DNA of 64,000 nt, taken from NCBI RefSeq assembly GCF_901933205.1, contig NC_044596.1, positions 2,358,001 to 2,422,000 of the forward strand. Reading direction: 5' to 3'. A program made the translations under genes and the position numbers. A model generated the notes under the pieces. It did no database searches. It was not told the origin of the DNA and worked only from the letters and a program-made list of their open reading frames with translations. Below are positions 1-64,000 of the stretch, piece after piece (within the stretch, counting starts at the first letter, position 1; each line of letters starts with the position of its first letter). This DNA comes from Camarhynchus parvulus (lineage: Eukaryota; Chordata; Aves; Passeriformes; Thraupidae).

Positions 1-115
1 AAGGTCAACTTTTGTCTTACTCTGGATGTACTGAAGTGCTCCTGTGCTGTGTATGGACCCCAGAGGTATGGTTTCTTTTCCGTATTAAAGTATAAATTAT
101 ACGTGACTTGTTTGG
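1..115 (+). other. possible 3' UTR tail of a convergent upstream gene
   Basis: No coding exon is visible. An ATTAAA hexamer at about 93-98 is followed by a T/G-rich stretch, which would fit a plus-strand polyadenylation site. In human the gene tail-to-tail with STK38 is KCTD20, so this could be its 3' end. That rests on synteny only. Confidence 0.3.
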
Positions 116-594
116 CTCCTTTAACAATTGTTTTAAATGTGGAGTAGAACAGGCAGGGCATAGAGAGCTACAAGGTTTTGTTTCTTTGCTTCATTAAATA
201 AGTGTGGGTGGTGATTCCAAAGTCTTAGGAGTAGTTTGGCATCAGAGCCTGGTTTGCAGGGAGATGTTCCCACCATTTGTGCTGAGAGGACCCCAAAGTT
301 TACTGCATCCCTACACCTCATTGCAGTTATGTTCTAAAGGCAGCGCAGACAACACTCGACCCACAAACTGCAGCATCTCTAACAACCCCCAGTGGTTTTG
401 TTCAGTGCTCTGAAAAGTGCTCTCCACCTCTACCTACTTGTCTTCAGAAAAAAAACAGCTTTGGAGCAGATCTGGCTTTGATTTCCATCTTCAGCCTTGG
501 ATGTACTTCCAGGCTTCTCCTGATGAAGGTTGGGAAGGGCACTAACAGTTTGAACAAGGTGGGACTTGTGTGAAGACCTCACAGCACCTTCCAC

Positions 595-905
595 TACCTG
601 GAGGGGCTACAGGAAAAGTGGAGGACTCTTCATCAGGAGCTGGACAAGGGGAATGGCTCCCCACTGCCAGAGGGCAGGGATGGATGGGATATTGGGAAGG
701 AATTGTTCCCTGGGAGGGTGGGCAGGCCCTGGCACAGGTGCCCAAAGCAGCTGTGGCTGCCCCATCCCTGGAAGTGTCCAAGGCCAGGCTGAACAGGGCT
801 TGGAGCAACCTGGGATGGTGGAAGGTGTCCCTGCCATGGCAGGGGCTGGAATGGATGAGCTTTAAATCCTTCCAACCCAAACCATTCCAGGATTCCCCGA
901 TTCCT
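595..905 (+). repeat. CR1 LINE 3' fragment
   Basis: This is a plus-oriented truncated CR1 end. It has the typical order: a GGCTTGGAGCAACCTGG block, a TGCCATGGCAGGGG block, then TCCAACCCAAACCATTCCA and a terminal GATTC. It lies just beyond the inferred STK38 polyadenylation site. Confidence 0.9.
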
Positions 906-929
906 GTTTGTAAAACACAACGTACCAAC

Positions 930-3900
930 AAGAGTGTGTTTACTAAGAGGATTTTATTTACACAACACAATGAGATCGCTCCATAAAAAGTTGACTACAC
1001 CTGCCAAATTGTACAGTGCAATTTTGTAACAGCTTTTAAATATTTACAGAACACTTTTTCAACTTCGAGGTTAAGGCAGAGTCAGGGCACAGTGATAAGA
1101 AACACTTAGTGCAGCTTTGTGCTAGGCATGATACAGAGATGAACTGGCAGCATAAGGTGTTCAGATCCATTGGAAATTCAGACTGGAATTACTTCTACAA
1201 CTCCAGCAACTGCAGCTTAAAAAAAAAAAAAGAAAGAGGTAAAAGATACTAAGAACCTCAAAACACAAAAAATGTAAAAATGTTTGGCTACCATGGGAGA
1301 TGTATCAGGCATACAAAATCCTTACTGTTAGCAGTGAAGTGTGGATCCTGGGAAGGAGACACTGTAGGAGACACTTTTTTCCCTAATGTTGGTACAAAAC
1401 TGGAACAGGATGCAGGCTTGCAGTGCACCTGGGATACAGAACCTCCCACTGCAAAGGTGTTGGATTCAAAGACATCCAACTTTTGCTGGAAGACGACAGG
1501 AATGAGGTACCCAACTGCTCCTCATGCCTTTGAAAACTTCACCTTGGACTCCAGTGACACAGCTGAGGGGTCCCACTTCAAACACAGCACTAAAAATGCA
1601 CAATACACAGTACTAGAGAGTTGGTTTTTCACAGCAACTTATCACAACTTAAAATTGTTTAGCTTCTTCTTTGGTATTTATAAATAAAAATGCTGGTCCC
1701 TTTCAGTAAAGGGCTAAGAATACAGCTATTATCTCAAAATCATTTGTTCCTAATCTACAGCAGCTTCAAAGGATTTTTATTTTTGTTTTTATTTTAAGGC
1801 AGTAACTAAGCTGTTAAGAATTGAAAGAAAAATGGTCTTACATTAATTCCAATGGTTTATAAGGCAACATTTTCAAATGGCTAGAAGAAACTGCAGGATA
1901 AGGATGGAACAGTTTGAGAAGCTGGTATCAGTCCTTCATGCAAAGTTAAAAAGGAGCAGAAAGTGATGTAGGGATGAGTTGTTGAAAGCCTGATCCTGTA
2001 AGTCATTCCTTCCATGAGCCCTTATCCATCCGAGTGAGCCCTTCTGACTACAGAGATCCTGGGACTTCTAATTAAGGCTGGTTTTGCATTTCAGCTTGCT
2101 AGGATCCAGCTGCTGTCTGAACTGCTTATGGCAAGTCATGAACTCATAGGACATGTACAAAAAGCACAGGGGTGGTGAGGGGAGGACCCTGATGAGTTCT
2201 GTACAGTACTGGCAGTCCCCCACCTGTCCTTGGGGATGGCACTCGAGTCAAGAGACATCTAGGTAAACATTCCCTAAAAGCACCTATATAAAAAAAAAGT
2301 TACACTACAAATCCATTTTGTTTCATTTTCTAATCAAGAAAATCAGGACTAAACAGACCTGGAAGCCTTTTTTTTGTTTCATTTTCTAATCAAGAAAGTC
2401 AAGACTAAACAGACCTGGAAGCCTTTTTTTTGTTTCATTTTCTAATCAAGAAAGTCAAGACTAAACAGACCTGGAAGCCTTTCTTTTTTTTTTTTTTTTT
2501 CCTATAAGACATCACTGGAGCTTTGTCTTATTTGTACTCCAGAGTTAGTGTTCAGCACCAAGAGAAGTTTGCAGGAATCCAAGACAATTTGAATTGAGAC
2601 ATGCTTTTAGAAAACTCATTGAATTGTATTTTTAATATCTGATTGTAAATACCAGACTGGAACCATGTAGGCCCATGGGTTAATGCCATCTGCCCCTGGA
2701 AGCACAGAGTTAACTACAAATGGGCACAACGTGGAGCTTGTGGTTAGAAAAACAAATTAGGAAAAGCTCAGCTGAGGCAGAATCCTCCCTCTCAAAATGC
2801 TGTCGTGTTCTGAGAGAGGCTTAGGCAAGGAAAGGCACTTTGGGGCTCTCCTGGAGAGACCCTGATCAGAACTGAATGTATGTAAATAGAGTAGGCAACA
2901 ATCAATGAGTGGACATGGTGGGTTCCAGTGCCCCAAAAGTGACCCCATGAGCACCATCCATGGAACACTCTGGGTACAGATGGTACAGCCAGGACAGCAA
3001 GAGCAGCTCTGTGAGGGAGCACCAGGCAGGCTCCATCAGCAACATTCTGATCCTGTTCTGCTCAAAACCAACAGCAAAAAGGCCACAGAAGATGGATTTG
3101 GCCTTTAAACCACTGAAGATGCAGCAGAGCTCAGAGGTGGCTGAGAAACAGCAGCAGCCAGCCTGGGGAACCTCAGGGCTGGCCCAGCTGTGCACAATTT
3201 GCCCACCAAGGATCAGGTTCCTGGAATTCCCTCCCTCTGCTCTAATTCCAGACCTACTTATGTGACCAGCTGTAGTTTATCTGCATTGTTTATGGATCCA
3301 TCCTGACATACAGTAACCAAAAACTCAGCACTCAGTGGAGGGAAATGGCCCATTTCTCCTCTATTTAGGAAGGAAAAAGTGTTGCAAAAATTTTTAATTT
3401 AGAAAAAATATTAAATGGCTTGAGGGTCACTTAGTACCAAAAGTAAAGTGCACCAGAACTGGGGGCCACAGTGACAGAGCTGAGAAATGCTATTGAAGAG
3501 GCTTCCAGGGAGCATTATAAAAACAGCACTACAAAGTAAGGTTAAGGCAATCTGAGTTTTGTCCTTCTGCTAGACAGTTTCCTGGAGAGTTGTCTGTCTC
3601 AAGCTTCAATTATTGCTTTGTTTCCTCTGTCCTGGAGTCCTCAACTGCTGGGCAAACAGTGCTGGCAGAATTGGCAGAGTGAGTTTGTCACTTAATGCAG
3701 GACTGGATGCAGTCCTATGGAATCCCGTGGTTTGCAATGCCAAAGGGAAAGCTTGCTGTCATCTCCCAATGGACTGGACAGTCTGGCAAAGAATATAAAA
3801 AAAAACTTGCTCCTGAAGCAGCAAAAGGTGCTGGCAGCAGAGATGATGCAAACATGTGGAATTTTTCAATGGCGCAGGGAAAAAAAAAATCCTTAATAAC

Positions 3901-4055
3901 AACCAGGTGTGTAACAAAACAGGGTCCTGAAGTCTTCTCCAAGAGTTGATAGCCCTCAAGTTTTCTTTGAAAAAAAAGAACACGTTCCTTTATGGGTATA
4001 AACCCAAAGTACAGCAACAGAATTCCACAGCTCAGAAGTCCCAGGTAAAGCTGTG
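930..4055 (-). other. STK38: STK38 3' UTR and polyadenylation signal
   Basis: The region follows the STK38 stop codon on the minus strand. An AATAAA (plus-strand TTTATT) at 953-958 is followed on the minus strand by a GT-rich stretch, so cleavage near 925-935 is likely. The UTR would be about 3.1 kb. It contains a 56-bp triplicated repeat at 2320-2487 and no coding exon that I can see. Confidence 0.65.
2320..2487. repeat. 56-bp tandem repeat, three copies
   Basis: Three near-identical units begin at 2320, 2376 and 2432. Each starts GTTTCATTTTCTAATCAAG and ends in a T run. Copies 2 and 3 share changes relative to copy 1 (AAGTCAAG against AAATCAGG), so they are the more recent pair. The array lies in the STK38 3' UTR. 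Confidence 0.95.
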
Positions 4056-15939
<11,884 letters not shown>

Positions 15940-15941
15940 GG
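15940..15941 (-). other. STK38: STK38 5' UTR bases in first coding exon
   Basis: The acceptor CCAG lies immediately upstream of CC-ATG, so only two untranslated bases precede the start codon in this exon. The rest of the 5' UTR is in the upstream exon at 17.7 kb. Confidence 0.8.
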
Positions 15942-17379
15942 CTGGTAGGAAAGGAGAAGGGAGGAACATCAAACATTAGAAATGACAAATAATCTTCAAA
16001 ACAAGAATCCATCCCCGTTAAGTGATGCTTAATCACAGAGTTCAGATTTTAACAACAAAGATCAGCAGTCTAAGCTAAGCAGGGAAAAGTCTTACAAAAT
16101 AAAAGGTACAAGTCTAACTTCCTGTTTTGAACATTTTTTGATCTGAAATTAGAGGGAAGGAAGCTTAAGAAACTTTGTGCCTCAAAAACCACAATTTCAG
16201 CCAGCACGGCAAATGTTTATTGCTGCCACCACATTCTATCTTTAATGAATGCTCAAAATTCAGGAATATCACACTGAAACATCTAATCCAGAAGTTATTC
16301 TTCCCATAACCCTTGCAGAAATAATTCCACCAGTTGCTTACTGGCTCTTCTGGTGTGAAATTTATCTAAATCCTGAAAATTATCCCAATAAGAGAGCAAC
16401 TGAGGAATGAGTGAAAAGGGCATTTAGTTGTCCTTAAGCACTTTTACTAGATGTTTTCTCACAGAAATTTGGCCAAATCCTGAGGACCACTGCCTTTGAG
16501 CAAGTTGTAGTTTAAAAAATAGCCAAAAACCCAAACCCCAGGGTAAGTATCTGACATATTTCTTTCTAAGAAAGATATATGTATTTTAATATCCTTTCTG
16601 AGAATACAGTATATAAATACTGCAGTGTAGCAGCTTCAGTGTATCTGACATTCCAGCTCTATTTCCTGATATGCATTAAAAAACCTCAAAGATTTCAAAT
16701 GTACAACTACACCTTACCCTGCTTCTCCTGCACACCATGTAACCTGCAGTAAGGTAACAGAGTTTTGCAACTATTACTAGAAATTGCAGACAAAATAGGT
16801 GAGACACTTCCCATTTTTATAACCCTGGGTGCTGCCAACACGCTCAAACGACTCTTTCTGTTCACTTTTTGCAGATCTTTACGAGGCAGGGCCCTGCAAA
16901 CCACCTCCTTCCCAGACAGCAGCTACGTGTTGCTGTCTTCACAGGTTCCTCGTGGGACGGGAGCTGGTGACCATCTCCAGCTGGGTGGCTTTTGAGATGG
17001 AATTGTGTCTTTATGTGAGGTGGAATCGTGGCTTTATGCAAGAGCAGCTCAGAGTGGCAGACACGAGTGGAAGGGCTCACGTTCTGCGAGTATCCCTGGA
17101 TATGGAGTTACAACCCCAGAGGTGAGTACCCCTGGATATGGGGGTTACACGCCCAGAAATGGGGGCTGCACCCCCAGAGATAGGGTTAGACACTCTGTGG
17201 CTGTGAGTGGGAGCCGTAAAAGCCACGGGCGGTTTTCACTTCCTAGAGAACAAACCAGGAAAATTCTCTGACAGAAAGGGGCGCAAGGGAAATAAAAAGG
17301 GAAGGGGAACAAAAGAGAAAGCATCGGTGCCAAACCACCTGTTAGTGCTCGGGGCCCCTTTCACAGGGATGGGCGCTCA

Positions 17380-18015
17380 GAGCCCACCGACCAGCCCGGG
17401 GGCAGCGGGACGGAGCGGGGCTCGGCGGGGAGGTGACACCGGCGTGGCCCGAGCGGCGCAAGGGCCCGGCAGCATCCCCGGAGCGGACAAAGGGGGCCCG
17501 AGCCACCAGCACAGGAGGAGCAGGCAACCCCCGCCGGCCCCGGGCCCGCAGCGCCGCCGCCCCCGCTCCGCTCCCCGGGAGAGGCAAAGGGCCCGCGGGG
17601 AAGGAGGGAAAGAGGAGGGCGGGGAGAGGATGCGGAGCGCTGGGCGGGGGGCGCCCGTAGGAACAAGGCGGGAGCGGCTTACCCGGAGCCCCCGGGAGGG
17701 GCGGCAGCAGCTGCAGGCGAGGCGGGGTCCCGGCTGCGGAGCGGCGGGTGGGGGGCTCGGGACCGGGGCCACCGCCGCCCCCCGCACCCACAGCGACCCG
17801 GCCGGGACGGGCGGCCCAGGGACCGCTACGGCAGCGCAGGCGCCCCGCGCCCGGCCCGCCCCGCCCGGGCGGAGCCCCGCGCCCGGCCCGCCCCCGCCCG
17901 CAGCGCCTGCGCCGCGCCCGCCCCGCGCGCGGGGCTCCGAACCGCGCGGGGCTCGGAGCGCCCCGGGGCTGCTGCGGCCCCGGATCAGCCCCTGCTCTCC
18001 CCCGGTCCGGGCAGA
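17380..18015 (-). promoter_or_regulatory. STK38: STK38 CpG-island promoter and noncoding first exon
   Basis: This is a very GC- and CpG-rich block between AT-richer flanks. A minus-strand splice donor, GGGTAAGC, lies at about 17685-17692, so the noncoding first exon ends at 17693; its 5' end is not resolved. Several long open frames cross the block on both strands, as expected from base composition alone, and I do not treat them as genes. No TATA box is evident, which fits a housekeeping kinase. Confidence 0.75.
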
Positions 18016-19150
18016 GGCGCCGGCCTGCCTGCGGTGTCCCAGCATGTGGCACAGTTGAGACGTCCACGATACACAGAGTGTCGCCGTGCAGTTTCAGAAG
18101 GCTTTCAGCATTCGCCAGTACAGAGTAACACCGTACCGCAGCAGAAGGCTTCGAGCCCATACAGAGTAACATCATGTCACTTCAGAAGGCTGCAAGAGTC
18201 TGGCCTTTCTTGTTCTGCAGCACAGCCTTTTACAGCCTTATCGTACATGCACTTGTGTGCCCCATGGATCCTGCCCTATAGATCCTGAAATCCTGCCTCA
18301 CAGATTCCTTCTGCCCCACAGATCCAGCCCTATAGATCCCCTGTGCCTCATAGATTCCTTCTTCCTGTCTGCCCCATGGATTCCTTCCCTTTGTGTTCGG
18401 TCAGTACACCTGGGCACTCCATGGCTCACTACCTTCAGTTCTGTTCACCTGACCTGCACACCTGTAGCCTTTGGGATGAGGCTGCAGCCCCTCTTCCAGT
18501 TACCACAAGCTGTATCTACACTGCTGTGCCTCTAGGATGCTCCTGGGTGCTCCTCCCAGCATGGGAAGCCCGGTCCTGGCTGCTTTTCCAACTTCCCTCC
18601 TTCCCACAATGGTACTGTGACCTGCAGCCTCCCAGCACACAGCCTGGGCTCACCCTGGAGGGGAGGTTGGTTTTTCCCATCCCCACAGGGGTGATATAAA
18701 TCACCCAATGGCCACAGGAGCAAGGTGTGCCAGGGGACAGAGGCCACCAAGCCACCTCTGCCCCTCAGGGACCAAGGAAACAACCCCTCAGTGCTCGAGG
18801 AAGCTGCATCTACAAGGATAGAGAGGCTGATTCACAGCATGCTGGGCAGGACAGAATTATTTCCCAGAGCTTTGAGCTGGCACAGTCAGATCCCCAGGGC
18901 TCCATTCTCTGACTCTGATGAGGAAGAGCTCCCACATCCCAGCTCAGCAAACTCACTGTACAGCTTGGGCTGCACAACCCATTTTCATCCCTAACCCTCC
19001 CAGCTCATCTGAAATATGTGAAACCATCAGCTTCAGTAATGGTTTGACTGGCCTTGGGAACCTAACAGGGAGCTGTGAGGAATGACATAACAGAAGAAAT
19101 GTGATCCCATACTCATCCCAGATGTTTGGAGATGTTGGGAAAATGTCGTT
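18016..19150. other. intergenic spacer upstream of STK38
   Basis: I see no gene. There are short imperfect repeats around 18250-18375, with recurring GATCC/GATTCC and TGCCCCA words, and a partial duplication of a CAGAGTAACA and TCAGAAGGCT motif pair at about 18080-18195. Confidence 0.5.
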
Positions 19151-19154
19151 GTGC

Positions 19155-19224
19155 TTTATTTACATTTCTACCAAAGAAAAAATAAAAAAAAAAGTGCAAT
19201 TAAGAGGGTGAAAGGGTTTTTATT
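19155..19224 (-). terminator. candidate PTH-like gene polyadenylation signals
   Basis: Two minus-strand AATAAA hexamers (plus-strand TTTATT) lie at about 19219-19224 and 19155-19160, roughly 1 kb past the hormone-gene stop codon. Either could end its transcript, but nothing in the sequence proves which. Confidence 0.35.
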
Positions 19225-19854
19225 ATTGACATTTTAATCACTGAGAACTGCATTCAGCACAGTTGAAGCCTATCAGAAACAGAGGAAAATTTTCAGGATT
19301 TAAAACAATGTCCCTACACAATGGAAAAGCTGATATATTTGTAACACACATGACAGATTTAACTTCTGAAAAACTGACTTTACAGTTAAACTGGACCTTG
19401 CTTTGCTTAGACAGAGATGATCTGTTTGTTATCAAATGTGAACAGCAAAATCCAGTGGCACCTCTCAGGAAACACAGGTGGCCTCATGGATCTGTTTTCC
19501 TGCTGCTGTGGGAGCTCTTGGAGAGGATTTCACTTGAGGAAAGAAAAGAAAATGTGGAACAAATGCTCAAAGAGGAACCCTGAGAGCTCATTCTCATCTC
19601 CTGCATCAGCAGAACAAGGAGAACAAGGTGAGTGTCTGGGGCTTTGGCTGAATGGGGATCACTGCCAACTTCTACCTGAAAAAATGAAGGAAAAGCTGAG
19701 GGTCTGAGATGCCTAAAATAGTCTGCATGCTGAAGGAGCAGGGAAAATCCTTTGTAACTATAAGAAAAGTGATTACTAGAGCAGAGTGTGAAATTACTGC
19801 AGGCAGGTGTGAATGGAAGAGAGCCTGTATTCAAAGTTCTGTATTCAGGGACAG

Positions 19855-20010
19855 ATGATGGATGGGATGGGATGGGATGGGATGGGATGGGATGGGATGG
19901 GATGGGATGGGATGGGATGGGATGGGATGGGATGGGATGGGATGGGATGGGATGGGATGGGGTGGGATAGGATGGGATGGGATGGGATGGGTGGGATGGA
20001 TGGAGGGCCC
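19855..20010. repeat. (GATGG)n pentanucleotide array
   Basis: About 150 bp of near-perfect GATGG repeats with a few interruptions near 19961-19998. It lies just 3' of the PTH-family hormone exon and may fall in that gene's 3' UTR. Confidence 0.97.
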
Positions 20011-20242
20011 TGGCAGGGGAAGAGAAGGGACCTGCTGGAGTTCTGGATCTCACAGTCACATTGCTCAGATAGGAGAGGCCCCTGACCCTGACCCTCTGTG
20101 GGAGGGTCTCTGTGAACACCTGGAGGAGTGAGTGCCCTTAAGGGTTTTCATTTTGCTGTTCCCCTTTGTTCTGGAGCTGTTCCCTCCAACAGTGCACGTG
20201 TAAAGCCAGGGACAGACGCTGGGCTGACACTGCTGGGAGCAG

Positions 20243-22267
20243 TCAAAGGAGCTTGAAAAGGTGCTGTGGGTTCCAGTTACCCTCTGGGATCCTCCCATCC
20301 AGCTGCTTTAGCGGGAGGAGACCCTGAGCTTCCATCTGTTCCAGCAGCTGGCTGGAAGCTGGAATCCTCAGCAGGCTGGAAGCCTCATCTCCATCGCTGC
20401 TGTTGAAATCGGAGGGGTCTTGGCTCTCCTGCGTGTCCCAGCCGGCACTGGGGAGCGGGGTGTCCCTGCTGCTGGCGGTGTGCACGGCACCCAGGGCGTG
20501 CTGCAGCCACAGCAGCCGCTTCAGCCCTTGCACCGCCCTCCCTTTGTCGTGCAGGAGCTGGTGCTCGGTCAGTGCCCTCCTGCTGCAGGGGAAGGAACGC
20601 GGGGTCAGGGGCGGGAGATGCTGATTTGCATCCATCCATCCATGAATCCATCCATCCATCCACCCATCCATCCATCCATCCATCCATCCATCCATCCATC
20701 CATCCATCCATCCACCCATCCATCCACCCATCCATCCATCCATCCATCCATCCATCCATCCATCCATCCATCCATCCATCCATCCATCCATCCATCCATC
20801 CATCCATCCATCCATCCATCCCAGATGCTTCTCTGCGCTAAGCAAGGAGTGCTGGAGGTGCCTCAGGCTCCAGCAGCCTGTCAGGAAGCCTAAAGATTCC
20901 TGCAGATGGGAAGCTTGTGGGGATTTGGAAGGAATTTAAATTAATTTGGAGATGGTATTTTTGAGTTGTTTTAGATTGTGTGATTTTTTTTTTCTATGTT
21001 CTACATAAGCAGGAAGTGTGGGTTCAGCTCACATCTTCACTGCATGCCTCAGAAGGTCTCAAGACCTCTAGTTATAAGACTTTTTAATGACTTATTAACT
21101 AATAAAACACTGTCAACAAAGATATTTATTAATATATATTACGTTTTATTAATTTATTTATTAATAAAGATTAAGTTTTTTACTTAATCTTTAAACATTT
21201 CATCTTATGGGCTCTGAGCTTCCTTAGCCAATCATGTTATGACACACAAACCTACAGTACTGTACTCTAAAACTCTAAACTTTTTTCTACTTACTTTAAT
21301 ATGTCTCTGCTTTAAACTATAAATCCACATTCTTGCTTCTAGCACCTAAGTTTGGAAGCCTTTTCTAAAGTCTCAGGTCAAATCTTGTGTTTAATTCTAA
21401 GCTTTGGCTTGCAGGCCCAAAGTTCTGAGAGTTCCCTGCATTTCAGATTCCAGCAAAGCTGAAATGCTTTGCTATTCCCAAAGGTGTGCCTTGAATCTCC
21501 TCTTTTTCAAGAAAGGTAAACTGGGGAGACTGACAATTTGATCTTTCCCAAATTTATTTTGCTATTGAAACCTTCTTTTCAGAGGTTTCAATAGCAGAAT
21601 AAAGTTCCCTTTCCATCACCTCAGTGTTACAGAACTCTTGGGTTTTGTCTTTCATTCCAGAGTTGTAACTCAGGAGTAATTTACCTGAAATCACTGATGT
21701 CCATGAAGTAAAACCAAACTCCTATTTTCTTCAGATACGCCAAAATTTTTGAGTCAACTGTTGGCTGAGGAGGGCAGGCTAAATCTCAGATGCAAATATT
21801 TCAGCATTCCAGGCTGCTTAGATAAGATCTCACTGCAGCTATAGGCTCCTACTGCAGATTTGGATCTGAATGGGAGCCTAAATATGGAATTTCAGCATGT
21901 GCCATCTCCATGGCTTCTGCTGAACATCCTTATGTGATTTGCCACACTGTGTTTAAAAGTGACAGCTGAAATGTGGTCCATGTTACACATCTAAAAATGC
22001 AATTGGTCTAATTTTATACTGCAGAGAGGGTGAGGTAAAATGGTGCTGTATCAAATACATCGAATTTTTCTTCTGCCATGCCTGGAGTAACTTAGAGCAG
22101 TGCAGAACACAGCCCATGAAATCAAAAGAGAGCAGTTTTCTAATGATATAAATTAAGTAAAAAGGTAATGTTGCTTACTTTTCAAGGTCTTGGCCCATTG
22201 CAGAACAGGCAAAAAAAAGAATTGCCAAAAATGTAACTGTCTGCAGATATCTCTGGGGCAGGAACAT
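20243..22267 (-). CDS. PTH4: parathyroid-hormone-family prepropeptide (PTH-L/PTH4-like), two coding exons
   Basis: Predicted secreted ligand for PTH-type receptors. Coding exon 1 is 22179-22267 and coding exon 2 is 20243-20582. They total 429 nt, or 142 codons plus stop, with a phase-2 GT-AG junction. Exon 1 starts [13 protein letters not shown] and runs into a hydrophobic core ([12 protein letters not shown]), a classic signal peptide. The junction codon is followed by Arg-Arg and then the hormone N-terminus. Residues 4-12 of the mature peptide read EHQLLHDKG, as in PTHrP; Trp is at position 23, as in PTH; and HTA occupies 32-34, as in PTHrP. The intron just before the dibasic site is the diagnostic position in PTH-family genes. 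The neighbours (STK38, SRSF3) differ from those I know for PTH and PTHLH, which argues for the third lineage. An alternative donor at 20279-20280 could give a longer, respliced C-terminus. Family assignment is strong; the paralogue name is an inference. Confidence 0.88.
20630..20821. repeat. (ATCC)n tetranucleotide array
   Basis: About 190 bp of ATCC repeats with occasional ACCC variants. It sits in the intron of the PTH-family gene and ends only about 48 nt from the acceptor of the hormone exon. The tetramer gives open frames on both strands encoding MDGW and IHPS repeats, which are artefacts. Confidence 0.97.
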
Positions 22268-22348
22268 TTCTCTCTTCTTTAAATCAGCTCCACAGGACCA
22301 GAAGCTGATGGTGTGTTCAGAAATCTTTTCCTCTGTTCTTGCTTTCAC
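22268..22348 (-). other. 5' UTR part of the signal-peptide exon
   Basis: On the minus strand a plausible acceptor, TTTTGTCAG, ends at 22349. That would give about 81 nt of leader before the start codon. No ATG upstream of the start codon is in frame with it in this leader. The acceptor is chosen by motif only. Confidence 0.5.
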
Positions 22349-23642
22349 CTGACAAAATGAATTTCAGCCTTTAAGCAGGGGTGAGAGTGGAACACTGTGC
22401 TGTGGTAAAACATCCCAGAACCTCCCAATCATCCCAGACCCATGGATTTGTAACATAGACAGGAAAGGATGGACAGGATTCACAGGATATTTCTGCATTT
22501 CCTTGCATAGAGTCCTGAATCTCCTTTCCCACTGTTGCCCCTCAATATAACATTTTAAACTCTTGTGCATTTGCAAGCACAGAAAATTATTTTAGGACTT
22601 GGAAGATCAAAAAACTTCACAGCAATTTGACACAAAGATCAGGATTGCTGAAAATCATGAAACCCAAAAGGTATTTAAGGTGGAGCAGGAATATCAAGTT
22701 AAAACATGCTCAGAGCCCTGGGGTTTGGGCCTTCAATAACACAACCTTTTCCATGAGCAAGACAAGTGCTGACACCCAAATATCCAGGATTATATTAGAC
22801 TGATGCTGGATTTCTTTTCTGTGAAGAAGTGGATTTCTGGCTTAGGGAAGGCACAACTAGAAGATGTAATTGTGCAATTAAAAATGATTATTTTAATCTA
22901 TGTTGTCATTTCATCCAGCTCTATATCTGCTCATGGCATTGGTACATCCATACCTACCCATCCCTTCAACCCCACCACATCTTTATTGCCAAGTCTAACC
23001 CTAAAATTTCTGCATTTTTGGTACTAATGACTGTACCCTGCTTTAGGATTGGCTCCAGCCTTTATTCCTGTATTAATTGTTACATCAAAACCTGGAGGGA
23101 CAACAAAACAAAAGTTCAAGCATTTAAATTGTTATGTACAAGTAGTAAAGACAAGTTCCTGTACAAGTTTTTGTAGGAACAATTCTTTCCGTGCAGAAGA
23201 AATTTGGGATTATAAAAAACTCAGCATCTCCTCAAAAGACTTACCTTGAATATTGTCAGTGACTGGATAATAAAGCAAATTATACATTAATAGAACATAA
23301 ATATACATCAGTTCTGTATTTGCTTGTAACAAGTTTGTTCTTAATAAGCCTGCCCTAGTAATCTGTGAGTAATTTTCTTGGGCAATATGTTGAAATCAGA
23401 CTAGATGTGAAATAACACGTGGGTATTAGTTCTGATGAAAAACATTAGTTAATAAATGCAGATACATGCACATAAATATACATAGAGATGTGTGTATGAA
23501 ATGCTGAGGGATATTTGAAGTTATGCTAATGCAGAACTGCTCAGACACAATAGAGAAATGACACTTTGCTACTGTGATCAACACTAAACTCTACATTAAT
23601 TAAAAGCATCTCCCAGTTACAAAAGGAACATTATCCACTTAC

Positions 23643-23750
23643 TGGTGGGGTTTGGATCCCAGGGAAGTCCTGACCTGCAGAATCTCCTGCCAGCCCCGTG
23701 GTGATGCTCCAGTGCAGTGACACTGAGTGCCCTTGAGCACCTTTTATAGC
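23643..23750 (-). promoter_or_regulatory. TATA promoter and 5' noncoding exon of the PTH-family gene
   Basis: The minus strand carries CTATAAAAGG, with the TATA core at 23742-23748. About 30 nt downstream (near 23715) would be the start site. The candidate exon ends at 23643, at a perfect minus-strand donor (CCACCA then GTAAGTGG). A TATA box, a short noncoding exon, a signal-peptide exon and a hormone exon together give the three-exon plan of vertebrate PTH genes. Linking this promoter to the coding exons is an inference from position and strand. Confidence 0.65.
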
Positions 23751-24149
23751 AGCCCAGAGAGCTCAGGAACAATGGGAATGGGCTGCACAGCACTCTGTGA
23801 CTAAGTCCTTGTGCCAGGGAAATGAGACAGCTCCAGCAGTAATAAACCTTGGATTTTAAAATATTCAGCTCTGACTAAGGACAAGATCACAGCTTTGCAG
23901 GCCGTTTCGTCTTCCTTTGCAGTCTCTCCTGTTTTGTGAGAACTTTTGATTCTAACACAGCTTTGCTGTGCCCCAAGATGATGGACAGGGGATATCCAGC
24001 TGTTCCAGGGTTGATCAGGAAAAGTGTCTCTGGTGTGGAAATACATTTTGCTCCTTTCCTGTCCTTATGGCTCAGGTGTGGACCCTGAGTTGGGTAAGAG
24101 GAATCTAAATTAACAGTACTGGTGATGCCTGCAGTCAGCAAAGCCCGGT

Positions 24150-24620
24150 TACAGAATCACAGAATCGCAGAATGAACCAGGCGGGAAAAGACCTTTAAGA
24201 TCATCCAGTCCAACCTATGACCAAACATCTCCTCATCAACTAAGCCACAGCACTGAGAGCCACGTCCAGGATTTTTGTAATCACATCCAGGACAGTGTCT
24301 CCACCACCTCCCTGAGCAGATGATTCCACTGCCCAGTCATTCTTTCAGGTAAGAATTTTTTCTGATGTCCAACCTAAACTCCCTCTGGCACAGCTTAAGG
24401 CTGTGTCCTTTTGTTCTGTTCATGGTTGTCTGGGAGCAGAGCCCAACCCCAACTGAGCACAGCCACCTTTCAGGGAGCTGTAGAGAGTGATAAGGTCACC
24501 CCTGAGTCTCCTTTTTTCCAGGCTGAACAACCACAGCTCCCTCAACCATTCTTCAGAGAGCTGGTGTTCCAAGCCCTTCACCAGCCTTGTTTCCCTCCTC
24601 TGGACGTGTTCAAGCAAGTT
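24150..24620 (-). repeat. CR1 LINE fragment, about 470 bp
   Basis: Minus-oriented CR1. It begins with ACAGAATCACAGAATCGCAG and GATCATCCAGTCCAACC, then passes through CACCACCTCCCTGAGC and CAGGCTGAACAACCACAGC to a CCTCTGGACGTGTTC block. Confidence 0.92.
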
Positions 24621-24649
24621 CAAGTTACTCACAGGAGGTGGTAAATAAT

Positions 24650-24815
24650 AAAATCCCAGAATGGTTAGACTGGAAAGGACCTTAAAGCCCACCATCCCAC
24701 CCCCTGCCATGGCAGGGACATCTTCCACCATCCCAGATTGCTCCAAGCCCATCCAACCTGGCCTTGGACACTTCCAGGGATGGGGCAGCCACAGCTGCTC
24801 TGGGCAACCAGAATA
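24650..24815 (-). repeat. CR1 LINE 3' fragment
   Basis: Minus-oriented CR1 end, starting AATCCCAGAATGGTTAGAC and containing CCATCCAACCTGGCCTTGG. It follows the larger fragment immediately upstream but belongs to a different insertion, since it restarts at the 3' terminus. Confidence 0.9.
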
Positions 24816-25754
24816 AGATCCCACTGGATTTTATTGTTCAGTACCATTTTAATTTAAATCTGTTGATTGTACAGTAAAAAAAAATTCATTTGAAATTTTG
24901 GAAAATGGGAGAAACTCACTAAACAATAAAAGTGCAAATGGTAGTACAGGCAAAAAGTCAACTTACGACATGTTTTGAAACCTTGCAAGCTGACACTACA
25001 CAAGGTTTTATATTTACTGTATGACCTCTAAGCAGGTAATTTCAATAGAATTTGGATACTCAGGATGTGGCTTGATCATTAGGCTGGAACCACTTAAGAG
25101 GACCAGTTCCTGCTTCTCAAAGTGAAAGACAGTGAATGTATTTGTCACCTCTGAGGAGCAATTCCCTGGGAGGATTGCAAAGATCATTTGCTCAGTGTTT
25201 TCTGAAGCCATGGATTCCTTTCCCATAGGCACAGGGCTGTGTTCCTGACAAAGCCAGGCTCAGGTGGATGCAGACACATTGTCCTGCACAGACAGACCCC
25301 TTGCAGGGCTTCACAGCCTCTGTTCTCCAGCTTCCATGGACACCAAATTGCTTTTCATTGTGTTCCTCAAGGCAGCTTGTCTGAGACACCCAATAAACAT
25401 TCCTCATTTCATTACCTGAGTCCTGATCATTAAGGAGAGTGTCACTCATTAGAGTGTGTCACCAATTAAGGCTGACATTCGTTAGCACTTACACTGTTAC
25501 ACCAAATTATCTGCCGTGGATCCCTTGGTTACATCTTCAAGGATTAATGAGCATTGGCCAAAGTCCTGTGAGAAACATCTGGGACAATTCATCCATGAAC
25601 TTCTCAAGTCTCCAGCGTACAATGGGTTTTCATTGGATGCAGTTATGGCATCTCCACCAGAAAAACATCAATTGAGCGACCACAAGCAGAGATGGTGACG
25701 TGGGATGAGGACAGGGGCACTTGGAGAGCGTTCTGGTGGTCACAGCACACTGCC

Positions 25755-25922
25755 ATGGCTTTGCCCTTCCACCAAGGACCCTGGAGAAGTCAGAATAACC
25801 ATGTTCATCACTTTGTGACATCTCACACTGCCGTGCCTTTGCCCTTCCACCGGCCATTTCCTTCCACCAAGGACTCTGGAGAAGTCAGAATAACCACAGT
25901 CATCACTTTGTGACATCTCCCT
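25755..25922. repeat. 95-bp segmental tandem duplication
   Basis: Two copies of a block contain AAGGACYCTGGAGAAGTCAG and a CATCACTTTGTGACATCTC stretch. Copies start near 25774 and 25869 (offset 95). The second carries a few substitutions. Confidence 0.85.
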
Positions 25923-28849
25923 GAGGTCAGACTGGGCCAGGGTCACCCTATATCCATGAGAGATACAACATTTCTAAAGAAAACATAAAATGTGTCCATT
26001 GCACACTGCAGGCACTCCCCCAGGAGGAAATGTTCCCGGCTGTAATGGGGTCAGTGCTAATGTCACAGGGGGAAATTGTACCACCAGCACTCCCAGGTGA
26101 TATTTTTAGCTGGGATGAATTGACCTCTGTGAGAGGCCTGAGCGGTGCAGAGAGGAGCAGGAGCCTCTTCTGTTGGAGGGATTTGGACTGACCAGAGCTT
26201 TGTCCCCCCTCAGGGCATCCTCCACAGCATTCTTGGAGCCATCAAAGGTTCCAGCCTTGGCTTCAAAGGCTTCTCTCCCTCCCTCTAGCTTTCCCTGCTC
26301 CCTGCCTGGGAGGGCCTTTCGCTGTTCCCTCACCTTCAGCGGGAGTTTTGGAGCAGGAGGGTTGTGCCAATTATAGTTTCCCAGGGAGTGATTCTTTTGT
26401 TTTGCTTTCCAGCCCTTTCCCCGGGGAGCCAGGTGGGGGAGGAAGGGAATATGGCCTGCTGCAGGGCATGAAAGAAAAAGGGAAGAGAAAGCCTGGAGGC
26501 CCAGCTGAGGGGGAAGAAGGAGCTGGGGGAGGGAACAGAAAGCAAAGCAAATGTGCAAATAGCCTCGTTAGGGTAAGGAGGATCCTCTGGCCTGGGATTT
26601 GAAAACTTAATTAAACAAAGACTGTGCTGCATCAAAGGGATCCTCTATCTGTAGGGAGAGGGCTGAGAGATCTGAGGAATTTTTTCCATGTGCTGTTCTC
26701 TGTTACTCACCAGTAACAGGAGTGTGGGCTCCAGAAGTCTTCCTGTTTCCCTGACAAAAACATCAACTCTTTTTTTATTACCATTATTTTTGGGTTGTGT
26801 TTTTTTTTTTTCCCCTTACTGCTCTTAGCCCAACAGACCCGAAATCCTGCGAGCTGCTGTGCCGTGAGTGGAAAGCTGGGCACGCCCTGCCGAGAGGAAA
26901 CGCTCTGACCACACTCAGGGCAAACAGAGCTGCTGGAGAAGCAGCAGCTGCCAAACGGCTGTTTGCCCTCCCTGGCCTCCCCCACTCAGATACAGGAGGA
27001 AATGACACCTCACAGCAAACCACGAAGATTTTGGCACCATCGCACCTGCACTCGGTGCTCCAGGGGCATCACCAGCTCTCTGTCCTTGGGGAAGGAGCCA
27101 GCAGACCCATGGCTTCCATCACCATTTCAAGAGGTGAAGTTCAGCTCCAGGCTTCCCCTCCTTTCTGGGTGCTTTTAGCTCTTCTGTGTCACCTCCTTGT
27201 CGCTGGGGACAGTCCTGTGCCATCTGGAGAGATGCCAGCAATCTCATTTGGGAAGGGGCAAACTGTTGCAGGAGCAGTTTGAAATCGTGGCCCCTGCGCA
27301 CTGTGTCACTCCAGAGAAAACTCCCATCTTCCAGGGAATTAAAATTAGAGTTGAACAGCAGTGACTCAGGCTCACTGTTTTCATTTTCCATTTTCTGTTT
27401 CCAAGCCAGATCTACAGAAGCTCCTGGGACTCACAGCTCTGTCTGAATACGGTAGCAAGGGTGAGTGTTTTGTCCTCCAAAACCTACCCTGAAGCCAAGC
27501 CTGGGGCTGGTTCTCTTTTCTGCCCAAAATTGTCTCCAGATGGAATATTTTATGTGTGCAAAACAAATTCAGGTGAAGCTGAGACAAAGCCTCAGGTCCC
27601 TTTTGCAGCTTCTGTAACACCCACTGGGCTCTCTGAGCTTATCCCAGGTTCCACAGCGTTGCAGAACTCTCCTGAAGACCTCACCTGAGTAAAAACAAAA
27701 CAAAACAAAAAAAGGAGGGATGTTTCCCAGCGCCATGAGCCCTGTCTCCATGACAAGGAACTCTCTGGGATCTGCCCCTGCAAGAGGATGTCACTGCGCT
27801 GTCAATAGCTCAGACATGAGACCCCAGCAGTGGGAGAAACCTCCCACCTGGAAAGGTGAGGATGAAGGATGAGCAATTAAATGTCATCCAAGTAAAGAAA
27901 TGTCACACTGATTAATCCCCAAGTGCTGAGTCTTGGGGACATGCTGTGCTTGGTGCTGTGCCTTATTCTAGGTCTATGATATATAAATTACAGTCTGTTG
28001 TTTCCCTCTCTCTTTACATGAAGTCTGATGTAGAGATAAAAGCTTTCACTGTGTAAAAATACATGTTTTAAAAGTGAGGAAATAAGGGACTTGTACCCTT
28101 TAAACAGAAGAGTGTGTGGGAATAAGCTCATGCACTGAAATATATCTAAAAGATCAGGCTTGTGTAAGTCTGTTTCTTCAGAAAACAGCTTTCACCAAGG
28201 TCGGCTGATGGGCAGGATGTGGAAATGGGGTGAATCCACAGGAGCCCCATGACAGCAGGCTCAGAGGAGCCCTTGTGCAGTCGGTTTCTGACTGAAGATG
28301 CATCCCCTCCACCAGTTCCTGTTGTGTTTGAGCAGTGACATTTCCCACAAAAGGCCTTTCTGTGGGCAGAACTGTGCCAGTAAATAACTGGTTTTGCTGG
28401 TGTCTGGTTTTGCTTGAGGAGCAGCTCTCAGAGATCCTCTTGCAGATAGAAGTGTTCTCCAGTAAATATTATCTGTCTCCTGAGGTATCCAGAGCTCCAG
28501 GAGCATTTGGACAATAAGTCCAAAGCTCTCAGTCACATGGTGGGATTTTGGGGTGTCCTGTGGAGGGCCAGGAATAGATTTTTGATGGTTCTTATGGTTC
28601 CTTTCCAGCTCAGGATATTCTGTGATTCAGTGATCCTTTAAATTTGGCTCACACAGCTGAGGTTTCTTCGAAATCATAACGTATAGAATGTGTTCATTTT
28701 CCCCTGAGACTGAAATCTCAGAAACCACAGCAACAGCTTGACTAGAACACCTTACTGCAGACCAGTAGGGTCTTGGATCCTGCTCTGGGGGTTTATAAAA
28801 CATTTAACCAATGATATTGGACACAGGTGGTAAAAGCAGCGAGTGCGAT

Positions 28850-28910
28850 GCAGCAGGATTTTCCAAACAGCGCAGGATTTTCCAAACACAGCAGGATTTT
28901 CCAAACACTC
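28850..28910. repeat. triplicated CAGGATTTTCCAAACA motif
   Basis: Three copies of GCAGGATTTTCCAAACA spaced about 18-20 bp apart. Each contains a GGATTTTCC core, resembling an NFAT or Rel-type sequence. Confidence 0.8.
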
Positions 28911-30719
28911 ACAAACTTGGAAGAAGGAGGGAAGTGATGTAGCACAAAGCTCCCACATATGTGACATGCACAGGGCTGGTTTGGGGACCAGCTTTGGGTC
29001 ACAATCAAAGCACTGGCTTTGGAATGACACAGGAATTGCTGGCACATCCCAACCCCAGCTCTGGGAATTTGGCTGAGCACTCTGAGCTCTGCCTCGTGCC
29101 CTGTGATGGGCCATGTTCAGTTTCTGAATAACACCAGAAACAAACTGAAAACAGATTATGTTTGGATGATGTGATTTTTGTGGGCTGTGATTTATAAAAT
29201 GTGGTGACAGGCTTAACCCCAGGGAAGAAGTGCTTGAATGGAGCAGGTAACATGTCCTAGGTGAGTGCTGAGTGCTCTGTTTGCTTTGCAGCAGGTGAGC
29301 TGACTTCTGAATAAATCCTTTGTTCCCAAGTCTGTCACCTGGAATGATCTTCATACATCATGTGTAACTTTGGTATGAAATTAAAAGTTATGTTAGGATT
29401 ACAAGCTTGTCCAAGTTGCTCTCTAATATTTGTTCTGTTTCTTTTTAAAATATCCATTATTGCAAAACTTAAATCGTGTTTGAAATGCACATTATGTGAT
29501 GTGAGGGGTTCTAGGAATGCTGCAAACCCCCTTGGAGAAGGGAGGTGAGTGCTGGAAATCACCTTCTCAAAGAAGTCACAAAGTGAAATGGCTGAACAGC
29601 TCCAACCCTCAAATTATTTCCTTTGTTTGTGTTGCCTCAGGAAATTAGCCATCAGCTAATTTAGATTACAACGGATTAGATTTCCTTAATTAAAGGCAGG
29701 TAACTCTCAGATAACTGTATACACAATAAAGATACTTTGGAGCATTCATTACCTCAAAGTCATTGTTGTGTTTCTGTCCCTTGGCCAGTTTTCACCCTTT
29801 GAGGATTTTATTGAGAAAAAGCTCTTAAAAATAACGGGGGATGCTGCAAAAGATTTTGAAAATTCCAATTAATTATATCAGCTGGTTGTTTTTAATTCCA
29901 GTTGGGTTTCTGGAATTCTGGTAGACAAGGACATCCCATGCTCTGCTCAGTTCCTGTTTGGAAAGCAGAGTCAACAAGCATTAATTTGTACTCAAAATGC
30001 CTTTTTGTGTATTACGTGATTAAAACTATTATTAATTATACGTGTACCAGATAAATTTGTCTTCTCTGGCCCATGACAAAGAGTTGAAGTCTGGATTAAA
30101 CTCAGCCTGGCTGTAAGGGGAGGTTTTTGGGAGGTTATTGCAGCAACAACCCTGGGTGGATTTCTTATTTTACCTGAAAACAGAAATCAGGAGGTTTGTT
30201 ATCAAAGGCAACCCCTTTGGAACAAGTTCATTGTTTAATTAGAGGTTAAAACCCCATGTTGTATGTACAAATGTTGTGTATGAATGAGAGTTTGGCAAAG
30301 CACATCAACAGCACTGTGTATTTGTAACTGAAACTCCTCCGTTCAAATCCTTCTCATTTTCTCTAGTTCAGAAAAAAAAAAAAAATCAGTTCCGTCCTTT
30401 GTGCCTCAGTAAGCAAAGCCCGGACATAAAGTTTAAAATTTACCAAAAACTTCGGCTTACAGCAGTTTGCTCAACACACCTATTTAAAGCTCAGGGGCAG
30501 AAACGGGTCTGAGAGAATCGAAGCGTTCAGAGGTGTAAACCCTACCTGGAGGGACCTCATCGGGCCAGAGACACAAGGAAATAAAACTTTATTTTTCACG
30601 TCAGCCGGAAAATCAGCAGCTCTGGGGCTGTGACCGCTCCGGATTCCAGGGCCCGGGCGGGGCCCCCTCAGCGCTCCCGCCATTGCCGCCAACAGCCCGC
30701 CCGCCCGCGCGCGAGCGCG

Positions 30720-30840
30720 CCGTGACGCCGCCTGTCAATCAGCGCAACGGCGCCCTCTGATTCGCTGTCGCCCGGCATCACGTGGGAGAGGACTGGCGTT
30801 ATATAAACGCGGGCGGGGTCGTTTCTAGCCGCCATTTTGT
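30720..30840 (+). promoter_or_regulatory. SRSF3: SRSF3 core promoter
   Basis: The block sits in a CpG island (about 30600-31420). It contains an E-box CACGTG at 30779-30784, a TATA-like TATATAAA at 30800-30807, and a YY1-type GCCGCCATTTTGT at 30828-30840 that probably marks the transcription start. Both the TATA-to-start distance and the YY1 initiator agree with a start near 30830. Confidence 0.8.
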
Positions 30841-30933
30841 CCAGTGAGGAAAAGCGGAGCTGGGGTCTCGCTGAGGGTCGAGTCGGCTGAGTTTAGCGCG
30901 GGCTCCCTTCGCGCGCCCTCCCTCTAAGCACCG
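30830..30933 (+). other. SRSF3: SRSF3 5' noncoding exon 1
   Basis: The exon runs from the inferred start site to a good donor (ACCG then GTGAGG) at 30934. A second GCCGCCATTTTGT occurs at 31031-31043 inside intron 1. Confidence 0.75.
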
Positions 30934-31682
30934 GTGAGGATCTTCACCCCGGAGGGCGGGGGGGGAGGCGGCTGCCGCGGTCTTGGTGCCCGGCAGGGCG
31001 GATGGAAGCGGCGGCGGCAAACAAAGAGCAGCCGCCATTTTGTAACGCCGGGCCTGGGGCGGCGGCTGCCGCGGCCCTGAGCGGAACCGGGCGGGGAGGC
31101 GGCGGGTTGCCGGGAGGAGCCCGTTCTCGGCCTGTTCCCCGCGGGGTGTGAGGCCAGGCGGGGTGGGAAGTGCCGCGGGGGCGGTGTGGCGCCGGCCCGT
31201 CCGCCAGTGGCAGCGCCGGTCCCTCAAAGCGCGCCGAGGAGCGGCTCCGGAGCGAGTCCCCGAGCATTGCCCGCGGGGCTCGGCGGGAGATGGCGCTGCC
31301 CACCCCCTTGGTGCGCGGATCGCCCTGATCCTAATCCCGATCCGGGAACAATGGAGCCTCCCCCGCGCAGCGCCCTCTGCAGACCCCCGTGCGCTAAGCG
31401 GGAAAAAAGGCGGAAAGACCTTCCCCCCACAAATCTAAACAGTAAAAGTAACCGAAATTCCTCGAAATAGTGAATTTTGATCACACTGTGGCATACCAGC
31501 TATCTTGTTGGGTTTTAAGTTTTCTCTCACCCCGCTCGCCCGTTCCAAACAGTGTCTCCATCACAATGCATCACTGCTCAAGTTTCAGGGGGAAGTAGCC
31601 AACAGAGTGATTTCCCTTGGAAGTCAACAAGCACATGCGCTGGGTTAAATATATGTGAACTTCTTTTTTTCTTGTCCTAGCA

Positions 31683-34600
31683 ATGCATCGTGATTCTTGT
31701 CCGCTGGACTGCAAGGTCTATGTGGGTAACCTTGGAAACAATGGCAACAAAACAGAATTAGAGCGAGCTTTTGGCTACTATGGACCACTGCGCAGTGTAT
31801 GGGTGGCGAGAAATCCTCCTGGGTTTGCCTTTGTGGAGTTTGAAGATCCCCGAGATGCAGCTGATGCAGTAAGAGAGCTAGATGGAAGGTAAAGTGTGCT
31901 TGGCTTGGCTGGTCAAAATATGGGACATTATAGAAGTGATACAGTTTTAAATTGTGAAACTTAAACTGCGGGACTAAAGTCTTGATGCATTTCTTATGCG
32001 CTGTTTTGTATGGTACTATAAGGGTGTTCTTATGGTGCAGCAATGGAATCCCAGAATGGTTTGGGCTGGAAGGAACCTCAAAGATCATTCAGTCCCACTC
32101 TCCCCGTGGGCAGGGACGCCTTCCACTGTCCCAGGCTGCTCCAGGTCCCATTCAGCCTGGCCTTGGGCACTTCAGGAATCCAGGAGCAGCCACAGCTGCT
32201 CTGGGCACCCTGTGCCGGGGCCTGCCCACCCTCACAGGGAATAATTCCTTCCCAATATCCCACCTATCCCTGCTCTCCTTCATGAATAGCATTGTAATGT
32301 TTAATTTTGCATTTCCCAGTTGAACTCCCAAGTTAGGAATTATTTGCATCTCTTTGTGTGTTAATTAAATTGCAGATGGTGTTATTATAAAGAGGTAAAA
32401 CTGATTGTGGAGACTCTCCTTTGCTCTTTCCCTGCCTGCTTTACTGGCACAGCAGTTTTGAGAAGCAGCCAATCCTTTTGTCTGCCAAAGAATCCCAGAA
32501 TGGTTTGGGCTGGAAGCCCATCCGGTTCCACCCACTGCTGTGGGCAGGGACACCTTCCACTGGGTAGCCTGGGCTGCTCCATGCCTGTCCAACCTGGCCT
32601 TGGACACTTCCAGGGAAGGGAAGTGCTCCAGCTGACTCTGGGCACTGTGCTTTGATGACAAAACATTTTTCCCTTTTGCATTGTTTTTCCACCTTGTGGA
32701 TCACGTATCCTTTATTCCACGCTGCCTTCTCCCTGGCAGTGCTAACCAGAGTGCCCCTCTCCCCAGAACGCTGTGTGGATGTCGCGTCCGGGTGGAGCTC
32801 TCCAACGGGGAGAAGCGGAGTCGGAACCGCGGCCCCCCTCCGTCGTGGGGCCGGCGCCCTCGGGATGACTATCGCAGGAGGAGTCCCCCTCCTCGGCGCA
32901 GGTACCTGGGCACAGTGCACTCCTAGAGCCCTTGGCACAGTTACCACCTAGCATCCTAGGAGCAGGCTTGTTAAAGGCATGTTGATGGATGGCATTCATC
33001 TATCTGATCATGATTCGGAAATGACAGATGCTAAAAAAGGAAAAAACCCAAACCACCCCCCCACAAAATCGAGGTGAATTTGAGTTGTGTTGAATGTTGT
33101 TGGCTTTTGTCCATAGGTGACTGTGCAGTTGGTAGTCAGTGCCCTCTGTCCTGGGCTTATTCTCCTTCCTCTTAAAACCTGCTCATCTTCTAGTCACACT
33201 TTGCCTTTCTTCCCCATACTTCAACTTAGGCTGTTCCTTTCCTTTACTCCATATTGGCAAAACATGACATACAGCAGTATAGCATTTCCATACCAATGGG
33301 TTTTTCCACTTTGTTTGCAGAACTAAAATCCTTCCCAAGCAGGCAGCTGTTTAATAATAGATTGAGTAACAGTTGCTCTAAACATCTGGAATCTTGACAC
33401 TTTAGTGTTAGCGTGGAAATAAAGCATCGTGTGACGATCCTGTCACTTGAAGTTTGCAAACCCAGCTCTAGCATATAGCAGGATTTTTGGGAACTGGCAC
33501 GTTCTTGGACCCAGACTAGTTTGTCTGGCAGTTTAAGTGTGCACCGTGGTTTTTACAGGACTGAATTTGCCTGTGGCAGGTGAGTGAAGTCCTCCTGAGC
33601 CAGGGTTTCAAAGCTTACCCTTTTGCTGTTGAAAAAAAAAATAACACATTAGGAGTATTTGTTAGCTAATAGATGGTTGTACTGATGGCTTGTTTTTCAT
33701 TTTTTTTATGCTTTTTTGGTCCATCTATTAATAAAAATGAACCCGTTACAGAGTCACCATCATGTCTCTTCTCACCACCCTCTGAGTCTGCATTAGCCAG
33801 CCAACTAGCCCTTTCAGCGTCATGTGACCAGCGCGCCCCATGCAGCTTGGCTGGTGTCGTTTCACATGACCCAGGCATGGCCAGTCGTCAGGTTGCACCG
33901 CCCTTTGGTTCCCGAGCATGCTGTTTTCTCTCAGCCTTCTCTCCAACCTTAACCAAATCGGCAGCAGCCACCTCGACCGCCCACACATTCCCGGCCAATC
34001 AGCTCAGCTGTTTATTTACCAAATGTCTTCACAACAACTACAGCAGCAGCCTTCGGCTAACAAAAAAGCAGGAAAAATCCACAACACCCCCTTCGCCAAC
34101 CAACTAAATACAACGCAACATCTGGCAAAACCTTTTCAGCAAATTCTTCTTGGCAGTCAGTCCGGCAGCCTCACCTCACCATTTCTAGCTTGTTGAAACC
34201 AAAGACTTGTAAGTTTTTCCTGCTTATACAGTTTACTGCTGGTTAAAATAAGGAGTAAGCGGCTTATAAGTAATTACTTTTCTCAATCAAAGGCTGGCTG
34301 TGCATAATTGAGTGGTAACGTACATATGTTGCTTGAGAAAACTTTTAAGGGTGATATGGAAGCTCTTACACTGTGAATAATGTAAAAACCAGGATATTTG
34401 CATGTGAGATGCCAAACTAAATTTTTAATAAAGCTCTAACAAATGTAGCTTTTCCTTGCCACAAAAATCCTATCACCTTTAAATGGTTTTACTAACAGTT
34501 TTCAAAACTTAAAACAATTACTTTTTGGGATGAACTGGGCCGAGCTAAGGTTATATTTTTTAATTTTTTATTTTTTATAAGAAAATAGTCTAAACACACT

Positions 34601-36138
34601 CTATGGCATTAAAAATGACAATCACAAATATGCAGTTCTAATGTAGCACTTAATGGCATTATCAATATTGACACTGAGCGCATTTTCACTTTTTTTTTTC
34701 CACTTGATATCTCTTATGTCTTGTTATGGACCTTTTTGGCTTGCATGGGTTCCAAAACATTTGCTCTGTGCTATTTTTTTTTTTTTTTTGGAACCACCTG
34801 TGGGACTTTGGTGTGGTGTTCTGGGCAGTGTATTTAGTTGAAATGGAAAGTGTTGCATTGGACAACTCTGCTCTGACGCGTTCTTAGTTAAGTGAATTCG
34901 TGGTTGGAAACGTGCTGTTCACACTGAGCTTGGTTTTACTGCCTAATCTTTCCATGCCTTTTACTGGATGATGGATGCCAGTTATTCGTGGCACGTTCCC
35001 TGGGCCCAACAATGAGTTTGACAAGTTGGGAAGTGCCTCAGCCCATTAAAGCTCAAAGAATGGATCAAGTGCCTCACATTTGGTTTTCTGGTTCTAGATC
35101 ACCGCGAAGGAGAAGCTTCTCCCGGAGCCGCAGCAGGTACTGATCCCTTCCCTACCCCGTGGACTGCTCCAGCCTGGGGGGCTGAAAAGAACAGCCCAAA
35201 ACAGCTCCATGTGTGGGCTGTGCACAATCAGTAGTTTGTTAAAACAGAAACAGATTTGCTTCTGTCATATTGCTTGCCTGGAATTACTGAGCTGTTTGAG
35301 ATTCCAGGAAGAGCAGTGGAAGGATACTGAGAACAGAAGTCATTTCCGTTCTGCAGCTGCCTGGCATCTTCTGTCAGTTTTCCCCAAAGTTTAAGTGTTA
35401 ATGTGGTACTCTCTCACGGATACTGTGAGCAAAGGGTCATTGAGCCCTGATGTGGGAAAAGACAATTAAGGTTAATTCCAGGCATAAATCAGAATGTGAT
35501 TTGAGTGGGATTCTGAAAAAAAAAAAAACAACAAAAAAACCAAAACCCAAACACACAAAAAAATTTTTACAAAGTTTACTACATGCCTGTTTATAGTACA
35601 TTATAAGCTGTTGGCTCAGGCTGATCATTCTTCCCTCAAGAAAAGGTTAATAGCAGCATGGGTAACAGGTTTCCCCTGGTTGAACAGTTAGAAACCTTCA
35701 CTCCTGAAGGGAAGCTCCTCAGGGAGCCTCCTTGGCCGGATGAAGCTTTGCTCTGATGGTGTGCTGTTGTGGTCTGTCCCAGGTCCCTCTCCAGAGACAG
35801 AAGAAGAGAGAGATCACTCTCACGGGAGAGGAACCACAAGCCCTCTCGCTCCTTCTCCAGGTCTCGCAGGTAAGGAGAGCCTTCAGTGTTTGTGGTTCTG
35901 AGTAAATGTGAAAGTAACTTAGTGCCTTGTTGGAGAATCACCTCTAGTGTCAGGAGATTCTTCACCTTAAAACAACAAAATACTCAGTTTTATTAAATGA
36001 ACAGTATTTTTAAAATGCTTAAGTATCACCTGCTGATTGTGGCTGGGGGGCTTAAAGGAAAATCTGTTCCTGACACCTGATCCTAACCTTACCTGTCTGT
36101 TGTTCTTCAGTCGCTCCAGGTCAAATGAGAGGAAATAG
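31683..36138 (+). CDS. SRSF3: SRSF3 (SRp20) splicing factor, five coding exons
   Basis: Small SR protein that binds pre-mRNA in the nucleus and regulates splicing, export and 3'-end choice. Coding exons are 31683-31888, 32767-32901, 35098-35136, 35783-35869 and 36111-36138, totalling 495 nt, or 164 codons plus stop, the human length. An N-terminal RRM shows RNP2 (VYVGNL, residues 12-17) and RNP1 (GFAFVEF, near 47-53). The [14 protein letters not shown] linker leads into an RS domain ending SRSRSNERK. All junctions are GT-AG and in phase. The start MHRDSC lies two bases into its exon. Introns 1 and 2 are longer than the coding exons, and intron 2 carries two CR1 pieces. Expression is probably autoregulated through the poison exon in intron 3. 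Confidence 0.98.
32045..32285 (-). repeat. CR1 LINE 3' fragment
   Basis: Minus-oriented CR1 end in SRSF3 intron 2, starting GAATCCCAGAATGGTTTGGG and passing through CAGCCACAGCTGCTCTGGGC. Confidence 0.9.
32488..32650 (-). repeat. CR1 LINE 3' fragment
   Basis: A second minus-oriented CR1 end in the same SRSF3 intron. It again restarts at GAATCCCAGAATGGTTTGGG, so it is a separate insertion. It lies about 115 bp before the next coding exon. Confidence 0.9.
33752..34208 (+). other. SRSF3: SRSF3 poison cassette exon (457 nt)
   Basis: The candidate exon is bounded by a CCGTTACAG acceptor and a GACTT/GTAAGTTTTT donor within intron 3. The human alternative exon, as I recall it, is about the same length (456 nt). 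Splicing from the exon ending at 32901 adds 11 codons and then hits TGA at 33783-33785, giving a 124-residue product with the RRM but no RS domain. The exon is rich in C-N-N-C and ACAAC-type words of the kind SRSF3 binds. Inclusion should trigger nonsense-mediated decay and so limit SRSF3 levels. Confidence 0.88.
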
Positions 36139-36905
36139 GACTGTGGGAAGGAGCTGTGTACAGGAAGTCATGAGATCCGAGGCCAGGAGTATGTACAGAA
36201 CATTGTTTTGTTTTGAGACTTCATAAAGCTTGGTGCATTTTTAAAATGTTTTAGCTGTTGAACTTGCTTTGTTCCTTGTATCTTGTAACAGGTGGCATAT
36301 GTAAAGATGTGAATCTGTATATGGTTCTGAGCAGATCCTATGATTTGTAATATTAATGGTTTTCCAATGTACCATTAGACATGAGGGGTGTGTATGTGGA
36401 ATGGCAAATGATCTGTGTTGTGTAGCTGGGAGAGCTGGGCTGGGGGTGGCTGGGGCTCAGCTCAAGAAGTGTGCAGGGATGGTGTGTTCCTTGTGGGATC
36501 AGGCCAGGAGCAGAGCAGGACACAGGTGCTCCATAGCCCATGTCTGGGAAAGGGAGTAGTGAGGCAGGGGGAGGGTAAGGGTTGGGGGCTGCAGCTTCAT
36601 CCAGCTCCAGTTCTGACTGAGCTGCTTTATATTCCATAAATTAAAATTTTGTAGCTATAGGGTCAGTTAATTTTGTACTCGGTATGAGTAGAGTCCTTAA
36701 TTAGGTGATTGTTGATTGACCATGTATTCCAGAAGCTCTGAATAGACCAAATCCACAGCAGAACTGACACCTGGAGTGGATGTGTTATGTCTAATGGTAC
36801 ATTGTAAACATTAGTTATTAAACATTTCTTTACTGTATAAGAATTTTCATGTCACTTGTAAAATGTCTTTTGTGAAATCCTTGGGATTAAAGTTTTGGTT
36901 ACAAC
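36139..36905 (+). other. SRSF3: SRSF3 3' UTR and polyadenylation signal
   Basis: An ATTAAA at 36886-36891 followed by GTTTTGGTTAC and TTGTT-rich sequence marks the likely end near 36905. A second ATTAAA at about 36817-36822 could serve as a proximal site. Confidence 0.75.
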
Positions 36906-37390
36906 TCGTTGTTCAGTATTTAACTTGTCCCTGACTGTGACAGTCACCCCACCTGGCTGTAACACAGCTGGGAAGTGTCCAGCACAGCTGTACCTGCTCA
37001 CCTGTCCGTGGTGAGGTGCAGTCTCACTCTACCATGGCAGTCTGTTTTACAGGTCCAGCTGGGGTGCTCAGTAGCTAATGCCACCTGACTCCTTGCCTGA
37101 CAGGGAGCCCTGTAGTGATTCCTTGGAAAACCAGCTGGAGATGCAAAGGTTCACCATGAACTCTGTATGCCAGCTGGGGGTTGGGAACAGCAGTTAAGGT
37201 ATTCATCCCATCTCAGTCTGGAAACCAAAATTTACCCTGAAGATTCACTTTCTGTAGAAATGCAGCATGGCTGGAGAGCAGGTGGAGCTGCCACACTGCC
37301 CAAGGACTCCCTTGCACCTGAATCCCAGATTGCTCCATTGGTTCAGTTGTGTGGTTTAGATGAAATCCCTCATGATAAACACTGGTGGTG

Positions 37391-37772
37391 TGTGACTGTG
37401 CTCACAGGGGTCTTAGGATGAGGGAAGAGAAGAGGATCTGCCTCCATGTTTCAGAAGGCTGATTTATTATTTTATTATATATATTACATTAAAACTGTAC
37501 TAAAAGATTAGAAGAAATAATTTCTTCTTTTTCTATTCTCAGCTAGCCTTCTGATGAAATCCTAACAAAGGCTTGTGGCTCAGACAGAGTCCAAGCCAGC
37601 TGACTGTGATTGGCCATTAATTAGAAACAACCCCATGAGACCAATCACAGATGCACCTGTTGCATTCCACAGCAGCAGATAACCATTGTTTACATTTTGT
37701 TCCTGAGGCCTCTCAGCTTCTCAGGAGGAAAAATACTAAGGAAAGGATTTTTTATAAAAGATGTCTGTAACA
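37391..37772 (-). mobile_element. solo LTR, ERVK-type, 382 bp (copy 2, with internal inversion)
   Basis: Same family as 14825-15208. It begins TGTGACTGTG, ends CTGTAACA, and is flanked by the 6-bp duplication GTGGTG at 37385-37390 and 37773-37778. Bases 37521-37559 are the reverse complement of the matching segment in the other two copies, so this copy has undergone a micro-inversion. Confidence 0.93.
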
Positions 37773-37889
37773 GTGGTGGAGTTTCCTTTGCTTGGTGGTT
37801 TCCAGGCAGGGACAAGGGAGACAGTGAAGCATAAGGGAAGGAGGTGCTGGTGCTGCTGAGCTCAGGGTCTGGATTGATTTAGTTTTTTA

Positions 37890-37950
37890 ATAACAGTGTT
37901 GGTTGGGCTGGGTCTTGAAGGTCTCTTCCAACCCCTCTGAGGTTGTGTTG
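37890..37950 (+). repeat. short CR1 LINE 3' end
   Basis: Only the last about 60 bp are recognisable, through the GTCTTGAAGGTCTCTTCCAA block followed by CCC. Confidence 0.6.
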
Positions 37951-38237
37951 ATGAGTTAAAGACTTGAGTGTTGCTGTGTCTCCCACCTGTCCCAGAAACG
38001 CAGGGTGGCCGCAGGTGCTGCGAGAGGCACTCACAGGCCGAACTGCCCCTGGAGCTGGGATCCAGCGGTGAGCTGGGAATGCCCAGGCCCGTCCCGCCTT
38101 TTGCAGGGCCCCGTTTCACCTGCGCAGGGTGAGAACAGCGGGTGGAGCCGGCTCGGGCCGTGCAGTGCCGCTGGTGCCCGGCAGAGGTCAGCACGCCTCT
38201 GGCCCGGGGCCTGTTCTTCGCTCTCCGGATGCCCCAG

Positions 38238-38352
38238 CCCAGCTCCGGGTGGGGCCGGGGGGCTGCCCGGGGCTCCAGCCCAGCTCCGGGTGGGGCCGGG
38301 GGCTGCCCGGGGCTCCAGCCCAGCTCCGGGTGGGGCCGGGGGCTGCCCCTGG
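38238..38352. repeat. 40-bp GC-rich minisatellite, three copies
   Basis: Three copies of a unit starting CAGCTCCGGGTGGGGCCGGG. Copies 1 and 2 are almost identical, and the third diverges at its 3' end. Confidence 0.93.
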
Positions 38353-40219
38353 CCCTGCTCAGTTCCTTTCCCTTTCCCTACGTGCCTCTGGCAGTGTCGG
38401 ATGTGCAGAAGGGTCACGGCTTGTGGTGCCTCTGCCGGCACAGACATTCTTCCTGTGGTTACCTGGAGGAACAAGGAGCCTTCAGTTCAGCTGCTGCAAG
38501 GAGAGAAATCTGAAGTGCCGGAGACAGTGGGAAGCAGGTTGTGGTTTTCATACGTAACACTCTTGCAGAAGCATTTCAGTTTCAGCTTTCTGACTATTTT
38601 ACTCTCCAGCTGAATGAAGAAGTTGCTCCTTAGATCAGAAGTGTGCTGGTTTTATGTAATTGGGTGGAGGTTTGAAGTAGAACACAACAAACAGCTTCTA
38701 GAGAAAGATGGGAAATTTATAAATATATATAAACACTGACTGGACAGCCCTTCCCACAGGGTATAGGTAATGAGCTATTTTTGATGTACCAGCACATTTG
38801 TGGATTTCAGGCATCTCCTTCCTGTCTGAGGGAGTGACCAGCCTGGGAGTGTTGTGTTTAAAAAGTTTGCTCTCAAATTAAATATACAAGGAAGTGTTGG
38901 TGTTCTAAGGCCAGGGACATCCCTTGCCTTTCCCCAAAGATTCTGACACCAGGAAGAATCACCAAGCAGTTTATCCCTGCCAGGGTAGGACAGAGCGACA
39001 CTATCCAAGGCTCCTTGGCACAACCTCAGCCACAGCCCTGCTCTGGAGACACCTGGAGTGATGGAGCAATTGCTGCTGCCTGACACCTTCCAAATTGTTT
39101 CAGGGCCTGGTTTCATGGTGCTGACAGTAATGGTTTACACAGTGTTTCTAATTTGGGGAGAAGTTTAACTTCCCCTGCTTCAGGCAGAAGCATCCTGGGG
39201 TTAATCCTCAGCGGTCCTCAGCAGTGCCTGAGCACATCCCAGTTGTTTTATACACTCTCCCTGGGGAGACCATTGTGTGCAAATGGGTTTGCAAAGAAGA
39301 GGATCTTGTTTTTTCTTTTTATGTACATGCTACTCTTTGTTTATGACCAAAGATCATGTTAAGAATGTGCCTTGCACTTTAGGACATCCTTAACTTCTCC
39401 ACTTTCTTTTTTTTGTTGGGATTTGTTCCACTGGCCTTCAGACAGGGTCGTGCTTGGGTGAGGAGTTGGGATCATCCCAAGCACTGACAGTGGTTCTTGT
39501 TAGGCTGCTCCATGTGCAGGATGACATGTCCATATACATAATGCTAGTTAGGACAAAAACTGGAGAAAAGGAGAGCTGACATATAATGTTAGAAAAACAA
39601 GGAAAAAATCCCATGAAAGATTAGTTTTTGTCTGTTCCACTCAAATTCATCAGGTTTTAGGATACCTTATCCTGACTCTGTTCAGAAAGCTGAAGGGAGC
39701 CAGTATGGACCATACCACTGTTGATTTCAAAGCTGAGCTTTGGGAAGGATTGCCAGACCCCTGTCCAGAGGTGCAGCCTGGCAGTTTCTGGTTTCTCCTC
39801 TATTAAATTGATTTCCTCCCCTCTGAGAGCAGAAAAGAGCTGCAGAAGTCCAGAGCCAAACATTGCTCAATGAAAAAAGCTTTTTTACTCTTGGACAAAC
39901 AAGTGTGCTGTGTTACCCCCTCCATCCTCCAAACCCAGTCTGATTCTGCAGCTTTGCTCTTCTATCCTCCAGCCACAACTGGAGCTGCAGTGTGTTACTG
40001 ATGGAAGGGCTTTGCATTTCATCCTCTGCCTTTGCATTTCCTTCTTTTTGAAACTAGAGAGACACCACACAGTGCCCATGGATCTTCTGCAGCAGCCTGG
40101 CACAGGTTATACCTTGTAGTTGTGAACCTCTCCTGCTTTGGTGGGGTCTGGCAGCAGAACCCGGTGCTGGAAGGATTTTTTGACGTATAGATGTTTTCAG
40201 GGTTTTGTGTTTATTAATA

Positions 40220-40300
40220 AAATCATGGAATCACTAAGGTTAGAAAAGCCCTCTAACATTGAGTCCAACCATTCCCCCAGCAGTGCCTGAACATTTCTGC
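40220..40300 (-). repeat. short CR1 LINE 3' end
   Basis: Minus-oriented, with AAAATCATGGAATCACTAAG, GTTAGAAAAGCCCTCT, and GAGTCCAACC. Confidence 0.8.
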
Positions 40301-41652
40301 TGCTTTTTACTGCTCTTATCACCATTTTTCAGTTTCCAGTTTTACTTTCATTTGCCGTGATGTCATCACCATGAGCTGCCTCAATGTCTCTTGATACACA
40401 GATCCTCAAAGTGGGTGAATGTTGGACAAACATACTACTGCTGGATTTTAATCCCTGTCTCTGTACCCCTGTTCAAATCCTGCCCCAGAAGTACAGTCCC
40501 AAAACCTGAGCTGCAGTCCCCCCCACAAGTCAGCCTGCTCTGGTGCTGTCGTAGTGCAGAGCTAAGTTAAAAAGCAAGTGAAAAAACTGGAGCATCAGCC
40601 CCTTCTGCAAACAAAAGGCTGAAGGGCAGGAGTGGAATTCCAGTAGCTCTGGTTTGACCTTAGCTCCTGCACGGGGCCATGGCACTGTGCCATACCTGCC
40701 CTAAGAGGCAGCTCCCCATTGCCCTGCTGTTGGAATGGCTCCAGCTTCACCCCTCAGCCTGACAGAAACTGGCAGAATAAAGCTAATTTTTGCTTGCCCA
40801 TGTTTGCAGTCAGTCAGGGGCTTGCTGGAGCTGAAGCCTTATCCCAGGCTCTGACATGAGAAGTGTTTGGTTTCCTCCAAGCACCATCACTGTCTGGGGT
40901 TGCTCTTTCGTTTCTGCAGTTTCACTGGGGCACGGCCACAGTTCCTCTGTTAATGCCTTTCAAACAAACACGTCTGGGGACTGAAATAAACACGGCATCC
41001 AGACAAATATAAAATAGACATGCAAGAGGAACACTATGTTCGTTCCCAAGTGATTCATGTGGCTATTATTTAATAATTTAGTGGCTGACATAACTTGGAG
41101 TTGAACAAATCTTCACATTGATTCGGGTGGTGTTTCTGCTTGCTCCTCTAAGTCATTTTAGCCGTCAGATTTTCTGTGGGAGTGATCCCAGTTGGAAAAG
41201 GGAAGCACATGTCCTTCCCATCCGAATCCTGTCACCATGGCCAGTGATGTCACTCCACAACCTCCCTGACCGTGAGGAGATTCCTCCTGCTACAGTCACA
41301 CTGTTGTTCTTTGGCATTTTTCTGGGTAGCACAGAAGTTGTCATGTGCCACTGGCTGATGCCACCCCCAGAACACCCCGAGGTGTGTGACAGGCCCTGGG
41401 CAGCCCCAGGCTCTGTCGGGACCGCGCTATCGGGGTGCAGCAGGGGTATCAGGGTGGGGCACTGTGTCACTCAGGCTGTCACTTGGGAACATCACCCCTG
41501 CCAGCTGTCAGACAGCCATTATCTCCTCTTGGGCAGAGGCTGCTCAGAACATGAATATTCAAAAATATTCAGCAGGAAGTCTCGGCGCTGTCCCAGCCCT
41601 CCCTGCTGATGGAGGGTTTGCTGTCAGTGTTTGATACAAAGTGTTTGCGGTC

Positions 41653-41900
41653 AGAATCCCGGAATGGTTTGGGTTGGGAGGGACCTTAAAACTCATTTTG
41701 TTCCACCCCCTGCTATGGGCAGGAGCACCTTCCATTAGCCCAGGTTGCTCCAAAAACCCCATCCAACCTGGCCTTGGACATTTCCAAGTCTGGGGCAGCC
41801 ACAGCTTCTCTGGGCAACCTCATGCCCAAGCATGCCAGGGCCTCATGCTCATTGCAGGGAAGGAGTTCTGCCCAACACCAGTGTTATTGCACCTCGTGCA
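41653..41900 (-). repeat. CR1 LINE 3' fragment
   Basis: Minus-oriented CR1 end beginning CAGAATCCCGGAATGGTTTG and containing CCATCCAACCTGGCCTTGG. Confidence 0.9.
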
Positions 41901-42184
41901 CTGGGTGCTGCTCTTCCTGGTGCTGGATTGATCAGCTTTTCATGCACTTGTACTATAAACTTTGTGGGAGGAGGTTGCCCAGCTGGGGAGATAAGCTCCA
42001 GGTGTGGTTTGCTGCCCCTCCTGCCAAGTTGTCCTTGCAGCTGCCTGGCTGACACGTGCCACCCAGGAACTCGTGGATGAAACCCCGCCAGGTTTGGAGT
42101 CAGGAGTTCCCCTGTGCAGGGAATGTTTGACAGGGACCCATGGGGTATTTTTTGATCTGTAGATATTTTCAGTGTTTCCTGTTT

Positions 42185-42710
42185 CATAGAATCATGAAAT
42201 CATTTAGGTTGGAAAAGCCCTCTAAGATCATCAGGTCTGTTTCCTCAAGCACTGCCAGGTCCAGCACTAACCCATCCATACATTTTTTGAAATGTGTCCA
42301 GAGATGGTGACTCTGCCACTGCTCTGAACAGCCTGTGCATGTGCTTGCCAACCCTTCTGGTGAAGGAATTTTTGTGAATATCCAAACTAAACTTCTTCTG
42401 GGGCAGCTTGAGGCTGTTTCCTCTCATTCTGTCCCTGTTTCCTTGCAGCAGAGCTTGACCCCCCCAGCTGTCCCCTCCTGTCAGGAGTTTTGCAGAGCCA
42501 GAAGGGCCCCCCTGAGCCTCCTTTTCTCCAGGTTGAGTCCCCCCAGCTCCCTCAGCCCCTCCTGGTGCTCCAGACCCTTCCCCAACTCTGTTCCATTCTC
42601 TGGACACACTCCAGCCCCTCAATGTCTTTCTTGCCATGAGGGGCCCAAAACTGAACACAGTTCTCAAGGTGTGGCCTTAGCAGTGCTCAGCACAGGGGCA
42701 GGGGCACTTC
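42185..42710 (-). repeat. CR1 LINE fragment, about 525 bp
   Basis: Minus-oriented and among the longest CR1 pieces here. It runs from CATAGAATCATGAAATC through the TCTCCAGGTTGAGTCC block to CTCAAGGTGTGGCC. Confidence 0.9.
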
Positions 42711-43296
42711 CCAGCTTTACAACATCCCTCTCCCTTTGTCTCCCTCCTGCTCCCATTGTGGATTTACAATTGATAATCTATAAATCTCCCAGTGTTCTGC
42801 CAAGCTGAGGTTTGTGCAGAGGTGGGAAGGGCTCTGGTGCAGCATTGCTGCTGGTGGGTGAAGTACAGAACATTTTAAACCCTGTTTCCATCCTCTGTGG
42901 CACTGCTGACCACAGCTCCAAGTTCCAGCAAATTTTCTTTTTTTCCCTGAAACTGAAAGTTTTATTTTGGCACCTGGAACTCCCCAACTTTAATCTCTGA
43001 AACTGGGCAGAGCCTCTCTGGTGTGTGGAGCATGTCCACCCCCATGGCCAGCTTGGGGGACCAGTGGGGTGAAAGCTGCTCCTCCATCCCCACTCCTGGA
43101 AATTCTGCTCTGCCTGACTGACAGGTAGGAGGAAAAGTGCAATCGACCCTTACCCTGTGTCAAGGTGGTGGCTGCCATATCATCACCTCTGCCTTTATTG
43201 CCATCTCAGCTGTCCCCTCCCATTACCTCTGCTCTGCTCTGGGCTGTGCACGAGTCACTGCACAAGGCAGGGCTGTGTCTGTCCATCTGTCTGTCT

Positions 43297-43425
43297 GGGG
43301 TCTGGGTCCTGGTCCTGACCTCCTACAGATCCATTTCATGACATGTTCAGGGTCTGTCTGGGTCTGGGTCCTGATCCTGACCTCCTGCAGATCCCATTTC
43401 ATGATGTTCAGGGTCTGTCTGCCCC
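43297..43425. repeat. two-copy tandem repeat, about 65 bp
   Basis: Two copies of a block containing GGTCTGGGTCCTG, a CTGACCTCCT-CAGATCC segment and CATTTCATGA-ATGTTCAG. Confidence 0.85.
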
Positions 43426-44127
43426 TGCTCTGCCCCTTCCCTCCCTGTGCCCACGCCCAGCCGCACTCCTCGCCCCCCAGCACAAAGTGAATCATGAGGC
43501 TGTGCTGGACTGGGGCATTCCCGAAAGCTGTGACTGGAGATCCCAGGAGATGGTGACACACGCTGAGCCAGCAGGTGTTGGGATGGGCAGGCAGGTCAGT
43601 GTGCACGTCCCAGAGCCAGGTTTGTGTGGGACAACCCAAACCTCAGCATTTGGGGTGGAGATGCCCCATCCTGGTGTCTGGGTGCTCCAGGCAGAGGGTG
43701 CCCCATGGAATTGGGGTTGGTTCAGAGGTGACATTGTGAGCAAGTTCTTAGTGAGAGCTCCCCATCCTCACCTCCTTCTCTTGGCTATAAAGGGCCAGAT
43801 CGAGCTCCCAATGGACTTCAAACCATCCATGGCTTGGAGAGCAGCAAACCCTTCAGCAGCAGCACTGTGCCACACGTGCTGTGCATTGGGAAGAAGTTAC
43901 ATCCATTGACAGCTTCCATTGGGGCTGCATGGACAGGAGCAATCCTCCCCCAGGCTCCCTCCACTCGCTTATCTTGCTGGGTAAGGTCCTGCTGTCCTCC
44001 ACCTGCCCTCACTGAGATGCCCATGGGGAACTGCTGGCTGCAAAATAACCCCCAGTGAGCATTTTGGATGGAGCTTATTCCCTGCAGGAAGCACGGCAAG
44101 AGGCTGGAGCCGCTTGCCCCCGGATCC

Positions 44128-44260
44128 CAGTGGGTGTCTGTGTCCCCTCCTGTGGGTGTCTGTGTCCCCTCCTGTGGGTGTCTGTGTCTGTGTCCCCTGC
44201 TGTGGGTGTCTGTGTCCCCTGCTGTGGGTGTCTGTGTCCCCTCCTGTGGGTGTCTGCCCC
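44128..44260. repeat. 22-bp minisatellite
   Basis: Several copies of a unit TGTGGGTGTCTGTGTCCCC plus CTCC or CTGC. Starts at 44131, 44153 and 44175 show the 22-bp spacing, and one later unit carries an extra TGTGTC. Confidence 0.93.
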
Positions 44261-47200
44261 ATCCTGCCGTGCTCCAGGCCGTGGGCAGTGAGGTGGAGCA
44301 GCAGGGGAATAAAGGGACAGCCGGGTGCAGGGTCTGGAGCCAGGTACTGCGGCCGCCCGGCTGTACCCGGAACAATGAGGCCTTTGCTGCCAGCAAAAAA
44401 ACCCCACAAAGCTTCCAAGCTGCTCATGGAAAGTCAGTGAAGCAATTACGTTAATGACTATGAATGGGGCTAAAAACAATCTTGGATGAAAATGAGTGAG
44501 GGGCTGAATGAAGCAACCAATTCATAGCCTGGCTCTCGCATCCAGGAATATTTCCAGTAAGCAAAGGCCTTGTTTTAGGACTGTCTCATCCCCTATTTGT
44601 GCTTGGTGGGACTCTATTTCCACTCTGCTGGGTCTGGTGTCTCATCAAAATGCCTTCATAAATGGGGCAAACAAGGGCTGGATATGGCAGGGGAACAGTC
44701 AATTAACACGATCCGAGTTCTTTTAGGGGCAGAGTTAATCAAGCATTCAGCGTTTTGTCATTCTTGTCTTTCTTTCCTGGGAAAATCCTATTAGTATAAA
44801 ATCACTTAATAGGGCACTTCAAAGAGCTGATGGGAAAACAGGCTTTGCTGGGATACAAACGCCTCCAGCCGAACACTGGGCTCATTTAGACTTCTGCTGG
44901 AGCATGAGGGTTTCATTAAGAGCCTTCACGTTTCCCACTTAAAAGAAAAAAGCTTGTTAGCAGAGATAATAAAAAAAAAAAAAACCACAGAGAAAAAAAC
45001 TCTTGGTGATTTGAATCTTGCTGAAGAGGCTTTTTAGTGCTGGAATACTCAGGACTTTGTCACTGGCAATCTGCTGTCCTGAGTTGAGTAATTTCCACCT
45101 GCCTGGGATGTTCTGGTGAATGAAAGCTGTTTGAAGAGGGGAAAAAAAATCACCCCTGTGCCCCATGGAGTGGGACACAGCCTGGCTGGACATTTGGGGT
45201 GTAGGATGGGTGTTCTGCAGGACTGAACCCCAACCCTATGTGCTATCTCCCCACTGTCCGTGCTGGGGCAGAGGTCCTGTGTTAATTCCCCCCATTTTCA
45301 GGGTGTTTCTCTGGGTAGAAATTCACCTTTTTGCAGAGTTTGTGTTTATCTCACCTTGAGAAATAGGTGAGATAAACATAAGAAAAAGTGTGCCCCAATC
45401 TCTGCCATTTTTATCCCAAAAGACCTGAGGGATGCTCATCTGCCCAAATCTTGGCTGTTTTCCCCTCTATGCTGGTTGATCTAACAGGAATATTACTTCC
45501 CTGCCCCAAAAAACGCTTTTCGCATAAGACCTTTGACCACTAAATCTCAAACCCGTGTAAAATCCTTCCACACAGGAATCTGTGTGCATTTAAAACAGTC
45601 CCGATGAGCGCGGGGTGGGCCTCGCTGTGTTACTCCTGTAAACACAGCTCCACCAAGCCACATTTCCCCATTTTCCAAGGCTGGAGCATTCCAACCCTGA
45701 TCCCTCCATCCGATCCAAGCCATTCCCTGCTCCGTGCTGGAGCTGCCACCCTGTCCCCGTGGCTTTTTGGGGTGCTGCTTCTCGAGTCAGAGGAGGACAC
45801 GGGGCAGGGACGAGCCTGTCAGGAGCGCTGTGCCCGGGCACGTTCTCTGTCAGATCTGTGAGGAGGATGGGCTGAGTCACCCTCGGCTCTGCCTGCCCAG
45901 AGTGATGTGTTTGCTTCCGTGGCTGCTTCCACTCCCCTCGGCTTCTGCGGCACCCACCTGGGGAGATCCCCTGGGAATTCAGCGCTCCCGAGGGCTCCCT
46001 GCGGCCGCTGCTCAGTATTTGGGTGCCCCCGGTGCTGGGAAGGAGGTTCCTTTGAAGGCTGTGAAGTATGCAGTGGTTTCATATTATTCCTTTTGCTTCC
46101 AGGCATTGGGACGGGTTATTCAAGGAAATGATAAACACGGATTCTCCCGCGAACACCCTCCTCCCGGGTGGGGGTCTGGGAGCCCCGGGGAGAGCGAGCC
46201 CGGCACAGGGGAAGTGACAGATCCCACACGGTGGCTATAAATGGTGAGAAGGAAATAGCCCATCAGCCCTCGGCACTGATCCTGGTCCCCAGTCCTGTGT
46301 CTGCCTTCCTCCTCCTCCTCCATGTTGTGGGATCAAACACCATGAATCACCTTTGGGATTTTCTATTTTTTTTTAAAGTTTCTGTATCGTCGTCTTAATC
46401 ACTCTTCCTCCTCCTACCCCCCCCACCCCTTTTTTCTTTCTCGGGTAATGCCACTGCAGACGTGCCCATGGACTTCCTGACCCAGACCCTGACGCCATCC
46501 CTCTCCCACTTCCCATTTCCAATTACCCCCTTGGTGGCTGGAGCTCCCCTCTCCCGGGGGAAGGGAAGCGCGAGTGGAGTTTGCAAGAGCCAGAAACCTC
46601 CCCATGCCCCCCATCCCAGGGTGTGGGGAGTGAACCCTCACCACAAAACCACTGAGAGTTACTTTCCTGAGGGAAAATCTACATCTGATTGATTTTCTTG
46701 CTGGTTTAGTACTGGGATGAACCCCTGGAGTAACTGGGATGTTCCCAGCAGCCAGGCTGGTTGGCTTATCTCACTTTTTGAATCCCTCAATCTTGCACCA
46801 GTGGCTCTGGGGCTACTCTGGGTTGCACAAGCTCCTTCCTCTGCCACTTCAAAAAGCTGCTGGTTTGATGTTCCCATTTCCTTCTGTGTACTGGGGGGCA
46901 GGAGGGAGGGAGTCTTCTATGGAAAAAAGGGATGTGTTTTAACCAGGGAGCATCCTCTGGTAAATGCTGCTTCATCCCAGAGTCCCAGGTGGCACTGGAG
47001 CTGCACTGACCTGGGGGATGCCTGGGCTGGGGTGGTGCTGATTGCATCCCTCACATCCAGAGGGAGCAAACCCACACCTGCAGCTGGAGCAGGGCTGGAG
47101 CTTGGCAAGGAAATGATCTGCAAGCTTCCTCTGCATAAGGCTCTGAAAGCTGCTCCTTCCACCCAGGAGCAGAAATCACTCCTAGGTGGAAAAACCAGTG

Positions 47201-48160
47201 ACAGCTTCCCTGTCCCAACTTGCCCCCTCCTCTCCCTGCCTATTGCAAACAGAAAGACAGGATGAATTTTGGAGGGTTTAAGTTCAGGCTGCATTGTTAC
47301 AGGATCTTGACAGGGTTTTCAGCAGTGTAACATGAATTTAGCATTCCTCATCCTCATTTCCTGTCCATCCAACTATGCCCCTCTGGAGGCAGCCACAGGG
47401 ATGGAAGCAGGCAGGCACCACTGAACTTGGCACAGCTCTGCAGAGTGGCAACACCCAGTTCACACTTCCCACACTTTCCACACTTTTCCCACTGTCACCT
47501 TGTCACTTGGAATTGTGACTTCCCATTCCCCATCTTCTTTTCACCTTTCCTGTCCATCCAGCTGTGCCTCTCTGGGGGACTGCACAGCCACCACTGAACC
47601 AAATTCCAGCACCTTGGCACAGCTCTGCAGAGTGGGGACGAGTGATTGTGAAATACTCCTGCAGCTTGTGGCAGGAGCTAAACATGCCCCAACACAGTTC
47701 TTAGCTGCTCTGGCCAGTGAGAAGCTGCTGCTCCAGCTGGAAAAAGCAGGAATGGTCTGCACACCAAGGGTCCTCCTCAGCACCCCGGCACCTGCTGCCT
47801 CCAGGGGCTTTTGAGGAGACCTGGCACTCCCAAGGGATCACTTTACCATGGCCTTTGTCACCTGGAATTGTGCTGTCACCTCCTTGTGCCCGCAGGAGCA
47901 GGTTGTGTTTGTCTCTGTGTGCCCGAGCCGTGAGGGGGCTGCAGGACAGGGCCCCTGTGCCCGGCTGGGCTCGCTCTGAGGGCTTCCCTTCCCTCCTCGG
48001 GCTGCCAGGCAGGGATGGAGCCACCAGCCAGGCTCAGGGCAGCTCCCTCCAGGCCCACAGAGTAACCCCAGCAGGAGCTGACCTGTCTTCACACCTTCCC
48101 TTGGATGCATTTTCCAGCTAAGCCACAGATCCCCTCGAATCCTTGCCACAGGTTCTTGCA

Positions 48161-48180
48161 GGACATGCACAGACTTGTTC
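48161..48180 (+). promoter_or_regulatory. candidate p53 response element upstream of CDKN1A
   Basis: The sequence GGACATGCAC-AGACTTGTTC matches two adjacent RRRCWWGYYY half-sites with no spacer, at 19 of 20 positions (the A of CAC is the mismatch). It lies about 1 kb upstream of the inferred CDKN1A start, a region where human CDKN1A also has p53 sites. Function is not shown. Confidence 0.6.
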
Positions 48181-48879
48181 CTCCTCCTCATCCCTGCCTG
48201 GACATCCGCAGGACTCAGAGCAGCAGATCCTACTCCAAACACTTTTTTGCACCCACAGTGGGTGCTGGGGCTCAGCTGGTGGAGCAGAGCCAGGCCTGGG
48301 GGAGACAATGCAGCTGGAGAGGCCGGGGGCGGCCCGGGATGGGTTGGGCAGCGCCTGGGGGCCAGGGGAGGATCATCACCGTGTGGTTCTCAGGTTGGCA
48401 CCCCAAGGGGCTGAGCCACCCCCTCCTTAATCCATGAATCTCCTTCCTGCAGTGCCGGGTGGGTGGGACAGCCTGGGTAGCACAGGACCCTGTTGGGGCT
48501 GGCTGAGCTCCTGCATGTCCTGGCTGGAATGTGGCACCCCTGGATCCACTGCAGGGGGCTCCTCGTGCCCTTGACAAGATCTCTGCCTCCCTCAGGGGGC
48601 ATCTCCCTGTCCCCTGACCCCTCTAGGAAGGGAGTCTCTGCATTTCCTCATGGAGGGGGCGGCCTGTATTTCCTGATGGGGGAGATCCCTGCACCTCCCA
48701 GGGAGGAGGGCCCTGTATCTCCTGGCTGGGGTTTCCTTTATCTCCTGCCTGAGGTTTCCCTCTGGTCCCTGATGCCGGGGCCCTGCACCCACCGGTCCCG
48801 CTATCCCCTGACACAGCTCCCCACCGTCCCGAGCAAGGGGGTCCCGGCGCCCACGGTCCTGGCATGGTCGGGTCTCCCC

Positions 48880-49100
48880 TGGCACCGCGCACATTCCTGG
48901 CAACCGGGATGGGAGAGGAAGGAGCTATGGAGGCTATGGGGGCGAGGATGCACACGCAGAACGGGGCCGGTCCGGGCCGGGGCCGGTAGCCGGGCCCGGA
49001 ATCGTCGGGAATTCCCTCCTGGCCCTGCCCACATTCCCGGGAACCGGGATGGAAGCGGCTGCGACGGCTACGGGTGCGAGGATGCACACGCGTCACGGAG
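48880..49100. repeat. tandem duplication in the CDKN1A upstream region (~137-bp offset)
   Basis: Two diverged copies contain a CACATTCC, AACCGGGATGG and GCGAGGATGCACACGC series. They start at 48890 and 49030; offsets measured between landmarks are 134-140 bp. The downstream copy ends just before the TATA box. Confidence 0.8.
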
Positions 49101-49177
49101 CCGGTTCCGGGGCGGGGCCCATCTCGCTATAAAGGGCGAGGGACGCGCCACGCACGGGCAGACGCCCGGAGCCGGCG
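49081..49177 (+). promoter_or_regulatory. CDKN1A: CDKN1A core promoter and short 5' exon
   Basis: An Sp1-type GGGGCGGGGCC lies just before TATAAA at 49128-49133. A start near 49158 would give a very short first exon ending at 49177, at the donor GGCG/GTGAGTG. The whole block is inside a CpG island (about 48780-49900). The exon could be longer if the start site lies upstream or another donor is used. Confidence 0.75.
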
Positions 49178-50105
49178 GTGAGTGCGGGCGGGGCTGGGCT
49201 GTGGCCGGGCCGGGCGGCTCCGCTCCTGCGCTACCCAGGGAGGGCGGGCGAGCGAGCGCCGGTTTCCCCCGGGAAGCGCCGGTGCCTGGAGCGGGGGCGG
49301 CTCCGCCTGGAGCCGCGTCCCCAGCGCTGGGAGAGAGCGGGGCCGCGCCAACAGCGGGGTGGCGGTGCCCGGGGGTGGCGGTGCGGAGCCCCCTGGGGGA
49401 TGCGGAGCCCCCGGGCTGGGTCACGCTCGCCCCCCGGTGGCGGCGGTGCTGTGCGGGGCGCGGTGCTGTACGGTGTTGTTTGTAGAGGGTGCGGTGCAGG
49501 GTACAGTGCTGGGTACGGGGCGGGCGCGGTCTCACCGCCGAGCATCCTGCGGGGACCGGCCACCCCCGTGCCAGCCCCTCCGGACCCATCGGTGTCGCGC
49601 ACCGAGCGTTCTCTGCGCGGGATCAGCGGCTGCAGCCGCTCCCGGATGGGGGTGCCCCCAGCCCCTCCTGCTCGCCCAGCCTTCCCCAAACTGGTGAGAC
49701 TGGTCCTGGCTGCCGCAGGTGTCTGTGGAGCCCCGCTGGGTGTCCCCCAGCGCTGCTCTCGGCTGGCAGAGGCTTTAACGGGGCCGTGCACCTGCCGCTT
49801 CCTCGCCCGAATCTTGGGGTTCCCTGCGGTGCCGGGAGCCGCGGAGCTCCGGCTGGGCAGAGGTCGCTGGAAGCGGCACCAGCCCCACGGGAGGGGACGA
49901 TGGCCCGGCGCCGGTCCCTCCCTCGGTGGTGGCTTTGGCAATCTGCAGCCATGAGTCAGAGCCAGGGTGTTATCTTGAGGCTCCAGGGTGGCACCTGAGT
50001 CGCGCCGGTGACCTGGGAATGGGGACATCGGCTCGTGGGGCGGACGGGGAGGGCCGGGGGTGTCTGGCCAGGGTGACGAATGTGTCCCCCTCCCGCCACC
50101 TGCCC

Positions 50106-50135
50106 GGGCTTGCCTGGACATGCTGGGACTTGCCT
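50106..50135 (+). promoter_or_regulatory. candidate three-half-site p53 response element in CDKN1A intron 1
   Basis: Three contiguous 10-bp half-sites without spacers match RRRCWWGYYY at 29 of 30 positions. The first is GGGCTTGCCT and the third is GGACTTGCCT, both perfect. The middle one has a CATG core and a single mismatch, a G at its last position. It lies about 0.95 kb downstream of the inferred CDKN1A start. Confidence 0.65.
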
Positions 50136-50329
50136 GGCAGTGAGGTCACCCCTGTCTGTGCGCTCACACTGCCCGGAGATAGGAAGCTGGATTTCTATTT
50201 TTACTCGGGGTGCTGAGTCTGAGCGCAGGGTGCCCACGGGGGTGGCCACAGGGGCTGAATGTGGCCCCCCAGCCCCCGGGCTGGGCACTCCCCAGCTCCC
50301 CACTGGCACGCTGGGCTGGTGACATGCCT

Positions 50330-50485
50330 GGTAATAGGATCATTCAGTCATTAAGGCTGGAAAATTCACCTTTTTGCAGAGACCTCCAAGGTCCTCGAGT
50401 CCAAAATCTGACCGACCTCACCCTGTCAGCTAGACCAGAGCTCTGAGTGCCACATCCAGTCGTTTCTTGCACATTTCAGGGGGTG
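50330..50485 (-). repeat. CR1 LINE fragment
   Basis: Minus-oriented and diverged, recognised by ATCATTCAGTCATTAAGGCTGG, a GGTCCTCGAGTCCAA block and CCACATCCAGTCG. It lies in CDKN1A intron 1. Confidence 0.75.
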
Positions 50486-50749
50486 GAATGTGGGGAAGAC
50501 AATGTGGCACAGGCAATCCAAAGGGGCTGCAGGCGCTGAATTTGGGGAGAAATCTTCCCTGCAGGAGGCTGAGAAGTCACTTCTTGGGGAAGTTTGGGGA
50601 TGGGGAGGATCTTTTGTGGCCTGGTTTTGAGAGTCCCAGATTAGGTGGGAAATGGGAGCTATGAATTTTCCTTTTTAAAGCTGATTTAGTGAGTGTGGCT
50701 GTTGCAGTGGGGACAAGCCTAAGCTCTGAAAACTCAAATCCCAGAGCAG

Positions 50750-50815
50750 TGCTGACTCTTATCAGCTGGACTCGATGATCTTGTAGGTGTTTTCCAACCT
50801 GAACAATTCTGATTG
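50750..50815 (+). repeat. short CR1 LINE 3' end
   Basis: Plus-oriented terminal piece with CTGGACTCGATGATCTTGTAG and TTTTCCAACCTGAACAATTC, in CDKN1A intron 1. Confidence 0.8.
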
Positions 50816-51546
50816 TATGTTGAGGTTCCTCATAAGTGAGGTGTAGTGAGGGGTCCGTTATCCCCACATGTGTGTCAGGGGAAAGACTGCTCTGATGGAA
50901 AGGCTTTGTCACTTTCTGGGAAGGTCAAGGCTTTTGGCACCGATTTGAAAAAAAACAAACAAGGTCTTGTTTCTGGTTACCCAACAGCTCCTTGCAGATA
51001 AGGAGGGTGGTTAACAAAGTGGTCAAGCTTGTGGCATGTTCTTGCAGCTGCTTGAAGGTTTCCTTACCACCGGGTCTGAGTTCTTGAGATGAAGAAACTG
51101 GCCAGAAAAACATCCTGTTGCTTCACTTGCCCGTGTGCCAACTTGCCCTTGCCTGCATGGAGGTGGGGATGAGCAGGTTGGGCAGTGTCTGGGGACCGGG
51201 GGAGCATCATCCTGCTGTGGCTCTGAGGCTGGCAGCCCGAGGGGTGTTGTGGGTGGAGCAGTGAGGTGCTGGATGCTCTGAACTGGCAGGGCTTTGCCTG
51301 CTGGAGGGGGAGTAGGGAGTGTTGAATCTGCACCTTCCCCACTCTCCTGTCTCGCGCTGGGCTGTGTCTGACCTCAGCCACGCTCGAGCCTTTGCTAAAA
51401 TCTCCAAAGTCAGAATCCAGATGTGTCAGTCCCCTCTGGGCTGCCTCACTGCAGACCCAGCCCAGCTTGTCCCACCTTGGCTGCCTTGCGTTTGCTCCTG
51501 TCACCCCAGCCCCGTAACTCGCTCTGCTTTCCCCGCAGCCGCCGCG

Positions 51547-52725
51547 ATGCCGCTGTCCCAGAGCAGGGCTGGGCAGAGCCCCTGCAGCAGCAAGGCCTGC
51601 AGGAACCTCTTTGGCCCTGTGGACCACGAGCAGCTCCAGCAGGACTTTGAGGACCAGATGAAACAACAGCTGGAAGAAGCTCAGCAGCGCTGGAACTTCA
51701 ACTTTGAGACAGAGACTCCCCTGGAAGGGCCCTTCAAGTGGGAGAGGGTGCTGGTGGCTGAGCAGGCACCCCACGAGGTTCACAGCCTGGTCAGGGCTGT
51801 CATCAGCAGTGACAGCAGGAGCTCCCTGGCCCACAGGGTCCCCCCCAAGGAGCGTGTTGGCAGGATTTGCCCCGAGGAGGCTCAGCAGAGCTCGAAGGTT
51901 TGCAGGGCTGGTTCCCTGCAGGGCTTGAAACGTGGGCAGACCACGATCAAAGGTGAGCACTGGGGGTTGGTGTCACTCCTTGGGGGCTTGGTGGCATTGT
52001 CATGGCAGGGACAGACAGAGGGGACGTGGGTGCCAGAGCCCTGCCTGGCTCTTGGGCATGGGGAGGGGTCCCACCGTCCCTGGATCTCTCCTAGGGAAGC
52101 AGAGCCCATCTTCCAAAGGGTACAAGGCCACCAGCTGGGTGCCTTTTGGCTGCTGGGGTTTGTGCAGGGGATTGGCATTGGTTCTGTGGGTTTAGTAGCT
52201 GAAGATGCCCCCAAGTTCATCACCTTCAGTTCCAATGACCTGCCCCAATCCTAGAATCACAGAATGTTAAGGGGTTGGAATGGACCTTAAAGATCATCTT
52301 CAAGGTCCCATAGGCAGGAACACCTCCTACTAGCCCAGGTTCCTCAAAGCTTTTATCCACCTGGCTTTGAACACTTCCAGGGTTGGAGCATCCAGAACCT
52401 CCCTGGGCAGCCTGTGCCAGTGTCTCACCTCCCTCACAGTGAAAAGTTTCTTCCTGTGCTCCATGATCAGGGCCTGGAGTAGGACTGCAGCTGAGCCAAA
52501 CAGCAGAGACGATGCAGATTTACAGCTCTGCTCTCCAGCAGCTTTGCATGGGGGCTTTAGGGTGAAACCACCTGGGCTGGGCTTGGGCTGCCTCCCTGGG
52601 GACACCTCCCTCTCCCTGCCCTGCTGTTCCCAACGGGCTGGAGCCACTTTCCAACCCTTTCCTTCTTCCTTCCAGACTTCTACAGTGCCAAGAGGAGGAT
52701 CGTCCCTGCCCGGCCCCGGCCGTGA
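51547..52725 (+). CDS. CDKN1A: CDKN1A / p21 cyclin-dependent kinase inhibitor, two coding exons
   Basis: Nuclear inhibitor of cyclin-CDK complexes and PCNA, and the main effector of p53 arrest. Coding exons are 51547-51952 and 52676-52725, 456 nt, or 151 codons plus stop; human p21 has 164. The cyclin-binding motif CRNLFGPVD is at residues 18-26. The CDK-inhibitory segment WNFNFETETPLEG (49-61) is followed by WERV. The PCNA-interacting box is QTTIKDFY (131-138), followed by a KRR nuclear-localisation patch. The exon junction splits Asp136. Two features differ from human: Lys replaces the Thr of the Thr-Asp pair in the PIP degron, and the second cyclin-binding site after KRR is not recognisable. 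The start codon lies eight bases into its exon, with good context. Confidence 0.97.
52252..52465 (-). repeat. CR1 LINE 3' fragment
   Basis: Minus-oriented CR1 end in CDKN1A intron 2, beginning TAGAATCACAGAATGTTAAG and running to a GTGAAAAGTTTCTTCCTGTG block. Confidence 0.92.
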
Positions 52726-53890
52726 CCTGCTGGGCAGCCGCTGCCACCAGGAGCGTGGCTCCCCACCCTGAGCTGTGCTGTGCTCTCCTGTAGCCATGTA
52801 GATCTGTAGTTCCCTATTTATGAGTTGCTCTGGGGTCCTGAGGGACCTTCACTGTGTGCAATGTAGAGGAGGAGCCCCACGGTGGGGCTGAAGGAAGACT
52901 GAGATGGACCTGGTGGGATGAAGGCACTGCCCTGCCTGCAGAAGTGCCCTGTGCCTGTGGGTCCAAACGCCGTCCTTGTGCTGTCCTGCTGTCCTGCCGT
53001 GGTCTGTCCCCTGCCTAGGGGGCGGTCCTGGGGGACACTTGTGTCCCAACCACCTGGTGGCACCAGATATCTTTAAGAAATGTCACTGGTGTGGGTTGTG
53101 GAGCCCTGGGACGGGGGGTGGCCCTCTGTCCCAGCAGGATGGACTGAGCACTCGTCCATGTGTGGGAGCAGAGGGATGTGGAGGCTGCTCCTTCCCACGG
53201 CTCTGGGCAGAGGAAGCTGTTCCCTGGACAAACCTTCCCTGGGAGCAGCCGTGGGGGACCAACACTGCCCTGGGAGGCTTTGGGATCCCCTGCACTCTGC
53301 TGGCCCCAAATCCCACTTTCTCACCTTGTTGTTGGCTTGTTGAGTGGTGCTGCTTCCCCGTGCCCCTGCCTGCCTCAGCACTGACACCAGCCTGGGGAGC
53401 CCCTGCTCTGGCTCTGCTGGGCTCCTCTAGGAAGAAGGCCTGCTCAGCAACAGGGATGATGCTGAAATAAGGAATTGTAGCTTGTTCTCCTGGACTCTTT
53501 CTCTTTTGGGGCTGGTGGGGAGAGGACCCTCACCTGGCTCTGCTCTGGGACCAAGGATGCCTGGAGCAGAGGCTGCTCAGTTCCAGCACTGAAGGATGAG
53601 TCCCTGAGGGACTCAACACTGTCAGATCTTGGCACTTTCATGGAGTTCATCTGCTGCTCTGCTGGATTTGGACTCTGGAAACTGGTGCAAGATGGTCCCA
53701 GGAAGAAAAGGGACAGGGTTGATCTCCCGCCTTGCACCACCATGCACTTTGCTGTCGGTGAAGCTGGCAAGCTCCCAGCACTAAATGTTTATTTATATTT
53801 AAAATAATGCTATGAAGTTATGTGGGGAGAGGGGAAATACCTGTTTGTCTGTAAGTGTTAACTCTGAATAAACACCTGTGCAAAGGCATT
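52726..53890 (+). other. CDKN1A: CDKN1A 3' UTR and polyadenylation signal
   Basis: About 1.15 kb from the stop codon to AATAAA at 53867-53872, with cleavage expected near 53885-53890. A T/A-rich stretch with ATTTATATTTA near 53790 resembles an AU-rich stability element. Confidence 0.85.
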
Positions 53891-55513
53891 CTGGTTAATG
53901 TGGGTGATGGGAGCAGGGCCTGGCTGGGGCAGGGGGGTGTTCCAGGGGCTGGGGATCCCTCTGGGGGTGCAGCCCTGAGCTGGGATCTGCCTTTGTGAGG
54001 GCTGAGAGGGACAAAGCCTTGCCACAGCCTCTGTGCTTGACCCCATTCCCTGGGGACCGTGGTCTGGTGCTGCCACCATGTCCCCAGCAGAAGCTGTGGG
54101 GTGTCCCTGGAGGCTCCCTGTGGCTCCTCTGTTGCCCCCATCATTCCCCCTGCCCCACTGTGACCCTGTTCCCCCTACCCCTCAGCACGTGGCCGTTAGC
54201 CATGGGCAAGCTGCTCCCCTCCCTGTGCCTTTCAGGGGTGCTGGGGGCCCACAGGGTGACCCACGCTGTGGGGTGGGGACACAAGAGCATGCGGTGGTGG
54301 AAATGTGCAGTGGCATTTCCTGGGTGGCACTGAGATCCCAGGGGAGTCAGGGATGTCTCTGCCACTGGCTGCTTCCTTGGAGGACTGGGCAAAGCTTGGA
54401 TGCAGACTCAGGTTCTGGTTAATGTGAGAAATGCCCAGATTTGCAGAGGATCCAGATGAAAAGAAAGCTGATGGCCATGAACAACCTCGTGTCATTGCTC
54501 AGCTGAGGGTCCCTAAAGCCTCTGCCTGTCCCTGGAGTGAGGGGTGACATCCTTGCAGGCCCATGGCCCTTGACACACACTCAGCCTTTGAGCTGCTGCT
54601 GAGTCAAACCCTACAGATTTAGCCCCTGTAATCTTTCCCCTTACGTCAGTCCTTCCAAACCCCCCTGGCTGCTGCCAGGAGCTCCCCTTGGCTGTCACCT
54701 CCTGCTTGCCAGAAGGAGCAATGAGGGAAATGAGAAATAAACCAGTGAAACCTCCTTGTCTGTGTTTGTGGCTCTGGGGACAGCCAGGCTGGGCTCTGCA
54801 GGGTTCAGCTCTGAGTCCCCAGGACACTCCAGGACTGTGTCCCCCCAGCTTTGGGACACAAAGCAGTGATGGCAGCTGGGGAAAGGATGGAAACCTCCCA
54901 CCCTCAGCCCAGGCTGTGTTTGCTGCTCCCAGCCCAGCACAGAGCAGGGATGCTGAGGGTGAAACCCCCACAGGGGGAGGCTCAGGTGCTTCCCTTCCCT
55001 TGTCCACATTCAATCCCCTTTCACTGGCACCTTCCAGCACCTCCTCGGGGTTGGATCGTGCCCTCCCTCCCAGGCTGTGCCCTCCTGGGCTGTGCCCTCT
55101 GGTGACCACTGCTGATCCTCTGGGAGCCAGAGCCTTGCTGGGCAGAGAGCACAAATCAAGGTGTCCTAGGGATATTTAGGGTTTTCCCTTCAAAAGGGAA
55201 AATTTTCTCCTCCAATCCTTAGGGGAAGCCGAAATCCAGCCTTCTCTGTGCAGCAGCAAACCTTGCAGAGGGTTGGAGGGTGAGGGGACAGTGAGCCCCC
55301 AGCCTGACCGAGGGGATGCTTCAGTTTGGGGTGAGCAGCAGCAGCTTTGCCCAGAGTGTGGAGAAGAACCAGCTGAGCTTTAGCTGGCCCTGGCGGAGCA
55401 GATGGCCCCGAGCTGGCTGCTGCTCCCTGAGGTTAAACAGCAAATGAGCGGAGTGTGGCTGGTTCCCAGTGAGGGATTTCACCTGTTCAGATGGGCAGAG
55501 AGAGCTGGGGCAT

Positions 55514-56183
55514 TGTTTTATATTACCATCAAGGCAAGATGTTTTCTATTACCATCTGTATGGCAGATTACCTTTTGTCAAGTGGGCAGTTTGCCTTATC
55601 TCTCTCTTTGAGTGACCACAATCACTCCTCCCAGGACACCTGCTGATAACAGCCATTGAATGTCCCTGCATGGCTGATAAGAACTACAGCATCCCATTGG
55701 GAGATGTGAGCCCAGAGGGAGGAGCCAAGCATTCCTACCCGGATAGAATCTGGAGATTCTGGAACACCAGCACGGCTTCTGCACTGGATTGCCCAGAGGA
55801 ACAGCAGCTGCCTCTTGCCCTGGATCTCCAGAGGCAGAGACTGCACCTTTCTCCAGGATCCCTGCTCCAGCAGAACCACCCCTGACACTGCAGGAGGGCT
55901 GAGCCACAATTCCAATGGCACTGCTGCCAGCACCCTGACCCACAGGGTGTCAGCTTGGGTTCTGACTCTGGCAGTGTTGTTTTTAGTTCACTGCATTGTT
56001 TATTTTATCCTTTTATTTTCTTCCCTATTAAAGAACTGCTATTCCTGCTCCCATATTTTTTGCCTGAGAGCCCCTTAATCTAAAATTTATAGCAACTCAG
56101 AGGGGTGGGGAGGGTTTACATTCTCCATTTCAGGAGAGGCTCCTGCCTTCCTTAGCAGACACCTGCCTTTCCAAACCAAGACA
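55514..56183. mobile_element. solo LTR, ERVL-type, 670 bp
   Basis: The element begins TGTTTTATATT and ends CCAAGACA, flanked by the 5-bp duplication GGCAT at 55509-55513 and 56184-56188. A 5-bp duplication fits ERVL-type integration. I recall very similar LTRs as common in songbird genomes. Orientation is unresolved because both strands carry possible polyadenylation hexamers. No internal coding region is present. Confidence 0.8.
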
Positions 56184-57173
56184 GGCATCAGCTCCCAGCC
56201 CACAGCTCCTGCCCTGGGAGCCTGGGCTCAGATCTGGGCCAGGGGATGTTTGAGTTATGCCCTAGAGATAACAGTTTCCTCCTGCCTGACTTCATGTTTT
56301 GCAGTTAAAGAGCAGGAAAAATGCCTGTGGTCCATCTGATTCCCTTGTCCCTCGTGAAGCAGAGTGGCTGCAGCCCTTGGGCAGCCAGTGGGTTTAAAGC
56401 CAAGTCTATAATTCAGGCAGGAACCTTTAAAAAACCATCAGAGAACAGCACAGGGGGGTCATCTTCAAATTCTGGGGGCAAAGAACCTCCACAGGGGGGA
56501 TTTTCAGGTTGTTCTGTCCTTGGTAGGATGTTATAATCCGGGGGCTATAGATAATCTGGTATTTTGGGTTAGTTGGAGTCTTAAAATAACATTTGCTGTT
56601 TGTTGCTGTTCTTGCCCCACTCCAAAACCCCCCCAGCCCCAGACACTGCAAACCAGGGAAGGATGGAGACTTTGCTGCCCTTCCTGATGGCGCTGGCAGT
56701 GCCTTTGCAGAGCTGCCTTGGGACCTGGGCACTCTGGGGGCACTGAGACCCTCTGGATGGCTCCTTCCCTCACCCCACTTGCAAGGCAGCAAACAGGAAA
56801 CGTGTGAGCGCCGGCAGTTGGTGTCACCCAGAACGGAAGGTGCCTTGAGTAAGAGAGATGAGAGAGGGGGCAGCTCCGTCCCTCTGAGCTGGGGAGCCCC
56901 TGGGCCCCACTCTGAGCGTCCCTCGTGGGGAGGGTAAGTCCTGCTGCTCTGGGGATGGCTCGGGCATCACCTTCAGGAAGAGAAAAGTGAGGGAAATAAG
57001 GGGTTTTTTCTTGCTGTTGTGATCCAAGGGTTTTTTCCTGCTGCCTGTGAGGGACTGTGGCTGGGGGCTCCTTTCTGAGGGCTGGGAGCAGCGCAGGGTG
57101 CTGTGGAGGGAGGCAGGACACGGAGCTGGGGATGCCATGGGGGGCCCTGCTGGGCTGGGGTGGGGGCACAATT

Positions 57174-57382
57174 CCCCCTTCCCTTCCCCCCTTCCCTTCC
57201 CTTCCCTTCCCTTCCCTTCCCTTCCCTTCCCTTCCCTTCCCTTCCCTTCCTTCCTTCCCTTCCCTTCCTTCCCTTCCCTTCCCTTCCCTTCCCTTCCCTT
57301 CCCTTCCCTTCCCTTCCCTTCCCTTCCCTTCCCTTCCCTTCCCTTCCCTTCCCTTCCCTTCCCTTCCCTTCCCTTCCCTCCC
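57174..57382. repeat. (CCTTC)n pentanucleotide array
   Basis: About 210 bp of almost pure CCTTC repeats with two short-register interruptions near 57248-57275. It is a long homopurine-homopyrimidine tract. The open frames across it (PSLPF on one strand, GKGRE on the other) are artefacts. Confidence 0.97.
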
Positions 57383-58512
57383 CCTGCTCTTTCAGTGCCT
57401 CCATCATGCTGCGGGCTCAGCTCACCTGCCCTGGAGCTGGAACAGGATCCAGGGGCTTCTCCATGCCTTAAACAGCCCCCCTGCCCCCCAGAGCTCCCAC
57501 TTCTGCTGCCTTAGAGGCTGGGACCACCGCAAGGCTGTTTCTGGTCCTGTGGGACTCCACAAGACCCTCTTCTTGCTTGAAGGGGTTTGGGCTGGTTTTG
57601 GGCTCCGTTCCCATTTCTGGTGCACACTGAGATGTAGCAGGATCTGTTTCTCATGGCAAAGGGAGGGGGCAGAGGGCTGGAGGAGCTGCAGTGCCCCCAG
57701 GCTGGGAGGGGAGAGCTGGGCTCAGCCAGACCCAGCACGGCCCCAGCTCTGCGTCAGCGCTCCCCACGCTTTCCTTCCCTCACAGCTTCAGCTTTGCCAC
57801 ACAAAGGACAGCCCCTCTTGGGGATGGCACGGTGGCTCTTGGTGACACAAGCCCCCACCCAGGCTGGGGACAGGGCACTGGGGGTCCCCAGCTGAGGCTC
57901 CACGAGCCTGGGCGAGCAGCAGCGCGGTGGAAACCTGCCGAGGGCTCCTGCGCTCTGCCCGGAGGTGACTCACGGCTGTGAAAACTGGGGGAGGATTTCA
58001 AAAGCTGCTGCTGAGCTCTGACAAGGCAGGTGGAACCAGCACGTCTTGCTCAGACCTCCAGCATCACCTTGGCTGCTCCTTTCCTGGTGTCACTTCCTGG
58101 CTGTGTCACCTCCTGGGTGGCCCTTGCTGGCGCCCTGTGCATCTTCCACAGCCAGGGAAGAGATTTCCATGGGAAAGATGTGGGGAGATTTGGGATGGGT
58201 GCTTGGCTGGCGGCAGGAGCAGTGTTCAGCAGGTGGGAGCTGGGCTGGGAGCCCCTGGGAGGGCTGGCAGGAGCAGCTGTTGCTGCTGCAGATCCAGGCT
58301 CCATTTGTGCTGTGCAATCAGAGATAAGGACTTCCCTTCCCTTCCTGTTGCCAAACTCTCCTCAGCAATCAGCCTTTGGGCCTTGACAGCAGCAAAATGA
58401 ATTTCCAGCTCGGTCCCTCTCTGCTGTCTCCCACCAGGCTGGAACAAAGGTGCCCAGTGAGGGCAGGGCTGGCCCAGTGTCCCCTCCAGGCCAGGCCAGG
58501 CCAGGCCAGGCC

Positions 58513-61500
58513 ATGTCCGGGCGCCGGGCGGGCACCAAGGGCCGGCGCTTGGGCTCCAGCCGGCGCAAGCAGCTGCAGGAGGGCCCTGGGCAGGCACCAG
58601 CACCAGCACCCGGCCCCAGTGAGGAGCCACCATGGGCATCTGAGATAGTGCAGAGGGTGCAGCAGCTGCTCAGCACCAGGGACACGGAGCAGGCGGGAGT
58701 CGTCACCCGCTCGGACATGCAGGTGAGGATGGGGCTGTGCCCTGGGCTCCAGCACTGCCAGGGTCACTGGAGATGCTGTCACAGGTGGGTTTTACCCTGA
58801 TTTGCTTTGGTTTTAGAAGCTGCAGGAGGAAGGTTTGCCGTGCAGCAGGGAGGAGCTGGAGCTGGTGTTTGATGGGCTGGATGCTGCTGGCACCGGGCAC
58901 TTGGGCACAGAGGAGTTCACGGCTGGGCTCCGTAAGTGCAGCCTGGACACAGTCCTGGGGCTCTCCTGGGGGATGTGAGGTGCTGCCTTTGCTGTGTGGC
59001 ACAGGATGAATCGTCCCCATGAGTAGCTCTCAGCTCTTGGCTCATCTGGAGCGGGGTCCTGCTGTGCTGAACCGCTTTGTTGAAGCCATGGAAAGGAAAA
59101 TGTTGGGGTTTGGGCTTTGCTGTTGCTGGGCACTAAGGATTTGGGGTATCTGTCAGCAGGGCAGTTCCTGAGCTCCCAAAACGCTGCCAGGGAGCACCGG
59201 AGGAGGAAGACGGCGTCGCGGAGGGTGCGGCTGGTGCTGCCCAGCCCGGCCCTGGAACAGGGGGACAGCGAGGAGAGCAGGCACTTCAGAGCCTTCATGG
59301 AGCAGCTGGGCACACACAACCCCTCTGAAGAGTGAGTGCCCTGCGTGGCACCCGTGGGTGTCCTGCAGGATGGACAGAGGGGGAAAGCTTGGGGCAGGGA
59401 GCTCAGAAATGCTGTGGAGGTGCCTTGGGCCTGAGCACAGGAGCGGCGTCACAGCAACCCCAGAGCTCTCACACCTCAAACAGTGTGAGTTCAGTGACTC
59501 AGCTGGCCTGGCTTTGGGGGTTCTGGGGGGATGCTCACCCCAAAACACCCCTGTCCCTGCAGACAGGAGGTGTGGCAGCTCTGGGTGAAGCTCCGGCAGG
59601 ACGAGCCCCAGCTGCTCGACGACCTGGAGGGATTCCTGGCCAAGATGAGGCAGCGCATCCGGGAAGCCAGGAGCGAGAAGGAGGCTCTGGAGCTGACTCT
59701 GAACAAGTGAGTCACCCCAGGACAGTGCACAGGAATGGGACAGGAGGGATGGGGACAGGGATGGCGCCCTGGAGGGATTCCTGGCCAAGATGAGGCAGCA
59801 CATCCGGGAAGCCGGGAGCGAGAAGGAGGCTTTGGAGCTGACTCTGAACAAGTGAGTCACCCCAGGACAGTGTACTGGGATGGGACAGGAGGGATGGGGA
59901 CAGGGATGGGGCTCTGGAGGGCCACCCCAGCCGTGTGGAGGAACCTGCGTGCCTTCAGCATCTCCACCAGCAGCCGGAGCAGAGGTTTTGCCAATGTTTG
60001 GGGTCGGGCTCCCTCTACAGTCACGGAAGCGATGGCAAAAGGGCCGGACGGACTGCCGGACACTCCGTGCTGGGGGACACCCTCCTGCAAACCCAGCCCG
60101 GCAGCCCGAGGCTCCGAGGGCACTGTGGGGTGCTGGAGCGGGGTCTCACCCCCCTGCCCTGCCCTGCTGTCACCACAGGCGTGTGGCCGAGCACGACAAG
60201 GACGTGCAGCAGCTCTGCGAGCTCCTGGAGCAGCAGATCCAGCAGGAGCAGCTGCGGCTGCAGCAGCAGGTGGGTGCCCAGCTCCCCCTGTCCCCCTGCT
60301 GTCCCAGCCGGGGGGACCCAGCACCCCGAACCCCTGGGCAGCTGCCGGGGGGTCAGAGGGTGCCAGTGTCCTTGTGCCACCCAGAGCATGGCCCGGAGCC
60401 GCCAGCAGGGCGAGGAGCTGCAGCGAGTGCTGGATGCCAGCGAGAGGGAGGTGCAGCGCTTGGTCGCGGCGCAGATGGAGGTGAGCTGCCCCCAACCCCC
60501 CCGTCGTGAGTCAGGGGTCTCTGGGCTGTGCTGTAACAACCCCTCGGTGCTGCACAGCCTGTCCTGGTGTGTCCCCACCAGCTCTGGCTGCAGGTTGTCA
60601 CACAGGACCCTCTACACCCCCATCCCTGCCCTCCCCTCCATGCCCAGAGTGTGGCTATAGGACACGAAAGAACACAAGCTCACAGCGCTGTTCTTAAGGT
60701 GAAGGAAAAAGGGAAGTTTATTTTCTGACTCCAACATTTATAGTTTTCTAAGAGTGACGGTGGATTGGAGGGTGGCAGTGCCACCTCTCCAGTGACACTG
60801 GACAAACCAACAGTTCTCCTCTTCCATAAAGGAATGCAAAACAATGAGTTATTTACAGAAAGTGTGTGAGAAAGTTCACTACAAGAATGTCAACATCAGA
60901 AGGCTTAGAAAATCTTAAAAAACCAGGGTGACACCAGAGGACACAAGCTGAATTTCCCACCCGCCATCCTTGGGCAGGGGGGGTGTGTAAAATACAGCCC
61001 GGGTCTAGAGGAGGTGGTTGTGAATTATTTTGTGGGGGGATTTTTGGCTCTGAGTGTCCTGGTTGCCATCCCGCAGCTGGAGCGGCGCTGCCGCAGCCTC
61101 CAGAGCTCCCAGCAAGTGACCAGCACGGAGAACCAGCAGCTGCAGGAGAGCAACCGGGCCCTGCAGCAGCACCTGCAGCACCTGCACCAGCAGCTGCAGC
61201 ACACCCAGGGCCACCTGAGGACCATGAGGGCCACAGTGGCTTGGGAGCACAGGGGGGAGCCCGGGTGAGTGGCTGAGTGACCGTGTGTCACTCTGTGTCC
61301 CCACAGACGTCATTTCCTCCTGGATGGGGAATGAGCTGGATGGGCCTCAGGCATCACGGTGCTCCAGTGCTGCCCGTGGTGCAGGTTAATCGCGTGCAAA
61401 GCATCAGAGGAAAAAGCAGGACTACCAGCACCATGAATGTGTGCCTGCAGGGCAGTGCCAGAGAGGTGGGGGTGTCTGTGACCGTGCTCACAGTGGTCTG

Positions 61501-64000
61501 AGGATGAGGGAAGAGACGAGGAGCTGACTCCATGTTTCAGAAGGCTGATTTATTATTTTATGATATATATTATATTAAAACTATACTAAAAGAATAGAAG
61601 AAATGATTTCATCAGAAGGCTAGCTAAGAATAGAATAGGAAAGAATGATCACAAAGGCTCTGTCTTGGACTCTCTGTCTGAGCCAGCTGGGCTGTGATTG
61701 GCCATTAATTAGAAACAACCACATGAGACCAATCACAGATGCACCTGTTGCATTCCACAGCAGCAGATAACCATTGTTTACATTTTGTTCCTGAGGCCTC
61801 TCAGCTTCTCCGGAGGAAAAATCCCGAGGAAAGGATTTTTCATAAAAGATGTCAGTGGCAGGTGTCCTTCACCCAGGAGGGCTCAGTAGGACTGATCCAA
61901 GGATCCTGGGTTTTGCTGACCTGCCCTGACAGCCCTGGTGCTGGGGTGGATGTGGTGGAGGGGATGGAGTTCCTGTTTTGACCCTTGTGCTCTGTGTTTG
62001 CAGGGACAGAGTGGTGGCAGAGTTACCCATCGAGGTGCCAATGTCCCCACAGGTATTTCAGCTGGGTGTGTGGGGACAGGACAAGAACCTTGTGCTGTTG
62101 TGTATGGGACTGCTGAGGAGCTCAAGAGCACAGGGAGCACCTGCAGCACTGTCTCCCTTAAGATCTCTCTCAAACAGGGCTGGTGCAGATGTTTGGGAAG
62201 GGAGGGGGTTGCAGCACCTTACTTCTGGTACCCCCAAGATTTTGGATGGGTACAGCTGGATACCTGCTGGAGAACCCACATCATTTCAGGTGGATATTGT
62301 CCCTCACCAAGTGTTTTTTTCTCTCCTCTTCCCACCCTGTTTCCTGCAGCTGAGTCCTGGGAAGAGCGAGAAGTTCCGCTCTGAGATGCGGATCAGGCTG
62401 GGATCCCAGAGCAGCGAGAGCAAAGCCAAGAGCTCCCACCAAGTGTAAGGGGTCCCCTGTGTGCCCCTGGGCTCTGCGAGCTGGGGCTGAGCCCCAGGCC
62501 CTCCCTCCACCCTCCCCAGGCAAACAATGGGATTTTGTCCTTTTAGCACTCCTCTCCCACCCACTCATCTCTCACCCTGGAGCTCCCATCCCTTATCCCA
62601 GCTCATCACTCCCTTGGCTCAGGAACTGGCTGTACCTGGCTGAGAGTTGTCTTTTCCTGTCTGATAATGTCAATATGGGTGCTGGGAATGGGCCAGGATG
62701 CAGCCCTGGGTCTGGCTGCCTGTGTGTGCCTCCCCCTTTCCCCTGCCCCCATTGCTGCCTGTGTGAACTCCAAGTGCAATGGGGGGAAGTAAAATCAGGT
62801 TTGGAGAGGGATGGGGTGGGGATGTAGATCAGAGGCCCTCTGGGACTGACTGGGGATGGCAGGGAGCTGGAGCCTGAGCTGGGAGCTGGTTCATTGCCCC
62901 CATTTTCTGCCCTTTCCAGGGTTTGGGAAATGCTGCCAGCAGAAACAAACCTTTCAGGAGCCCCACGGAAAGCAAGCTCTGCAGAAGAAGACCCCTTCCC
63001 AGAACCTTTGAAAGAGGAAGGTGTCTCTGACCAAAGCTCTTTGCTAAGAGAGATGAATGATGCAATAGCAGCTCTGAGCAAACATCTGAAGGCACAGGCA
63101 CTGGGCGCACCCCCTGCCCTGGCAGACACTGCCTGTCACCCCTGGGACAATGCTGAGCCCCACACGGGGCCAGAGGCAGCCACAGCCCAGGAAACAACCC
63201 CTGGGGTCCTGCAGGAGACCCTCCCTGGCCACATCCATCATGAGCTGCTGGAAGGAGACCTGCAGGAGGGACCAGGCACAGCTGAGCTTCGTGCTCTGGA
63301 TGTGACACAGGCTGGTGGGTCTGCAGGAGCCGGGCACTGCACGCCTCAGGAGCCAGGGGCAGAGCAGGGAGAGAGCCCAGAGGAGGCACAGAGGATGTTA
63401 TTCCAGCAAGGAAAGGGAGCTGGTGAGGAGGAGATGGTGCTGAAGGAGGCTGAGCATCTGGGAGAGAGCGTGGAGGCAGGAGAGCAGGTGCTGATGGAGG
63501 TGGGAGGAGCAGGGTGGCTGCAGGAAACAACAGCTTGGGCAAAACCACAGCTCCTGGGAGAAGCTGAGGAAGTGGAGATAAGCCAGAGAGAAGATTTGGA
63601 GGCAGGTCTGGGGCCGGCTGAGGCTGGGCAGGAAGGTGTAGCAGTGGGACAGTGCCTTGCCATGGATGAGCAGCAGCCAGGCAGGATGCTGGGTGTGCAG
63701 GCCCCGGGCACAGAGCTGCAGGAACAGGCTGACCCCACATCAGGGCTCCCTGGGAACCTGGAAACTGAGCTGGGAGAGCACCTGGAGCCACAGCCCCCAT
63801 CCTGGGGTGAGGCACAAGAGGCAGCAGCCCATGGGGGCAGTGTCCCTGAGGTGGCTGCAGGCCCAGGAGTGCTGGACGAGGAGCGTGCCAGGATGGAGGA
63901 GCAGCCCCGGGGAGAGACCACGGATTCCAAAGTGCTGGAGGTGCTGCCAGCCCGGGCTGAGCGTGCAGGGAGCAGCAGAGCCGGGGGTGAGGAAGAGCAG
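58513..64000 (+). CDS. RAB44: RAB44, 5' portion, ten coding exons, truncated by the window edge
   Basis: Large atypical Rab GTPase. Visible coding exons are 58513-58722, 58817-58931, 59160-59331, 59563-59706, 60179-60269, 60385-60480, 61077-61264, 62004-62052, 62350-62444 and 62920 to the edge, about 747 codons with every junction in phase. The start MSGRRAGTKGRRLGSSRRKQ resembles the basic N-terminus of human RAB44; an in-frame ATG 63 nt upstream lacks such similarity. An EF-hand-like segment (FDGLDAAGTGHLGTEEF) has a degenerate calcium loop. Then come FRAFMEQLG, VWQLWVKLRQDEPQLL and DLEGFLAKM, all close to human, and a Gln/Leu-rich coiled coil over exons 4-7. The last exon is a long acidic, Glu/Gly-rich, probably disordered region open to the edge. 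The C-terminal Rab domain must lie beyond it. Confidence 0.93.
59624..59913 (+). repeat. RAB44: 145-bp tandem duplication of a RAB44 exon end and its donor
   Basis: Bases 59624-59768 (the 3' part of the exon at 59563-59706 plus its donor and proximal intron) are repeated at 59769-59913, and a third partial start appears at 59914. The second copy keeps an open reading frame and the AACAA/GTGAGT donor. Its few differences include codons changing Arg to His and Arg to Gly. Confidence 0.95.
60650..60933 (-). mobile_element. solo LTR, ERVK-type, 284 bp
   Basis: The plus strand begins TGTGGCTATAGG and ends GGGTGACA. The 6-bp duplication CCAGAG flanks it at 60644-60649 and 60934-60939. The minus strand carries AATAAA in AGAAAATAAACTTCCC, placing the LTR on the minus strand. 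It is in the RAB44 intron between the exons ending 60480 and starting 61077. Confidence 0.9.
61477..61860 (-). mobile_element. solo LTR, ERVK-type, 384 bp (copy 3)
   Basis: Same family as 14825-15208 and 37391-37772. It begins TGTGACCGTG, ends CAGTGGCA, and has the 6-bp duplication GGTGTC at 61471-61476 and 61861-61866. It is in the RAB44 intron upstream of the exon at 62004, antisense to the gene. Confidence 0.93.

What the first reader, a model, noticed from the sequence alone, without database searches (positions are those of the whole stretch)
20243..22267. A parathyroid-hormone-family gene hidden between STK38 and SRSF3
Two minus-strand exons join in phase to give a signal peptide, a dibasic site and a 34-residue hormone-like N-terminus. 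The mature peptide mixes PTHrP-like features (EHQLLHDKG at 4-12, HTA at 32-34) with the Trp23 of PTH. The intron lies just before the dibasic site, as in known PTH-family genes. Neither PTH nor PTHLH sits in this neighbourhood in mammals as I know it, so this is probably the PTH-L/PTH4 lineage reported from fish, frog and chicken and described as lost in placental mammals. Simple repeats on both sides and inside the intron would make automatic gene prediction likely to miss it.
Basis: partly seen in the sequence, partly recalled or inferred. Interest (0 to 1): 0.92.

Follow-up and report, generated by a model that had tools for sequence, protein, structure and literature searches.

The report
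Songbird copy of the PTH4 gene
This is the songbird copy of PTH4 (PTH-L), a parathyroid-hormone relative already known from fish, frogs and chicken but lost in placental mammals; the gene is real and ordinary, though songbirds seem to be changing its hormone part unusually fast.

Summary
The two exons are real. Joined, they give a 142-residue precursor with a signal-like start, a dibasic site and a PTH-family 1-34 region (Pfam Parathyroid, E 7.6e-14). The gene lies between STK38 (minus) and SRSF3 (plus). The same genome holds separate PTHLH and PTH loci, and a tree puts the gene with bird PTH4. By orthology it is a secreted ligand of PTH1R. Beyond the finding: a CAGCAG tandem acceptor gives NRR or KR before the hormone; an alternative tail exon is possible; and in passerines the hormone region changes faster than in other birds, with Leu2 here instead of Val2. 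The listings of searches showed no paper on that. Expression, receptor binding and codon-level selection could not be tested; the receptor search in this genome did not complete.

The parts
22179..22267 (-). PTH4 coding exon 1: start codon, signal-like stretch [25 protein letters not shown], pro-sequence QDLE; ends in phase 2 at donor AAAA|GTAAGC
   Evidence: 90% over 30 aa to Coccothraustes P0001 and Nesospiza P0003
20243..20582 (-). PTH4 coding exon 2: rest of the split codon, RR, hormone 1-34, C-terminal region, stop TGA
20474..20575 (-). Hormone 1-34: [34 protein letters not shown]
   Evidence: counted from the sequence
20580..20585 (-). Tandem acceptor CAGCAG: the first AG gives ENRR before A1, the second EKR
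   Evidence: both forms occur among predicted passerine proteins (Empidonax P0010 NRR; Neopelma P0026 and Prinia P0007 KR)
20583..22178 (-). Intron of about 1.6 kb with a 48-copy 4-base repeat at 20629-20821
20279..20280 (-). Possible alternative donor GAGG|GTAACT inside exon 2, at the Gly-Asn-Trp codons
   Evidence: the Prinia model P0007 runs from IPQG into the downstream block. Prediction only
19160..19532 (-). Possible last exon or 3' UTR: pyrimidine tract and AAG acceptor ending at 19533, alternative tail ending APTAAGKQIHEATCVS, poly(A) signals at 19238, 19224 and 19160
   Evidence: Prinia 83% over 24 aa, Malurus 73% over 37 aa in another frame. Prediction only
7797..9682 (-). Flank: two STK38 kinase frames, 9398-9682 and 7797-7976
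   Evidence: PDB 6bxi STK38 E 1.4e-28 for the first; the second was picked by the recalled motif LSDFGLC and had no Pfam hit
31659..31889 (+). Flank: RRM exon of SRSF3
   Evidence: PDB 2i2y E 1.6e-45; 9asq SRSF3 E 3.5e-45

Best explanation
It is the intact orthologue of PTH4 (PTH-L) in a passerine bird, probably near the Thraupidae. The transcript is spliced to give a secreted precursor; the signal peptide is removed, a convertase cuts after the dibasic site (NRR or KR), and the helical 1-34 peptide activates PTH1R through cAMP, PTH3R only weakly, with effects on calcium or phosphate handling and skeletal tissue. Shown here: gene structure, family, position, separate PTH and PTHLH. Inferred from chicken and zebrafish work: expression, secretion, cleavage, receptor, physiology.
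For: Pfam and PDB matches; 97% identity to the partial Nesospiza acunhae PTH4 over 73% of the query and 89% to full-length Coccothraustes P0001; three PTH-family loci in the genome, this one alone on C26; tree with PTH (100/100) and PTHLH (99/100) each one side of a branch and the window next to Nesospiza and Coccothraustes PTH4; STK38 and SRSF3 flanks; chicken PTH-L with SFRS3 on chromosome 26, found by RT-PCR in several tissues, its 1-34 peptide raising calcium flux (PMC3009671); chicken PTH-L(1-34) EC50 7.7 nM on PTH1R (PMC3483286); AlphaFold helix over hormone residues 4-32.
Against: No transcript evidence could be examined. The same paper that gives the EC50 says that chicken PTH-L has a low capacity to activate either receptor and may have another one (PMC3483286 discussion). 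Residue 2 is Leu where PMC3009671 lists Val2 as conserved, and residues 8-10 read LHD where PMC4354418 says that the PTH-L peptides studied have MHD. In one search the PTH4 rows were not one side of a branch (2 changes; 1 in 24% of bootstrap trees): the two ratite rows sit at the unrooted base. No fish, frog or reptile PTH4 was in the tree. The AlphaFold model is poor (mean pLDDT 55, pTM 0.30). PTH receptors were not checked in this genome.
Confidence: 0.87

Rival explanations
1. PTH4 by descent, but in passerines it is being eroded or retuned: the frame is open, yet the peptide no longer serves the ancestral PTH1R role, as may have come before the loss in placental mammals.
For: Mean pairwise differences over 1-34: oscines 4.01, suboscines 2.67, non-passerines 1.35, against 0.88 and 0.99 for PTH; 20 matched passerines PTH4 4.41, PTH 1.14; Fitch changes 1-34 against signal 117:117 in passerines, 18:59 in others, Fisher p 3.6e-5; residues 1-7 changed in 17 of 64 oscines and 1 of 34 non-passerines; the window and four named oscine rows that reach the end (P0001, P0002, P0008, P0020) stop about 20 residues before the non-passerine end.
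Against: The rise is not confined to the core: residues 35-46 go from 2.11 to 5.08 and the signal from 3.42 to 4.18, and against residues 35-63 the contrast is weak (117:320 and 18:93, p 0.026). In passerines 1-34 still changes far less than 35-63. The tree is poorly resolved (5 of 110 inner branches starred), rows are cluster representatives of predicted proteins, and only 3 non-passerine species were matched.
Confidence: 0.4
2. A divergent PTHLH or PTH copy rather than PTH4.
For: EHQLLHDKG and HTA are PTHrP-like; the best PDB match is PTHrP.
Against: PTHLH and PTH are separate loci; tree; position; named hits.
Confidence: 0.02
3. An untranscribed relic whose frame is open by chance.
For: No expression evidence here; PMC3009671 found no chicken PTH-L EST, though RT-PCR was positive.
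Against: Splice sites, dibasic site and the whole frame are intact, predicted orthologues occur across birds, and 1-34 is more conserved than what follows.
Confidence: 0.04

Closest known systems
Chicken PTH-L (PTH4), PMC3009671
   Same: Two exons and one intron, SFRS3 as neighbour, PTH-family 1-34 region (text; the chicken letters were not seen)
   Different: Against the consensus of 34 non-passerine PTH4 rows the window has Leu2, Leu8, Val15, Leu22, Gln25, His26 and Ala30 and lacks about 20 C-terminal residues
Nesospiza acunhae PTH4 (P0003) and Coccothraustes protein (P0001)
   Same: 97% over 73% of the query, same 1-34; and 89% over the full length
   Different: P0003 is a partial 103-residue model; P0001 reads EQR before A1 and differs at 1-34 by T3S and Q25R
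PTHLH (PTHrP)
   Same: EHQLLHDKG and HTA motifs, PTH1R ligand
   Different: Separate locus on C16 with a longer basic tail
PTH
   Same: Trp23, dibasic site before residue 1
   Different: Separate locus on C5, starts SVSEMQLMHN
Zebrafish Pth4 (PMC5645135)
   Same: Named member of the lineage; made by hypothalamic neurons that affect mineralization (abstract)
   Different: No sequence comparison was made here

Membership tests
PTH family (PF01279) | Match to the Parathyroid profile above the curated cut-off | tested here: met
   52.8 bits against 22
PTH family (PF01279) | Signal peptide and a dibasic site directly before residue 1 | tested here: met
   Read from the sequence; no signal-peptide program was run
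PTH4 / PTH-L | Groups with PTH4, apart from PTH and PTHLH | tested here: met
   with 17 of 120 PTH4 hits, all birds; PTH and PTHLH each one side, PTH4 itself not (2 changes)
PTH4 / PTH-L | Linked to SRSF3 in tetrapods | tested here: met
   SRSF3 at 31659; chicken and Xenopus linkage in PMC3009671
PTH4 / PTH-L | Two coding exons, intron just before the dibasic site | tested here: met
   two exons in chicken (PMC3009671); intron before the SRR motif in teleosts (PMC4354418)
PTH4 / PTH-L | MHD at residues 8-10, said of all PTH-L peptides then studied (PMC4354418) | tested here: not met
   LHD in the window. Leu8 is in 29 of 64 oscine and 6 of 14 suboscine PTH4 rows and 0 of 34 non-passerine rows, so the motif does not define the family in passerines; locus and tree decide
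PTH4 / PTH-L | Activates PTH1R | not testable with these tools
   Chicken peptide only (PMC3483286)
PTH4 / PTH-L | Expressed as a spliced transcript | not testable with these tools
   No RNA-seq; the lgn proteins P0034, P0072, P0087 and P0096 read through the intron end
PTHLH | Long basic tail; the genome's PTHLH locus | tested here: not met
   PTHLH is on C16

The most novel reading that the evidence does not exclude
In passerine birds, most of all songbirds, PTH4 has escaped the constraint that holds its receptor-activating end nearly fixed in other birds. Leu2 replaces the family's Val2 in all 9 listed representatives of sparrows, finches and nine-primaried songbirds and in the window, MHD became LHD in many rows, and the precursor's tail was shortened. 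PTH4 is being eroded or turned to a new receptor role there, an independent replay of what ended in its loss in placental mammals.
Probability: 0.4. Interest if true: 0.55.

Novelty: already known. Interest (0 to 1): 0.3.

Why it matters
The gene confirms a known lineage in one more bird. If the passerine acceleration holds, songbirds would be a living case in which the decline of PTH4, known in placental mammals only as a finished loss, could be tested with peptides on PTH1R and PTH3R.

Tried and rejected
Rejected: chance frame, PTHLH copy or PTH copy. Rejected: the Prinia tail as proof of a conserved coding exon, since Malurus matches the same DNA in another frame. Led nowhere: Val2 literature; NAGNAG with parathyroid hormone, 0 papers; Pfam on five further frames, no hit. 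Not answered: the own-genome search for the hormone-receptor domain PF02793.

Rows and limits: one search listed 120 of 144 hits. One search matched 113 of 120, four lgn rows among them. One search left out the 7 lgn PTH4 rows (79 passerines, 34 others); its PTHLH control (16 of 16 identical over 1-34) holds three lgn rows. (tree), 46 and 56 also left out P0020, a frame-shifted Ficedula model. The PTH control used 69 of the 73 named bird rows (P0314, P0315, P0317 and P0318 were left out). One search used 17 of 120 PTH4, 15 of 120 PTHLH and 16 of 90 PTH hits; four PTHLH rows (P0147, P0165, P0227, P0239) went in uncut. In one search the non-passerine counts for residues 1-10 cover only 30 of 34 rows (my script overwrote the other clade), so I do not use them. 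Matched species were picked by hand from the capped lists. Passerine, suboscine and family labels are mine, from genus names (recalled).

Full report
What is there. On the minus strand, exon 1 (22267-22179) and exon 2 (20582-20243) join in phase to a 142-residue precursor. It begins with a signal-like stretch, passes QDLE, is split by the intron inside the codon before a dibasic site, and continues with [34 protein letters not shown]. Pfam gives only the Parathyroid family above its cut-off (E 7.6e-14). Among solved structures PTHrP chains match best (E 2.9e-8), PTH chains weakly (E 0.06 and above).

Where it is. The window is part of contig C26 of an unnamed 1.05 Gb genome. The frame at 9398-9682 minus matches STK38 best (PDB 6bxi, E 1.4e-28); the exon at 31659-31889 plus is SRSF3. 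The Parathyroid profile finds three places in the genome: C16, C26 (this one) and C5. Translation shows C16 to be PTHLH and C5 to be PTH, and searches with each return proteins of those names.

What it is. The protein search found 144 hits and listed 120; 104 of these are named PTH4 or parathyroid hormone 4-like, 9 bear other or no specific names, 7 come from unnamed lgn contigs, and all the named organisms are birds (hand tally). The nearest are Coccothraustes (89%, full length) and Nesospiza acunhae (97% over 73% of the query), a thraupid. In the tree PTH (100/100) and PTHLH (99/100) are each one side of a branch, and the window sits with Nesospiza and Coccothraustes; the PTH4 rows as a whole are not one side (2 changes; 1 in 24% of bootstrap trees), because two ratite rows fall at the unrooted base. 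Fish and frog PTH4 were not added, the three protein searches being used.

What was known. PMC3009671 (abstract, passages and the whole Results section) describes chicken PTH-L: two exons and one intron; no ESTs, but RT-PCR signal, most abundant in cartilage, also in pituitary, thyroid, parathyroid, muscle, hind brain and kidney; SFRS3 as neighbour on chromosome 26; no PTH-L in the human region on chromosome 6. STK38 is not mentioned there. PMC3483286 (passages) gives chicken PTH-L(1-34) an EC50 of 7.7 nM on PTH1R and little action on PTH3R, yet its discussion calls the peptide's capacity to activate either receptor low and leaves open another receptor. PMC5640766 (passages) uses the name PTH4 and dates the loss to after the eutherian-metatherian split. 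PMC4354418 (passages) says that PTH-L peptides studied have MHD at 8-10 and repeats the hypothesis, from the 2010 work, that PTH-L gradually lost its calciotropic activity before its loss in mammals. PMC5645135 (abstract) ties zebrafish Pth4 neurons to mineralization. The finding is therefore known in kind and place.

Mechanism. Shown: gene structure, intact frame, family, locus. Inferred from orthologues: expression, secretion, cleavage, PTH1R activation. The exon 2 product models as a helix at residues 6-34, that is hormone residues 4-32, with pLDDT means of 66, 76, 75 and 52 for its first four tens; the model as a whole is poor (mean 55). The acceptor CAGCAG allows NRR or KR before A1. Among predicted passerine proteins NRR stands in 58 of 64 oscine and 13 of 14 suboscine rows and EKR in one of each; the models labelled isoform X1 (Empidonax, NRR) and X2 (Neopelma and Prinia, KR) would fit use of both acceptors. 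A donor inside exon 2 (intron from 20280) and an acceptor before 19532 could give another tail. Prinia's model does this, but Malurus matches the same DNA in a different frame, so the block may be conserved 3' UTR. One search found no AATAAA or ATTAAA between the stop and 19238, which fits a last exon there.

An unexpected pattern. Of the PTH4 rows, 34 of 34 non-passerines have Val2 and Met8; of 64 oscines 11 have Leu2, one Glu2, one Gly2, and 29 have Leu8. All 9 listed representatives of Passeridae, Fringillidae and the nine-primaried families (membership recalled) have Leu2, as has the window; so do Brachypodius, Melanocharis and two unnamed lgn rows. Mean pairwise differences over 1-34 are 4.01 in oscines, 2.67 in suboscines and 1.35 in non-passerines; PTH gives 0.88 in passerines and 0.99 in others. 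In 20 passerine species with both genes listed PTH4 differs by 4.41 and PTH by 1.14, PTH4 the more in 176 of 190 pairs; in the 3 matched non-passerines PTH4 differs by 0 and PTH by 2. Fitch changes in 1-34 against the first 24 precursor residues are 117:117 in passerines and 18:59 in the rest (Fisher p 3.6e-5). Within one naming style ('PTH4 protein, partial') residues 1-7 are changed in 15 of 59 oscines, 1 of 10 suboscines and 0 of 14 non-passerines.

Against this pattern. The rise is not confined to the hormone core. Residues 35-46 go from 2.11 in non-passerines to 5.08 in oscines, and the signal from 3.42 to 4.18 (3.75 to 5.42 within the partial models). Against residues 35-63 the Fitch contrast is weak, 117:320 and 18:93 (p 0.026). 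The counts treat changes as independent, rest on a tree with 5 of 110 inner branches starred, and use cluster representatives of predicted proteins. PTH, the control, lies on another contig, so a rate change of this chromosome in passerines is not excluded.

Literature on the pattern. One search (parathyroid hormone, PTH4, birds) found one paper, the chicken receptor study. One search listed 20 of 39 papers, none with both 'passerine' and 'PTH4'; one search listed 12 of 87, none with 'songbird'. Suarez-Bregua et al. 2017 on zebrafish pth4 is cited within PMC5640766 but was not read.

Verdict. Observation confirmed, interpretation supported, novelty low; the passerine acceleration is a lead for a codon analysis. 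On re-reading my calls I lowered two odds: the main explanation from 0.90 to 0.87, for the low receptor activity of chicken PTH-L told in PMC3483286, and the erosion reading from 0.45 to 0.40, for the rise in residues 35-46.

Noticed in passing
window 20580-20585 (-): Tandem CAGCAG acceptor. NKR stands before A1 in 21 of 34 non-passerine rows, NRR in most passerine rows; an AAG-to-AGG change of that Lys codon would itself create the second AG (inferred, no relative's DNA seen).
   Followed up: partly
window 22087-22140 (-): 18 residues of intron translation are identical to the start of a Malurus PTH4 model (P0117): a conserved intron block near exon 1, or slow DNA change.
   Followed up: no
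window 19160-19600 (-): Block downstream of the stop matched by Prinia and Malurus models in different frames, with poly(A) signals; 3' UTR or alternative last exon.
   Followed up: partly
window 24423-24830 (-): Frame with [16 protein letters not shown] and [14 protein letters not shown], which looks like a CR1 LINE fragment (recalled); no Pfam hit.
   Followed up: no
L003 (C5): The PTH exon of this genome is closer to Poecile (94%) than to the listed sparrows Melospiza, Melozone and Spizella (88-91%); sparrow PTH seems to have diverged.
   Followed up: no
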